The notes under the pieces: generated by a model
Told to the model about the DNA's origin: nothing
What the model saw: only the letters and a program-made list of their open reading frames with translations
The model's database searches: none
Program-made: the position numbers and the translations under genes
Shown here: positions 1-37,169 of the stretch, piece by piece
How the letters are laid out: each line of letters opens with the position of its first letter
Position numbering within the stretch: the stretch's first letter is position 1
Assembly (NCBI GenBank): GCA_011389815.1
Contig: JAABTP010000026.1
Coordinates: forward strand, 1-37,169
Length of the DNA stretch: 37,169 nucleotides
Source of the DNA: Desulfobulbaceae bacterium
GTDB taxonomy: Bacteria > Desulfobacterota > Desulfobulbia > Desulfobulbales > Desulfobulbaceae
Direction: 5' to 3'

Positions 1-120
1 GCTCGGCGCCAGGGGCTGGATGTGCCTCCTCTGCCTCTTGCTGCGTAAAAAAAATGAGAGGGGTCTGAACGGTTACCCAGATGATGGTTCATCACCTGCT
101 CTTTGCCTTTCCAGATTAAT

Positions 121-384
121 TCAGGCATGAATGGTTATTTTTTTTATTTCTGTTGTTCCGCAAGCGGACAGCGTGTCAGGTGATCGGGTAAGCAACCCAT
201 CTTTGTCATAGCCGAGAATCTCATCCGGCATTCTGTTGTCCAGAAGTGGAAGCTGTGTTAACTCATCCAGCAAACGTGCCGCTTCCTGAGTATGCGCTGC
301 CGGTACAGCGTCGGCCTGATGATGCTGGAAATAATAATAAAAAGCTTTTTCTTCAACTTTTCGATGTGCTCTATTCAGTGCCAT
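121..384 (-). CDS. VapB-like antitoxin, apparently without its toxin
   Basis: An 87-residue protein. Near residues 52-66 it has the segment MPDEILGYDKDGLL, which closely matches the C-terminal (R/M)xxDEILGYDExGLP segment of many VapB-family type II antitoxins; such segments usually bind the PIN toxin. The N-terminus is basic and does not show an obvious ribbon-helix-helix or AbrB fold, so the DNA-binding half is uncertain. A vapC toxin normally follows at once on the same strand, but the 120 bases left before the window edge hold no PIN-domain start in any frame. The gene is therefore either an orphan or part of a module disrupted at the edge. The family assignment rests on this one motif. 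Confidence 0.6.
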   Translation of the reverse strand: MALNRAHRKVEEKAFYYYFQHHQADAVPAAHTQEAARLLDELTQLPLLDNRMPDEILGYDKDGLLTRSPDTLSACGTTEIKKITIHA

Positions 385-589
385 AGATGTCTCTCAGTAT
401 GTGTTAATGTATATACTGTTCAGGATTTTTGCATTGGAAAAAATCAGATTAAATAACATTGCAACAGAATCAAAGAACTCATTTCATGTAAAAAGAATGG
501 TGCAGATATCATATCCTGTTGTTAAAGTATATCTTTATAAAAGGCGATAACAATAATTCATCATACAATATATCTCTCATACACTCAAT

Positions 590-1273
590 ATGACAGCTCT
601 ATCAAAAACTTGCATTATTGGTGACATCCACGGATGTCTGGACTCTTTGCAAAATCTCCTGAAGCTGATTGAAAAGGAAGCAGACACCTTTGTCTTTCTC
701 GGCGATTATATCGACAGGGGCACACATTCAAAAGAAGTTGTCGAGTGTATCCTGGATTTTAAGAAGAAAAAACAGAACGTGATTACCCTGATAGGTAATC
801 ATGAAATTATGCTGATCAATTATCTGAAAGGCTATGATGACGGTACCTTCATACAAGCCGGTGGAAAAGAAACGCTGAACAGCTACGGAATCAAGCCAAA
901 AACAAAGCCTGACAAGGCAGCAAAGCTCTTTCCCGAAGAACATATGAACTTTTTTCGGGAACTGCCGCTGTTATGGGAAAACGACCACGGTATTTATGCC
1001 CATGCCGGTATTGAACCTGGAGTACACCTGACCCGTCAGGTGAGCAGCTACTGCCTCTGGATCAGAGATGAATTCATCCGCAGTCCCTATAAATTCCCCA
1101 AGCTTGTCGTTTTTGGTCACACTGTCTTTCGGGAACCAATGGTGCAGGAAAATAAAATCGGCATTGATACCGGGGCTGTCTACGGAGGAAAGCTCACCGC
1201 CCTGCTCTTACCGGAAAAAAGGTTTATCTCTGTTGACGGTGAAAAGAACAGTTCCTCCAAGCTCTTCCGTTAA
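590..1273 (+). CDS. PPP-family serine/threonine phosphatase (metallophosphoesterase)
   Basis: A 227-residue protein with the full calcineurin-type metal-binding signature: GDIHG at about residues 11-15, GDYIDRG at about 38-44 and GNHE at about 69-72, followed by the later His motifs HAGIEPG (about 138) and FGHT (about 175). These residues bind two metal ions in the phage-lambda/PrpA-PrpB/ApaH-like branch. The expected activity is protein-phosphate or dinucleotide-tetraphosphate hydrolysis; the substrate cannot be read from the sequence. There is no signal peptide, so it is cytosolic. The ATG at 590 lacks a strong Shine-Dalgarno sequence, but GDIHG sits at the usual distance from it. The gene stands alone and converges on eda. 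Confidence 0.88.
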   Translation: MTALSKTCIIGDIHGCLDSLQNLLKLIEKEADTFVFLGDYIDRGTHSKEVVECILDFKKKKQNVITLIGNHEIMLINYLKGYDDGTFIQAGGKETLNSYGIKPKTKPDKAAKLFPEEHMNFFRELPLLWENDHGIYAHAGIEPGVHLTRQVSSYCLWIRDEFIRSPYKFPKLVVFGHTVFREPMVQENKIGIDTGAVYGGKLTALLLPEKRFISVDGEKNSSSKLFR

Positions 1274-1284
1274 GAGAAGGTTGC

Positions 1285-1935
1285 TCACAACGAGGTTCTT
1301 GCTTCGGCTACAGCCTCTTGAGCCAGCCGGGTTATGGCAGGCCAATCTTCCTGCTCAATACTCGCTGACGGGACAAGCCAGGAACCACCCACACAGGCAA
1401 CATTATCAAGGGCCAGATAGTCGTTATAATTCTGGAGAGTCAGACCACCAGTTGGGCAGAAAGTCACTTGGGGAAAGGGGCCGCTCAAGGATTTGAGCAT
1501 AGGTACGCCGCCTGCTGCCTGGGCAGGAAAAAACTTCATTTCATTCAAGCCTGCTTCCAGGGCCACCATCAACTCTGAAGCCGTTGCGATTCCTGGAATC
1601 AAAGGGATGGCTTCCTTGTCAGCTGCCTTCAAGAGGTTCGGAGTCAAACCGGGACTGATGGCAAAGCACCCTCCTGCCTCTGCCACTGCATGCAGTTCCT
1701 CTCCTGAGAGTACAGTCCCTGCCCCGACCAAGGCCCCTGGAACTTCTTCCCGAATGCGTTGAATGGCCTCAAGGGCTGCATCACTGCGCAAGGTTATTTC
1801 CAGTACCTTGATCCCACCAGCCAACAGGGCCTGGGCCAGAGGGACGGCATGATCAGGATTGCCGATCACAATCACCGGGATAACCGGACCAGCCTGCAGG
1901 ACATCCAAGGCAGATGTGTCTCTTTTCTCCGACAT
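1285..1935 (-). CDS. eda: KDPG/KHG aldolase
   Basis: A 216-residue TIM-barrel aldolase, the usual length for Eda. It cleaves 2-keto-3-deoxy-6-phosphogluconate to pyruvate and glyceraldehyde-3-phosphate, the last step of the Entner-Doudoroff pathway. Recognisable motifs are the catalytic Glu in KVLEITLRS (near residue 46), GAGTVL, the ISPG loop, and the Schiff-base Lys in MKFFPAQ (near residue 134), followed by the phosphate-binding PTGGL. A strong Shine-Dalgarno sequence (AGGAGG, about 6 nt upstream) supports the ATG at 1935. It lies directly downstream of edd on the same strand, separated by a REP-like hairpin element, and the two presumably share a transcript. It converges on the phosphatase gene with an 11-base gap. 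Confidence 0.95.
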   Translation of the reverse strand: MSEKRDTSALDVLQAGPVIPVIVIGNPDHAVPLAQALLAGGIKVLEITLRSDAALEAIQRIREEVPGALVGAGTVLSGEELHAVAEAGGCFAISPGLTPNLLKAADKEAIPLIPGIATASELMVALEAGLNEMKFFPAQAAGGVPMLKSLSGPFPQVTFCPTGGLTLQNYNDYLALDNVACVGGSWLVPSASIEQEDWPAITRLAQEAVAEARTSL

Positions 1936-1953
1936 TTACTCCTCCTTTTGTAA

Positions 1954-2012
1954 GGGCAGGCCCCTGTGCCTGCCCGGTATGCAACAAGGGCGAACACAGG
2001 GATTCGCGCCTA
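1954..2012. repeat. REP-like double-hairpin element between edd and eda
   Basis: Two adjacent inverted repeats. The first, 1954-1975, is GGGCAGGC and GCCTGCCC around a six-base loop. The second, 1988-2010, pairs GGGCGAA with TTCGCGCC around CACAGG. The pair of words (GGGCAGGC...GCCTGCCC next to GGGCGAACACAGGGATTCGC...CCTACG) resembles a short dispersed intergenic repeat seen in many bacterial genomes; that resemblance is from memory. The edd stop codon is formed by the CTA at 2010-2012, so the repeat edge reaches into the gene end. In the RNA it could stabilise the edd 3' end or attenuate read-through into eda. Confidence 0.65.
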
Positions 2013-3815
2013 CGATATAATTGCACTGGCCCCTTGTTCGGCACCGGATAATGCATTGCGCAGGACGGAAAAGATCGGATGACCCTGGGCCTGATACGAG
2101 GTCGTTAACTCGACGGCCTGCCGTTGAGCCAATTCCTCTTCAGCAACCTTGAGTTCCAACAGGTTGTTGCGGGCATCCATGCATATTATATCCCCGTCCT
2201 GCACCTTGGCCAGCAGACCGCCTGCTGCGGCTTCCGGTGTACAATGAATAGCAAAGGGTACCTTACCCGAGGCCCCGGATAACCGGCCATCCGTCACCAG
2301 CCCTACCTTATATCCCTGTTCCATACTGATTGCCAGCCAGGTAATCAGCTTATGCAGCTCAGGCATTCCATTGGCCCTTGGCCCTTGAAAACGAAGTACT
2401 GCCACTACATCACGATACAGCAAGCCCTCATGAAAGGCCTGTTCCAATTCCTGCTGACTGTGAAACACCAAGGCCGGGGCCTCGACCACAGTGTCTTCCC
2501 CATCAGCTAAGGCAGAGATCTTCATGATGGCCCGCCCCAAATTACCGGATAACAGCTTAATACCACTGATCGACGCAAAGGGTTTGCCCAGCGGAGCAAT
2601 GATTTCAGGATCACGACTCTGTTCCGGCCCATCCTGCCAAACCGCTTTGCCTTGGTGCAAAACTGGTTGGTCCAGATAGCTGCTCAGACCAGGGCCAACC
2701 ACGGTCTCCACCTCTTCGTGAAGCAAACCTCCCTCAAGAAGCTCCCGAATCAGCAAAGGCATACCACCTGCCTGCTGAAAGGAGTTAATGTCTCCTGAGC
2801 CATTGGGATAGATCCGCACAAGCAGGGGCACAACCTCGGAAAGCTCGGCAAAATCAGTCCAGTTGATCTGAACCCCAGCGGCCCTGGCAATGGCCACCAG
2901 ATGCATGGTCTCGTTGGTGGAACCGCCTGTTGCCAACAGACCAACCATTGCATTAATCACGGCCTTTTCACTGACAACCCGGCCCATTGGAATATACTTC
3001 TCACCTAAATGGCTATTCTGTACAACCTGTGCAGCAGCAGCCTGGGTCAGAGCAACACGCAACTCAGTCTCAGCATTGACAAAGGAGGCTCCAGGAAGAT
3101 GCAGCCCCAGCATCTCTGCAATCAGCTGGTTAGAATTGGCTGTGCCGTAAAAGGTGCAGGTGCCTGGACTATGATAGGCGCGACATTCTGAAGCCAGCAG
3201 TGCGTCCTGCCCGACCTCCCCTTTGGCAAAGCGTTCCCGTACCTGATTCTTTTCTCTATTACCAATACCGGATTGCATGGGACCACCAGGAACCAGGATC
3301 ATCGGCAGGTGACCGTATTGCAGCCCGCCCATAAGGAGTCCGGGCATGATCTTATCACAGACCCCGAGCAACAAGGCCCCATCAAAGACATTATGGGACA
3401 GGGCAATCACCGTGGACAGAGCAATTACATCCCGACTCATCAGGCTCAGATCCATGCCCGGTTCCCCCTGGGTCACACCGTCGCACATGGCAGGTACACC
3501 ACCTGCAACCTGGGCTGTACCTCCGGCCTCAGCCACAGCAGCTTTAATCAGGTCAGGATAACGACCAAGCGGTTGATGGGCCGAGAGTACATCGTTATAG
3601 GAGGTAACAATTCCGATATTGGGTGTGTGATCGTCCAGCAGTGCAGTCCGCGAGGCCGGACAACCAGCCAGATCATGGGCAAAATTGCTACAGGGGAGCT
3701 GCTTGCGGAAAGGGCCGCGTACCTTGGCAGCTTCTATCTGCTCCACATAGGCTGTGCGGGTTTCCTGGCTGCGTTCAATAATGCGACGGGTGACTTGTTC
3801 AATGGTTTTATGCAT
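2010..3815 (-). CDS. edd: 6-phosphogluconate dehydratase
   Basis: About 601 residues, matching the roughly 603-residue E. coli Edd nearly end to end. It dehydrates 6-phosphogluconate to KDPG, the committed step of the Entner-Doudoroff pathway, using an Fe-S cluster. Family motifs include [21 protein letters not shown] and [13 protein letters not shown], which carry the cluster-region cysteines of the IlvD/Edd family, then LATGGSTN and [14 protein letters not shown] prefer the ATG at 3815, which gives an N-terminus [20 protein letters not shown] that aligns with E. coli Edd; an in-frame GTG three codons upstream has no better ribosome site. It is divergent from the toxin-antitoxin pair at 3876 and upstream of eda. 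A distant pgl (20528-21220) could supply its substrate. Confidence 0.95.
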
Positions 3816-3837
3816 GGTGTCCACGAGCTGTTTTAAC

Positions 3838-3866
3838 TTGACAGTATGTCACATACGACATACTCT
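3838..3866 (+). promoter_or_regulatory. Promoter with palindromic operator for the toxin-antitoxin pair
   Basis: TTGACA at 3838-3843 and TACTCT at 3861-3866 are separated by exactly 17 bases, a near-consensus sigma-70 promoter. Filling the spacer and overlapping the -10 box is a perfect inverted repeat: GTATGTC at 3844-3850 and GACATAC at 3857-3863, with a six-base gap. This is a plausible operator for the XRE-type antitoxin encoded downstream, giving autorepression by occlusion of the -10. The predicted transcription start (about 3873) lies only a few bases before the toxin ATG at 3876, so the mRNA would be nearly leaderless. Confidence 0.75.
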
Positions 3867-3875
3867 TGAAATACA

Positions 3876-4208
3876 ATGAAGCTGAAAAATAAACCTATAG
3901 TCTGGCTGCACGGAGAAATAAAATCTCCGCCATTGTCTGACAAGTCAAGGTTGGAAGCAGGATATATGTTACGACTTCTGCAATCTGGCAAATCTTTATC
4001 CTTGCCTCAATCAAGACCTTTACCCGTCATCGGCCCGAGATGTCATGAACTCAGGATAAACGACAGAGATGCAACATGGCGAATCATCTACCGAGTTGAT
4101 TCGGATGCTGTCGTGCTTCTGGAAGTATTCAGTAAAAAGACTCAAAAAACGCCTCAGTCAGTGATTGATGTGTGTAAAGAGCGACTCAAATCATACGATC
4201 ATGGATAA
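3876..4208 (+). CDS. RelE/HigB-like toxin (phage-derived Gp49/DUF891 type)
   Basis: A 110-residue basic protein. The core PLPVIGPRCHELRINDRD, then WRIIYRVDSDAVVLLEVFSKKTQ, is the beta-strand pattern of the RelE/ParE superfamily branch called Gp49-like/HigB: (E/D)LR...RxxY...hhhhhhFxKKtqktP. Members are ribosome-dependent mRNA interferases neutralised by an XRE antitoxin. The helical N-terminus and the KKTQKTPQSVID segment near residues 88-99 are typical. The toxin precedes its antitoxin (HigBA order) and the genes overlap by 8 bases, implying translational coupling. The predicted promoter leaves almost no leader, so toxin translation may be inefficient. Activity is inferred from family and gene order. 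Confidence 0.85.
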   Translation: MKLKNKPIVWLHGEIKSPPLSDKSRLEAGYMLRLLQSGKSLSLPQSRPLPVIGPRCHELRINDRDATWRIIYRVDSDAVVLLEVFSKKTQKTPQSVIDVCKERLKSYDHG

Positions 4209-4512
4209 AAGTAAACAAAAAACTCTGGAAAAGAAAGGCTGGAAAATAGGTTCAGCCGATGAATTTCTCCACCTGACAGCAGAAGAAAGCGAGTATATTG
4301 AGATAAAAATCAAACTGAGTAATTATCTCAGGTCATTCCGTAAAACTCAAAATCTGACCCAGGCCCAATTAGCGGAATTAATCCATTCCAGTCAGTCCCG
4401 AGTTGCCAAGATGGAGCATGGTGACCCGACGGTTTCACTGGATCTGATTATTCGCTCTTTATTCGCAATGGGCACAACAAAACAAGATTTGGCTCAGGAG
4501 CTGCTGACGTAA
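4201..4512 (+). CDS. XRE-family antitoxin, partner of the preceding toxin
   Basis: About 103 residues if read from the ATG at 4201, which overlaps the toxin stop by 8 bases. I prefer it to the in-frame start at 4165, which would extend deep into the toxin gene. The C-terminal half is a helix-turn-helix: LRSFRKTQNLTQAQLAELI, then SSQSRVAKMEHGDPTVSLDLI, the HTH_3/Cro-C1 pattern. Antitoxins of this type bind the toxin and repress the operon. The likely binding site is the inverted repeat at 3844-3863. It ends tail-to-tail with the TPR gene, with four bases between the stops. Confidence 0.88.
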   Translation: MDKSKQKTLEKKGWKIGSADEFLHLTAEESEYIEIKIKLSNYLRSFRKTQNLTQAQLAELIHSSQSRVAKMEHGDPTVSLDLIIRSLFAMGTTKQDLAQELLT

Positions 4513-4516
4513 CTTC

Positions 4517-5065
4517 TCACGCCTTTCTCCGTAGTTCCCTGTCCGGTTCTTGCCTTTCTCGGATGCGCTTCAGGACTTCCTTACGCAGGCTGATGGCCCA
4601 GTTACGGAGTTTCTCATCAGGAGCCGGATCCTTTATGGCAATGAGCTTATTCAGACAGGCATGAGCAGCACTGTACTTTCCAAAGCCTGACAGTATCTGC
4701 GCCTTGAGATACAGGGCTTCGGGGTGTTCCGGGTTACGGGCAAGTACAGCATTCGCGGTTTTGAGCGCCTTGGCAAATTTCTGTTTGCTTTGCAAAATTC
4801 TGATTTTCTCCACCTCGGCGGCAAGCTGTTCATTCAGGGAAAAGGTTCCTGGACTGCCATTGTAGAAATACATAAGGACACCTGAAACCTTATCGATAAA
4901 GTATATGAAAGGAACAGGGAAGATGAGGCCGAACAGTATAAGGATACTTAAATAGAACCATTCATGTAGCCAGGCGAGCAGAGCTCCGGGCCACAGGGAT
5001 CTTATAAATACCCTGATGTACATTGCAAGGTACTGCGTTCTGATAAAAAGGTCTTTGTCCTTCAT
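4517..5065 (-). CDS. Small membrane-anchored TPR protein
   Basis: A 182-residue protein of two parts. Residues about 35-70 are strongly hydrophobic (for example FYLSILILFGLIFPVPFIYF), giving one or two membrane segments. Residues about 80-165 form TPR-like helix pairs: KFAKALKTANAVLARNPEHP, then EALYLKAQILSGFGKYSAAH with the typical A/G/Y spacing. The C-terminus is highly charged. It probably displays a protein-binding platform at the inner membrane; the partner is unknown. No neighbour points to a pathway. I do not recognise a named family beyond the repeat type. Confidence 0.7.
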   Translation of the reverse strand: MKDKDLFIRTQYLAMYIRVFIRSLWPGALLAWLHEWFYLSILILFGLIFPVPFIYFIDKVSGVLMYFYNGSPGTFSLNEQLAAEVEKIRILQSKQKFAKALKTANAVLARNPEHPEALYLKAQILSGFGKYSAAHACLNKLIAIKDPAPDEKLRNWAISLRKEVLKRIRERQEPDRELRRKA

Positions 5066-5131
5066 GGTGTTTTTTTCTTCGGCTTGCCAAGGCTCCGCGA
5101 TACATCAGAGGGGTAGTTTTGGAAGAGATGT

Positions 5132-5245
5132 CTAAAGTGTCGTATGAGTGATTCGTTGCAGAACAAAGATATCACCTTCAGGGGTTTCAATCATTACATC
5201 CTGATCATCCTTGGCTTTAGTCAGGAGTCGGCCTTCTGTACACAG
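5132..5245 (-). other. Short open frame downstream of xisI, possible antitoxin-like fragment
   Basis: Between xisI and the TPR gene the minus strand holds an open stretch ending at a TAG (5132-5134). Its translation includes EGRLLTKAKDDQDVMIETP followed by EGDIFVLQRITH. It reads like the C-terminal half of a small soluble protein, but has no good start codon or ribosome site. It may be the tail of a decayed small gene. I do not recognise the family and the call is weak. Confidence 0.2.
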
Positions 5246-5254
5246 TGTCCGGCT

Positions 5255-5587
5255 TCAACCCACCCCGTATCCGGTGTGAGGACGAACATGACCGGGCCGG
5301 AAGGCAAGCACGATATCCTCCTTGGGAATCCCTTCTTCAGCCAGTTCCGAAGCCACTCCCGAGGGGGTGCCGTCATGCTGTATCCATATTTTATCTCCGA
5401 TGAGATCAATATGCAGCACCGAACCATGAATCCGGCGTGACCCGTTCCATCCGACGTGCATCAGTTCATAATGATTCCCGTCGGCTCCGATCACGATTTC
5501 CGGCTCAATGACACCGTTCGAGGGCTTGGAGGCATAACGACGTATAAGGTCTTCCACTATTTTTCGGTAAGCTGCTGCGGCACCCAT
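5255..5587 (-). CDS. xisI: XisI-family protein
   Basis: A 110-residue protein with the XisI pattern: an N-terminal helix (AYRKIVEDLIRRYAS), then HYELMHVGWNGSRRIHGSVLH with the conserved GW...RxxxxxxHIDL, then DKIWIQHDGTPSGVASELAE, and a C-terminal GIPKEDIVLAFRPGHVRPHT. XisI is known as one of the fdxN-element excision controlling factors of Nostoc/Anabaena, where it acts with XisH and the recombinase XisF. Here it overlaps xisH by 31 bases, the normal tight pairing. No XisF-like recombinase is in the window, so a role in excision is not supported; a host-maintenance or toxin-antitoxin-like role is possible but unproven. Confidence 0.88.
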   Translation of the reverse strand: MGAAAAYRKIVEDLIRRYASKPSNGVIEPEIVIGADGNHYELMHVGWNGSRRIHGSVLHIDLIGDKIWIQHDGTPSGVASELAEEGIPKEDIVLAFRPGHVRPHTGYGVG

Positions 5588-5991
5588 TCTCTGACCCTTT
5601 CGTGAATTTCATCAAATACGATGAGCTTAATCTGTTCTCTGCTTATCATCAGTTGTCCTATCTCTTCTCTGAATATACCGTCATAAGCGAAAGAAGGCAC
5701 GGCCAGCCAGAGCATTCGTTCGGGATCAATTTCGGCAAGAAGATTCCGATACATATTGTACTGCCCGATGCTTTGGCCCAGTTCATGTATATCCGATTCT
5801 CCTATAAAACTCTTGATCTCAACAGCTATCTTTCGTCCTTCTTTCTCCGCTCCTATCGGTCGGTCAGCTCCCAAGTCGATGTAGAGATTTCTGCCTCCGT
5901 AGGAGAGATGAAGCGGGTCATCGGTGATTCTCCAGTCGTCCGCTGCCAAGGCCTTGACAACGGTATTATGGTAAAGGTCTTTTTTCGGCAT
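5557..5991 (-). CDS. xisH: XisH-family protein (PD-(D/E)XK-like)
   Basis: A 144-residue protein starting MPKKDLYHNTVVKAL, the typical XisH opening (MxxxDxYHxxVxxAL), followed by DDWRITDDPLHLSYGG. The segment LYIDLGADRPIGAEKEGRKI, then AVEIKSFIG (about residues 33-62), carries the D...ExK arrangement of endonuclease-like PD-(D/E)XK folds, and IHELGQSIGQYNMYRNLL is the usual helix after the core. The family was named for control of fdxN-element excision in heterocystous cyanobacteria, and homologues occur widely without that element. It is first in a two-gene operon with xisI. A second, degraded copy of the locus lies at 23458-23917. Confidence 0.9.
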   Translation of the reverse strand: MPKKDLYHNTVVKALAADDWRITDDPLHLSYGGRNLYIDLGADRPIGAEKEGRKIAVEIKSFIGESDIHELGQSIGQYNMYRNLLAEIDPERMLWLAVPSFAYDGIFREEIGQLMISREQIKLIVFDEIHERVREWVPQQLTEK

Positions 5992-6158
5992 AATCTGTTT
6001 TGGCCGTGCTTAAAAGCAACCGGTTTCTTCTTTCCATTATAGCCTTCATAGTTCGTGTTGTACACACGTCATCCCTTTTCACAGGTATTGGTGAAGGTCA
6101 CAGGGAAGCCCCGTGCAGGATGCAATTTCCGTATCAAAGTATCAAAGATCCCTTGCCA

Positions 6159-6270
6159 CCCACCGTTAAAACGGTGGGCTATTATCAATCGCCCCTCCGG
6201 GGCGGGGATACTCGGAAAACAGCGTCCCGGAGGGACTGTCGAAAAATAGCCCGGTGTTTCAACGCCGGGC
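6159..6270. repeat. Multi-hairpin dispersed-repeat element
   Basis: Four compact inverted repeats in 112 bases: 6159-6178 (CCCACCGTT/AACGGTGGG, 2-base loop), 6190-6204 (CGCCCC/GGGGCG), 6224-6236 (GTCCC/GGGAC) and 6249-6270 (GCCCGGTG/CGCCGGGC with one G-T pair). In addition GGGCTATT at 6176-6183 is exactly complementary to AATAGCCC at 6245-6252, so an outer stem can enclose the middle hairpins but competes with the first and last ones. The words (CCACCGTT..AACGGTGGGCTATT, GCCCCTCCGGGGC, AATAGCCCGG) resemble an intergenic palindromic repeat found in many unrelated bacteria. It lies between xisH and the downstream end of the HU-like gene. Confidence 0.7.
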
Positions 6271-6287
6271 ACACCAAACCTGTTCTC

Positions 6288-7355
6288 CTACACCCTCACA
6301 TCCAGCACATCAACCAGCCGCCCGGAATACGAGTTCCGTATCATATCCACCAGCTCACTAAAGCTGTTCACCCGGATATTCAGGCCGGACACCGCAGAAC
6401 CGCCAAAGCCGTTCAGGGTGTAGTCTCCGTTCATCGTGACCGTGACCGACGGGCCGACTGCGCCCCCTTCGGTCATATCAAGCAGACTGAAGAGGAGGTG
6501 CCCTTCATGGATATCCAGCACGGCCTGGATACGCAGCATTTCATCCGCCATGACCATACCGCTGGTTGCACTGACATAGGGACTGTTGCCACTGCCGCTG
6601 AGGATACCGTACTCCATCCCGGGCCCGAAGCCGTCAATGCGCAGGGGCGAACGCAACATCCGTTCATACACGCCGGTACGCACGGTTCCGTGTTCTGTGT
6701 ACTGGGTGCTGATGGACACGGTGTACTCGTTATTCCACGGATTAGCCTGAGCCGGGATGTCCGGCACCACCAGGACGCTTGCGGCCGAAATCATGCCGAA
6801 CTGCGCCTGGGTACTTTGTCCGCTCTGCGTACCGGAAATGATGCAGCCGCAGTCCGGGTCCTGATCGTCAAAGTTGAGGTTGGTTCCAGTGAGCTTCAAC
6901 ACGCCCTGCGGGTTGAGTACGTTGGGCAGTTTGAGCCGGGTGTCTTCAGCCGAGGTGATCAGGGGCATCTTTTTCGACATGGGCACTCGTTCCAATCGGG
7001 CCTCATTGCGTATTTTGCGAACAAAGGGCGGTGAGGCGTGAATCCTGACCTGCAGGAGATCGTCCCGGTCAGGCAACGGAGAATCTGGTGAATCCAGTCT
7101 GCCGAGAAAGGAAAGTGTATAGGTGAAGGCGTCTTCCAAAGTAACCTGGTCGCCGTCAAGCAGGCTTTCCTGAATCACCTCGTGCTCGGTGTCCATGACC
7201 GTGCGGATCACTTCCTCGCTCAGATTGGGCTGCCGTTCGGCAATCCGGGCAATTATGTCATCTTTGCCAAGGATATTGCGGGGCACAAAACGGATCTTGT
7301 AAGATTGCGGGGTGGTGAGGGCATTGACTGTGGGGGTCCATTGAATCGTATGCAT
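6288..7355 (-). CDS. HU/IHF-like DNA-binding domain protein with DUF4469-type C-terminus
   Basis: About 355 residues from the ATG at 7355, which has GGAG about 10 bases upstream; the longer frame from 7397 has no such site. Residues about 1-115 (VPRNILGKDDIIARIAERQP, later DAFTYTLSFLGRL and LLQVRIHASPPF) resemble the divergent HU/IHF-like domain fused to DUF4469 in several phyla. The rest is beta-rich, with KLTGTNLNFDDQDPDCGCII like an IPT/Ig strand set. Such proteins are uncharacterised; DNA binding by the N-terminal part is a family inference. There is no signal peptide. It is monocistronic and divergent from trpC across a minisatellite. The DUF4469 assignment is from memory. Confidence 0.6.
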   Translation of the reverse strand: MHTIQWTPTVNALTTPQSYKIRFVPRNILGKDDIIARIAERQPNLSEEVIRTVMDTEHEVIQESLLDGDQVTLEDAFTYTLSFLGRLDSPDSPLPDRDDLLQVRIHASPPFVRKIRNEARLERVPMSKKMPLITSAEDTRLKLPNVLNPQGVLKLTGTNLNFDDQDPDCGCIISGTQSGQSTQAQFGMISAASVLVVPDIPAQANPWNNEYTVSISTQYTEHGTVRTGVYERMLRSPLRIDGFGPGMEYGILSGSGNSPYVSATSGMVMADEMLRIQAVLDIHEGHLLFSLLDMTEGGAVGPSVTVTMNGDYTLNGFGGSAVSGLNIRVNSFSELVDMIRNSYSGRLVDVLDVRV

Positions 7356-7487
7356 GGCTGGTCTCCATAAGATTGAATGAGGAATGTTATAGAACAACGG
7401 GAAAAGTGTATTCCGGTTTAAAACTGTATGGTTATTTTGTCAAGGACTTTTTTTTGGGCAAAGAAAAGGAGGACGCCTGACTTTTCA

Positions 7488-7610
7488 TCGGGCGAGGAAA
7501 AGAAAAAACCTCGGGCGAGGGAAAAGAAAACCCTCGCTCGAAGGAAAGGAAAAGCCTCGGGCGAAGGAAAGAAAAAACCTCGGGCGAGGAAAAGAAAAAC
7601 CTTCGCCCGA
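7488..7610. repeat. Minisatellite: five 23-bp units
   Basis: Five consecutive units of exactly 23 bases begin at 7488, 7511, 7534, 7557 and 7580. Most open with TCGGGCGA, the third with TCGCTCGA, and continue as a purine tract (GGAAAAGAAAAAACC-like). The next eight bases, 7603-7610 (TCGCCCGA), are the exact reverse complement of the unit opening, so the array can close as a hairpin. It lies in the 366-base gap between the divergent starts of the HU-like gene and trpC. The unit length is not a multiple of three and no gene spans it. It is not CRISPR: there are no spacers. Confidence 0.9.
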
Positions 7611-7721
7611 TGGTGTCCAGAACCCTTGTCCTTCATTCCCTGTTGCATAATCACCCTCAGCTTTGTACACTCCTGAAAAAAGATCCTCTATCCCAAAAAG
7701 CATAATCCTCATACAACCAGC

Positions 7722-8492
7722 ATGATCCTTGATACCATCGTAGCACGCAAGAAAGAAGAAGTAGCTGCCCTGAAAAAAAAGGGAATCCGGGCACCGAAAA
7801 CTGAAGCATTGATTGATCCCCCCCGAGGATTCATGCAGGCCCTTGTTGACGCACCAGGCGTAGCCATCATTGCTGAAGCCAAAAAGGCCTCTCCTTCCAA
7901 GGGCATTATTCAGCCTGATTTTGATCCTGTGAAAATAGCGCTCAACTATAAGCAAGGCGGGGCCCATGCCATGTCCGTGCTTACGGACCAGGATTTCTTT
8001 CAAGGCACTATCGAGTATATCCCCCTGGTGAGAAAGACCGTGGACCTGCCTGTGCTCCGCAAGGAGTTCATCATTGATCCCCTGCAAATAGAGGAAGCTG
8101 CTGCCTTTGGAGCTGATGCCATCCTGCTCATCGCGGCCATTCTGGAGACCGAGCAACTCAGAGAGTTTCGTTTGCAGGCTGAAGAAGCAGGCATGGATGT
8201 GCTGGTCGAAGTCCATAACAAGGCAGAGCTGGAAAAGACCTTAGTTGCTGAGAGCAAGTTAATTGGTATTAATAACCGTAACCTGAACGACTTTAGCGTT
8301 GATTTAGAAACCACGTTCCGGCTCCAACAAGAGATCCCCCAGGGAATCCCCATTGTCAGTGAATCAGGCATATCCAGCCGCGACGAAATGTTGCGACTCC
8401 AGCAAGCAGGTATTACAGCAGCCCTGATTGGAGAAAGCCTGATGCGCAGCACTACCCAGGGAGAGACGCTTCGTCACTTCCTCTCCACCTGA
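7722..8492 (+). CDS. trpC: Indole-3-glycerol-phosphate synthase
   Basis: A 256-residue TIM barrel of the usual length. It closes CdRP to indole-3-glycerol phosphate in tryptophan synthesis. Motifs: IIAEAKKASPSKG with the catalytic Lys and substrate-binding residues (about residues 46-58), SVLTDQDFFQG, LRKEFIIDPLQIEEA with the second Lys/Glu, GINNRNL, and the phosphate-binding SESGISS and ALIGESLM. The ATG at 7722 gives the normal N-terminus MILDTIVARKKEEV. It is followed 43 bases later by trpF, the preceding step in the pathway, in the same direction. Confidence 0.96.
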   Translation: MILDTIVARKKEEVAALKKKGIRAPKTEALIDPPRGFMQALVDAPGVAIIAEAKKASPSKGIIQPDFDPVKIALNYKQGGAHAMSVLTDQDFFQGTIEYIPLVRKTVDLPVLRKEFIIDPLQIEEAAAFGADAILLIAAILETEQLREFRLQAEEAGMDVLVEVHNKAELEKTLVAESKLIGINNRNLNDFSVDLETTFRLQQEIPQGIPIVSESGISSRDEMLRLQQAGITAALIGESLMRSTTQGETLRHFLST

Positions 8493-8535
8493 CATCCACT
8501 TCAACCTATCAATCTGGAACGAATAAGTTTATGTC

Positions 8536-9228
8536 ATGAAAGCGGATCGAATTCGTATCAAGATGTGCGGCACCACCAACCTGGAAGATGCCTTGGCAGC
8601 AGTAGAGGCAGGCGTGGATGCCTTGGGATTTATCTTTTATACAAAAAGCCCACGCAATGTCGACCCTAAGATGGTCAGGATCATTATTGAACAGCTCCCG
8701 CCCTTTGTTGATACGGTCGGGGTCTTTGTTGATCGTAACCGGAAAGAGGTGGAAGAAATCATCCGCTTTTGTGGCCTGGGGTATGCCCAATTACACGGCC
8801 AGGAATCACCCAAATACTGCGAACGTCTGGCCCGTTTCACAGCTCCTTGCCAGGTGATCAAGGCCCTGCGAGTTGGTGGCAACGTACAGGCAAGTGATAT
8901 CACGCCCTATAACGATCACGTAAAAGGCTTTCTCTTAGACACCTACCAAAAAGGGGTGAAAGGCGGCACTGGCCAGCGCTTTGACTGGTCCTTGATTCAG
9001 GGCTTGAAGCTGCAACGGGATGTTATTCTGGCTGGTGGCCTTGATCCTGACAATGTGCATGAGGCCCTTGCCGCTGCTGGCCCCTATGCGCTGGATGTTA
9101 ACTCAGGGGTTGAAATACATCCACGACAAAAGGATCACGGACTGATCAGACAATTTGTTCAACAAGTGCGCACCTGGGAGCAGGCGCGAACAGACAGAAA
9201 ACCGGATGGGATAACAATAAGCGACTGA
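8536..9228 (+). CDS. trpF: Phosphoribosylanthranilate isomerase
   Basis: A 230-residue TIM barrel that converts PRA to CdRP, the substrate of TrpC. It opens with IRIKMCGTTNLEDALAAVEA and GVDALGFIFYTKSPRNV, containing the catalytic Cys of the KICG-type motif. Later come VGVFVDRN, the second catalytic segment LLDTYQKGVKGGTGQRFDW (Asp and GGTG) and the phosphate loop ILAGGLDPDNV with ALDVNSGVE. There is a C-terminal extension of about 20 charged residues beyond the usual end. It is co-directional with trpC and precedes aroC by 191 bases. Confidence 0.96.
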   Translation: MKADRIRIKMCGTTNLEDALAAVEAGVDALGFIFYTKSPRNVDPKMVRIIIEQLPPFVDTVGVFVDRNRKEVEEIIRFCGLGYAQLHGQESPKYCERLARFTAPCQVIKALRVGGNVQASDITPYNDHVKGFLLDTYQKGVKGGTGQRFDWSLIQGLKLQRDVILAGGLDPDNVHEALAAAGPYALDVNSGVEIHPRQKDHGLIRQFVQQVRTWEQARTDRKPDGITISD

Positions 9229-9419
9229 CAAGCGGCTGGACACGGTTTGGACGCATTTTTCTGCTCTTCAAATGGCTTGTCATCGTTGAAGAAAGGGGGT
9301 AAATACATAAACAGTGATGGTGAAAGAGAGCGTAAAAGACATGAAAGCCGGTTGGGCACCTCCAAGACGTCTGCTGGTATTGTCTTCATATAAAACGTAT
9401 AATTGACGAGAGCAGGTTT

Positions 9420-10496
9420 ATGGCAGGAAGCACATTTGGCACGGTCTTTAAGGTGACAACCTGGGGCGAATCACACGGCACCGCCCTTGGTGCAGTGATT
9501 GACGGTTGCCCTCCAGGGATTGACTTAACGCCAGAGATGATTCAAGAGGAACTGGAGCGTCGTCGGCCAGGAAAGGGCGGAGCCACTTCGCCGCGCAACG
9601 AACCTGATATGGTGCAGATTCTCTCCGGGATTTTTCAACCTGCGGACTGTCCTGTTTCTAAAACCACAGGAACACCCATTTCCCTGGTTATTTTTAATAA
9701 AGACGCCCATTCCAAGTCCTATAGTCATTTACAGGATGTTTTTCGGCCCGGTCACGGAGATCTGACCTATCAGATAAAATACGGCATCCGCGATCATCGG
9801 GGCGGTGGCCGGGCCTCAGCCAGAGAAACCGCAGCCCGTGTGGCAGCAGGCACTGTGGCTCAACAGCTTCTTGAACAGCACCACATGTCCGTGCAGGCCT
9901 ATACTGTGGCTCTGGGAGGCATCAAAGCAGAACAGCGCAATTTTGATCAGATTGAACAGAATCGTCTGTTCTGCCCTGATAATGCGGCTGCAGAACAAAT
10001 GGAAGAACGGATCAGAGAGGTATGCGGTCAGGGTGATACCCTGGGTGGTATTGTTGAAATTCGGGCCCGTTGCAAGGCTGGACTGGGCGAGCCGGTCTTT
10101 GATAAGCTTGACGGTGAATTGACCCGTGCCCTGATGTCTATCGGCGCTGTCAAAGGGGTTGAGATCGGCTCAGGCTTTCAGGCAGCTGCAATGTTGGGTT
10201 CTGAAAATAATGATCCCATCACTCCAGAAGGATTTGTTACCAATAATGCAGGCGGTATCCTGGCTGGGGTGAGTAACGGTGAGGATATCATTGTCCGGGT
10301 GGCGGTGAAGCCCATTCCTTCCATTCATAAAGAGCAGCAAACCGTGAACAGGGCTAATGAGCCTGTGGGGATCAAGGTGGGAGGACGCCATGATATTTCT
10401 GCCATTCCGAGAATCATTCCGGTCTGTGAGGCTATGGTTCGTTTGACCCTTGCAGATCATCTTTTGCGCCAACAGGCCATTACAACAATTGAGTAA
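9420..10496 (+). CDS. aroC: Chorismate synthase
   Basis: A 358-residue protein matching the typical length. It converts EPSP to chorismate using reduced FMN, feeding the tryptophan branch served by trpC and trpF just upstream. Signatures: TWGESHGTALGAVIDGCPPG at the N-terminus, RRPGKGGATSPRNEPD, the FRPGHGDLTYQIKYGIRDH region with GGGRASARETAARVAAG, and the C-terminal GRHDISAIPRIIPVCEAM. The ATG at 9420 has GAGAGCAGG just upstream. The 191-base gap before it contains a TATAAT at about 9397 that could be a -10, but without a convincing -35, so an own promoter is possible rather than shown. Confidence 0.97.
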   Translation: MAGSTFGTVFKVTTWGESHGTALGAVIDGCPPGIDLTPEMIQEELERRRPGKGGATSPRNEPDMVQILSGIFQPADCPVSKTTGTPISLVIFNKDAHSKSYSHLQDVFRPGHGDLTYQIKYGIRDHRGGGRASARETAARVAAGTVAQQLLEQHHMSVQAYTVALGGIKAEQRNFDQIEQNRLFCPDNAAAEQMEERIREVCGQGDTLGGIVEIRARCKAGLGEPVFDKLDGELTRALMSIGAVKGVEIGSGFQAAAMLGSENNDPITPEGFVTNNAGGILAGVSNGEDIIVRVAVKPIPSIHKEQQTVNRANEPVGIKVGGRHDISAIPRIIPVCEAMVRLTLADHLLRQQAITTIE

Positions 10497-10535
10497 ACAA
10501 AGCTCAAAGCACAGGTATACCAAGTAAGGCGGGGA

Positions 10536-12116
10536 TTGACAGATACAGTGGATAATATCAGGAAAATTTTGATGGTTACCCGTGAGTATGACGGCGTGGC
10601 CGGAGCTGGCGGTGTTAAGGATGTCTGTCGACAGCTGTCAGAAGCCTTAGTGCAACATGCCGGATGTGATGTTCGCGTGGTCTTGCCCTGTTATGGATTT
10701 ATTGAGGCGCAAGCGCTTGGCTTTCAACAGGTTCAGTTGCCTTGTCCGGTGTTTGAGGTTGATATGCATTATCCAGGCCAAGAGCGACGGGAACCTGTTG
10801 CTCTCTGGATGAAAAAAGAGCAGGGGGTAATAATCTACCTGCTGGATTCCCCGCGCTTTGCAGAAAAACAGGCTGTCTATACCTATACCCTGGCAGAAGA
10901 GCGGCAAGAGAGCTGGCACAAGGCCGGAACAGGCCATTTTGATTTCTTTGCCATGAATGTCCTGCTGCAAAAGGCGGCGTTGGACCTGATGATCCTGCTT
11001 GATCAGCGCCCGGATATCATTCACTGTCATGACGGACATGCTGCCATCCTGCCTGCTCTGCTCCGGGAACAGAGTGGATACCGCCATTTTTTTTGCAAGA
11101 CCGGGGCCGTAGTGACCATCCATAATGCCGGTTTTGGCTATCATCAGGATGTGGATGATGTGGCCTTTGCCCAGGCAATAACTGGTCTTCCCAACTCGGT
11201 TATTCAGGCTGGTCTGTTCAATAATGCCTTTAACCCCTTTGTGGTTGCAGCAGGCTATGCCCGGATCAATACAGTGAGCGAGCAGTATGCCCGTGAGCTT
11301 CAGGAAAGTGATGAGGACAGCCGGACCGGTTGGCTTGGTCATAAGCTCCTGGAAAAGGATGTTGATTTGGTCGGGATCACCAACGGGGTAAACCCGGAAG
11401 ACTTTAATCCGGCACAGGGAAAAAAGATCGGGTTGGCAGCCAATTTTAATCCGGCAGCAGGGAAATTAGCCGGGAAAAAGCAGTGCAAGAAAGAGATGTT
11501 GCACCTCTGCCGTGGTGGTGAGCAATGGGCTGTTGTTGAGCAATATGGTTTTCTGGAGAATACAGTAGATAATCCGCTCATGACCTTTATCGGTCGCTTG
11601 ACCGCCCAAAAGGGAGTGGATCTTCTGTTGCAAGCAGCTTCATTGCTAGAGAAAGATTTTCAGCTTCTGGTTCTTGGCAGTGGTGATAGTGTACTGGAGC
11701 AGCAATTACAGGAGCTGGCAGAGGATGATCAAGGATATGGTCAAATTTGTTTCCTCAAGGGATACGATCCTGCCCTGGCCCTGAAAATTTATGCAGCCGG
11801 AGACTTCTTTCTCATCCCCTCTCTGTATGAACCTTGTGGTTTAACAGACTATATCGCCCAGCTCTTTGGTAATATCCCCATTGTCCACCATGTCGGAGGC
11901 CTGGTTAAGGTACTGGACAGGAAAACCGGATTTACCTATGAGCAGCATAGCGCAGAGGCCCTTGCCAGAACCATGTCCCAGGCTCAGGAGATGTACCAAG
12001 ACAGTCCGGAAGAGCTGGACAGTATGCGAAAGGCAGCTGTGCAACATATCCGAACCCATTATAGTTGGCAGCATGTGATGAAAGAGTATATTGCCCTGTA
12101 TCGCAAGGCGGTTTAA
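10536..12116 (+). CDS. glgA: Glycogen/starch synthase, GT5-like and divergent
   Basis: A 526-residue GT-B glycosyltransferase expected to elongate alpha-1,4-glucan from a nucleotide-glucose. Motifs in order: GAGGVKDV near residue 22, PDIIHCHDGHAA, VVTIHNAGFGYH, NTVSEQYARE, GITNGVNPEDFNP, FIGRLTAQKGVDLLLQAAS, and the donor-site PSLYEPCGLTDYIAQLFGNI, then PIVHHVGGL. The usual N-terminal KxGGLgDV is replaced by GxGGVKDV, losing the Lys that contacts ADP-glucose in E. coli GlgA, and the usual TGGL is VGGL. The TTG at 10536 is chosen because AAGG lies six bases upstream. It follows aroC closely. It may use a different donor or be a paralogue. Confidence 0.85.
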   Translation: MTDTVDNIRKILMVTREYDGVAGAGGVKDVCRQLSEALVQHAGCDVRVVLPCYGFIEAQALGFQQVQLPCPVFEVDMHYPGQERREPVALWMKKEQGVIIYLLDSPRFAEKQAVYTYTLAEERQESWHKAGTGHFDFFAMNVLLQKAALDLMILLDQRPDIIHCHDGHAAILPALLREQSGYRHFFCKTGAVVTIHNAGFGYHQDVDDVAFAQAITGLPNSVIQAGLFNNAFNPFVVAAGYARINTVSEQYARELQESDEDSRTGWLGHKLLEKDVDLVGITNGVNPEDFNPAQGKKIGLAANFNPAAGKLAGKKQCKKEMLHLCRGGEQWAVVEQYGFLENTVDNPLMTFIGRLTAQKGVDLLLQAASLLEKDFQLLVLGSGDSVLEQQLQELAEDDQGYGQICFLKGYDPALALKIYAAGDFFLIPSLYEPCGLTDYIAQLFGNIPIVHHVGGLVKVLDRKTGFTYEQHSAEALARTMSQAQEMYQDSPEELDSMRKAAVQHIRTHYSWQHVMKEYIALYRKAV

Positions 12117-12135
12117 CCAGTATGCTGGCTTTGCT

Positions 12136-13077
12136 ATGAACACCGCAGAACGTGGCGCTTCCTATAACACCGGAAGAACATCCCTGGGAGACCGTCGCTA
12201 TCGCAACAGCTGGTTTGATCGACAACGGAATTTCTTTACCCGCCAGTTTTTTGCTGATTTTTTCGCCCTGATCTATTCTTTTCAACAACTCTACCAGTCC
12301 TATTGTGAATGTCGAGGCCTGGCCATGGGAAGGAGCTGCTACTTAGTACATCACCATGGTGAAAATGTTCATTGCAAAATTTGGGACCAGCTGAACGAGA
12401 TGATCGGCGAAGAGAACGACAAAGGAGCACTCTGGAACCTGCAGGAGCTCTGTCGCCGTGTCTGGCCTGAAGGCGAAAAAGAGAATAATGTTGAAGGCTC
12501 TCTGATTGTTTGGCTGCTGGGCTCTATTTTTCATGAAGCCATCCGTCTGCGAGAGGATGTGAGTATTCTCAATAATTATGGCAATGCAACCTTTAACACA
12601 CAACAGACAGGAGCAAACCGGGACAACCAGTCCCAGCCGCAAAATCTCCCGGCTTCCCGTTTAGCAAAGGCTATGGACCGGGAGAACCTGATTAAACGGG
12701 TTGCTGTTGATGTTATGCAGCAGATGGAACAGCTGGCCTTTCTCTTTGGTCAAACTAATTATATGTTGCGGACCATGCTGCCCGGCCTTGCAGATAATTT
12801 TCTCCTGGTTCGTTTTTTGGTGGAACAGGAAGATGTTGTTGAGGATCTTTGGGGAGAAGGTCTTGTCAATGTTTTTGCTGATATGTACGACAATACCCCG
12901 GCCTTAGGTTTTTGCGCTGCTGGCAGCAGTTATAAGAGCGGTCAATGGTACACCCGTGCTCTGGTTATGTATAAACGGGCCCTGGAGTTTGATGAAGGCT
13001 GTAACGAGGCACAGAGCAAAGTTCATGAATTAGAGCTGCTGATTGAAAAAAGCAGTGCTTTTTTGGGCGCAGCATAG
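12136..13077 (+). CDS. Hypothetical protein downstream of glgA
   Basis: About 313 residues from the ATG at 12136; an upstream in-frame TTG at 12091 would overlap glgA and is less likely. It is soluble and mostly helical, with no signal peptide and no recognised catalytic motif. The C-terminal third (QWYTRALVMYKRALEFDEGC) looks like one TPR-type helix pair followed by a coiled stretch. A Gln/Asn-rich linker lies near residues 150-170. It starts 19 bases after the glgA stop, so it is probably co-transcribed and may serve glycogen metabolism, but nothing in the protein itself shows this. I do not recognise the family. Confidence 0.7.
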   Translation: MNTAERGASYNTGRTSLGDRRYRNSWFDRQRNFFTRQFFADFFALIYSFQQLYQSYCECRGLAMGRSCYLVHHHGENVHCKIWDQLNEMIGEENDKGALWNLQELCRRVWPEGEKENNVEGSLIVWLLGSIFHEAIRLREDVSILNNYGNATFNTQQTGANRDNQSQPQNLPASRLAKAMDRENLIKRVAVDVMQQMEQLAFLFGQTNYMLRTMLPGLADNFLLVRFLVEQEDVVEDLWGEGLVNVFADMYDNTPALGFCAAGSSYKSGQWYTRALVMYKRALEFDEGCNEAQSKVHELELLIEKSSAFLGAA

Positions 13078-13101
13078 AGATACCGTAAAACAACAGACCT
13101 C

Positions 13102-13158
13102 TGTCCCCCTCCCCTTTTCCCCTGTTGGGGTCGTGCTATGAGGGGAGGGAGGAGGACA
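13102..13158. terminator. Large inverted repeat between convergent genes
   Basis: TGTCC at 13102-13106 pairs with GGACA at 13154-13158, CCCTCCCC (13107-13114) with GGGGAGGG (13142-13149), and an inner CCCC/GGGG (13119-13122 and 13127-13130) can also pair. It sits between the stop of the 12136-13077 gene and the convergent stop at 13184, the place for a bidirectional terminator. There is no clean T-run, so intrinsic termination is uncertain. Confidence 0.45.
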
Positions 13159-13183
13159 ATAAAATGCTCTTCAAGTAGTCTTC

Positions 13184-13987
13184 TTACAGCCCTTTCTCCA
13201 ACCGTCGTACGGTAAAGATTCCCTCATCCATCTCGTCCTTAAACGTAATATTATCCAGTTTCAGGACGGTCTTATGCTCGGTCTTCTTGCCCTTTTTCTT
13301 GGTCACATGGGTTTCGGTGGCGATCCAGATGCCGTCAATCTGTTCCAGCTTCTTCACATCAAAATACTTGAGATACCCGCCGTCCCGCACCCAATGTACG
13401 GCCTTGACCACGAAATAATTATCCTGCCGAACAAAGACAATGGATTTTTCATAGCCAGTCTCGTCAATGACCTCCGGGTCTCTTGGCAGGGCCTCAATCA
13501 GCCAGACCTTATGACCGTTATCCTCTTGCTCCTTCAAGATTTTAAAATCATAATCTTCCAGATTTCGTGAGGTCATATCTGCATAATTCAGATCCGATCC
13601 CATAAAGCTGGAGCTTTTGTCATCCGTGGCAATACGCTTGGTCTTGCGCAGGGCGGGCAGATAAAGCCATTGATCATCGTCCTTGGCCTCATTATCATAA
13701 TCATAGGTGAGAAAACCAGTATCCTTGACATCTGGCGGATGGAGAAAAAACATAATCCGATGGGTATCCTCACCAAAATCTTTGGAGTACGAATGGATTT
13801 TGCGGACCCGCTCGCTGCCGTTTTTATCAATGAGGATCATGGTCATATCATTTTCCTGATTATCACCGTCCTCCCGGTCTTCGACCTGTTGCATAATAGC
13901 ACGGGCCTTGGGATCATCCTTGGCAAAGGTTACACTGGTAGCAAGTAGAGAGCAGGATAGCAGGATGGATAACATACAATATTTCAT
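13184..13987 (-). CDS. Outer-membrane lipoprotein-sorting protein (LolA-like)
   Basis: A 267-residue exported protein. Residues 1-22 form a signal peptide (MKYCMLSILLSCSLLATSVT, then FA before KDD). The mature part has the family pattern: KARAIMQQVEDREDGDN, MTMILIDKNGSERVRKIHSY, FFLHPPDVKDTGFLTYDYDN, DDQWLYLPALRKTKRI and SFMGSDLNYADMTSRNLEDY. These belong to periplasmic LolA/LolB-like proteins usually encoded next to an MMPL/RND exporter, as here, where the 14085-16514 exporter is immediately upstream on the same strand. AGGAG lies seven bases before the ATG. It probably works with the exporter in moving a lipid or lipoprotein-like cargo. Confidence 0.88.
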   Translation of the reverse strand: MKYCMLSILLSCSLLATSVTFAKDDPKARAIMQQVEDREDGDNQENDMTMILIDKNGSERVRKIHSYSKDFGEDTHRIMFFLHPPDVKDTGFLTYDYDNEAKDDDQWLYLPALRKTKRIATDDKSSSFMGSDLNYADMTSRNLEDYDFKILKEQEDNGHKVWLIEALPRDPEVIDETGYEKSIVFVRQDNYFVVKAVHWVRDGGYLKYFDVKKLEQIDGIWIATETHVTKKKGKKTEHKTVLKLDNITFKDEMDEGIFTVRRLEKGL

Positions 13988-14084
13988 AAAAAATCTCCTA
14001 ATGTAAATGATAAAAATAATATCAAGGTTTAAGGTTTTCTCTTCTTGATCTGTATGAAATTCCAGCTCATCATGAATCCCTCCT

Positions 14085-16514
14085 TTAACATGCGACTATG
14101 GAACTGCTCTTTTGCCGATTGACCAACACCATCAGAGCTGGAGCAATGAAATAATCAGAAAGCAGGGCCATGATAATAGTTAAACCGGTGAGCCAGCCAA
14201 AGTTAAAGAGGTTATTCAGATTAGCAAACATAAAGATAAAAAATCCCAGAGAGAGCACACAGGTGGTGATCAGCATGGCCCGCCCGGTACTGTGCAGAGT
14301 CTCCATGACTGCTTGTTTGGCATCGCCTCTCTGTTCAAAATAACGGCGAAAATTATGCATAAAGTGGATGGTATCATCCACAGCCAGGCCGATGGAGATA
14401 CTTCCTATCAGCATGGTAAACAGATCCAGCGGCACATGAAACCAGCCCATGATGCCCAGAGTCAGAATGATGGGAAAGAGGTTCGGGATCATACTCAACA
14501 GGCCGGTGCGCAGTTTGCCGATAAGCAGAATCATCAAAGTGCTGATCACGACCAAGGCAATAGCATAGCTCTTGGCCATACTGCGGATAACCCGGGCCAT
14601 AGTCTGGGCGAGAAGGGCTGTCATGCCGGTGGAATTTATCTTGAGTTCCGGGAAGTTTTCCTGAAAATATTCTTCAACCTCGTTGATAAAAGCTGTATAG
14701 GCCACGGCATCCTGAAACGGCGTTTTTATGGTGAACCGGGCCTTGGAAAACTGACTGTCTGTCACATCTTCCAGGTCATCAGAGCCGCTGTTTTCAAAGA
14801 GAAGAAATTCCTGGGGAATAAGCTCGGGATTATCCGGCACAGTATAAAACTCTGGTCGGTTCTCGTTCAAGGCCTGATGGATTTCCTTGAGGATGGCTGT
14901 GATACTCCATGCCTTGCCCGCAAATATCTTGCCTTTTTCCAGCTGTTCCACATACTCTGCTGCATTGTCCAGCCGTTGCAGGAGATCCGGGTCATAGAGA
15001 CCGTTGACCTTGCCCGTGTCCAGCACTACTTCCAAGGCAATAGATCCCCGCATTTTCTCATCAATGGTTTCTGAGGCTATACGAATGGAGGAATCTTCTT
15101 TATACCAACGGACAACATCATGGGAAAAATTGATCCTGGTGATGCCGATTATGGAGATAATCAAGATCAGAATCATGGCAGCGAGGATGGCCTTGGGATT
15201 ACCAGTGGAAAAATGTCCTACAGCAGACAGGATGCTATCAAGCCGTGTCCCGGCTTTTTCTGATGATTGTTCCTTACCTTCCTTGAGGGGAATCAAAGCA
15301 AGAAGGGATGGCAGAAGAATAATGGTATACAGCAGGGCCAGGATAACGCCCGCAGCTGCGTAGACTCCCAGATCCGCAATAGGGGCTATATCTGCGTTGG
15401 AAAAGGAAAGCAGACCACCTGCCGTGGTCAGTGAGGTCATCAGGATAGCCAGCCCGGAATGCCCCATAGCGTATTCGACAGCTTCAGCCTTATCGCCCTT
15501 ATTTTTCCGAAAGCGGTGAAAGAAGATCGCCAGAATATGAACCGAGTCGCCCACCCCCACTGCCAGCAGAAAAGAAGGCAGGATCTGGGTAGGTAATTTC
15601 ATTGGTGTGCCAAAGGTCGCCATCAGGCCTAAGGTGGAAAGAAGCGAGAGAACAACAATCAGCAAGGGCAGAACAACAGCTGAAGCCCGGCGAAACATGA
15701 GAAAAAGAAAAGTTCCAATGGTCAGACCGACCAGCAGCATAAACTTTCTCATATTCTTCATCATGGCCTTTTTGAGAAAGTCGGTGACCACCGGACCGCC
15801 GGCGACGTATATTTCAAAATCCGAGGCACGATAGTCTTCAACAATCCGGGTTACGGCCTGAACCACCTCGCCGTTTTCCGCATCAGTCAGATAAATTCGC
15901 TCTTCCTGCTGGGTGTTCACTTCCGTGTCCTCAGCAAAACCGGCCAATATATCATCAATCTCTTCTTCCCCCTGGGAAGAGTAGGGCTGCATTTGCAGGA
16001 CAATGGCTGTGAAGTCGCCCTGTTCGGAAATAAGCAGATTCTTATACATGGGATTGGACAGGGCCCGTTCCTTGACAGCAGCAAGTTCTTCAGGAGTTTC
16101 CGGCCAATGTTCCAGGAGATCTTCAACAATGAGCTTATCCCCTTCTCCTCTGGTATTGCGGGCATTGATCAGGCTGTTGATATCATCCACATAAGGGACG
16201 TTGTCCCGGAGCTCCACATGCAGCTTTTGTAATTTCCGGAGAAAATCCGGCGCAAAAATATCTTTGCTTTTGACCGCGACAATAACCATTTCGGTATTGC
16301 CGAACTGATCCCGGAAGGCATTATAATCCAGCAGGGCTGGGTCAGTTTCGTGGAGAAAGCCCTCTGTGGAGGTGTCCAGAGTCAGGTTAGGGATCTGGGA
16401 AAGTAATGCTCCGGCAAAAAGGGCAAGGAAGAAGAGAGTGATGAGATTATGCCGGTAAAACAGGTGTGCTGCTCCGGCAAACTTTTTTTCTATACGGTTT
16501 CGAGTATACTTCAT
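14085..16514 (-). CDS. MMPL/RND-family exporter (HAE3-like)
   Basis: An 809-residue inner-membrane protein with the duplicated RND layout: one N-terminal TM (LITLFFLALFAGALLS), a periplasmic loop of about 200 residues, a block of TM helices (FMLLVGLTIGTFLFLMF through LLSFSNADIAPIADLGVYAA), then the same again, ending with GLAVDDTIHFMHNFRRYFEQ and VLSLGFFIFMFANLNNLFNF. GVGDSVHILAIFFHRFR and GLAVDDTIHFMHNFRR are the paired motif D regions carrying the proton-relay Asp residues. HAE3-type exporters move lipids such as hopanoids. The neighbouring lipoprotein-sorting gene is the usual partner. The cargo is not readable from the sequence. Confidence 0.92.
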   Translation of the reverse strand: MKYTRNRIEKKFAGAAHLFYRHNLITLFFLALFAGALLSQIPNLTLDTSTEGFLHETDPALLDYNAFRDQFGNTEMVIVAVKSKDIFAPDFLRKLQKLHVELRDNVPYVDDINSLINARNTRGEGDKLIVEDLLEHWPETPEELAAVKERALSNPMYKNLLISEQGDFTAIVLQMQPYSSQGEEEIDDILAGFAEDTEVNTQQEERIYLTDAENGEVVQAVTRIVEDYRASDFEIYVAGGPVVTDFLKKAMMKNMRKFMLLVGLTIGTFLFLMFRRASAVVLPLLIVVLSLLSTLGLMATFGTPMKLPTQILPSFLLAVGVGDSVHILAIFFHRFRKNKGDKAEAVEYAMGHSGLAILMTSLTTAGGLLSFSNADIAPIADLGVYAAAGVILALLYTIILLPSLLALIPLKEGKEQSSEKAGTRLDSILSAVGHFSTGNPKAILAAMILILIISIIGITRINFSHDVVRWYKEDSSIRIASETIDEKMRGSIALEVVLDTGKVNGLYDPDLLQRLDNAAEYVEQLEKGKIFAGKAWSITAILKEIHQALNENRPEFYTVPDNPELIPQEFLLFENSGSDDLEDVTDSQFSKARFTIKTPFQDAVAYTAFINEVEEYFQENFPELKINSTGMTALLAQTMARVIRSMAKSYAIALVVISTLMILLIGKLRTGLLSMIPNLFPIILTLGIMGWFHVPLDLFTMLIGSISIGLAVDDTIHFMHNFRRYFEQRGDAKQAVMETLHSTGRAMLITTCVLSLGFFIFMFANLNNLFNFGWLTGLTIIMALLSDYFIAPALMVLVNRQKSSSIVAC

Positions 16515-16560
16515 AAAGGGTACCTTTTCTTTTTGATGAGCATGCTAAGGCACTGATAAT

Positions 16561-16596
16561 AAAAAAACCCCGAATTCCTCGTCAGGAATCGGGGTT
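16561..16596 (-). terminator. Intrinsic terminator after tRNA-Met
   Basis: Read on the minus strand, AACCCCGATTCC and GGAATTCGGGGTT pair around TGACGA with one bulged base, followed directly by seven Ts (16561-16567). It lies just downstream of the tRNA gene and upstream of the exporter start, so it ends the tRNA transcript. Confidence 0.85.
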
Positions 16597-16629
16597 ATAT
16601 TATAAACCGGGCTACACCGGAGTGTTTTG

Positions 16630-16706
16630 TGGTGGCGATGCAGGGACTTGAACCCCGGACACCACGGATATGAGCCGTGCGCTCTCACCAGCTGAGCTAC
16701 ATCGCC
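16630..16706 (-). tRNA. tRNA-Met (anticodon CAT)
   Basis: A 77-base cloverleaf. The acceptor stem pairs GGCGATG (5' end at 16706) with CATCGCC; the D-arm contains TAGCTCAGCTGGTGAGAGC, the anticodon stem CACGG/CCGTG encloses the loop CTCATAT with CAT at positions 34-36, and the T-arm reads GGGGTTCAAGTCCC. The CCA end is encoded (16630-16632), with A as discriminator base. The sequence looks like an elongator tRNA-Met; a tRNA-Ile2 whose CAT is modified to lysidine cannot be fully excluded by eye. It does not have the initiator features. It has its own terminator. Confidence 0.93.
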
Positions 16707-16860
16707 AAAAGTGAACATGTAAAACGCATATTGTTTAAGGCAGGAGATATTGCCCTTTTTTTATCTTTCTGTCAAGAAAAAAGAATATACGCAGGCTAAA
16801 AAATGAACTACCTCGCCCCCAGCGGCGGGGTAATAGACCCAGAGCTTCGCAATAAAGCAA

Positions 16861-16890
16861 AGCGGCATTACCCGAAAGGATAATGCCGCT
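16861..16890 (-). terminator. Hairpin terminator after groEL
   Basis: A perfect 10-base inverted repeat, AGCGGCATTA and TAATGCCGCT, with an inner CC/GG pair, 38 bases beyond the groEL stop. The minus strand continues TTGCTTTATT, a weak T-rich tail. This is consistent with termination of the groES-groEL transcript. Confidence 0.65.
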
Positions 16891-16927
16891 GAGTCCGACA
16901 GGTCGGTTCAGGGGACAGAGAGGGCAA

Positions 16928-18592
16928 TTACATCATTCCGCCCATTCCGCCCATTCCACCCATACCGCCCATACCACCAGGCATACCACCACCCATAGCA
17001 GCAGCACCGGCATCATCCTTTTCCGGCTCATCAGCAATCATACACTCTGTAGTCAGGAGCATTCCAGAAACAGAAGCCGCATTCTGGAGAGCTGTACGGG
17101 AAACCTTGGTCGGGTCAATAACACCGGCGGCAATCAGGTCACCGTACTCTTCAAGGGCAGCGTTGAAACCGTTGGCACCTTCCATCTCTTTAACTTTAGC
17201 GACAATGACAGAGCCTTCACAACCGCAGTTGGAGGCGATCTGGCGAACCGGCTCTTCCAGAGCACGCATGATGATCTGGCGACCGAGATCCTGCTCTCCT
17301 TCCAGCTTCATGGTCTCCAGTGCCTTGATGCAGCGCAGAAAGGCCACACCACCACCAGGAACAACACCTTCTTCCACAGCAGCACGGGTCGCGTTCAGTG
17401 CATCTTCAACACGGGCTTTTTTCTCTTTCATCTCAATCTCAGTGGCAGCACCAACATTGATAACTGCAACACCGCCGATCAGCTTGGCCAGACGCTCCTG
17501 GAGCTTCTCACGATCATAGTCAGAGGTGGAGTCATCGGCCTGGGTGCGGATTTGCTTAACCCGGGCAGCCAGTTTGTCTTTGTCGCCAGCACCGTCAATA
17601 ACCGTGGTGTTGTCTTTATCAACAACAATACGCTTGGCGGTTCCAAGATCGTTGACTGTGATGTTCTCCAGCTTGATGCCCAGATCTTCTGTGATAACCT
17701 GTCCACCGGTGAGGATGGCGATATCTTCCAGCATAGCCTTACGACGATCACCAAAGCCCGGAGCCTTGACAGCGGCGATGTTCAGGGTACCGCGCAGCTT
17801 GTTGACCACCAGAGTAGCCAGTGCTTCGCCGTCAACATCTTCAGCAATGATAAACAGTGGCTTACCCATCTTGGCAACAGACTCAAGAATGGGCAGCAGA
17901 TCCTTCATGTTGGAGATTTTTTTCTCGTTGATCAGGATCAGCGGATCTTCCATATTCACTTCCATGCGATCCGGATCGGTCACAAAGTAGGGAGAAAGGT
18001 AGCCGCGGTCAAACTGCATACCCTCCACAACGTCCAGGGAGGTTTCCATGGATTTCGCTTCTTCCACGGTGATAACCCCTTCCTTGCCCACTTTGTCCAT
18101 GGCCTCGGCAATGATGCTTCCGATGGTGCTGTCATTATTGGCAGAGATCGTTCCAACCTGAGCAATTTCGTTCTGCTCTTTAGTGGGATTGGAAATCTTG
18201 GACAGCTCAGCAACAACGGCTTCTACAGAGGCATCAATACCGCGCTTGATCTCCATAGGATTGGAGCCGGCAGCAACCATTTTGGCACCTTCACGGTAGA
18301 TGGCCTGGGCCAGAACCGTTGCAGTGGTGGTACCGTCACCGGCAACATCAGAGGTCTTAGAGGCAACCTCTTTGACCATCTGGGCACCCATATTCTCGAA
18401 CTTATCTTTGAGCTCAATCTCTTTGGCAACAGTTACACCGTCTTTGGTGATGACCGGAGCACCGAATGATTTTTCAATCAGCACATTGCGTCCCTTGGGA
18501 CCGAGAGTAACCTTTACCGCATTTGCCAAGTTATTTACACCGCAAAGCATTTTCTCGCGGGCTTTAGCACTGTAGTTCAGTTCTTTGGACAT
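16928..18592 (-). CDS. groEL: Chaperonin GroEL
   Basis: A 554-residue 60-kDa chaperonin, full length. It assembles into the double heptameric ring that folds proteins with GroES and ATP. Recognisable parts: the N-terminal [20 protein letters not shown], nucleotide-binding [18 protein letters not shown], the apical domain with [15 protein letters not shown] and [35 protein letters not shown] then GGGVAFLR, and the terminal GGM repeat tail ([17 protein letters not shown]). AAGGAG precedes the ATG. It lies 73 bases downstream of groES and shares its heat-shock-like promoter. Confidence 0.99.
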
Positions 18593-18665
18593 TGTATCTT
18601 ACTCCTTAAATATCTTGTTATCGTCTTATCGTCTGCGTACAAACAGTTTGCTGCTGAAAAACAAT

Positions 18666-18956
18666 TTATCCTTCGATCACACCGAGGATATCGTCTTCCC
18701 GCATGATAAGGTAGTCCTGACCGTCGAATTTTACGTCCGTGCCACCGTACTTGGAAAACAGCACCTTATCACCGGGCTTCACATCAACGGCAATGCGCTC
18801 ACCGGCATCATTCATTTTACCGGGACCAACAGCCATCACCTCGCCTTCAGCCGGTTTTTCTTTGGCGGAATCAGGAATAATGATACCACCTGCTGTTTTT
18901 TCTTCCTGCTCCAGTCGCTTGACCAAAATACGGTCATTCAATGGACGAATGTTCAT
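18666..18956 (-). CDS. groES: Co-chaperonin GroES
   Basis: A 96-residue lid protein of the GroEL ring. It starts [20 protein letters not shown], followed by the mobile loop ([20 protein letters not shown]) that docks on GroEL, then [18 protein letters not shown] and the C-terminal [21 protein letters not shown] lies about eight bases before the ATG. It is the first gene of the groES-groEL operon. The upstream region holds a sigma-32-like promoter and two hairpins in the presumed leader. Confidence 0.99.
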
Positions 18957-19003
18957 GGATAAATCCTCCTCTTCTGAGATTGTTTTTGTTATTTTGACTC
19001 AAA

Positions 19004-19055
19004 GCCGGACGGCGTTGATGTATTCTGTCCGGCCTGACCTGTCTTGCAAGGACAG
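19004..19055 (-). other. Two hairpins in the groES leader
   Basis: A perfect inverted repeat GCCGGAC/GTCCGGC (19004-19010 and 19027-19033), and a second CTGTC/GACAG (19039-19043 and 19051-19055) around TTGCAAG, lie between the predicted promoter and the groES start. They would be transcribed into the leader RNA. No CIRCE element (TTAGCACTC...GAGTGCTAA) is visible here. Confidence 0.5.
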
Positions 19056-19096
19056 AAACCGTAGGTTACAGCTCCTGTCATTTTGATACGAGAAAC

Positions 19097-19123
19097 AATA
19101 GGGATGGATTTTGAAAAATCAAG
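19097..19123 (-). promoter_or_regulatory. Sigma-32-like heat-shock promoter of groES-groEL
   Basis: On the minus strand CTTGATT (19117-19123) and CCCTATT (19097-19103) are separated by 13 bases, close to the RpoH consensus CTTGAAA-N13-15-CCCCATNT. It is about 140 bases before the groES start, which leaves a long structured leader. Confidence 0.6.
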
Positions 19124-19186
19124 GGACAAAGAGAAAAAAAAATCACCCCTCAATTATTTGAAATCAAGAGAGAAGAGAAGAAAGGA

Positions 19187-20266
19187 TCATTTTACCCGAA
19201 CAATCCAGTCATGCGGATCGGCTGCAGCGCCGCGTTGTAAGCATTGAATGTCATCAAATAAGCGTTGAGCCAACGGCCCGGTTTTTCCCTTATTAACGGT
19301 TATGGTATTCTCCTTATAACCAAACTCGCCAATGGGTGAAATCACCGCAGCTGTTCCAGAACCAAAGGCTTCTGTGAGAGAGCCGTCTTCAGCAGCAGCT
19401 ATGACCTCATCAATGGTAATCCGGCGCTCACAGGTGGCGATCCCCCAGTCAGCAGCCAGTTGCAAGACCGTATCACGGGTAATACCGGGCAGGATGGTAC
19501 CACCCAGAGGAGGGGTAACCAGCTCATCATTGATCATGAAAAAAATATTCGAGGTACCCACTTCTTCAATGTATTTGCGTTCAACTGCATCCAGCCAGAG
19601 CACCTGGGTGTAGCCTTTTTGCTGTGATGTGGTGTGGGCCTTGATAGAGGCCGCATAATTACCGCCGGTTTTGACGTTACCAACCCCTCCCTGGACAGCA
19701 CGGACGTACTCATCTTCAACATAAATCCTGGTTGGGCTGAAGCCTTCCGCATAATAAGCCCCTACCGGGCTGCAAATAATAAAAAATATATACTCGTCAG
19801 CTGGACGAACCCCTAAGGCTGCTTCCGTGGCGATCATAGCAGGCCGAATGTACAAGGCAGCGCCTTGGCTTTGGGGAATCCAGTCCCGCTCCAGGTAAAT
19901 CAACCCCTTCATGGCCTGCAACACCTTATCGGTCGGGATCCGGGGCATGCACATCCGTTCAGCAGAATCATTGAAGCGATTAAGGTTGTCCATGGGTCGG
20001 AACAGGAGAACAGAATCGTCAGCACCGCAATAGGCCTTGAGTCCTTCAAAGATTTCCTGGCTGTAATGAAGGACCATTGCAGCGGGATCAAGGCTGAAAT
20101 TGCCATAGGGTTCTATCTTGGCATCATGCCAGCCCTGCTCCTTATTCCAGCGCATGGTGAGCATGTGGTCTGTGAAATAGTTACCAAATCCGAGCTGTCT
20201 TTGGTCCGGTTTTTCTTTGAGATTCTCTGCCCGGTGCAGAGTGACATCAAGTTCGTTCTTTAACAT
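19187..20266 (-). CDS. ilvE: Branched-chain amino-acid aminotransferase
   Basis: A 359-residue fold-type IV PLP enzyme that performs the last step of leucine, isoleucine and valine synthesis. Its length and motifs match the BCAT subtype shared with eukaryotic enzymes: FGNYFTDHMLTMRWNKEQGW, FEGLKAY, PDNLNRF-like FRPMDNLNRFNDSAERMC, and VGNVKTGGNYAASIKA, in which the Lys forms the Schiff base. Later come QVLWLDAVERKYIEEVGTSN and the PLP-phosphate region LTEAFGSGTAAVISPIGEF. AGGAAAG lies just upstream of the ATG. It is monocistronic by spacing, with a gene relic upstream. Confidence 0.96.
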   Translation of the reverse strand: MLKNELDVTLHRAENLKEKPDQRQLGFGNYFTDHMLTMRWNKEQGWHDAKIEPYGNFSLDPAAMVLHYSQEIFEGLKAYCGADDSVLLFRPMDNLNRFNDSAERMCMPRIPTDKVLQAMKGLIYLERDWIPQSQGAALYIRPAMIATEAALGVRPADEYIFFIICSPVGAYYAEGFSPTRIYVEDEYVRAVQGGVGNVKTGGNYAASIKAHTTSQQKGYTQVLWLDAVERKYIEEVGTSNIFFMINDELVTPPLGGTILPGITRDTVLQLAADWGIATCERRITIDEVIAAAEDGSLTEAFGSGTAAVISPIGEFGYKENTITVNKGKTGPLAQRLFDDIQCLQRGAAADPHDWIVRVK

Positions 20267-20369
20267 ACTTTCTTTCCTGTAAAGCTGACTGCCTTGCTAA
20301 TATGAAAAATACTTTTACCCAAAACCAGTAATATCAAATGTGTTCGTTTCCTTCTCTGATGCGAATATT

Positions 20370-20519
20370 TTATAACAGCCAGCCCTCTTGAAGTAAAGCC
20401 CATTCCATTTTCTCCAGAATATCGTCCTCCGCATCCATAGTGATATCTATCCCTTGCATCGACCTCTCGGCTTCTTTCAACCACAGGCTTTTGCACTCCG
20501 ATTCATTGCGTTCATCCAG
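20370..20519 (-). pseudogene. Relic of an addiction-module (PF09720-like) protein
   Basis: The minus strand after pgl is open and reads LDERNESECKSLWLKEAERS followed by MQGIDITMDAEDDILEKM, ending at TAA (20370-20372). The ESExxxLWxxEAERRxxxI...EDxhxxh pattern is the C-terminal half of small addiction-module component proteins. No start codon exists in this frame upstream; the frame simply runs back into the end of pgl. It is therefore an N-terminally truncated relic. No toxin gene remains beside it. The family call is from the motif only. Confidence 0.4.
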
Positions 20520-20527
20520 GCTGCAGA

Positions 20528-21220
20528 TCAGGCAGCCCAGTACACAGCAACCGGCCTTTCCTGCTGACGAAGAACAAAACGGACAGGCATTTCTGTTGCC
20601 GGGCCTTCAGCTTGCGCTTGTTCCAGTACGGCTTTCTTTGCACGCCCTGTGATATGAAGAATAATCTGTTGGGAATCCAACAGAACAGGCAAGGTCAAAG
20701 TCATACGTTCATGGGGAACATCAACAGGTGTCACTGCCATGCAGCTCTTGCCTGAATTCATGTCCGTGGCCGCAGCAAGTTGGGGAGAACCGGGAAACAG
20801 GGAGGCAGTATGACCGTCATTGCCCATGCCAAGAATCAGCACGGTAAAGGGTCGGGGTATCTTGCCCAGTCTCAGCTCACACTCGGATTCCCCCTGTACC
20901 GCTGTGGGAAAAAAATTCTTCAGGCCAACAAAGCTGGCTGCGGCGGCCTGATCCTGCAAAAGATATTGGTGAACCAAGTGCTCATTAGAAGCCGGATCTG
21001 ATGGGGCAACCCAGCGTTCATCAACCAAGGTGATCACGACCTTCTGCCAGGGAAGATCCCGTCTGGCAAGCTCCCTGAATAAGGGCTTCGGGGTCGAACC
21101 ACCTGATACGGCCAGACTCGCCTGCCCATGCTGAACAATGTTTTTCTCTAAGGCTTGGGTAATCTGGTCTGCGAGTTGAGTAATAAGTGTTTCCTGATCC
21201 TGAAAAAAAGATTCTATCAT
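20528..21220 (-). CDS. pgl: 6-phosphogluconolactonase
   Basis: A 230-residue SugarP_isomerase-type protein that hydrolyses 6-phosphogluconolactone to 6-phosphogluconate, the substrate of Edd. Motifs: SLAVSGGSTPKPLFRELARR near residues 38-57, VVITLVDERWVAPSDPASNE, then HLVHQYLL, and VLILGMGNDGHTASLFPGSP with the catalytic His region. The length is normal for the DevB type. Its ATG overlaps the stop of the upstream PilZ gene by ATGA, so the two are translationally coupled. Confidence 0.95.
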   Translation of the reverse strand: MIESFFQDQETLITQLADQITQALEKNIVQHGQASLAVSGGSTPKPLFRELARRDLPWQKVVITLVDERWVAPSDPASNEHLVHQYLLQDQAAAASFVGLKNFFPTAVQGESECELRLGKIPRPFTVLILGMGNDGHTASLFPGSPQLAAATDMNSGKSCMAVTPVDVPHERMTLTLPVLLDSQQIILHITGRAKKAVLEQAQAEGPATEMPVRFVLRQQERPVAVYWAA

Positions 21221-21597
21221 ATATTTAAGTTAGAAAAATGCTCCCACTCTCCTTTCATATCCACAACCCCTTTCTTTGGCATCAGGTCCCGAATAAACTT
21301 TTTCCACTTTGTTGGTGAACGGACAATCGTAAAACCAACCTCAACAAAATCACCATGCCTTCGTACCCAACGGGGCTGGACCTGAAGCTTAAACGATTCT
21401 CCATCAAAACCACCAGTAATAACAGCACTGTAGATTTTCTTTTCTACAATAAACTTATTGGACAAATCAGTCAAACACAATCCCTCAAGGGAGACATCTT
21501 CGACAATGGCATCGTACTCAACAGTTCCATCAGAGATGTCAGCTATATACCCTCTCAGCTTTACTCGATCTTGTTTCCGAAAAACTTCATCTGCCAT
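21217..21597 (-). CDS. PilZ-domain protein
   Basis: About 126 residues. It has the two c-di-GMP-binding signatures of PilZ domains: RKQDR near the N-terminus (RxxxR) and DVSLEG near residues 38-43 (D/NxSxxG), spaced about 30 residues apart, followed by the beta-barrel strands VQPRWVRRHGDFVEVGFTIV. It probably senses c-di-GMP and controls a partner, not visible here. The ATG at 21597 follows GGGAAGG by about eight bases and is preferred to the GTG at 21600. It is coupled by ATGA overlap to pgl, an unusual partner; this may be only shared transcription. Confidence 0.8.
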   Translation of the reverse strand: MADEVFRKQDRVKLRGYIADISDGTVEYDAIVEDVSLEGLCLTDLSNKFIVEKKIYSAVITGGFDGESFKLQVQPRWVRRHGDFVEVGFTIVRSPTKWKKFIRDLMPKKGVVDMKGEWEHFSNLNI

Positions 21598-21648
21598 CAC
21601 TATTACCTTCCCGACCTCACCGTGCCCCGAGATATCCTATGGTAACCA

Positions 21649-22359
21649 TCAAACCAACTCTTTAAAATAATCAATAGACGGATAACGTACTGAATAGCAG
21701 GCTGGACGACGACTGCTTGCGCGGGCAATATGGATCAGCTGTCCGAGACCAAAGTCCTCTGCCACCCGCAACACCTTTTCCGTATCATCGACAAACAAGG
21801 TCTTTTCAGGAAGGAAACCCAGCATTTCCTGCAAACGGGGCCAGAACGCCGGCTCTTCCTTGGCAAAGCCGATATCTTCAGCACAGATAACCCGATCAAA
21901 CCAGGCACCAATAACCGTCTTTTCCAGCTTGATAGACAAGGCCGTGGAATGAGCATTGGTGACAAGGTAGAGCTTCTTCCGCTTTTTCAGGCAGAACTCA
22001 AGGAACTCTATCACATACGGATGAACCCCTATGAGATGATTGATCCGCAGCTTTAATTCCGGCAGGTCAAGCTTCAGTTTATGCGACCAGTACTCAAGAT
22101 CAGCCCATTGCAAGGAGTTCTCCACAGCCTGATAACGGGCCATCAGCTCCTGACTCGCTTCCTCTATGGAAATATTACGGAGCAGGCTATAATGTTCCGG
22201 CAAATAGACCTCCCAGAAATAGTCATCAAAATGCTTATCCAGCAGGGTGCCGTCCATGTCCAGCATGACCGTATCAATATCATCCCAGGAGAAATCAGGG
22301 CGAATCTTAGGCCCGCATTCCTGTTCTGCGCTTTCAGCGTATTCTTTTATATCCTGCAT
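21649..22359 (-). CDS. yrfG: HAD-family nucleotidase, YrfG-like
   Basis: A 236-residue HAD hydrolase. Motif I is TVMLDMDGTLLDKHFDDYFW (nucleophile Asp and acid Asp), motif II is the VTNA segment in KLYLVTNAHSTALSIKLEKT, motif III the Lys in GFAKEEPAFW, and motif IV is LFVDDTEKVL. The sequence, including the DxxFDxYFW and TNAH...LAxKLE features, closely resembles E. coli YrfG, a GMP/IMP 5'-nucleotidase. About 15 acidic residues precede the usual start. It is the first gene of the minus-strand run yrfG-PilZ-pgl. The specificity is inferred from the resemblance. Confidence 0.85.
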   Translation of the reverse strand: MQDIKEYAESAEQECGPKIRPDFSWDDIDTVMLDMDGTLLDKHFDDYFWEVYLPEHYSLLRNISIEEASQELMARYQAVENSLQWADLEYWSHKLKLDLPELKLRINHLIGVHPYVIEFLEFCLKKRKKLYLVTNAHSTALSIKLEKTVIGAWFDRVICAEDIGFAKEEPAFWPRLQEMLGFLPEKTLFVDDTEKVLRVAEDFGLGQLIHIARASSRRPACYSVRYPSIDYFKELV

Positions 22360-22559
22360 AGTCTCTTGCCCGTATTATTTCTGCCAGCTGTAAAAGATTT
22401 TCTTGGAGAAAGAAGAACTCCACACATCATACTACGATCTAATACAAAAGGAACGTACTGTCAAACTTGATTTATTTTTCCGCCTTGTCGTGTGTCCCAA
22501 GGAATCGGAGAATCGTGTCTCTTTGCCGGAAGAACTTTATCCTGCTTCGTATGCCAGAT

Positions 22560-22681
22560 GCTGACGAGCGTCGGGATCAAACGCTGACGAGCGTCGGGAT
22601 CGAACGCTGACGAGCGTCGGGGTCGAACGCTGACGAGCGTCGGGATCAAACGCTGACGAGCGTCGGGATCAAACGCTGACG
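22560..22681. repeat. Minisatellite: five and a partial 23-bp units
   Basis: Units of exactly 23 bases begin at 22560, 22583, 22606, 22629 and 22652, with a seven-base partial unit at 22675. Each opens GCTGACGAGCGTCGGG and ends in ATC(A/G)AAC, with GTCGAAC in the third; only two positions vary. Each unit contains the palindrome GACG-AG-CGTC, so every copy can form a small hairpin. It is the main content of the 482-base gap between the YrfG-like gene and the Cys-rich gene; the rest of that gap shows a small GCACC/GGTGC hairpin at 22792-22808 and nothing else I can support. There are no spacers, so it is not CRISPR. Confidence 0.92.
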
Positions 22682-22841
22682 GGTATACTTCTTCACTCTT
22701 TCCGGTTGCAGGCTACCACTCTTTCATGGTATCCATCAATGCAGCTATACGCACCAAATTGAAAGATAGCGAGGGTACCTGCCTCTTAGCGGCACCTGAA
22801 TAAGGTGCTTAACTCATAACCACGTACTACCAGAAGTAATT

Positions 22842-23369
22842 ATGGCTAAATGTTCTCTATGTAATGCAAAGAAAGGAAAGCGTAAATGCAAGGCCGACGA
22901 CACAATGATTTGCAGTCTGTGCTGTGGTCAATCCCGTAGTGATGAAAAGTGTACAGGCTGCTCATTTTACGATGAAGCAGGGCCGCGCCGGAATTACCGC
23001 AAGGTTCCCTTTTATGGCACCCAGCACATGGCTGACTCTGATGAGCTTGTCAAGATCGGCCATGTCATTGAGTCAACCATCCTTGCTATGGATATTGATA
23101 GTGAAAAACTCTTTCGGGATAGCGATGCGAGCAAAATGCTCGAACTGTTCTTTGATCAACACCACTTTAACGATGAGCAACTCCAATTCGCAGATGCCAC
23201 CCAGGAAGAGCATTACCGCATGTTACAAGAAGCGTACAAGAAAGACTTAGACACTGTCCCACTGGAAAAAGTAATAAAGGTGATGGCGGCAATCCATAGA
23301 TCTATCCAACGAAGGACAGACGGAAGCAGAAAGTACTTGCAGTTTATTCACAAATATATACCCATATGA
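22842..23369 (+). CDS. Protein with N-terminal Cys-rich zinc-binding module
   Basis: A 175-residue protein. The first 42 residues hold eight cysteines: CSLCNAKKGKRKC, then MICSLCCGQSRSDEKCTGC. The pattern C-x2-C...C...C-x2-CC-G...C-x2-C resembles a small uncharacterised zinc-binding domain seen in many bacterial proteins (CPxC...C...ICxxCCGxxR...C). The rest is helical and charged (SEKLFRDSDASKMLELFFDQ, then HHFNDEQLQF), with no catalytic motif that I recognise. There is no signal peptide. It stands between the 23-bp array and the decayed xis locus. Function unknown; metal binding is inferred from the cysteines. Confidence 0.75.
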   Translation: MAKCSLCNAKKGKRKCKADDTMICSLCCGQSRSDEKCTGCSFYDEAGPRRNYRKVPFYGTQHMADSDELVKIGHVIESTILAMDIDSEKLFRDSDASKMLELFFDQHHFNDEQLQFADATQEEHYRMLQEAYKKDLDTVPLEKVIKVMAAIHRSIQRRTDGSRKYLQFIHKYIPI

Positions 23370-23457
23370 AGATGATGGCCAGGCCGGGTGCCGGTAGTTT
23401 TATAGATACGCGGTTTCAGGACACCTGACGGGATATAGGAGGTGAAAGAAAGCAGAT

Positions 23458-23535
23458 ATGTCACGCAGAGATATGTATCATGAACAGGTGAAGTGCTGGT
23501 TGTATCATTCCACACAGGGTGGTACCCTGTGCTGA
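23458..23535 (+). pseudogene. Decayed xisH (N-terminal codons only)
   Basis: An ATG with AGGAGG upstream (about 23437) opens MSRRDMYHEQVKCWLYH and reaches a stop at 23533-23535 after 25 codons. The opening matches the XisH start MxxxDxYHxxVxxxL seen in the intact gene at 5557-5991 (MPKKDLYHNTVVKAL). The frame then runs into unrelated sequence and xisI begins 37 bases later, so nearly the whole of xisH has been deleted. The ribosome site may still be used. Confidence 0.7.
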
Positions 23536-23572
23536 TGAGATATTGCCCCGTTGGGGCAGAAGGGGAACTGCA

Positions 23573-23917
23573 ATGGATTCAAACGCAATAACATTCTATC
23601 AGACCTGTGTCAAATCGCTGCTGTCACAGTACGAGGGACTCAATACTGAATGGTCGACAATCGAAACAATCTTTGATGATGTGCAGATGCGTTATATGGT
23701 TCTTCGAGTCGGCTGGAACGACCAACGCCGGATTCACCTGTGCCTTGTCCATATTGACATTCAGGACGACAGGGTGATTATTCAGGCCAATAATACAGAA
23801 GATGCGCTTGATGATGAACTTGTCGCATTAGGTGTACCACGCGAAAAGATTTATCCGGGGATCTTGCCGCCGAATGTCCGGGAGCAGCTAAGAGCCAAGA
23901 GAATGCAAGGGAGATAA
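23573..23917 (+). CDS. xisI: Second XisI-family protein, without an intact XisH
   Basis: About 114 residues from the ATG at 23573, which has AAGGGG about seven bases upstream; the longer frame from 23519 has no good site. It shows the XisI features: ITFYQTCVKSLLSQYEGL, then YMVLRVGWNDQRRIHLCLVH and IDIQDDRVIIQANNTED, then ELVALGVPREKIYPGILPPN and VREQL. It is divergent from the copy at 5255-5587, so it is a separate locus rather than a recent duplicate. Its xisH is reduced to a stub immediately upstream. It is intact, which suggests a function independent of XisH or very recent loss of the partner. Confidence 0.85.
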   Translation: MDSNAITFYQTCVKSLLSQYEGLNTEWSTIETIFDDVQMRYMVLRVGWNDQRRIHLCLVHIDIQDDRVIIQANNTEDALDDELVALGVPREKIYPGILPPNVREQLRAKRMQGR

Positions 23918-23933
23918 TCAACAACCTCATCGA

Positions 23934-26900
23934 CTATCTGGAACTGAGAAACCCAAGCACCGCCTCTATGCGCTGAAACAGCTCGGCCTGTTCAACATGC
24001 TCATCCACCGCAACAATAAGCCGCTGATCCGGGGTCAGGCGAACAGGATCGGGAGCTGGGGCCTTTGCCGGTACCCGTAAGCCTCCCACAGCGCGAACCA
24101 CCTTCTTTTCCTTCTTCTTTTTCGGGCGGGACTGCTCAATAAAGGCCAACAGGGTTTCCGGGGCAACAGAAGAATGCTCCCCAAAGCTGAACACCAGATT
24201 GGCAGGCCCCTGTTCCAGCTTGGTGATACCCAGCTGCCGGAGCGGATACTTGAGACCGACCAGGGCAAACAGGGCCTCGGTCTCCCGGGGAATCGGGCCG
24301 AACCGATCAACAATCTCATCGCGGAGATCAGCAAGCTGTTCCGGGTCTTCGTTACCAGCCACAGAAAGGCGACGATAGAGACGATAGCGAAGCACCGTAT
24401 CCCGGACATAATCATCCGGCAAAAAGGCAGCCACCCGCAGCTTGACATCCGGCTCCACAGCAGGTTCCGCAAGATCGCCCCCCTGCTCTGCCTGTTTCTT
24501 CAGCTCCGCCACTGTGGACTGGAGCAGCTCCAGGTAAAGATCATAGCCCACCGCCGCAATATGCCCGGACTGGGACACCCCAAGGAGATTGCCGCCCCCC
24601 CGAATCTGGAGATCATTCATGGCCAGCTTAAAGCCGCCGCCCAGCTCGGAACAATCCATCAAGGCCCGCAGACGCTGCCCCGCATCGGCGGTCATCTTAT
24701 CAGGAGAGGGCACCAGCAGGTAGGCATAGGACTGGCGCGACGAACGCCCTACCCTGCCCCGGAGCTGATACATATCTGCCAACCCGATGCGGTCGGCCCG
24801 GTTAATAATAATGGTATTGGCATTGGGTATATCCAGGCCAGACTCAATGATCGTGGTGCAGACCAGGATGTCTACCTCATGGGTGACAAAACTGACCATA
24901 ACCTCTTCCAAATGCTTGCCTGACATCTGCCCATGGGCCACAGCGATGCGGGCATGAGGGACCAGCTGTTCAAGGTTCTCCGCGATCCGGTGGATAGACT
25001 TGACCCGGTTATGGACAAAGAAGATCTGGCCTCCCCTATCCAGTTCCTGCTGCACAGCTTCCCGGATCACCAGATCATCATGACGGGCCAGAAAGGTCTT
25101 GACGGAACGCCGCTGCCGGGGCGGACTGGAGATCACCGAGAGATCACGGATACCCAGCAGGGACATCTGCAAGGTGCGGGGAATCGGGGTTGCGGTCAGG
25201 GTGAGTACATCCACATCTGCCCGCAGCTTCTTGATCTTCTCCTTATGAGAGACCCCGAAGCGATGCTCCTCATCCACGATGAGCAGGCCCAGCTTGTGAA
25301 AGCTGATAGCCTTTGAGAGCAGGCGATGGGTTCCGACCACCAGGTTGATATGCCCTTCCTTGAGCTCCCGGACAATCTCGTTTTGCTCCTTGGTGGTGCG
25401 AAAGCGATTGGTGCAGGCCACCTGCACATCAAAACCGGCAAAGCGTTCCTGAAAGGTGGCTGCATGCTGTTCCGCCAGCACTGTGGTGGGCACCAGCACT
25501 GCCACCTGAAAACCATCTTCAATAGCCTTATACGCCGCCCGAACTGCGACTTCGGTCTTGCCGTAGCCCACATCGCCGCAGACCAGCCGATCCATGGGTT
25601 TATCAGAACAGAGATCTGCGAGCACATCATCAATGGCCTTGGCCTGCCCTTCAGTCTCATCATAAGGAAAGGACTCGGCCAGCTCCTTAAAAGGCATGCC
25701 TGGCTCTTGAAAACAATGGCCCTTGCGCACCTCACGACGGGCATAGATCTCCAGCAATTCCTGGGCAACCTGCCAGACCGCCTCAGTAACCTTCTTTTTC
25801 GCTGTCTGCCAACGCTGGGAACCGAGCCGATCCAGTTTGGGCTGCTGATCCGTCAGGCCCTGATAACGACTGACCCAGTGGAGCTGATGCACCGGGACAT
25901 AGAGCTTGTCATTGCCCAAAAACTCAAGGAGCATAAAGTCGCCGCGCTGGCCAGCAAAGTCCATATTGACCAGCCCTTGAAAGCTGGCCAGCCCATGGTC
26001 CCGGTGAACAACCGTATCCCCGACATTGATCTCCTCCAGGGCAATGGGTTCACCCTGAGGACGACGGCTCTTTTTCCTGCTGCCCGACCGGAGGCGTTTG
26101 TCTCCGAACAACTCGGCACTGGAAAGGATATGGAGCTGTTCTTCCGGCAGATCAAATCCCTGCGACAGGGGATGCTCAACAAGAAAGACCTGCCCTGAAT
26201 GCTGCTCTTGCAGATCAAGCGGTGTTGTCCCGCGAGCGCATTCAATGCCGTAGCCGGCCAGCATCTCTTCCAGATGGCCTGCCTGCTGACCTGAGCGACA
26301 GGCCAGGATAACCGTGTCCCCGGCCTTTTGCCACTTCAGGAGTCGATCGGCCAGCGGAGCCAAAACACCGCGTTTCTTGCGTTGCAGCTCTATCTCCTGG
26401 CGAAGCAGGGAATGATCCCCCACCTGCTGCAGGATCGGGGCCTGGACAGCATCAGGATCAGGCAGGAGACAGAGATCAACCCGCGCTCTCTTGCCAAGGC
26501 ATTGCTCAAGTTCCTCCTGCTCCATAAAAAGCGTCTGAGGAGGCAGGGCAAATCCCTGCCCCTCTTCACTTGAAGCATCCTCATAGTTCGCTGCAATGCG
26601 TTCCCCAACCAGGGCAATCTTGCGTCTGATCGATACCGGATCATGGAGAATACAGGGACAACCAGCAGGGAGATAATCAAACAGGGTTTGCGGCTTGGGC
26701 TCTTGGTAAATAAGGGGAAGAAAGAACTCAATCCCTGGAAAACGAATCTGCTCCCGGAGCTGTTGGATGATCTGGCGGGCGTGGTCACCCTTACCACGCT
26801 CCTGAGTAAGGTCTTGGGCAATGCTATGCAAGCCCTCTCGCCATTTTTCCTGAGCCGTTGCATTTGGGAAAAGGATATCCGAGACCGGCAGGAGTACTGC

Positions 26901-27611
26901 CTCTTCCAACTCCTCTTCAGAGCGTTGGGTCTGGGGATCAAAAAGACGGATGGACTCCACCGTATCCCCGAAAAAATCAAGACGCAACGGCCCTTGCAGA
27001 GCACCGGATGAGGGCGGGAAAAGATCAACAATGCCACCGCGCACCGCCAAATCCCCTGGTTGGCGAACCAACTCACAGGACTCATAGCCAGCATCAATCA
27101 ACGAGGCAATCAGGGCATCCCGGTCTGTGTCCTCACCAGCCATGACTAACTCACAGCTTTGGCTCAACACCTGCCAAGGCATAACCCTGCGCATAATGGC
27201 CTCAACCGAGGTCAAGATAATACAGGGACCAACCTGCTCCTGAAGAAAGTAGAGGGTCGCAAGCCGGGCCGCCACCGTGGCAGGGTCAGGGGCAAGCTGG
27301 GTATACGGGGCTATCTCAAAGGCGGGATAGGTGAGTACCGGAGTGTCGGTAAACAGCCGAATATCCCCGGCCAAGGATTCAAGCTGATCATCCGATGGCA
27401 CCAGGCAGCATACAGTCTGCTGTTGTGTCTGCTGCTGTATTTCCTGAAGTCGGGACGTGAACAGAGCTGCACTGCCGCCATGTAAGCCACAAATATCTAT
27501 TTTCTTGCCCTGCTGCCCTTCCTTGGCGGACAGCTGCTTGCAGACTGACTGCATAGTTCCCGTCTTTTTGAAATGTTTTTTGATGACGCTCCTCTTTCCG
27601 GCGAGAAACAT
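23934..27611 (-). CDS. mfd: Transcription-repair coupling factor
   Basis: A 1225-residue protein of full Mfd architecture. Order: UvrB-like N-terminal domains (APYTQLAPDPATVAARLATL and VRGGIVDLFPPSS), the RNA-polymerase-interacting CarD-like domain near residue 530-585 (VGDTVVHRDHGLASFQGL, KLYVPVHQLHWVSRY), then the SF2 translocase with Walker A GDVGYGKTEVAVRAAY near residue 680, DEEH (LLIVDEEHRFG) near 777, TLTATPIPRTLQMSLLGIR, and QLRGRVGRSSRQSYAYLL, followed by the C-terminal TRCF domain (VAAFLPDDYVRDTVLRYRLY). It removes stalled RNA polymerase and recruits UvrA. A start at 27554 (MQSVCKQL) is also possible. Confidence 0.98.
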   Translation of the reverse strand: MFLAGKRSVIKKHFKKTGTMQSVCKQLSAKEGQQGKKIDICGLHGGSAALFTSRLQEIQQQTQQQTVCCLVPSDDQLESLAGDIRLFTDTPVLTYPAFEIAPYTQLAPDPATVAARLATLYFLQEQVGPCIILTSVEAIMRRVMPWQVLSQSCELVMAGEDTDRDALIASLIDAGYESCELVRQPGDLAVRGGIVDLFPPSSGALQGPLRLDFFGDTVESIRLFDPQTQRSEEELEEAVLLPVSDILFPNATAQEKWREGLHSIAQDLTQERGKGDHARQIIQQLREQIRFPGIEFFLPLIYQEPKPQTLFDYLPAGCPCILHDPVSIRRKIALVGERIAANYEDASSEEGQGFALPPQTLFMEQEELEQCLGKRARVDLCLLPDPDAVQAPILQQVGDHSLLRQEIELQRKKRGVLAPLADRLLKWQKAGDTVILACRSGQQAGHLEEMLAGYGIECARGTTPLDLQEQHSGQVFLVEHPLSQGFDLPEEQLHILSSAELFGDKRLRSGSRKKSRRPQGEPIALEEINVGDTVVHRDHGLASFQGLVNMDFAGQRGDFMLLEFLGNDKLYVPVHQLHWVSRYQGLTDQQPKLDRLGSQRWQTAKKKVTEAVWQVAQELLEIYARREVRKGHCFQEPGMPFKELAESFPYDETEGQAKAIDDVLADLCSDKPMDRLVCGDVGYGKTEVAVRAAYKAIEDGFQVAVLVPTTVLAEQHAATFQERFAGFDVQVACTNRFRTTKEQNEIVRELKEGHINLVVGTHRLLSKAISFHKLGLLIVDEEHRFGVSHKEKIKKLRADVDVLTLTATPIPRTLQMSLLGIRDLSVISSPPRQRRSVKTFLARHDDLVIREAVQQELDRGGQIFFVHNRVKSIHRIAENLEQLVPHARIAVAHGQMSGKHLEEVMVSFVTHEVDILVCTTIIESGLDIPNANTIIINRADRIGLADMYQLRGRVGRSSRQSYAYLLVPSPDKMTADAGQRLRALMDCSELGGGFKLAMNDLQIRGGGNLLGVSQSGHIAAVGYDLYLELLQSTVAELKKQAEQGGDLAEPAVEPDVKLRVAAFLPDDYVRDTVLRYRLYRRLSVAGNEDPEQLADLRDEIVDRFGPIPRETEALFALVGLKYPLRQLGITKLEQGPANLVFSFGEHSSVAPETLLAFIEQSRPKKKKEKKVVRAVGGLRVPAKAPAPDPVRLTPDQRLIVAVDEHVEQAELFQRIEAVLGFLSSR

Positions 27612-27765
27612 ATTCAGTCAGCAGGGAAAATGCAAGGGAAAGCGGGGAGTGGGGAATCACAATGTCCCGGCACAGGTAATCGCCTTTGTCTAACGAGACT
27701 GTATTCCAAAAATAAGCAAGAAAAACCGAAGTACATTCCAAGTCCAACCAAATGTTGAATCCCGG

Positions 27766-27795
27766 TTGGCAAATCTTCCCGCCAGGATGTATGAT
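27766..27795 (+). promoter_or_regulatory. Candidate sigma-70 promoter upstream of cusA
   Basis: TTGGCA (27766-27771) and TATGAT (27790-27795) are separated by 18 bases, and lie 57 bases before the preferred cusA start at 27852. No metal-responsive operator such as a CusR or MerR-type dyad is evident around it. Confidence 0.45.
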
Positions 27796-27851
27796 ACCCA
27801 TATCACATTGTGGTTAACTGTATCATGATAAATCATATTTTCCGGACCAAC

Positions 27852-30800
27852 ATGAATAACTCAGAGCAACACCTCCCCCCGGCCACCTCCCCGGTCAGCG
27901 CAATCATCCGCTTCTGCCTCCTCAACAAGATGGTCGTCGGTCTGCTCCTGCTGGCCGTAACCGGCTGGGGCCTGATGGTCGCCCCTTTTGACTTTCACCT
28001 GAGCTGGCTGCCCCGCGACCCGGTGCCGGTGGATGCCATCCCGGATATCGGCGAAAACCAGCAGATCGTGTTCACCAAATGGGCGGGCCGCTCGCCCCAG
28101 GACATGGAAGACCAGGTCACCTACCCGCTCACTGTGTCCCTGCTCGGTCTGCCCGGTGTCAAGACCGTGCGCAGTTATTCCATGTTCGGCTTTTCCTCCA
28201 TCTATGTCATCTTTGACGACTCAGTGGAGTTCTACTGGTCGCGCTCGCGGTTGCTGGAGAAGCTCTCCAGTCTGCCGCCCGACACCCTGCCTGAAGGCGT
28301 GCAGCCTACCCTTGGCCCGGATGCCACCGGTCTGGGGCAGATCTTCTGGTACACCCTGGAAGGCCGTAGCCCGGACGGCAAAGCCACTGGCGGCTGGGAT
28401 CTGGCCGAGCTGCGCTCGATCCAGGACTGGTATGTGCGCTATGCCCTGATGGGTGCCTCCGGCATCTCCGAGGTGGCCTCCATCGGCGGTTTTGTCAAGG
28501 AATACCAGATCGACGTGGATCCGGACGCCCTGCATGACCGGGGCGTGAGCCTGGAGGAGGTCTTTGCCGCAGCGCGTCAGTCCAATATCGATGTGGGCGC
28601 GCGCACCATCGAGATCAACCGGGTGGAGTACGTGATCCGGGGCATCGGTTTTGTCAAGAGCATCAAGGATCTGGAGCAGTCGGTAATCAAGGCTGTGGAT
28701 AATATCCCTATCCGGATATCGGATGTAGCAACGGTGAGTCTGGGTCCGGCCCTGCGGCGCGGTGTGCTGGACAAGGCCGGGAGCGAGGTGGTGGGCGGCG
28801 TGGCCGTGGTGCGCTACGGCGATAATCCGCTGGCCGCCATTGAGCGAGTCAAGGAGAAGATCCGGGAAATTTCGCCGGGCCTGCCCAGTAAAACCCTGGC
28901 CGACGGCACGGTGAGCAAGGTCACCGTCGTCCCCTTCTACGACCGCTCCGGCCTGATTCACGAAACCCTGGACACCCTGAAGACCGCCCTGAGCGAGGAG
29001 ATCCTGATCACTATCATCGTGATCCTGGTCACGGTCATGCACCTGCGCTCCTCCCTGCTCATCTCCGCCCTCCTGCCTCTGACCGTGCTCATGACCTTTA
29101 TCGGCATGAAGGTCTTTGGCGTGGATGCCAACGTGGTGGCCCTGTCAGGCATTGCCATTGCCATCGGCACCATTGTGGACATGGGCATTATCATCTGCGA
29201 GAATATTCTCACCCGGCTGGACAAGGCCGGGCCGGAGGAGTCCACCCTGCGCATTATCTATGATGCCTCCAACGAAGTCGGCGGTGCGGTCCTCACCGCT
29301 GTAGCCACCACCGTGGTCAGCTTTCTGCCGGTTTTCACCATGCAGGCTGCCGAGGGCAAGCTGTTCAAGCCGCTGGCCTACACCAAGACCTTTGCCTTGA
29401 TCGCCTCGGTGGTCATCGCCCTGACCGTGCTGCCGCCCCTGGCTCATATCCTGTTCCGGCGCAAGAAGGAAGGCAGGGCCTCCTGGCGGATCCGCTTTGC
29501 CCTGCCTGTGCTGCTGATTATCGCCGGGGCCATTCTGGCCTGGAAGGTCCATCTCCTGGCCCTTATCCTGCTCGGCCTGGGGCTTTACCGCCTGATCCTT
29601 CAGTTCCTGCCCACAAAGGTACTGCCCATCCTCAGCCGGATAGAAAACTGGATCATGATTCTGCTGGTCACGGTTTTGCTGGCCCGGAGCTGGCAGCCCC
29701 TGGGGATTGAAAAAGGGGAATGGGCCAATTTCCTCTTTGTCGGCCTGCTCATCGGTGGGCTGCTGGGAACTTTTCAGGTCTTTCAGTGGCTCTACCCGCA
29801 TCTGCTGCGGATCTTTCTCCGCTGGAAGCTGATATTTCTGATTTTTCCCCTGCTGATCGTGATCGGCGGGGCAATGGTCTGGCTGGGTATGCCCAAGCTC
29901 ACCGGCTGGATGCCAGACAGCATCCGCCGCACCAAGCCGATGATGAACCTGGCGCACAGCTTTCCCGGTCTGGGGCGGGAGTTCATGCCTGCTCTGGATG
30001 AAGGTTCCTTCCTCTACATGCCCACCACCATGCCCCATGCCGGGCTGACCGAGGTGCAGGAGGTGCTGGCGGCCCAGGACCGGGCGATCACCGCCATCCC
30101 GGAGGTGGAGTCCGCTGTGGGCAAGCTGGGCCGGGCCGAGACCCCGCTGGATCCGGCACCGCTCTCCATGATCGAGACCATCATCAATTATCATCTTGAA
30201 TATCTGGAGGATGAGAAGGGGAACCGCCTCCTTTTCCAATGGCGGGAGGATCGCAAGGATTTCTGCCGCAGCCCGGAAGGGGTGCTGCTCAAGGCCGGAG
30301 ACGGTATGCCTTATCTGGTGCAGGGACGCTTTGCGCGGAATGAACGAGGGCGGCTGATCCCTGATGAGAACGGTAAACCCTTCCGGCTCTGGCGGCCGCC
30401 GCTCGATCCGGCAATCAACCCGGACCGCGAGGCTTGGGAGGGCATTCAGACCCCGGACGACATCTGGAACGAGATCGTTCAGGCCGCCGAAATCCCCGGC
30501 GTGACCTCGGCTCCCAAGCTCCAGCCCATTGCTGCCCGCATCGTCATGCTCCAGAGCGGCATGCGCGCGCCTATGGGCATCAAGGTCAAGGGACCGGATC
30601 TGGCCACCATTGAGCAGGTGGGCCTGGATCTGGAACGGCTGCTCAAACAGGTGCCCTCGGTGTCGCCCCTGACCGTGCTGGCCGACCGGGTGGTGGGTAA
30701 ACCCTATCTGGAGATCGTCATCGACCGGGAGGCCATCTCCCGGCACGGCATCAAGCTGGGCCGGGTGCAGGAGGTGATCTCTGCGGCAGTGGGCGGCAAG

Positions 30801-31751
30801 ATGATCACCATGACCGTGGAAGGTCGGGAACGTTACCCGGTGCAGGTGCGTTATCAACGAGAACGACGGGATTCCCTGGAGGCCCTGGAGCGCATCCTGG
30901 TTACCACCTCCACGGGAGAGCATATCCCCCTGGCCCAGCTGGCCGATATCCGCTATGTGCGCGGCCCGCAGATGATCAAGAGCGAGGACACCTTCCTGAC
31001 CGGCTATGTCCTGTTCGACAAGAAAAAGGGCTTTGCCGAGGTGGACGTGGTCGAGCAGACCCGCAGCTTCCTGGAGGAGAAGATCGAAAGCGGAGAACTG
31101 AGCATCCCGCCGGGCGTGTCCTACACCTTTGCCGGTAATTACGAAAACCAGATCCGGGCCCAGAAGCGGCTTTCCGTGATCCTGCCCCTGGCCCTGCTGG
31201 TGATCATGCTGATCCTCTATCTCCAGTTCCGTTCTCTCGGCACCACCATGATGGTCTTCTCCGCCATCCTGGTGGCCTGGTCCGGCGGCTTTTTGATGAT
31301 CTGGCTCTACGGCCAGGACTGGTTCCTGAATTTTTCCCTGTTTGATACGGATATGCGCAGGCTCTTCCAGGTTCATAGCATCAATCTCTCTGTGGCCATC
31401 TGGGTGGGCTTCCTGGCCCTGTTCGGCATCGCCACCGATGACGGGGTGCTCATGGCTACCTATCTGGATGAATCCAAGGCCCGTCTCAAGGATAAGGAAG
31501 GCAGAACCCGGCAGGACATCCGCGACATGGTCCTGCACGGGGCGCAGCGGCGTATCCGCCCGGCCCTGATGACCTCGGCCACCACTATCCTGGCCCTGAT
31601 ACCGATTCTGACCTCCACCGGACGCGGCTCGGATATTATGGTGCCTATGGCTATTCCCTCCTTCGGCGGGATGATTATCGCGATGTTGACTGTTTTTGTT
31701 GTGCCGGTGCTATATTGTTGGGTTGAGGAGGGGAAGGTTAACACTCGGTGA
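27852..31751 (+). CDS. cusA: CusA/CzcA-type heavy-metal RND efflux pump, enlarged
   Basis: About 1299 residues, against about 1050 for E. coli CusA. Family signatures: VDAIPDIGENQQIVFTKWAG, GLPGVKTVRSYSMFGFSSIY, VIFDDSVEFYWSRSRLLEKL, GIAIAIGTIVDMGIIICENI with the proton-relay Asp, and FGIATDDGVLMATYLDESKA. The additional length lies in an extra hydrophobic block near residues 550-700 (ALPVLLIIAGAILAWKVHLL and following) and in a periplasmic insert with QWREDRKDFCRSPEGVLL. GC content is clearly above the neighbours except near the 3' end. No cusB- or cusC-like gene is adjacent, so its partners must be elsewhere. I prefer the ATG at 27852 over the upstream GTG at 27810. The metal (Cu/Ag or Co/Zn/Cd) is not certain. 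Confidence 0.9.
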   Translation: MNNSEQHLPPATSPVSAIIRFCLLNKMVVGLLLLAVTGWGLMVAPFDFHLSWLPRDPVPVDAIPDIGENQQIVFTKWAGRSPQDMEDQVTYPLTVSLLGLPGVKTVRSYSMFGFSSIYVIFDDSVEFYWSRSRLLEKLSSLPPDTLPEGVQPTLGPDATGLGQIFWYTLEGRSPDGKATGGWDLAELRSIQDWYVRYALMGASGISEVASIGGFVKEYQIDVDPDALHDRGVSLEEVFAAARQSNIDVGARTIEINRVEYVIRGIGFVKSIKDLEQSVIKAVDNIPIRISDVATVSLGPALRRGVLDKAGSEVVGGVAVVRYGDNPLAAIERVKEKIREISPGLPSKTLADGTVSKVTVVPFYDRSGLIHETLDTLKTALSEEILITIIVILVTVMHLRSSLLISALLPLTVLMTFIGMKVFGVDANVVALSGIAIAIGTIVDMGIIICENILTRLDKAGPEESTLRIIYDASNEVGGAVLTAVATTVVSFLPVFTMQAAEGKLFKPLAYTKTFALIASVVIALTVLPPLAHILFRRKKEGRASWRIRFALPVLLIIAGAILAWKVHLLALILLGLGLYRLILQFLPTKVLPILSRIENWIMILLVTVLLARSWQPLGIEKGEWANFLFVGLLIGGLLGTFQVFQWLYPHLLRIFLRWKLIFLIFPLLIVIGGAMVWLGMPKLTGWMPDSIRRTKPMMNLAHSFPGLGREFMPALDEGSFLYMPTTMPHAGLTEVQEVLAAQDRAITAIPEVESAVGKLGRAETPLDPAPLSMIETIINYHLEYLEDEKGNRLLFQWREDRKDFCRSPEGVLLKAGDGMPYLVQGRFARNERGRLIPDENGKPFRLWRPPLDPAINPDREAWEGIQTPDDIWNEIVQAAEIPGVTSAPKLQPIAARIVMLQSGMRAPMGIKVKGPDLATIEQVGLDLERLLKQVPSVSPLTVLADRVVGKPYLEIVIDREAISRHGIKLGRVQEVISAAVGGKMITMTVEGRERYPVQVRYQRERRDSLEALERILVTTSTGEHIPLAQLADIRYVRGPQMIKSEDTFLTGYVLFDKKKGFAEVDVVEQTRSFLEEKIESGELSIPPGVSYTFAGNYENQIRAQKRLSVILPLALLVIMLILYLQFRSLGTTMMVFSAILVAWSGGFLMIWLYGQDWFLNFSLFDTDMRRLFQVHSINLSVAIWVGFLALFGIATDDGVLMATYLDESKARLKDKEGRTRQDIRDMVLHGAQRRIRPALMTSATTILALIPILTSTGRGSDIMVPMAIPSFGGMIIAMLTVFVVPVLYCWVEEGKVNTR

Positions 31752-31755
31752 GGAT

Positions 31756-31774
31756 AGCATCATTTTCTGATGCT
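31756..31774 (+). terminator. Small hairpin after cusA
   Basis: AGCATCA and TGATGCT form a perfect seven-base stem around TTTTC, five bases after the cusA stop. No T-run follows, so it may stabilise the RNA end rather than terminate on its own. Confidence 0.35.
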
Positions 31775-31876
31775 TGAGAAAAAATGAGAATTCTGCAATT
31801 TACTGTTTACAGCTTTGGAGCATTGCCTGTACCTTATGAAGGGTAAAAAAAGCGTAACTTATAAAAGGGCGAGGCC

Positions 31877-32377
31877 ATGAAACCCAGAGTTTATATAGAA
31901 ACAAGCATCCCAAGCTATTATCACGAGATACGGGATGATCCCGAATCGGTTGCAAAACGGCTCTGGACAAGAGAATGGTGGGAGGAGCACAGTTACCGCT
32001 TTGAGCTTCTGACTGCTCCGCCGGTTCTGGATGAACTGGAACAGGGAGATTACCCGACCAAAGAGAAAACGCTGCAATTCGTTGAAGCCCTGCCGCTGCT
32101 GCCTGTAAATGAAGAGGTGATTGATATTGTTCAGGAGTATATCCAGCACCATCTCATGCCGAACGACCCGGCAGGTGATGCGCTTCACCTTGCGCTCGCT
32201 TCGTACTACAGCTGCCAGTTTCTGCTCACCTGGAACTGCCGCCATCTTGCCAACGCAAATAAATTCGAACATATCCGGCACATCAACACGCTGCTGGGCC
32301 TGCCTGTTCCGATTTTAACTACACCCTTTCAGCTTATGCAGGAGGATATAGACGATGAAGACCGATCCGACAGTTGA
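31877..32377 (+). CDS. PIN-domain toxin, module 1
   Basis: A 166-residue PIN-domain protein. It opens KPRVYIETSIPSYYHE, an ET(S/N)-type variant of the usual DTN/DTS start, then PPVLDELEQGDYP with a conserved Glu, and NDPAGDALHLALASYYSCQF then LLTWNCRHLANANK carrying the D-x2-H and TWNxxHL acidic cluster of the PIN active site. PIN toxins of type II modules cleave RNA, often tRNA. GGCGAGG precedes the ATG at about six bases. The following 53-residue gene overlaps its end by 23 bases and is the presumed antitoxin. It is the first of two PIN modules after cusA. Confidence 0.85.
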   Translation: MKPRVYIETSIPSYYHEIRDDPESVAKRLWTREWWEEHSYRFELLTAPPVLDELEQGDYPTKEKTLQFVEALPLLPVNEEVIDIVQEYIQHHLMPNDPAGDALHLALASYYSCQFLLTWNCRHLANANKFEHIRHINTLLGLPVPILTTPFQLMQEDIDDEDRSDS

Positions 32378-32516
32378 CCGTATTCGAAAGGTGCGTCACG
32401 CAATATCTGTGCAGTGTGATCATGATCCACGAAAGCTGATTGCATATTATATGAAATATCAGGAAAAGTATAAGGGGCGGCTGATGATGTCGCCGAAGAT
32501 CGTAGCAAGAGGGTGA
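32355..32516 (+). CDS. Small antitoxin-like protein, partner of PIN module 1
   Basis: A 53-residue protein starting MKTDPTVDRIRKVRHAISVQ and containing CDHDPRKLIAYYMKYQEKYK. The DHDPRKLhxYYMxxQ signature is typical of short proteins encoded after this class of PIN genes; they are usually annotated hypothetical but by position act as antitoxins. It overlaps the PIN gene by 23 bases, implying coupled translation, and GGAGG lies 13 bases before the ATG. Its stop is only seven bases before a displaced cusA 3' end (32524-32700). Antitoxin function is inferred from pairing. Confidence 0.72.
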   Translation: MKTDPTVDRIRKVRHAISVQCDHDPRKLIAYYMKYQEKYKGRLMMSPKIVARG

Positions 32517-32523
32517 TAATCAC

Positions 32524-32700
32524 GGTGCCCGATGCCGTATCCGCCTGGCCCTGATCCCGATCCTGACTTCCACCGGGCGGGGGTCGGATATTATGGTGCC
32601 TATGGCTATTCCTTCCTTCGGGGGGATGATTATTGCCATGCTGACGGTGTTTGTGGTGCCGGTGTTGTATTGTTGGGTTGAGGAGGGGAGGATCAGATGA
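32524..32700 (+). pseudogene. Second copy of a cusA-type gene 3' end
   Basis: A 59-codon frame ending at TGA (32698-32700). It encodes LALIPILTSTGRGSDIMVPM, then AIPSFGGMIIAMLTVFVVPV and LYCWVEEGRIR, matching the last residues of the intact pump at 27852-31751. Against that gene it lacks 33 bases, precisely between two GGCCCTGAT words, an apparent slippage or recombination deletion. Differences from the intact gene are mostly at third codon positions. There is no start codon and no upstream pump sequence: it begins seven bases after the antitoxin stop. It is a fragment, not a gene. Confidence 0.9.
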
Positions 32701-32716
32701 TTCTGCATTTGTTTCT

Positions 32717-32745
32717 TTGCCTGCACAGAATGATTGCTGTATACT
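32717..32745 (+). promoter_or_regulatory. Promoter of PIN module 2
   Basis: TTGCCT (32717-32722) and TATACT (32740-32745) with a 17-base spacer. The toxin ATG at 32752 begins where transcription is expected to start, so the mRNA would be leaderless. It lies just after the displaced cusA 3' end. Confidence 0.65.
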
Positions 32746-32751
32746 GAGATC

Positions 32752-33195
32752 ATGATGAAAATATATCTTGATAACTGCTGCATTCAGCGACCGCTTGATG
32801 ACAGGACTCAGCTAAGGATTGCGGTGGAGGGTGAAATCATCCTGAACATCCTTTCGCTGATTGAAGCGGGACAGATTAGCTTGCTTTCATCCGAAATTTC
32901 GCTTTATGAGGCGAAGAAAATCAGCAATACTTTTCGCAGAGAATTCACGCTGAAGGTACTGAGCGAACGAAGCGGATTCACCCAGCTCAATGATGCGATT
33001 GAAGAACGCTCAAGGCTGTTCACCGATTTTGGCATCAAACCGATTGATGCCCTGCACCTTGCAGCAGCGGAAATGCTGAAAGCTGACTTCTTCTGCACCT
33101 GCGATGACAGGTTTCTGAAAAAGGCGAAGAGAGTAGACGACCTCAGAGTCAGGGCTGTTTCAATCCTTGAACTGTTACAGGAGATGGAAAAATGA
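32752..33195 (+). CDS. PIN-domain toxin, module 2
   Basis: About 147 residues from the ATG at 32752 (an ATG follows directly at 32755). It opens MMKIYLDNCCIQRPLDDRTQ, an LDN(C/S) variant of the PIN start, continues with LLSSEISLYEAKKISN, and carries GIKPIDALHLAAAEMLKADF, then FCTCDDRFLKKAK, the D-x2-H and C(D)D cluster that completes the acidic site. It differs clearly from module 1 in sequence, so the two modules are independent acquisitions. The next gene starts inside its stop codon (ATGA). The predicted promoter gives no 5' leader. Confidence 0.85.
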   Translation: MMKIYLDNCCIQRPLDDRTQLRIAVEGEIILNILSLIEAGQISLLSSEISLYEAKKISNTFRREFTLKVLSERSGFTQLNDAIEERSRLFTDFGIKPIDALHLAAAEMLKADFFCTCDDRFLKKAKRVDDLRVRAVSILELLQEMEK

Positions 33196-33401
33196 GTGCT
33201 ACAGCGACAACGTTGAATGATATAAATATCAAGGCTATTACTCTGTTAAGCAGCAAGCTCGGAACAGCGGACACAATCCGCTTTCTCAATCAATTCACGA
33301 CCGGATTCGGCGACTACACGGAAGAAAGAAAAAAAGTGTTTGATAAGATGAGTCTGGATGATATTGTGAGTGAAATCAAGGAGCGGAGAAAACGAACCTG
33401 A
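33192..33401 (+). CDS. Antitoxin-like protein, partner of PIN module 2
   Basis: A 69-residue protein that overlaps the PIN toxin gene by four bases (ATGA). Residues 13-45 (IKAITLLSSKLGTADTIRFL, NQFTTGFGDYT) and the C-terminal KMSLDDIVSEIKERRKR match the layout of small helical antitoxins encoded after PIN genes (DYTxER...hshdEhhxEIKxxR). No DNA-binding fold is obvious. It neutralises the toxin by family position; this is not shown by motif alone. Confidence 0.72.
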   Translation: MSATATTLNDINIKAITLLSSKLGTADTIRFLNQFTTGFGDYTEERKKVFDKMSLDDIVSEIKERRKRT

Positions 33402-33536
33402 AAATCCTCTTCGTTATGGTGGTGCCTATGGCAAATCGCCGGATGGAGTGATCAATATGTGTCATCGGATTGGCGGGATGGTTTGTGGGGAGAAAAGGGG
33501 ATGAATTGATTCCTGACCTGTTCCGGGGCAGGATTT

Positions 33537-33905
33537 AATTTTGCTCTGACCCCTTTTATCAAAGGTTCACAGCTCTTGGTAAAAGGTTGTTTGCTATCAA
33601 CAGATGGTTCTTGATAACAAACAAAAGAGTTTTGTTAAACAACGAAGGAGCGTTGTTTATTAACCAAGGAGTGTTATCAAACAACGAAGGAACGTTGGCT
33701 ATCAACTAAGGAGTGTTGATTATCAAGAAAGGAGTTTTGTTAAACCGGGAAGGATTCTTGATAGACAGTAAAGGAGTTTTGCTTATCAAGGCTCCTTTGT
33801 TGTCTGCCGTTCAGGAAGTCTGATCGACCCGGATTTCCTTTACTCATGTTTTTTCTGTGATAAAAGGGGTCAGAGTCAAATGAAATCTAATTTTACTCTG
33901 ACCCC
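33537..33905. repeat. 21-bp imperfect tandem array bounded by GGGGTCAGAG-type inverted repeats
   Basis: From about 33604 to 33800 lie roughly nine units of 20-21 bases with a consensus near AAGGAGNGTTGNTTATCAA, e.g. at 33645, 33666, 33687, 33708, 33729, 33750 and 33771. The array is bounded on the left by AATTTTGCTCTGACCCC (33537-33553) then TTTTATC, and on the right by its near-perfect inverted copy (33859-33881). A second copy of the left end (33889-33905) follows, making an 11-base perfect hairpin GGGGTCAGAGT (33866-33876) with ACTCTGACCCC (33895-33905). Such GGGGTCAGAGTC palindromes are typical of REP-like elements mobilised by RAYT transposases. This fills most of the gap 33402-33918, which holds no gene I can support. 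Confidence 0.8.
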
Positions 33906-33918
33906 ATTAACCGCTTTT

Positions 33919-34053
33919 ATCTTGACCTCCACCGGGCGGGGATCGGATATTATGGTGCCTATGGCTATTCTCTCCTTTGGCGGGATGATTATCGCGATGT
34001 TGACTGTTTTTGTTGTGCCGGTGTTGTATTGCTGGGTGGTGAAGGGGCGGTGA
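33919..34053 (+). pseudogene. Third copy of a cusA-type gene 3' end
   Basis: A 45-codon frame (including TGA at 34051-34053) encoding ILTSTGRGSDIMVPMAILSF, then GGMIIAMLTVFVVPVLYCWV and VKGR. It matches the last residues of the intact pump; over 132 aligned bases I count 15 differences, mainly at third codon positions. The frame has no start and is preceded by the REP-like hairpin 14 bases upstream. It is a displaced 3' end, the third in 2.3 kb. Confidence 0.9.
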
Positions 34054-34101
34054 GAAGGGCATTTTTTCTAAGGGAAATAAGAAATGTACCCAATTTGTTC
34101 T

Positions 34102-34336
34102 GAATTTGCCGAGCTGTCCAACGAGACCGCAGGAGAGCATCCCCCCCCGTGAAGTCATCCGGCTGATGGTTGATTTGTTGTTTATGACGGACCGGGACAG
34201 CCTGACCACACCGGGCATGGTCACCATGCTCTATGACCCGGCCTTTCTCTTTCTCCAGCACATGCCTGTCAAAATGAAGCCGGAAGGCAGCCGTATCGGC
34301 ATAGTCTTTAACGGCTCGCCGCTCTTTACCGGCTAG
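34102..34336 (+). pseudogene. Relic of hsdM, type I restriction-modification methyltransferase
   Basis: Two frames and one internal deletion. From 34102 the frame reads EFAELSNETAGEH, then a run of Cs at about 34141-34148 shifts the frame and the next one continues PREVIRLMVDLLFMTDRDSL then TTPGMVTMLYDPA, exactly the HsdM segment before the SAM-binding DPACGTGG. Instead of CGTGG the frame jumps to FLFLQHMPVKMKPEGSRIGI and VFNGSPLFTG, the HsdM segment after the catalytic NPPF motif, and then stops. The methyltransferase core is therefore deleted. No hsdS or hsdR sequence is present near it. This is the scar of a lost type I system. Confidence 0.85.
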
Positions 34337-34419
34337 GTCGTGAGCAGTGAAAATCAACTTTGCGAATGAAGCAAATCAAGTTGAAAATAATGATGCGTGG
34401 TGGTAATAATTGATGAGAC

Positions 34420-34441
34420 AGCCTATAATTTAAAATAGGCT
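34420..34441. other. Inverted repeat before the TIGR04255 operon
   Basis: AGCCTAT (34420-34426) and ATAGGCT (34435-34441) around AATTTAAA, in the 204-base gap before the operon. It could be an end-of-transcript hairpin for the upstream side or a regulator site; no promoter boxes are convincing nearby. Confidence 0.35.
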
Positions 34442-34540
34442 TATTAGAACACTTCAGGACAGGGCAGAATTTATGCTCTGAGAAATCAAATTTTCTTCAG
34501 ACAAGCTGATTGTTTGAGTACAAGTTAAGGCGTGACCAAC

Positions 34541-35278
34541 ATGACAAGGCCAGCCAAAATAACACCGGACCCCATAATAAACGCTGTCGTTGAACTAAGG
34601 TTTAACAGCTCAGTGCCTGAAGATGCCGTTTTAGGAATGCTATTCGCTCAGATAAAATCTAAGTATAATAAATTTCAAAAACTTCCTGTAGCTGACTTTC
34701 CAAAAGAAGTTCGTATGAACGATCAGGCACTACAGTTTAACCCATACTATCAATGTGAAGCAGGGGCATATAGGCTCAATGTCGGGCCTAAAGTTATCTC
34801 CCTTGCAATCAGCAAAGATTATCCTGGATGGAAAGAACATTATTTCCCTGAGGTGAAATCCGTTTTATCTCATCTTGATCAGGCAGGAATCGTAGATAAT
34901 TTTATTCGTATTGGAGTTCGATATATAGATTTTTTTGAAAATAACATCTTTGATAATATCAATTTGTCGATCAGCCTGAAAGAACATCCGCTTGATGCGC
35001 TTCAGCAAACTTTTAATGCAATATTCAAAAATAAAAACGAAGGCTTTTTAACTAGAGTCCAAGTGGTGAATAATATCACCGCAATGAGTGACGGTCTTAA
35101 AAAAAATGGCTCTATTATAGATACAGATACGTATATTGAAAATAAGCAAGGGTTTGAATTCTCTGGGATAGAGAATATAATTAATAGCTGCCATGAACTG
35201 TCTGTTGATTTCTTTTTTGACCTTCTAAAAAAAGAATTTATAGACACCTTAAATCCAGAGTACGAAAATGATCAATAA
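34541..35278 (+). CDS. TIGR04255-family protein, first gene of a three-gene operon
   Basis: About 245 residues from the ATG at 34541. AAGG at 34527-34530 is 10 bases before this ATG but only one base before the alternative GTG at 34532, so the ATG is preferred. The opening DPIINAVVELRFNS, the middle GWKEHYFPEVKSVLSHLDQA, GVRYIDFFENNIFD and the late DTDTYIENKQGF match the family as I remember it: a sporadically distributed bacterial protein of unknown function, often next to other small unknown genes. No enzymatic motif is visible. Base composition is distinctly AT-rich against the neighbours. The next gene overlaps its end by 11 bases. The family name is from memory of the motif set. Confidence 0.75.
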   Translation: MTRPAKITPDPIINAVVELRFNSSVPEDAVLGMLFAQIKSKYNKFQKLPVADFPKEVRMNDQALQFNPYYQCEAGAYRLNVGPKVISLAISKDYPGWKEHYFPEVKSVLSHLDQAGIVDNFIRIGVRYIDFFENNIFDNINLSISLKEHPLDALQQTFNAIFKNKNEGFLTRVQVVNNITAMSDGLKKNGSIIDTDTYIENKQGFEFSGIENIINSCHELSVDFFFDLLKKEFIDTLNPEYENDQ

Positions 35279-35666
35279 TACCGAATCATATATTGACAAG
35301 CCCTATTTGTCGAAATATCCGTCAATAGTAACATCTCTCGTTTGCTGTGCGGTGCTGTCGTATGGAAACGTTAACAGCTATCATTCCGAAAAATTCAACG
35401 ATATCGATATGCGATACGGATACGATCAAGATTTTTCATATGATACACAACCACCTACATGGGCTCCTCTTGATAACATCATCTGTGCAGATTTTGAAAA
35501 TGATGCCGAGGTAATTTTCGATGCTTTGACGTCCCTTGATATAATCAATAAGTTAGCGTTCATAGCAGTGGATGAAGAAGCTGACAGGAGAATAGAAGAG
35601 TATTTTGCGTCAAACCCTATAAAAACAAGAACAATATTTGAAAACCATCGAATGAAAAAAGGATGA
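35268..35666 (+). CDS. Hypothetical protein, second gene of the TIGR04255 operon
   Basis: A 132-residue acidic protein that I do not recognise. Residues about 18-33 (YPSIVTSLVCCAVLSYG) are the only hydrophobic stretch and could be a buried helix or weak membrane segment. The middle is rich in Asp and aromatic residues (DIDMRYGYDQDFSYDTQPPT), and the C-terminal part is helical with IINKLAFIAVDEEADRRIEE. It overlaps the TIGR04255-like gene by 11 bases and the next gene by four, so the three are almost certainly translated together. Confidence 0.7.
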   Translation: MINNTESYIDKPYLSKYPSIVTSLVCCAVLSYGNVNSYHSEKFNDIDMRYGYDQDFSYDTQPPTWAPLDNIICADFENDAEVIFDALTSLDIINKLAFIAVDEEADRRIEEYFASNPIKTRTIFENHRMKKG

Positions 35667-36226
35667 ATATTGCCGATCCGGAATGTCGATGGCCTCCCAT
35701 CTACGATTTTGAATCACTTGGTGAAGAAATAAATAAACTCGTTTCCAACAACGAGATATTCGATATATTTTTCCACATAAGAAATCTGGATGCAGGTCTA
35801 TATCAAGGCGACATTCTTAAGTATCCAGGTATGTTTCCATTTATTGACAGCAATGGGAATATTCAAGTAATAGAAGAGGATTACGATTACTGGATGATCT
35901 TGGGAAATACGTGTGATTTAGACAGGGAACTTTCTTCACCTCATCTATCTCACATTACTCCCTTGATACCGCTAGATGACGATATTCCTGTAGATGTAAT
36001 CGGAAACCTCCGTACTTACAATAGTTACAAAAAGTTCTTTGTGCCGACGTGGAGCGATTCCTCAGACAAAGGATTTATTATTGATTTTACATATAGTTGC
36101 TCTGTAGATAAAAATTGCCTTTTAGAACACACTGAAGTTACGGCTAGATTGACTTTCAAATCCTGGCTTTTGCTTCATTCTTGTTTAGTACGCTATTTAG
36201 CACGAGACGACGGGCGCCATGATTAA
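35663..36226 (+). CDS. Hypothetical protein, third gene of the TIGR04255 operon
   Basis: A 187-residue protein starting within the ATGA overlap of the previous gene. The segment DYWMILGNTCDLDRELS near residues 75-93, followed by HITPLIPLDDD, resembles a motif (hhhxxTCDhxR...hxPLhxh) found in small uncharacterised bacterial proteins; the Cys-Asp pair may be functional. No helicase, nuclease or TM signature is seen. AT-rich like its neighbours. It closes the operon; the next 209 bases contain no gene I can support. Confidence 0.7.
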   Translation: MNIADPECRWPPIYDFESLGEEINKLVSNNEIFDIFFHIRNLDAGLYQGDILKYPGMFPFIDSNGNIQVIEEDYDYWMILGNTCDLDRELSSPHLSHITPLIPLDDDIPVDVIGNLRTYNSYKKFFVPTWSDSSDKGFIIDFTYSCSVDKNCLLEHTEVTARLTFKSWLLLHSCLVRYLARDDGRHD

Positions 36227-36435
36227 ACAATAACCACCCTATTCACCCCTCCATAAAAGAAATTTCAAATCAAATAGATAAACTCACCTCTCCGCATCCT
36301 ATCGGCTGACAAACCTCCATAATGCGACGAACAAAAGCGTAAATAAGGGATGAAGAACATAGATCTTTGCTCTCTTGATAGATTTCTTCAACGCTGCTCT
36401 CAAGCTGGCAGCGAATTATTTCCTCCTTGTATAAT

Positions 36436-36579
36436 TCACAATACGACCCCCTCTCTCTCCACCGCCTCTTTGAACGGCAGCGCATCATATTCAGGCGAAG
36501 ACCACACCTGCCTGCTCCGTATAATACTGCTCACCACCTCATTATTTTCCAGTTCAATATCAAGGTTGCAAGGAGAATG
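36436..36579 (-). pseudogene. Relic of a minimal nucleotidyltransferase (MNT-type antitoxin)
   Basis: The minus-strand frame after an in-frame TGA (36580-36582) reads HSPCNLDIELENNEVVSSII, then RSRQVWSSPEYDALPFKEAV and EREGVVL, ending at 36436-36438. The VDhEhE...SPxYxxhxxEGVVLY pattern is the C-terminus of MNT-domain nucleotidyltransferases, usually paired with HEPN toxins. The GSxxxGxxxxxSDhD catalytic part is missing upstream, and the final Tyr is lost to a frameshift. A continuation in another frame (36270-36434) is open but is not a HEPN domain I recognise. Confidence 0.5.
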
Positions 36580-36581
36580 TC

Positions 36582-36851
36582 ATGCAATTGAATATAAATG
36601 ATATGCTGTTGAAAAGAGCGCAACAAGTCAGTGGTCTGCAATCGGCTCAGGCTGTCATTGAAGCTGCGCTGCGCGTTTTGATTGCTCAACGGCATCAAGG
36701 TGCATCCGAAGCCGGAAGAGCGGAAAATCCTCTGAAACTGTTGCTGGAATCGGATTTTATCGGCTGTGCCGACAGTGACGAAACCCGCCTTTCACAAACC
36801 TATAAAAACGAGCTGACCGGAATTTTAGAGAAAAAATATGGTTATCGCTGA
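36582..36851 (+). CDS. vapB: VapB-family antitoxin with truncated toxin
   Basis: An 89-residue antitoxin. It opens MQLNINDMLLKRAQQVSGLQ then SAQAVIEAALRVLIAQR, the VapB ribbon-helix-helix pattern (MxLNIdd.LLkxAxxhsGh....hhEhALrxLi). The C-terminal half, LESDFIGCADSDETRLSQTY then KNELTGILEKKYGYR, is the toxin-binding tail of this subfamily. AAGGAG precedes the ATG by about 10 bases. It is followed by a toxin that stops after six codons (36838-36858), so the antitoxin is now unpaired locally. Confidence 0.85.
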   Translation: MQLNINDMLLKRAQQVSGLQSAQAVIEAALRVLIAQRHQGASEAGRAENPLKLLLESDFIGCADSDETRLSQTYKNELTGILEKKYGYR

Positions 36852-36858
36852 AATCTGA
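36838..36858 (+). pseudogene. Start of a truncated vapC toxin
   Basis: An ATG inside the end of vapB, in the usual overlapping position, encodes MVIAEI and then TGA. PIN toxins of this class start MVIVDTS or MVIADTS, so these look like the first codons, with the rest lost. The match is short, and it is supported mostly by position. Confidence 0.45.
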
Positions 36859-37169
36859 ATCAGGGTCAGACCACCTTTTCGTCTTGCCGCACACGGCTTT
36901 CCAATATTCTTTACCCAAGCCATGCACCGACCTCCAGCCCGCTTTCCCGGAAACCTTGTACCAGCCCACAACGTTCATAGCATCAGGTGAATTTTCAATC
37001 CGCTACACCGTAGCCGTTGAGATTCCGGTAAAAAATAAATATACTAAAAATAATGAGATGTTAAGAGGATAAAGCAAAAGGAGCTTCGGAAGGTAACTTC
37101 TCAATAAGTGGTGGTAATAAATAAAATCAGGATGTTATAGTAACCAGAAAGATGCATAAGCATAATTCG
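36859..37169. other. Window end without a supported gene
   Basis: About 310 bases between the vapC stub and the window edge. A minus-strand frame from 36978 (MNVVGWYKVSGKAGWRSVHG and onward) is open for 73 codons but overlaps vapB and matches no family I recognise. The final 130 bases are AT-rich without a clear start or hairpin. I see no RNA gene here. Confidence 0.4.

Follow-up and report, generated by a model that had tools for sequence, protein, structure and literature searches.

The operon found in the window (the whole stretch of 37,169 nucleotides of a Desulfobulbaceae contig that was analysed) consists of three genes, A, B, and C, which follow one another on the same strand (Table 1). 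The coordinates of the open reading frames and their overlaps (11 bases for A/B and 4 bases for B/C) were reproduced as they had been described from the letters alone. The ATG start of gene A is at position 34541, with an in-frame GTG further upstream at 34532. The operon had also been described as more AT-rich than its surroundings, and so it is: the GC content is 0.357, 0.365, and 0.393 in the three 1-kb segments lying mostly on the operon and 0.415–0.636 in all the others. For the region 34040-36600, a promoter scan gave 8 sites (7.3 expected) and a terminator scan 4 sites (1.7 expected).

Protein A is a clear member of the TIGR04255 family (sporadTIGR04255, NCBIfam), as the sequence-only reading had suspected; it scores 117.4 bits against a cut-off of 30, over residues 10–241. 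The model names no function, and no Pfam family was found for A. For B and C, searches of Pfam, NCBIfam, and PADLOC gave nothing at E values up to 1, and no model of PADLOC 2023 matches any of the three proteins within that limit. Protein A matches phrog_5464 (E 2.1e-27) and C matches phrog_4575 (E 9.9e-8), both without assigned function. The earlier statement that the operon carries no known effector domain therefore stands for the sequence libraries, which return only families without assigned function, but not for the predicted structure, as the predicted fold of C is a known toxin fold.

Table 1. Features of the operon and its neighbourhood (positions in the window)
Feature	Position	Strand	Description
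PIN-domain protein	31877-32377		above Pfam cut-off
PIN-domain protein	32734-33195		above Pfam cut-off
HsdM-like type I methyltransferase remnant	34106..34333	+	internally deleted; neighbour, outside the cassette
Gene A	34541..35278	+	TIGR04255 protein; constant gene of the cassette
Gene B	35268..35666	+	132-aa middle protein, varies with third-gene type; proposed adaptor
B residues 19-35, SIVTSLVCCAVLSYGNV	35322..35372	+	most hydrophobic 17-residue stretch of B
Gene C	35663..36226	+	187-aa protein; proposed effector; predicted MazF/CcdB fold at ~residues 43-186, N-terminal extension
C residues Q48-G49-D50 (QGD)	35804..35812	+	invariant in 29/29 sequences
C residues N82-x-C84-D85 (NxCD)	35906..35917	+	invariant in 29/29 sequences; includes the Cys-Asp pair pointed out earlier
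VapB antitoxin	36582-36851		above Pfam cut-off

The toxin-antitoxin neighbours noted from the sequence are present: a VapB antitoxin and two proteins with a PIN domain. The remains of a type I restriction gene were likewise recovered: the short frame upstream of gene A matches two separate parts (81% each) of an intact 634-aa frame of the same genome. The intact frame, located on G000:C175, carries the motifs DPACGTGGML and NPPFG and is taken here as HsdM, while the remnant itself gives no match in a Pfam search at 1e-3.

Genes A, B, and C form a genuine co-inherited module. In other phyla, and in phages as well, TIGR04255 genes are adjoined by homologues of B and C, this being the association on which the original proposal of a system had been staked, and the order A-B-C recurs in Thermodesulfobacteriota, Bacteroidota, Alpha- and Gammaproteobacteria, and Pseudomonas phages. 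Six aligned A proteins, used as the profile query, detected 22 loci in genome contigs and 7 in viral contigs, with C recognised beside A in 16 and 4 of them, respectively. These loci come, among others, from Desulfobulbaceae and relatives, Henriciella, a gammaproteobacterium, Magnetococcales, and Pelovirga, as well as from Bacteroidota (Prolixibacteraceae, Lutibacter, Draconibacterium, and others). With C as the query, 257 genomes of the order yielded 10 matches (the window included), nine of them with A alongside. A single match was found in 198 Bacteroidota genomes and 8 in 369 Pseudomonadota genomes; A is recognised by HMM beside seven of these nine, the locus L170 ends at the contig end, and L167 is the exception. 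The phrog_4575 model matches 4 of 297 genomes, three times adjoining A (again counting the window), and the fourth match (L004) is fragmentary and lies close to a contig end, the sequence covered there containing no A. The sets of loci from the A, C, and phrog_4575 searches overlap one another.

Some copies of the cassette are altered. The tenth C match within the order (L033) has decayed, the first part of A continuing directly into the central part of C. Locus L167 (reverse strand, 121-2103) has a C homologue and a B-like middle gene, and its upstream gene, unrecognised by the A model, is either a strongly diverged A or a different gene that has taken its place. At L047 (5439-5861) the frame of C is broken by one stop codon, which could be decay or a sequencing error, and A and B are open.

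A survey of 789 genomes for TIGR04255 gave 59 matches, which reduce to 57 loci. The genes are present in 15 of 144 genomes of the class of the window, in 12 of 247 genomes of the phylum of Draconibacterium, and in 30 of 398 genomes of the phylum of the gammaproteobacterial locus; these rates are slightly raised, as the 57 loci include the window and three loci found previously. In 54 of the 57 loci the start of a second gene of the same orientation lies no more than 30 bases from A (it overlaps A in 39), and in 51 loci a third gene follows the second at the same close distance. The same mechanical rule applied to 70 genes of 200–340 aa from control regions gave a second gene within 30 bases in 21 cases (overlapping in 9) and a third gene in 23. 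No third gene is present at L021, L091, L100, and L107, the middle gene of the last running off the locus. The gene order is beyond chance, as it recurs in several phyla and as close spacing is far more frequent behind TIGR04255 genes than behind the control genes.

The third gene is not the same in all the cassettes. Downstream proteins clustered by phmmer (E <1e-3, single linkage) show at least seven sequence groups in the third position of TIGR04255 loci, including PemK/MazF, HEPN-like, and retropepsin-like proteins. Among the 57 loci, the commonest group is c3/c8/c16 (15 loci), followed by the CD MazF-fold type to which the window belongs (12) and the HTH type (8, one of them without a third gene in view); the remainder are HEPN-like (4), retropepsin-like (3), PemK (3), papain-like (2), and other or none (10). 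The labels HEPN, retropepsin, and papain are provisional.

The middle-gene clusters track the third-gene clusters, so that the two form matched pairs. The CD MazF-fold third gene (c0) is paired with the middle clusters c1, c6, and c17 and with a single protein of L110. The third-gene cluster c5 is paired with the middle cluster c4, whose one scanned member (L007) gives weak HTH matches below the Pfam cut-off. The retropepsin-like third gene (c11, motif DTGA or DTAA) follows c10, and one of its two scanned members has sub-threshold Pfam matches to aspartyl proteases. The HEPN-like c7 is accompanied by c12 and two single middle proteins; its member L081 has a sub-threshold Pfam match to HEPN, and five sequences of this kind share invariant R29, Y36, Y37, H57, R82, D86, and Y87 (L019 numbering). 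The pair c13/c14 carries PemK (L084, 49.9 bits); the two PemK third genes scanned, L042 and L084, are both above the PF02452 cut-off. The papain-like c9, labelled by eye from a GLTCATF motif, is paired with c18 and two single middle proteins, and L094, the one member scanned, has no Pfam match. A further pair, c19/c20, was found outside the 57 loci, with a DUF7689 protein (133 bits) in the third position. The middle cluster c2 precedes c3, c8, c16, or single proteins, and c15 precedes c8; profile comparison gave a probability of 90 for c3-c8 and 93 for c3-c16, and by this measure c3 looks related to both. In the c2 middle proteins (L101, L102, L106, L092, and others) a pattern resembling WDGYGA...DGxVxLEW can be seen by eye.

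Since the third gene falls into at least seven groups and the second changes alongside, A is the constant part of a polymorphic cassette. What is new here is the three-gene TIGR04255 cassette with its variable third gene. In a tree built from 85 A proteins (a quick IQ-TREE run, with many weak branches) the cassette type changes 25 times, the minimum being 10 and the mean of shuffled labels 52.3; without the mixed "other" group the number is 16. The observed value lies between the minimum and the shuffled mean, therefore A mostly goes with its partners, yet has switched them repeatedly. The PemK-type locus L042 nests inside the CD types with an SH-aLRT of 99, and, given the starred branches of the tree, the CD label must have changed three times or more. 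A PADLOC search of 10 proteins from the other types left seven without a match at 0.01, and the remaining matches are weak and short: the HEPN-like L020 (candidate PDC-M05B, E 1.6e-5; HEPN_IX, E 2.5e-3), the HTH-type middle protein L007 (mad1, E 1.5e-4; RmrA, E 3.2e-3), and the middle protein of L102 (PDC-M32A, E 8.2e-3).

The cassettes are carried by temperate phages and by a plasmid. In the P2-like Pseudomonas phage Dobby the full cassette occupies 1090-2786, between the integrase at the end of the record and the portal gene. Rousset et al. 2022 (PMC9122126) report an anti-phage hotspot in P2-like phages of E. coli, located near cos between gpA and gpQ; the Dobby cassette lies in the integrase-portal interval, not strictly in gpA-gpQ. 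In phage VW-6S the cassette sits after the CI repressor. Sulfurimonas phage SNW-1 has A, a middle gene, and a third gene that aligns with the HEPN-like group and has no Pfam match at 1e-3. On a Phocaeicola plasmid the trio adjoins a 445-aa frame that, by eye, reads like a tyrosine recombinase. The window's own C, used as the query, gave no match beyond the window, and the plasmid and phage matches were obtained with other family members or with A; a search of viral contigs with the C alignment gave no confirmed locus. Among 50,697 phage records, the A protein of Dobby found 4 carriers, that of L062 one more, that of L105 two weak matches, and that of L104 none. A cassette serving the phage itself, for example in host takeover or lysogeny stability, with the bacterial copies being mainly prophage relics, would fit the complete cassettes near lysogeny genes of temperate phages and those in viral contigs. 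The carriers are, however, few among the phage records in comparison with the bacterial rates of the survey, in which prophage and other copies are counted alike, and we consider this explanation quite improbable.

That the cassette is a defence system we regard as evenly balanced, and its neighbours were compared with genes elsewhere in the same genomes (139 ORFs near 20 cassettes, with 6 of a possible 7 from L121, versus 140 control genes 75–100 kb away; the ORFs were picked mechanically and some are spurious). Phage_integrase (Pfam) is found in 6 of the 139 neighbour ORFs and in at most 2 of the 140 control ORFs, a bound that follows from its absence among the best 25 of the 190 control Pfam families, each with at least two members. 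AAA_21 is found in 3 neighbour and 2 control ORFs. The number of PADLOC models matched is 168 near the cassettes versus 54 in the control, but 23 of the 25 matches listed are redundant models on two type I specificity proteins, and mad3 models match two proteins in either set; an enrichment of known defence genes was thus not demonstrated by PADLOC in this sample.

Protein C was modeled with AlphaFold2 from 17 sequences, with middling confidence (pLDDT 72.9, pTM 0.72). The first 50 rows of a Foldseek search against the PDB are all relatives of MazF and CcdB (best E 4.1e-3, prob 1.0), no match having an E value below 0.001. In VIA-align the S. aureus MazF aligns over 107 residues with a Z score of 10.0 and an rmsd of 3.1, and the best 50 entries are, by title, all MazF, CcdB, Kid, CptIN, or similar toxins. 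The sequences tell a different story. No Pfam family matches C at E values up to 1, hence neither does PF02452, and an identification of C as MazF by sequence was rejected; a profile search of the PDB with C gave no MazF match, and profile comparisons of C with MazF/PemK are weak. An hhalign probability of 41.5% for the C family against three PemK sequences was discarded, as the QGD of C was aligned there to a later-lying QGD of PemK, and it falls to 7.9% once L042 is added. Nor is a relationship claimed between C and the third genes of c5 (HDCDI motif), L073, or L040, for which the same method gave 1.1, 0.3, and 4.1%.

MazF/PemK proteins have conserved catalytic Arg and Thr residues. In the alignment of 29 C sequences, the columns with a conservation of 86% or more are P12, L19, Q48, G49, D50, L80, N82, C84, D85, P100, and P128, with no Arg or Thr. 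Seven of these (Q48, G49, D50, N82, C84, D85, and P100) are invariant. The Cys-Asp pair to which attention had been drawn from the sequence is thus kept in all 29 sequences, as part of QGD...NxCD. The absence of a sequence match and the differing conserved residues, together with the N-terminal extension, set C apart from MazF proper; C is MazF-like in its predicted fold and not MazF by sequence or conserved residues. The likeness to CcdB is limited to the predicted fold.

The invariant Cys-Asp and Gln-Gly-Asp suggest an enzyme, and no known toxin active site is recognised in C. Both would suit a metabolic operon, or one for RNA or protein modification, with the third gene acting on a cellular substrate. 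Sporadic distribution, swapping of the third gene, and integrases among the neighbours argue against such a role, which we find improbable.

The model of protein A is of high quality (pLDDT 92.9, pTM 0.89) and has no convincing solved structural relative in Foldseek (PDB) or VIA. In the best 50 Foldseek rows the TM scores do not exceed 0.33 (query length) or 0.39 (target length), and the best VIA Z score is 8.4 over 106 residues. Weak similarities to TBP, AdoMetDC, RepDE, guanido kinases, and Med18/20 were not accepted as kinship, nor was the match to one unnamed viral model (TM 0.53/0.63). Since A stays the same and its partners vary, a role as sensor or hub suits it best.

Protein B changes together with C, and for this reason most likely binds it; it may also bridge C to A. 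The hydrophobic stretch of B (Table 1) has a mean hydropathy of 1.61, a value that 9% of its shuffled versions also attain, and the corresponding stretch starts at residues 6–29 in 28 of the 29 B proteins of the CD type. Hydropathy does not establish B as a membrane protein: the best window reaches 1.6 in 13 of the 29 CD-type B proteins and also in 4 of the 29 C proteins, and the observed value is reached by fewer than 5% of shuffles in only three of the B proteins. The middle proteins of most other cassette types have no such stretch.

We propose, with roughly even confidence, that the trio is one type of a polymorphic mobile cassette, in which a sensor, an adaptor, and a toxic effector would together halt growth on infection. 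Protein A would be the constant part, acting as the sensor or hub, and B the type-specific adaptor that ties the effector to A in a complex and holds it inactive. The effector would be C, which has the predicted MazF/CcdB fold and a conserved centre of its own (QGD...NxCD), and A would release it from B upon a cue from the infecting phage. Free C would then act on a cellular target and halt growth before the phage matures. A point against the defence reading is the commonest third-gene group (c3/c8/c16), which is not of a known toxin type by Pfam (no match in the two members tried).

The main rival of the defence reading is a tripartite toxin-antitoxin cassette, with C as the toxin and B and/or A as the antitoxin, kept by the penalty of its loss and by the stability it confers on mobile elements, with no sensing of phage. 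The classic toxin fold predicted for C, the PemK and HEPN-like genes in the third position, the toxin-antitoxin genes next to the operon, and the carriage by phages and a plasmid would all be expected of an addiction module. Retropepsin-like and papain-like third genes, as they occur here, would be unusual in such modules. There are, moreover, three genes, the constant first gene being larger than usual antitoxins, and Pfam finds no DNA-binding domain in A or B of the window (a weak HTH match below the cut-off is present in the c4 protein L007). On balance we hold an addiction module to be rather unlikely. HipBST (PMC10627512) is a tripartite toxin-antitoxin module, and the likeness of the cassette to such modules consists in three genes with a toxin-like member; it differs in its constant first gene, in the change of type of the third, and in that no DNA-binding antitoxin was detected by Pfam in the copy of the window.

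For the defence reading, the closest parallel is of another kind. CBASS is an immune system of polymorphic effectors, with a constant core and interchangeable effectors. The cassette shares with it such a core and partly toxin-like effectors, and differs in that no cyclase or other known sensor was found in the copy of the window, A having no Pfam family. The true PemK genes of some cassettes show that MazF/PemK toxins can themselves fill the third position. No description of the cassette was found in the literature searched (preprints and most subscription journals being outside its scope), PMC papers in that search mention neither TIGR04255 nor DUF7689, and passages of PMC9122126 and PMC12948488 do not describe it.

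In its broadest form, the defence reading would make TIGR04255 the mark of widespread, undescribed polymorphic immune cassettes, each with a constant sensor of a new fold, a matched adaptor, and a swappable effector (MazF or HEPN RNases, retropepsin- or papain-like proteases, and in the present case a MazF fold with an acquired Cys-Asp active site); we put this forward tentatively, at somewhat less than even confidence. If true, bacteria, a plasmid, and temperate phages would carry a modular cassette for immunity or addiction, and TIGR04255, a family with no function given, would act as its constant sensor. The cassette would offer a ready list of effector types, and the C family would be a toxin fold rebuilt around a Cys-Asp centre.

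The DNA upstream of the operon shows a repeated arrangement of its own. The 3' end of an AcrB-type efflux gene (27810-31751) is present as three copies, at 31589-31734, 32544-32689, and 33903-34048, the second and third being 89% and 81% similar to the first. They are followed by a PIN gene, by a PIN gene and a small ORF, and by the HsdM remnant with the A-B-C cassette, respectively, as if cargo had been added step by step at the end of one gene. Contigs C146 and C120 also carry pieces similar to these copies. The interval from the PIN genes to the cassette contains degenerate 21-base tandem repeats (33620-33781, consensus AACGAAGGAGTGTTGTTTATC, 5.8 copies), with a second array overlapping the first.
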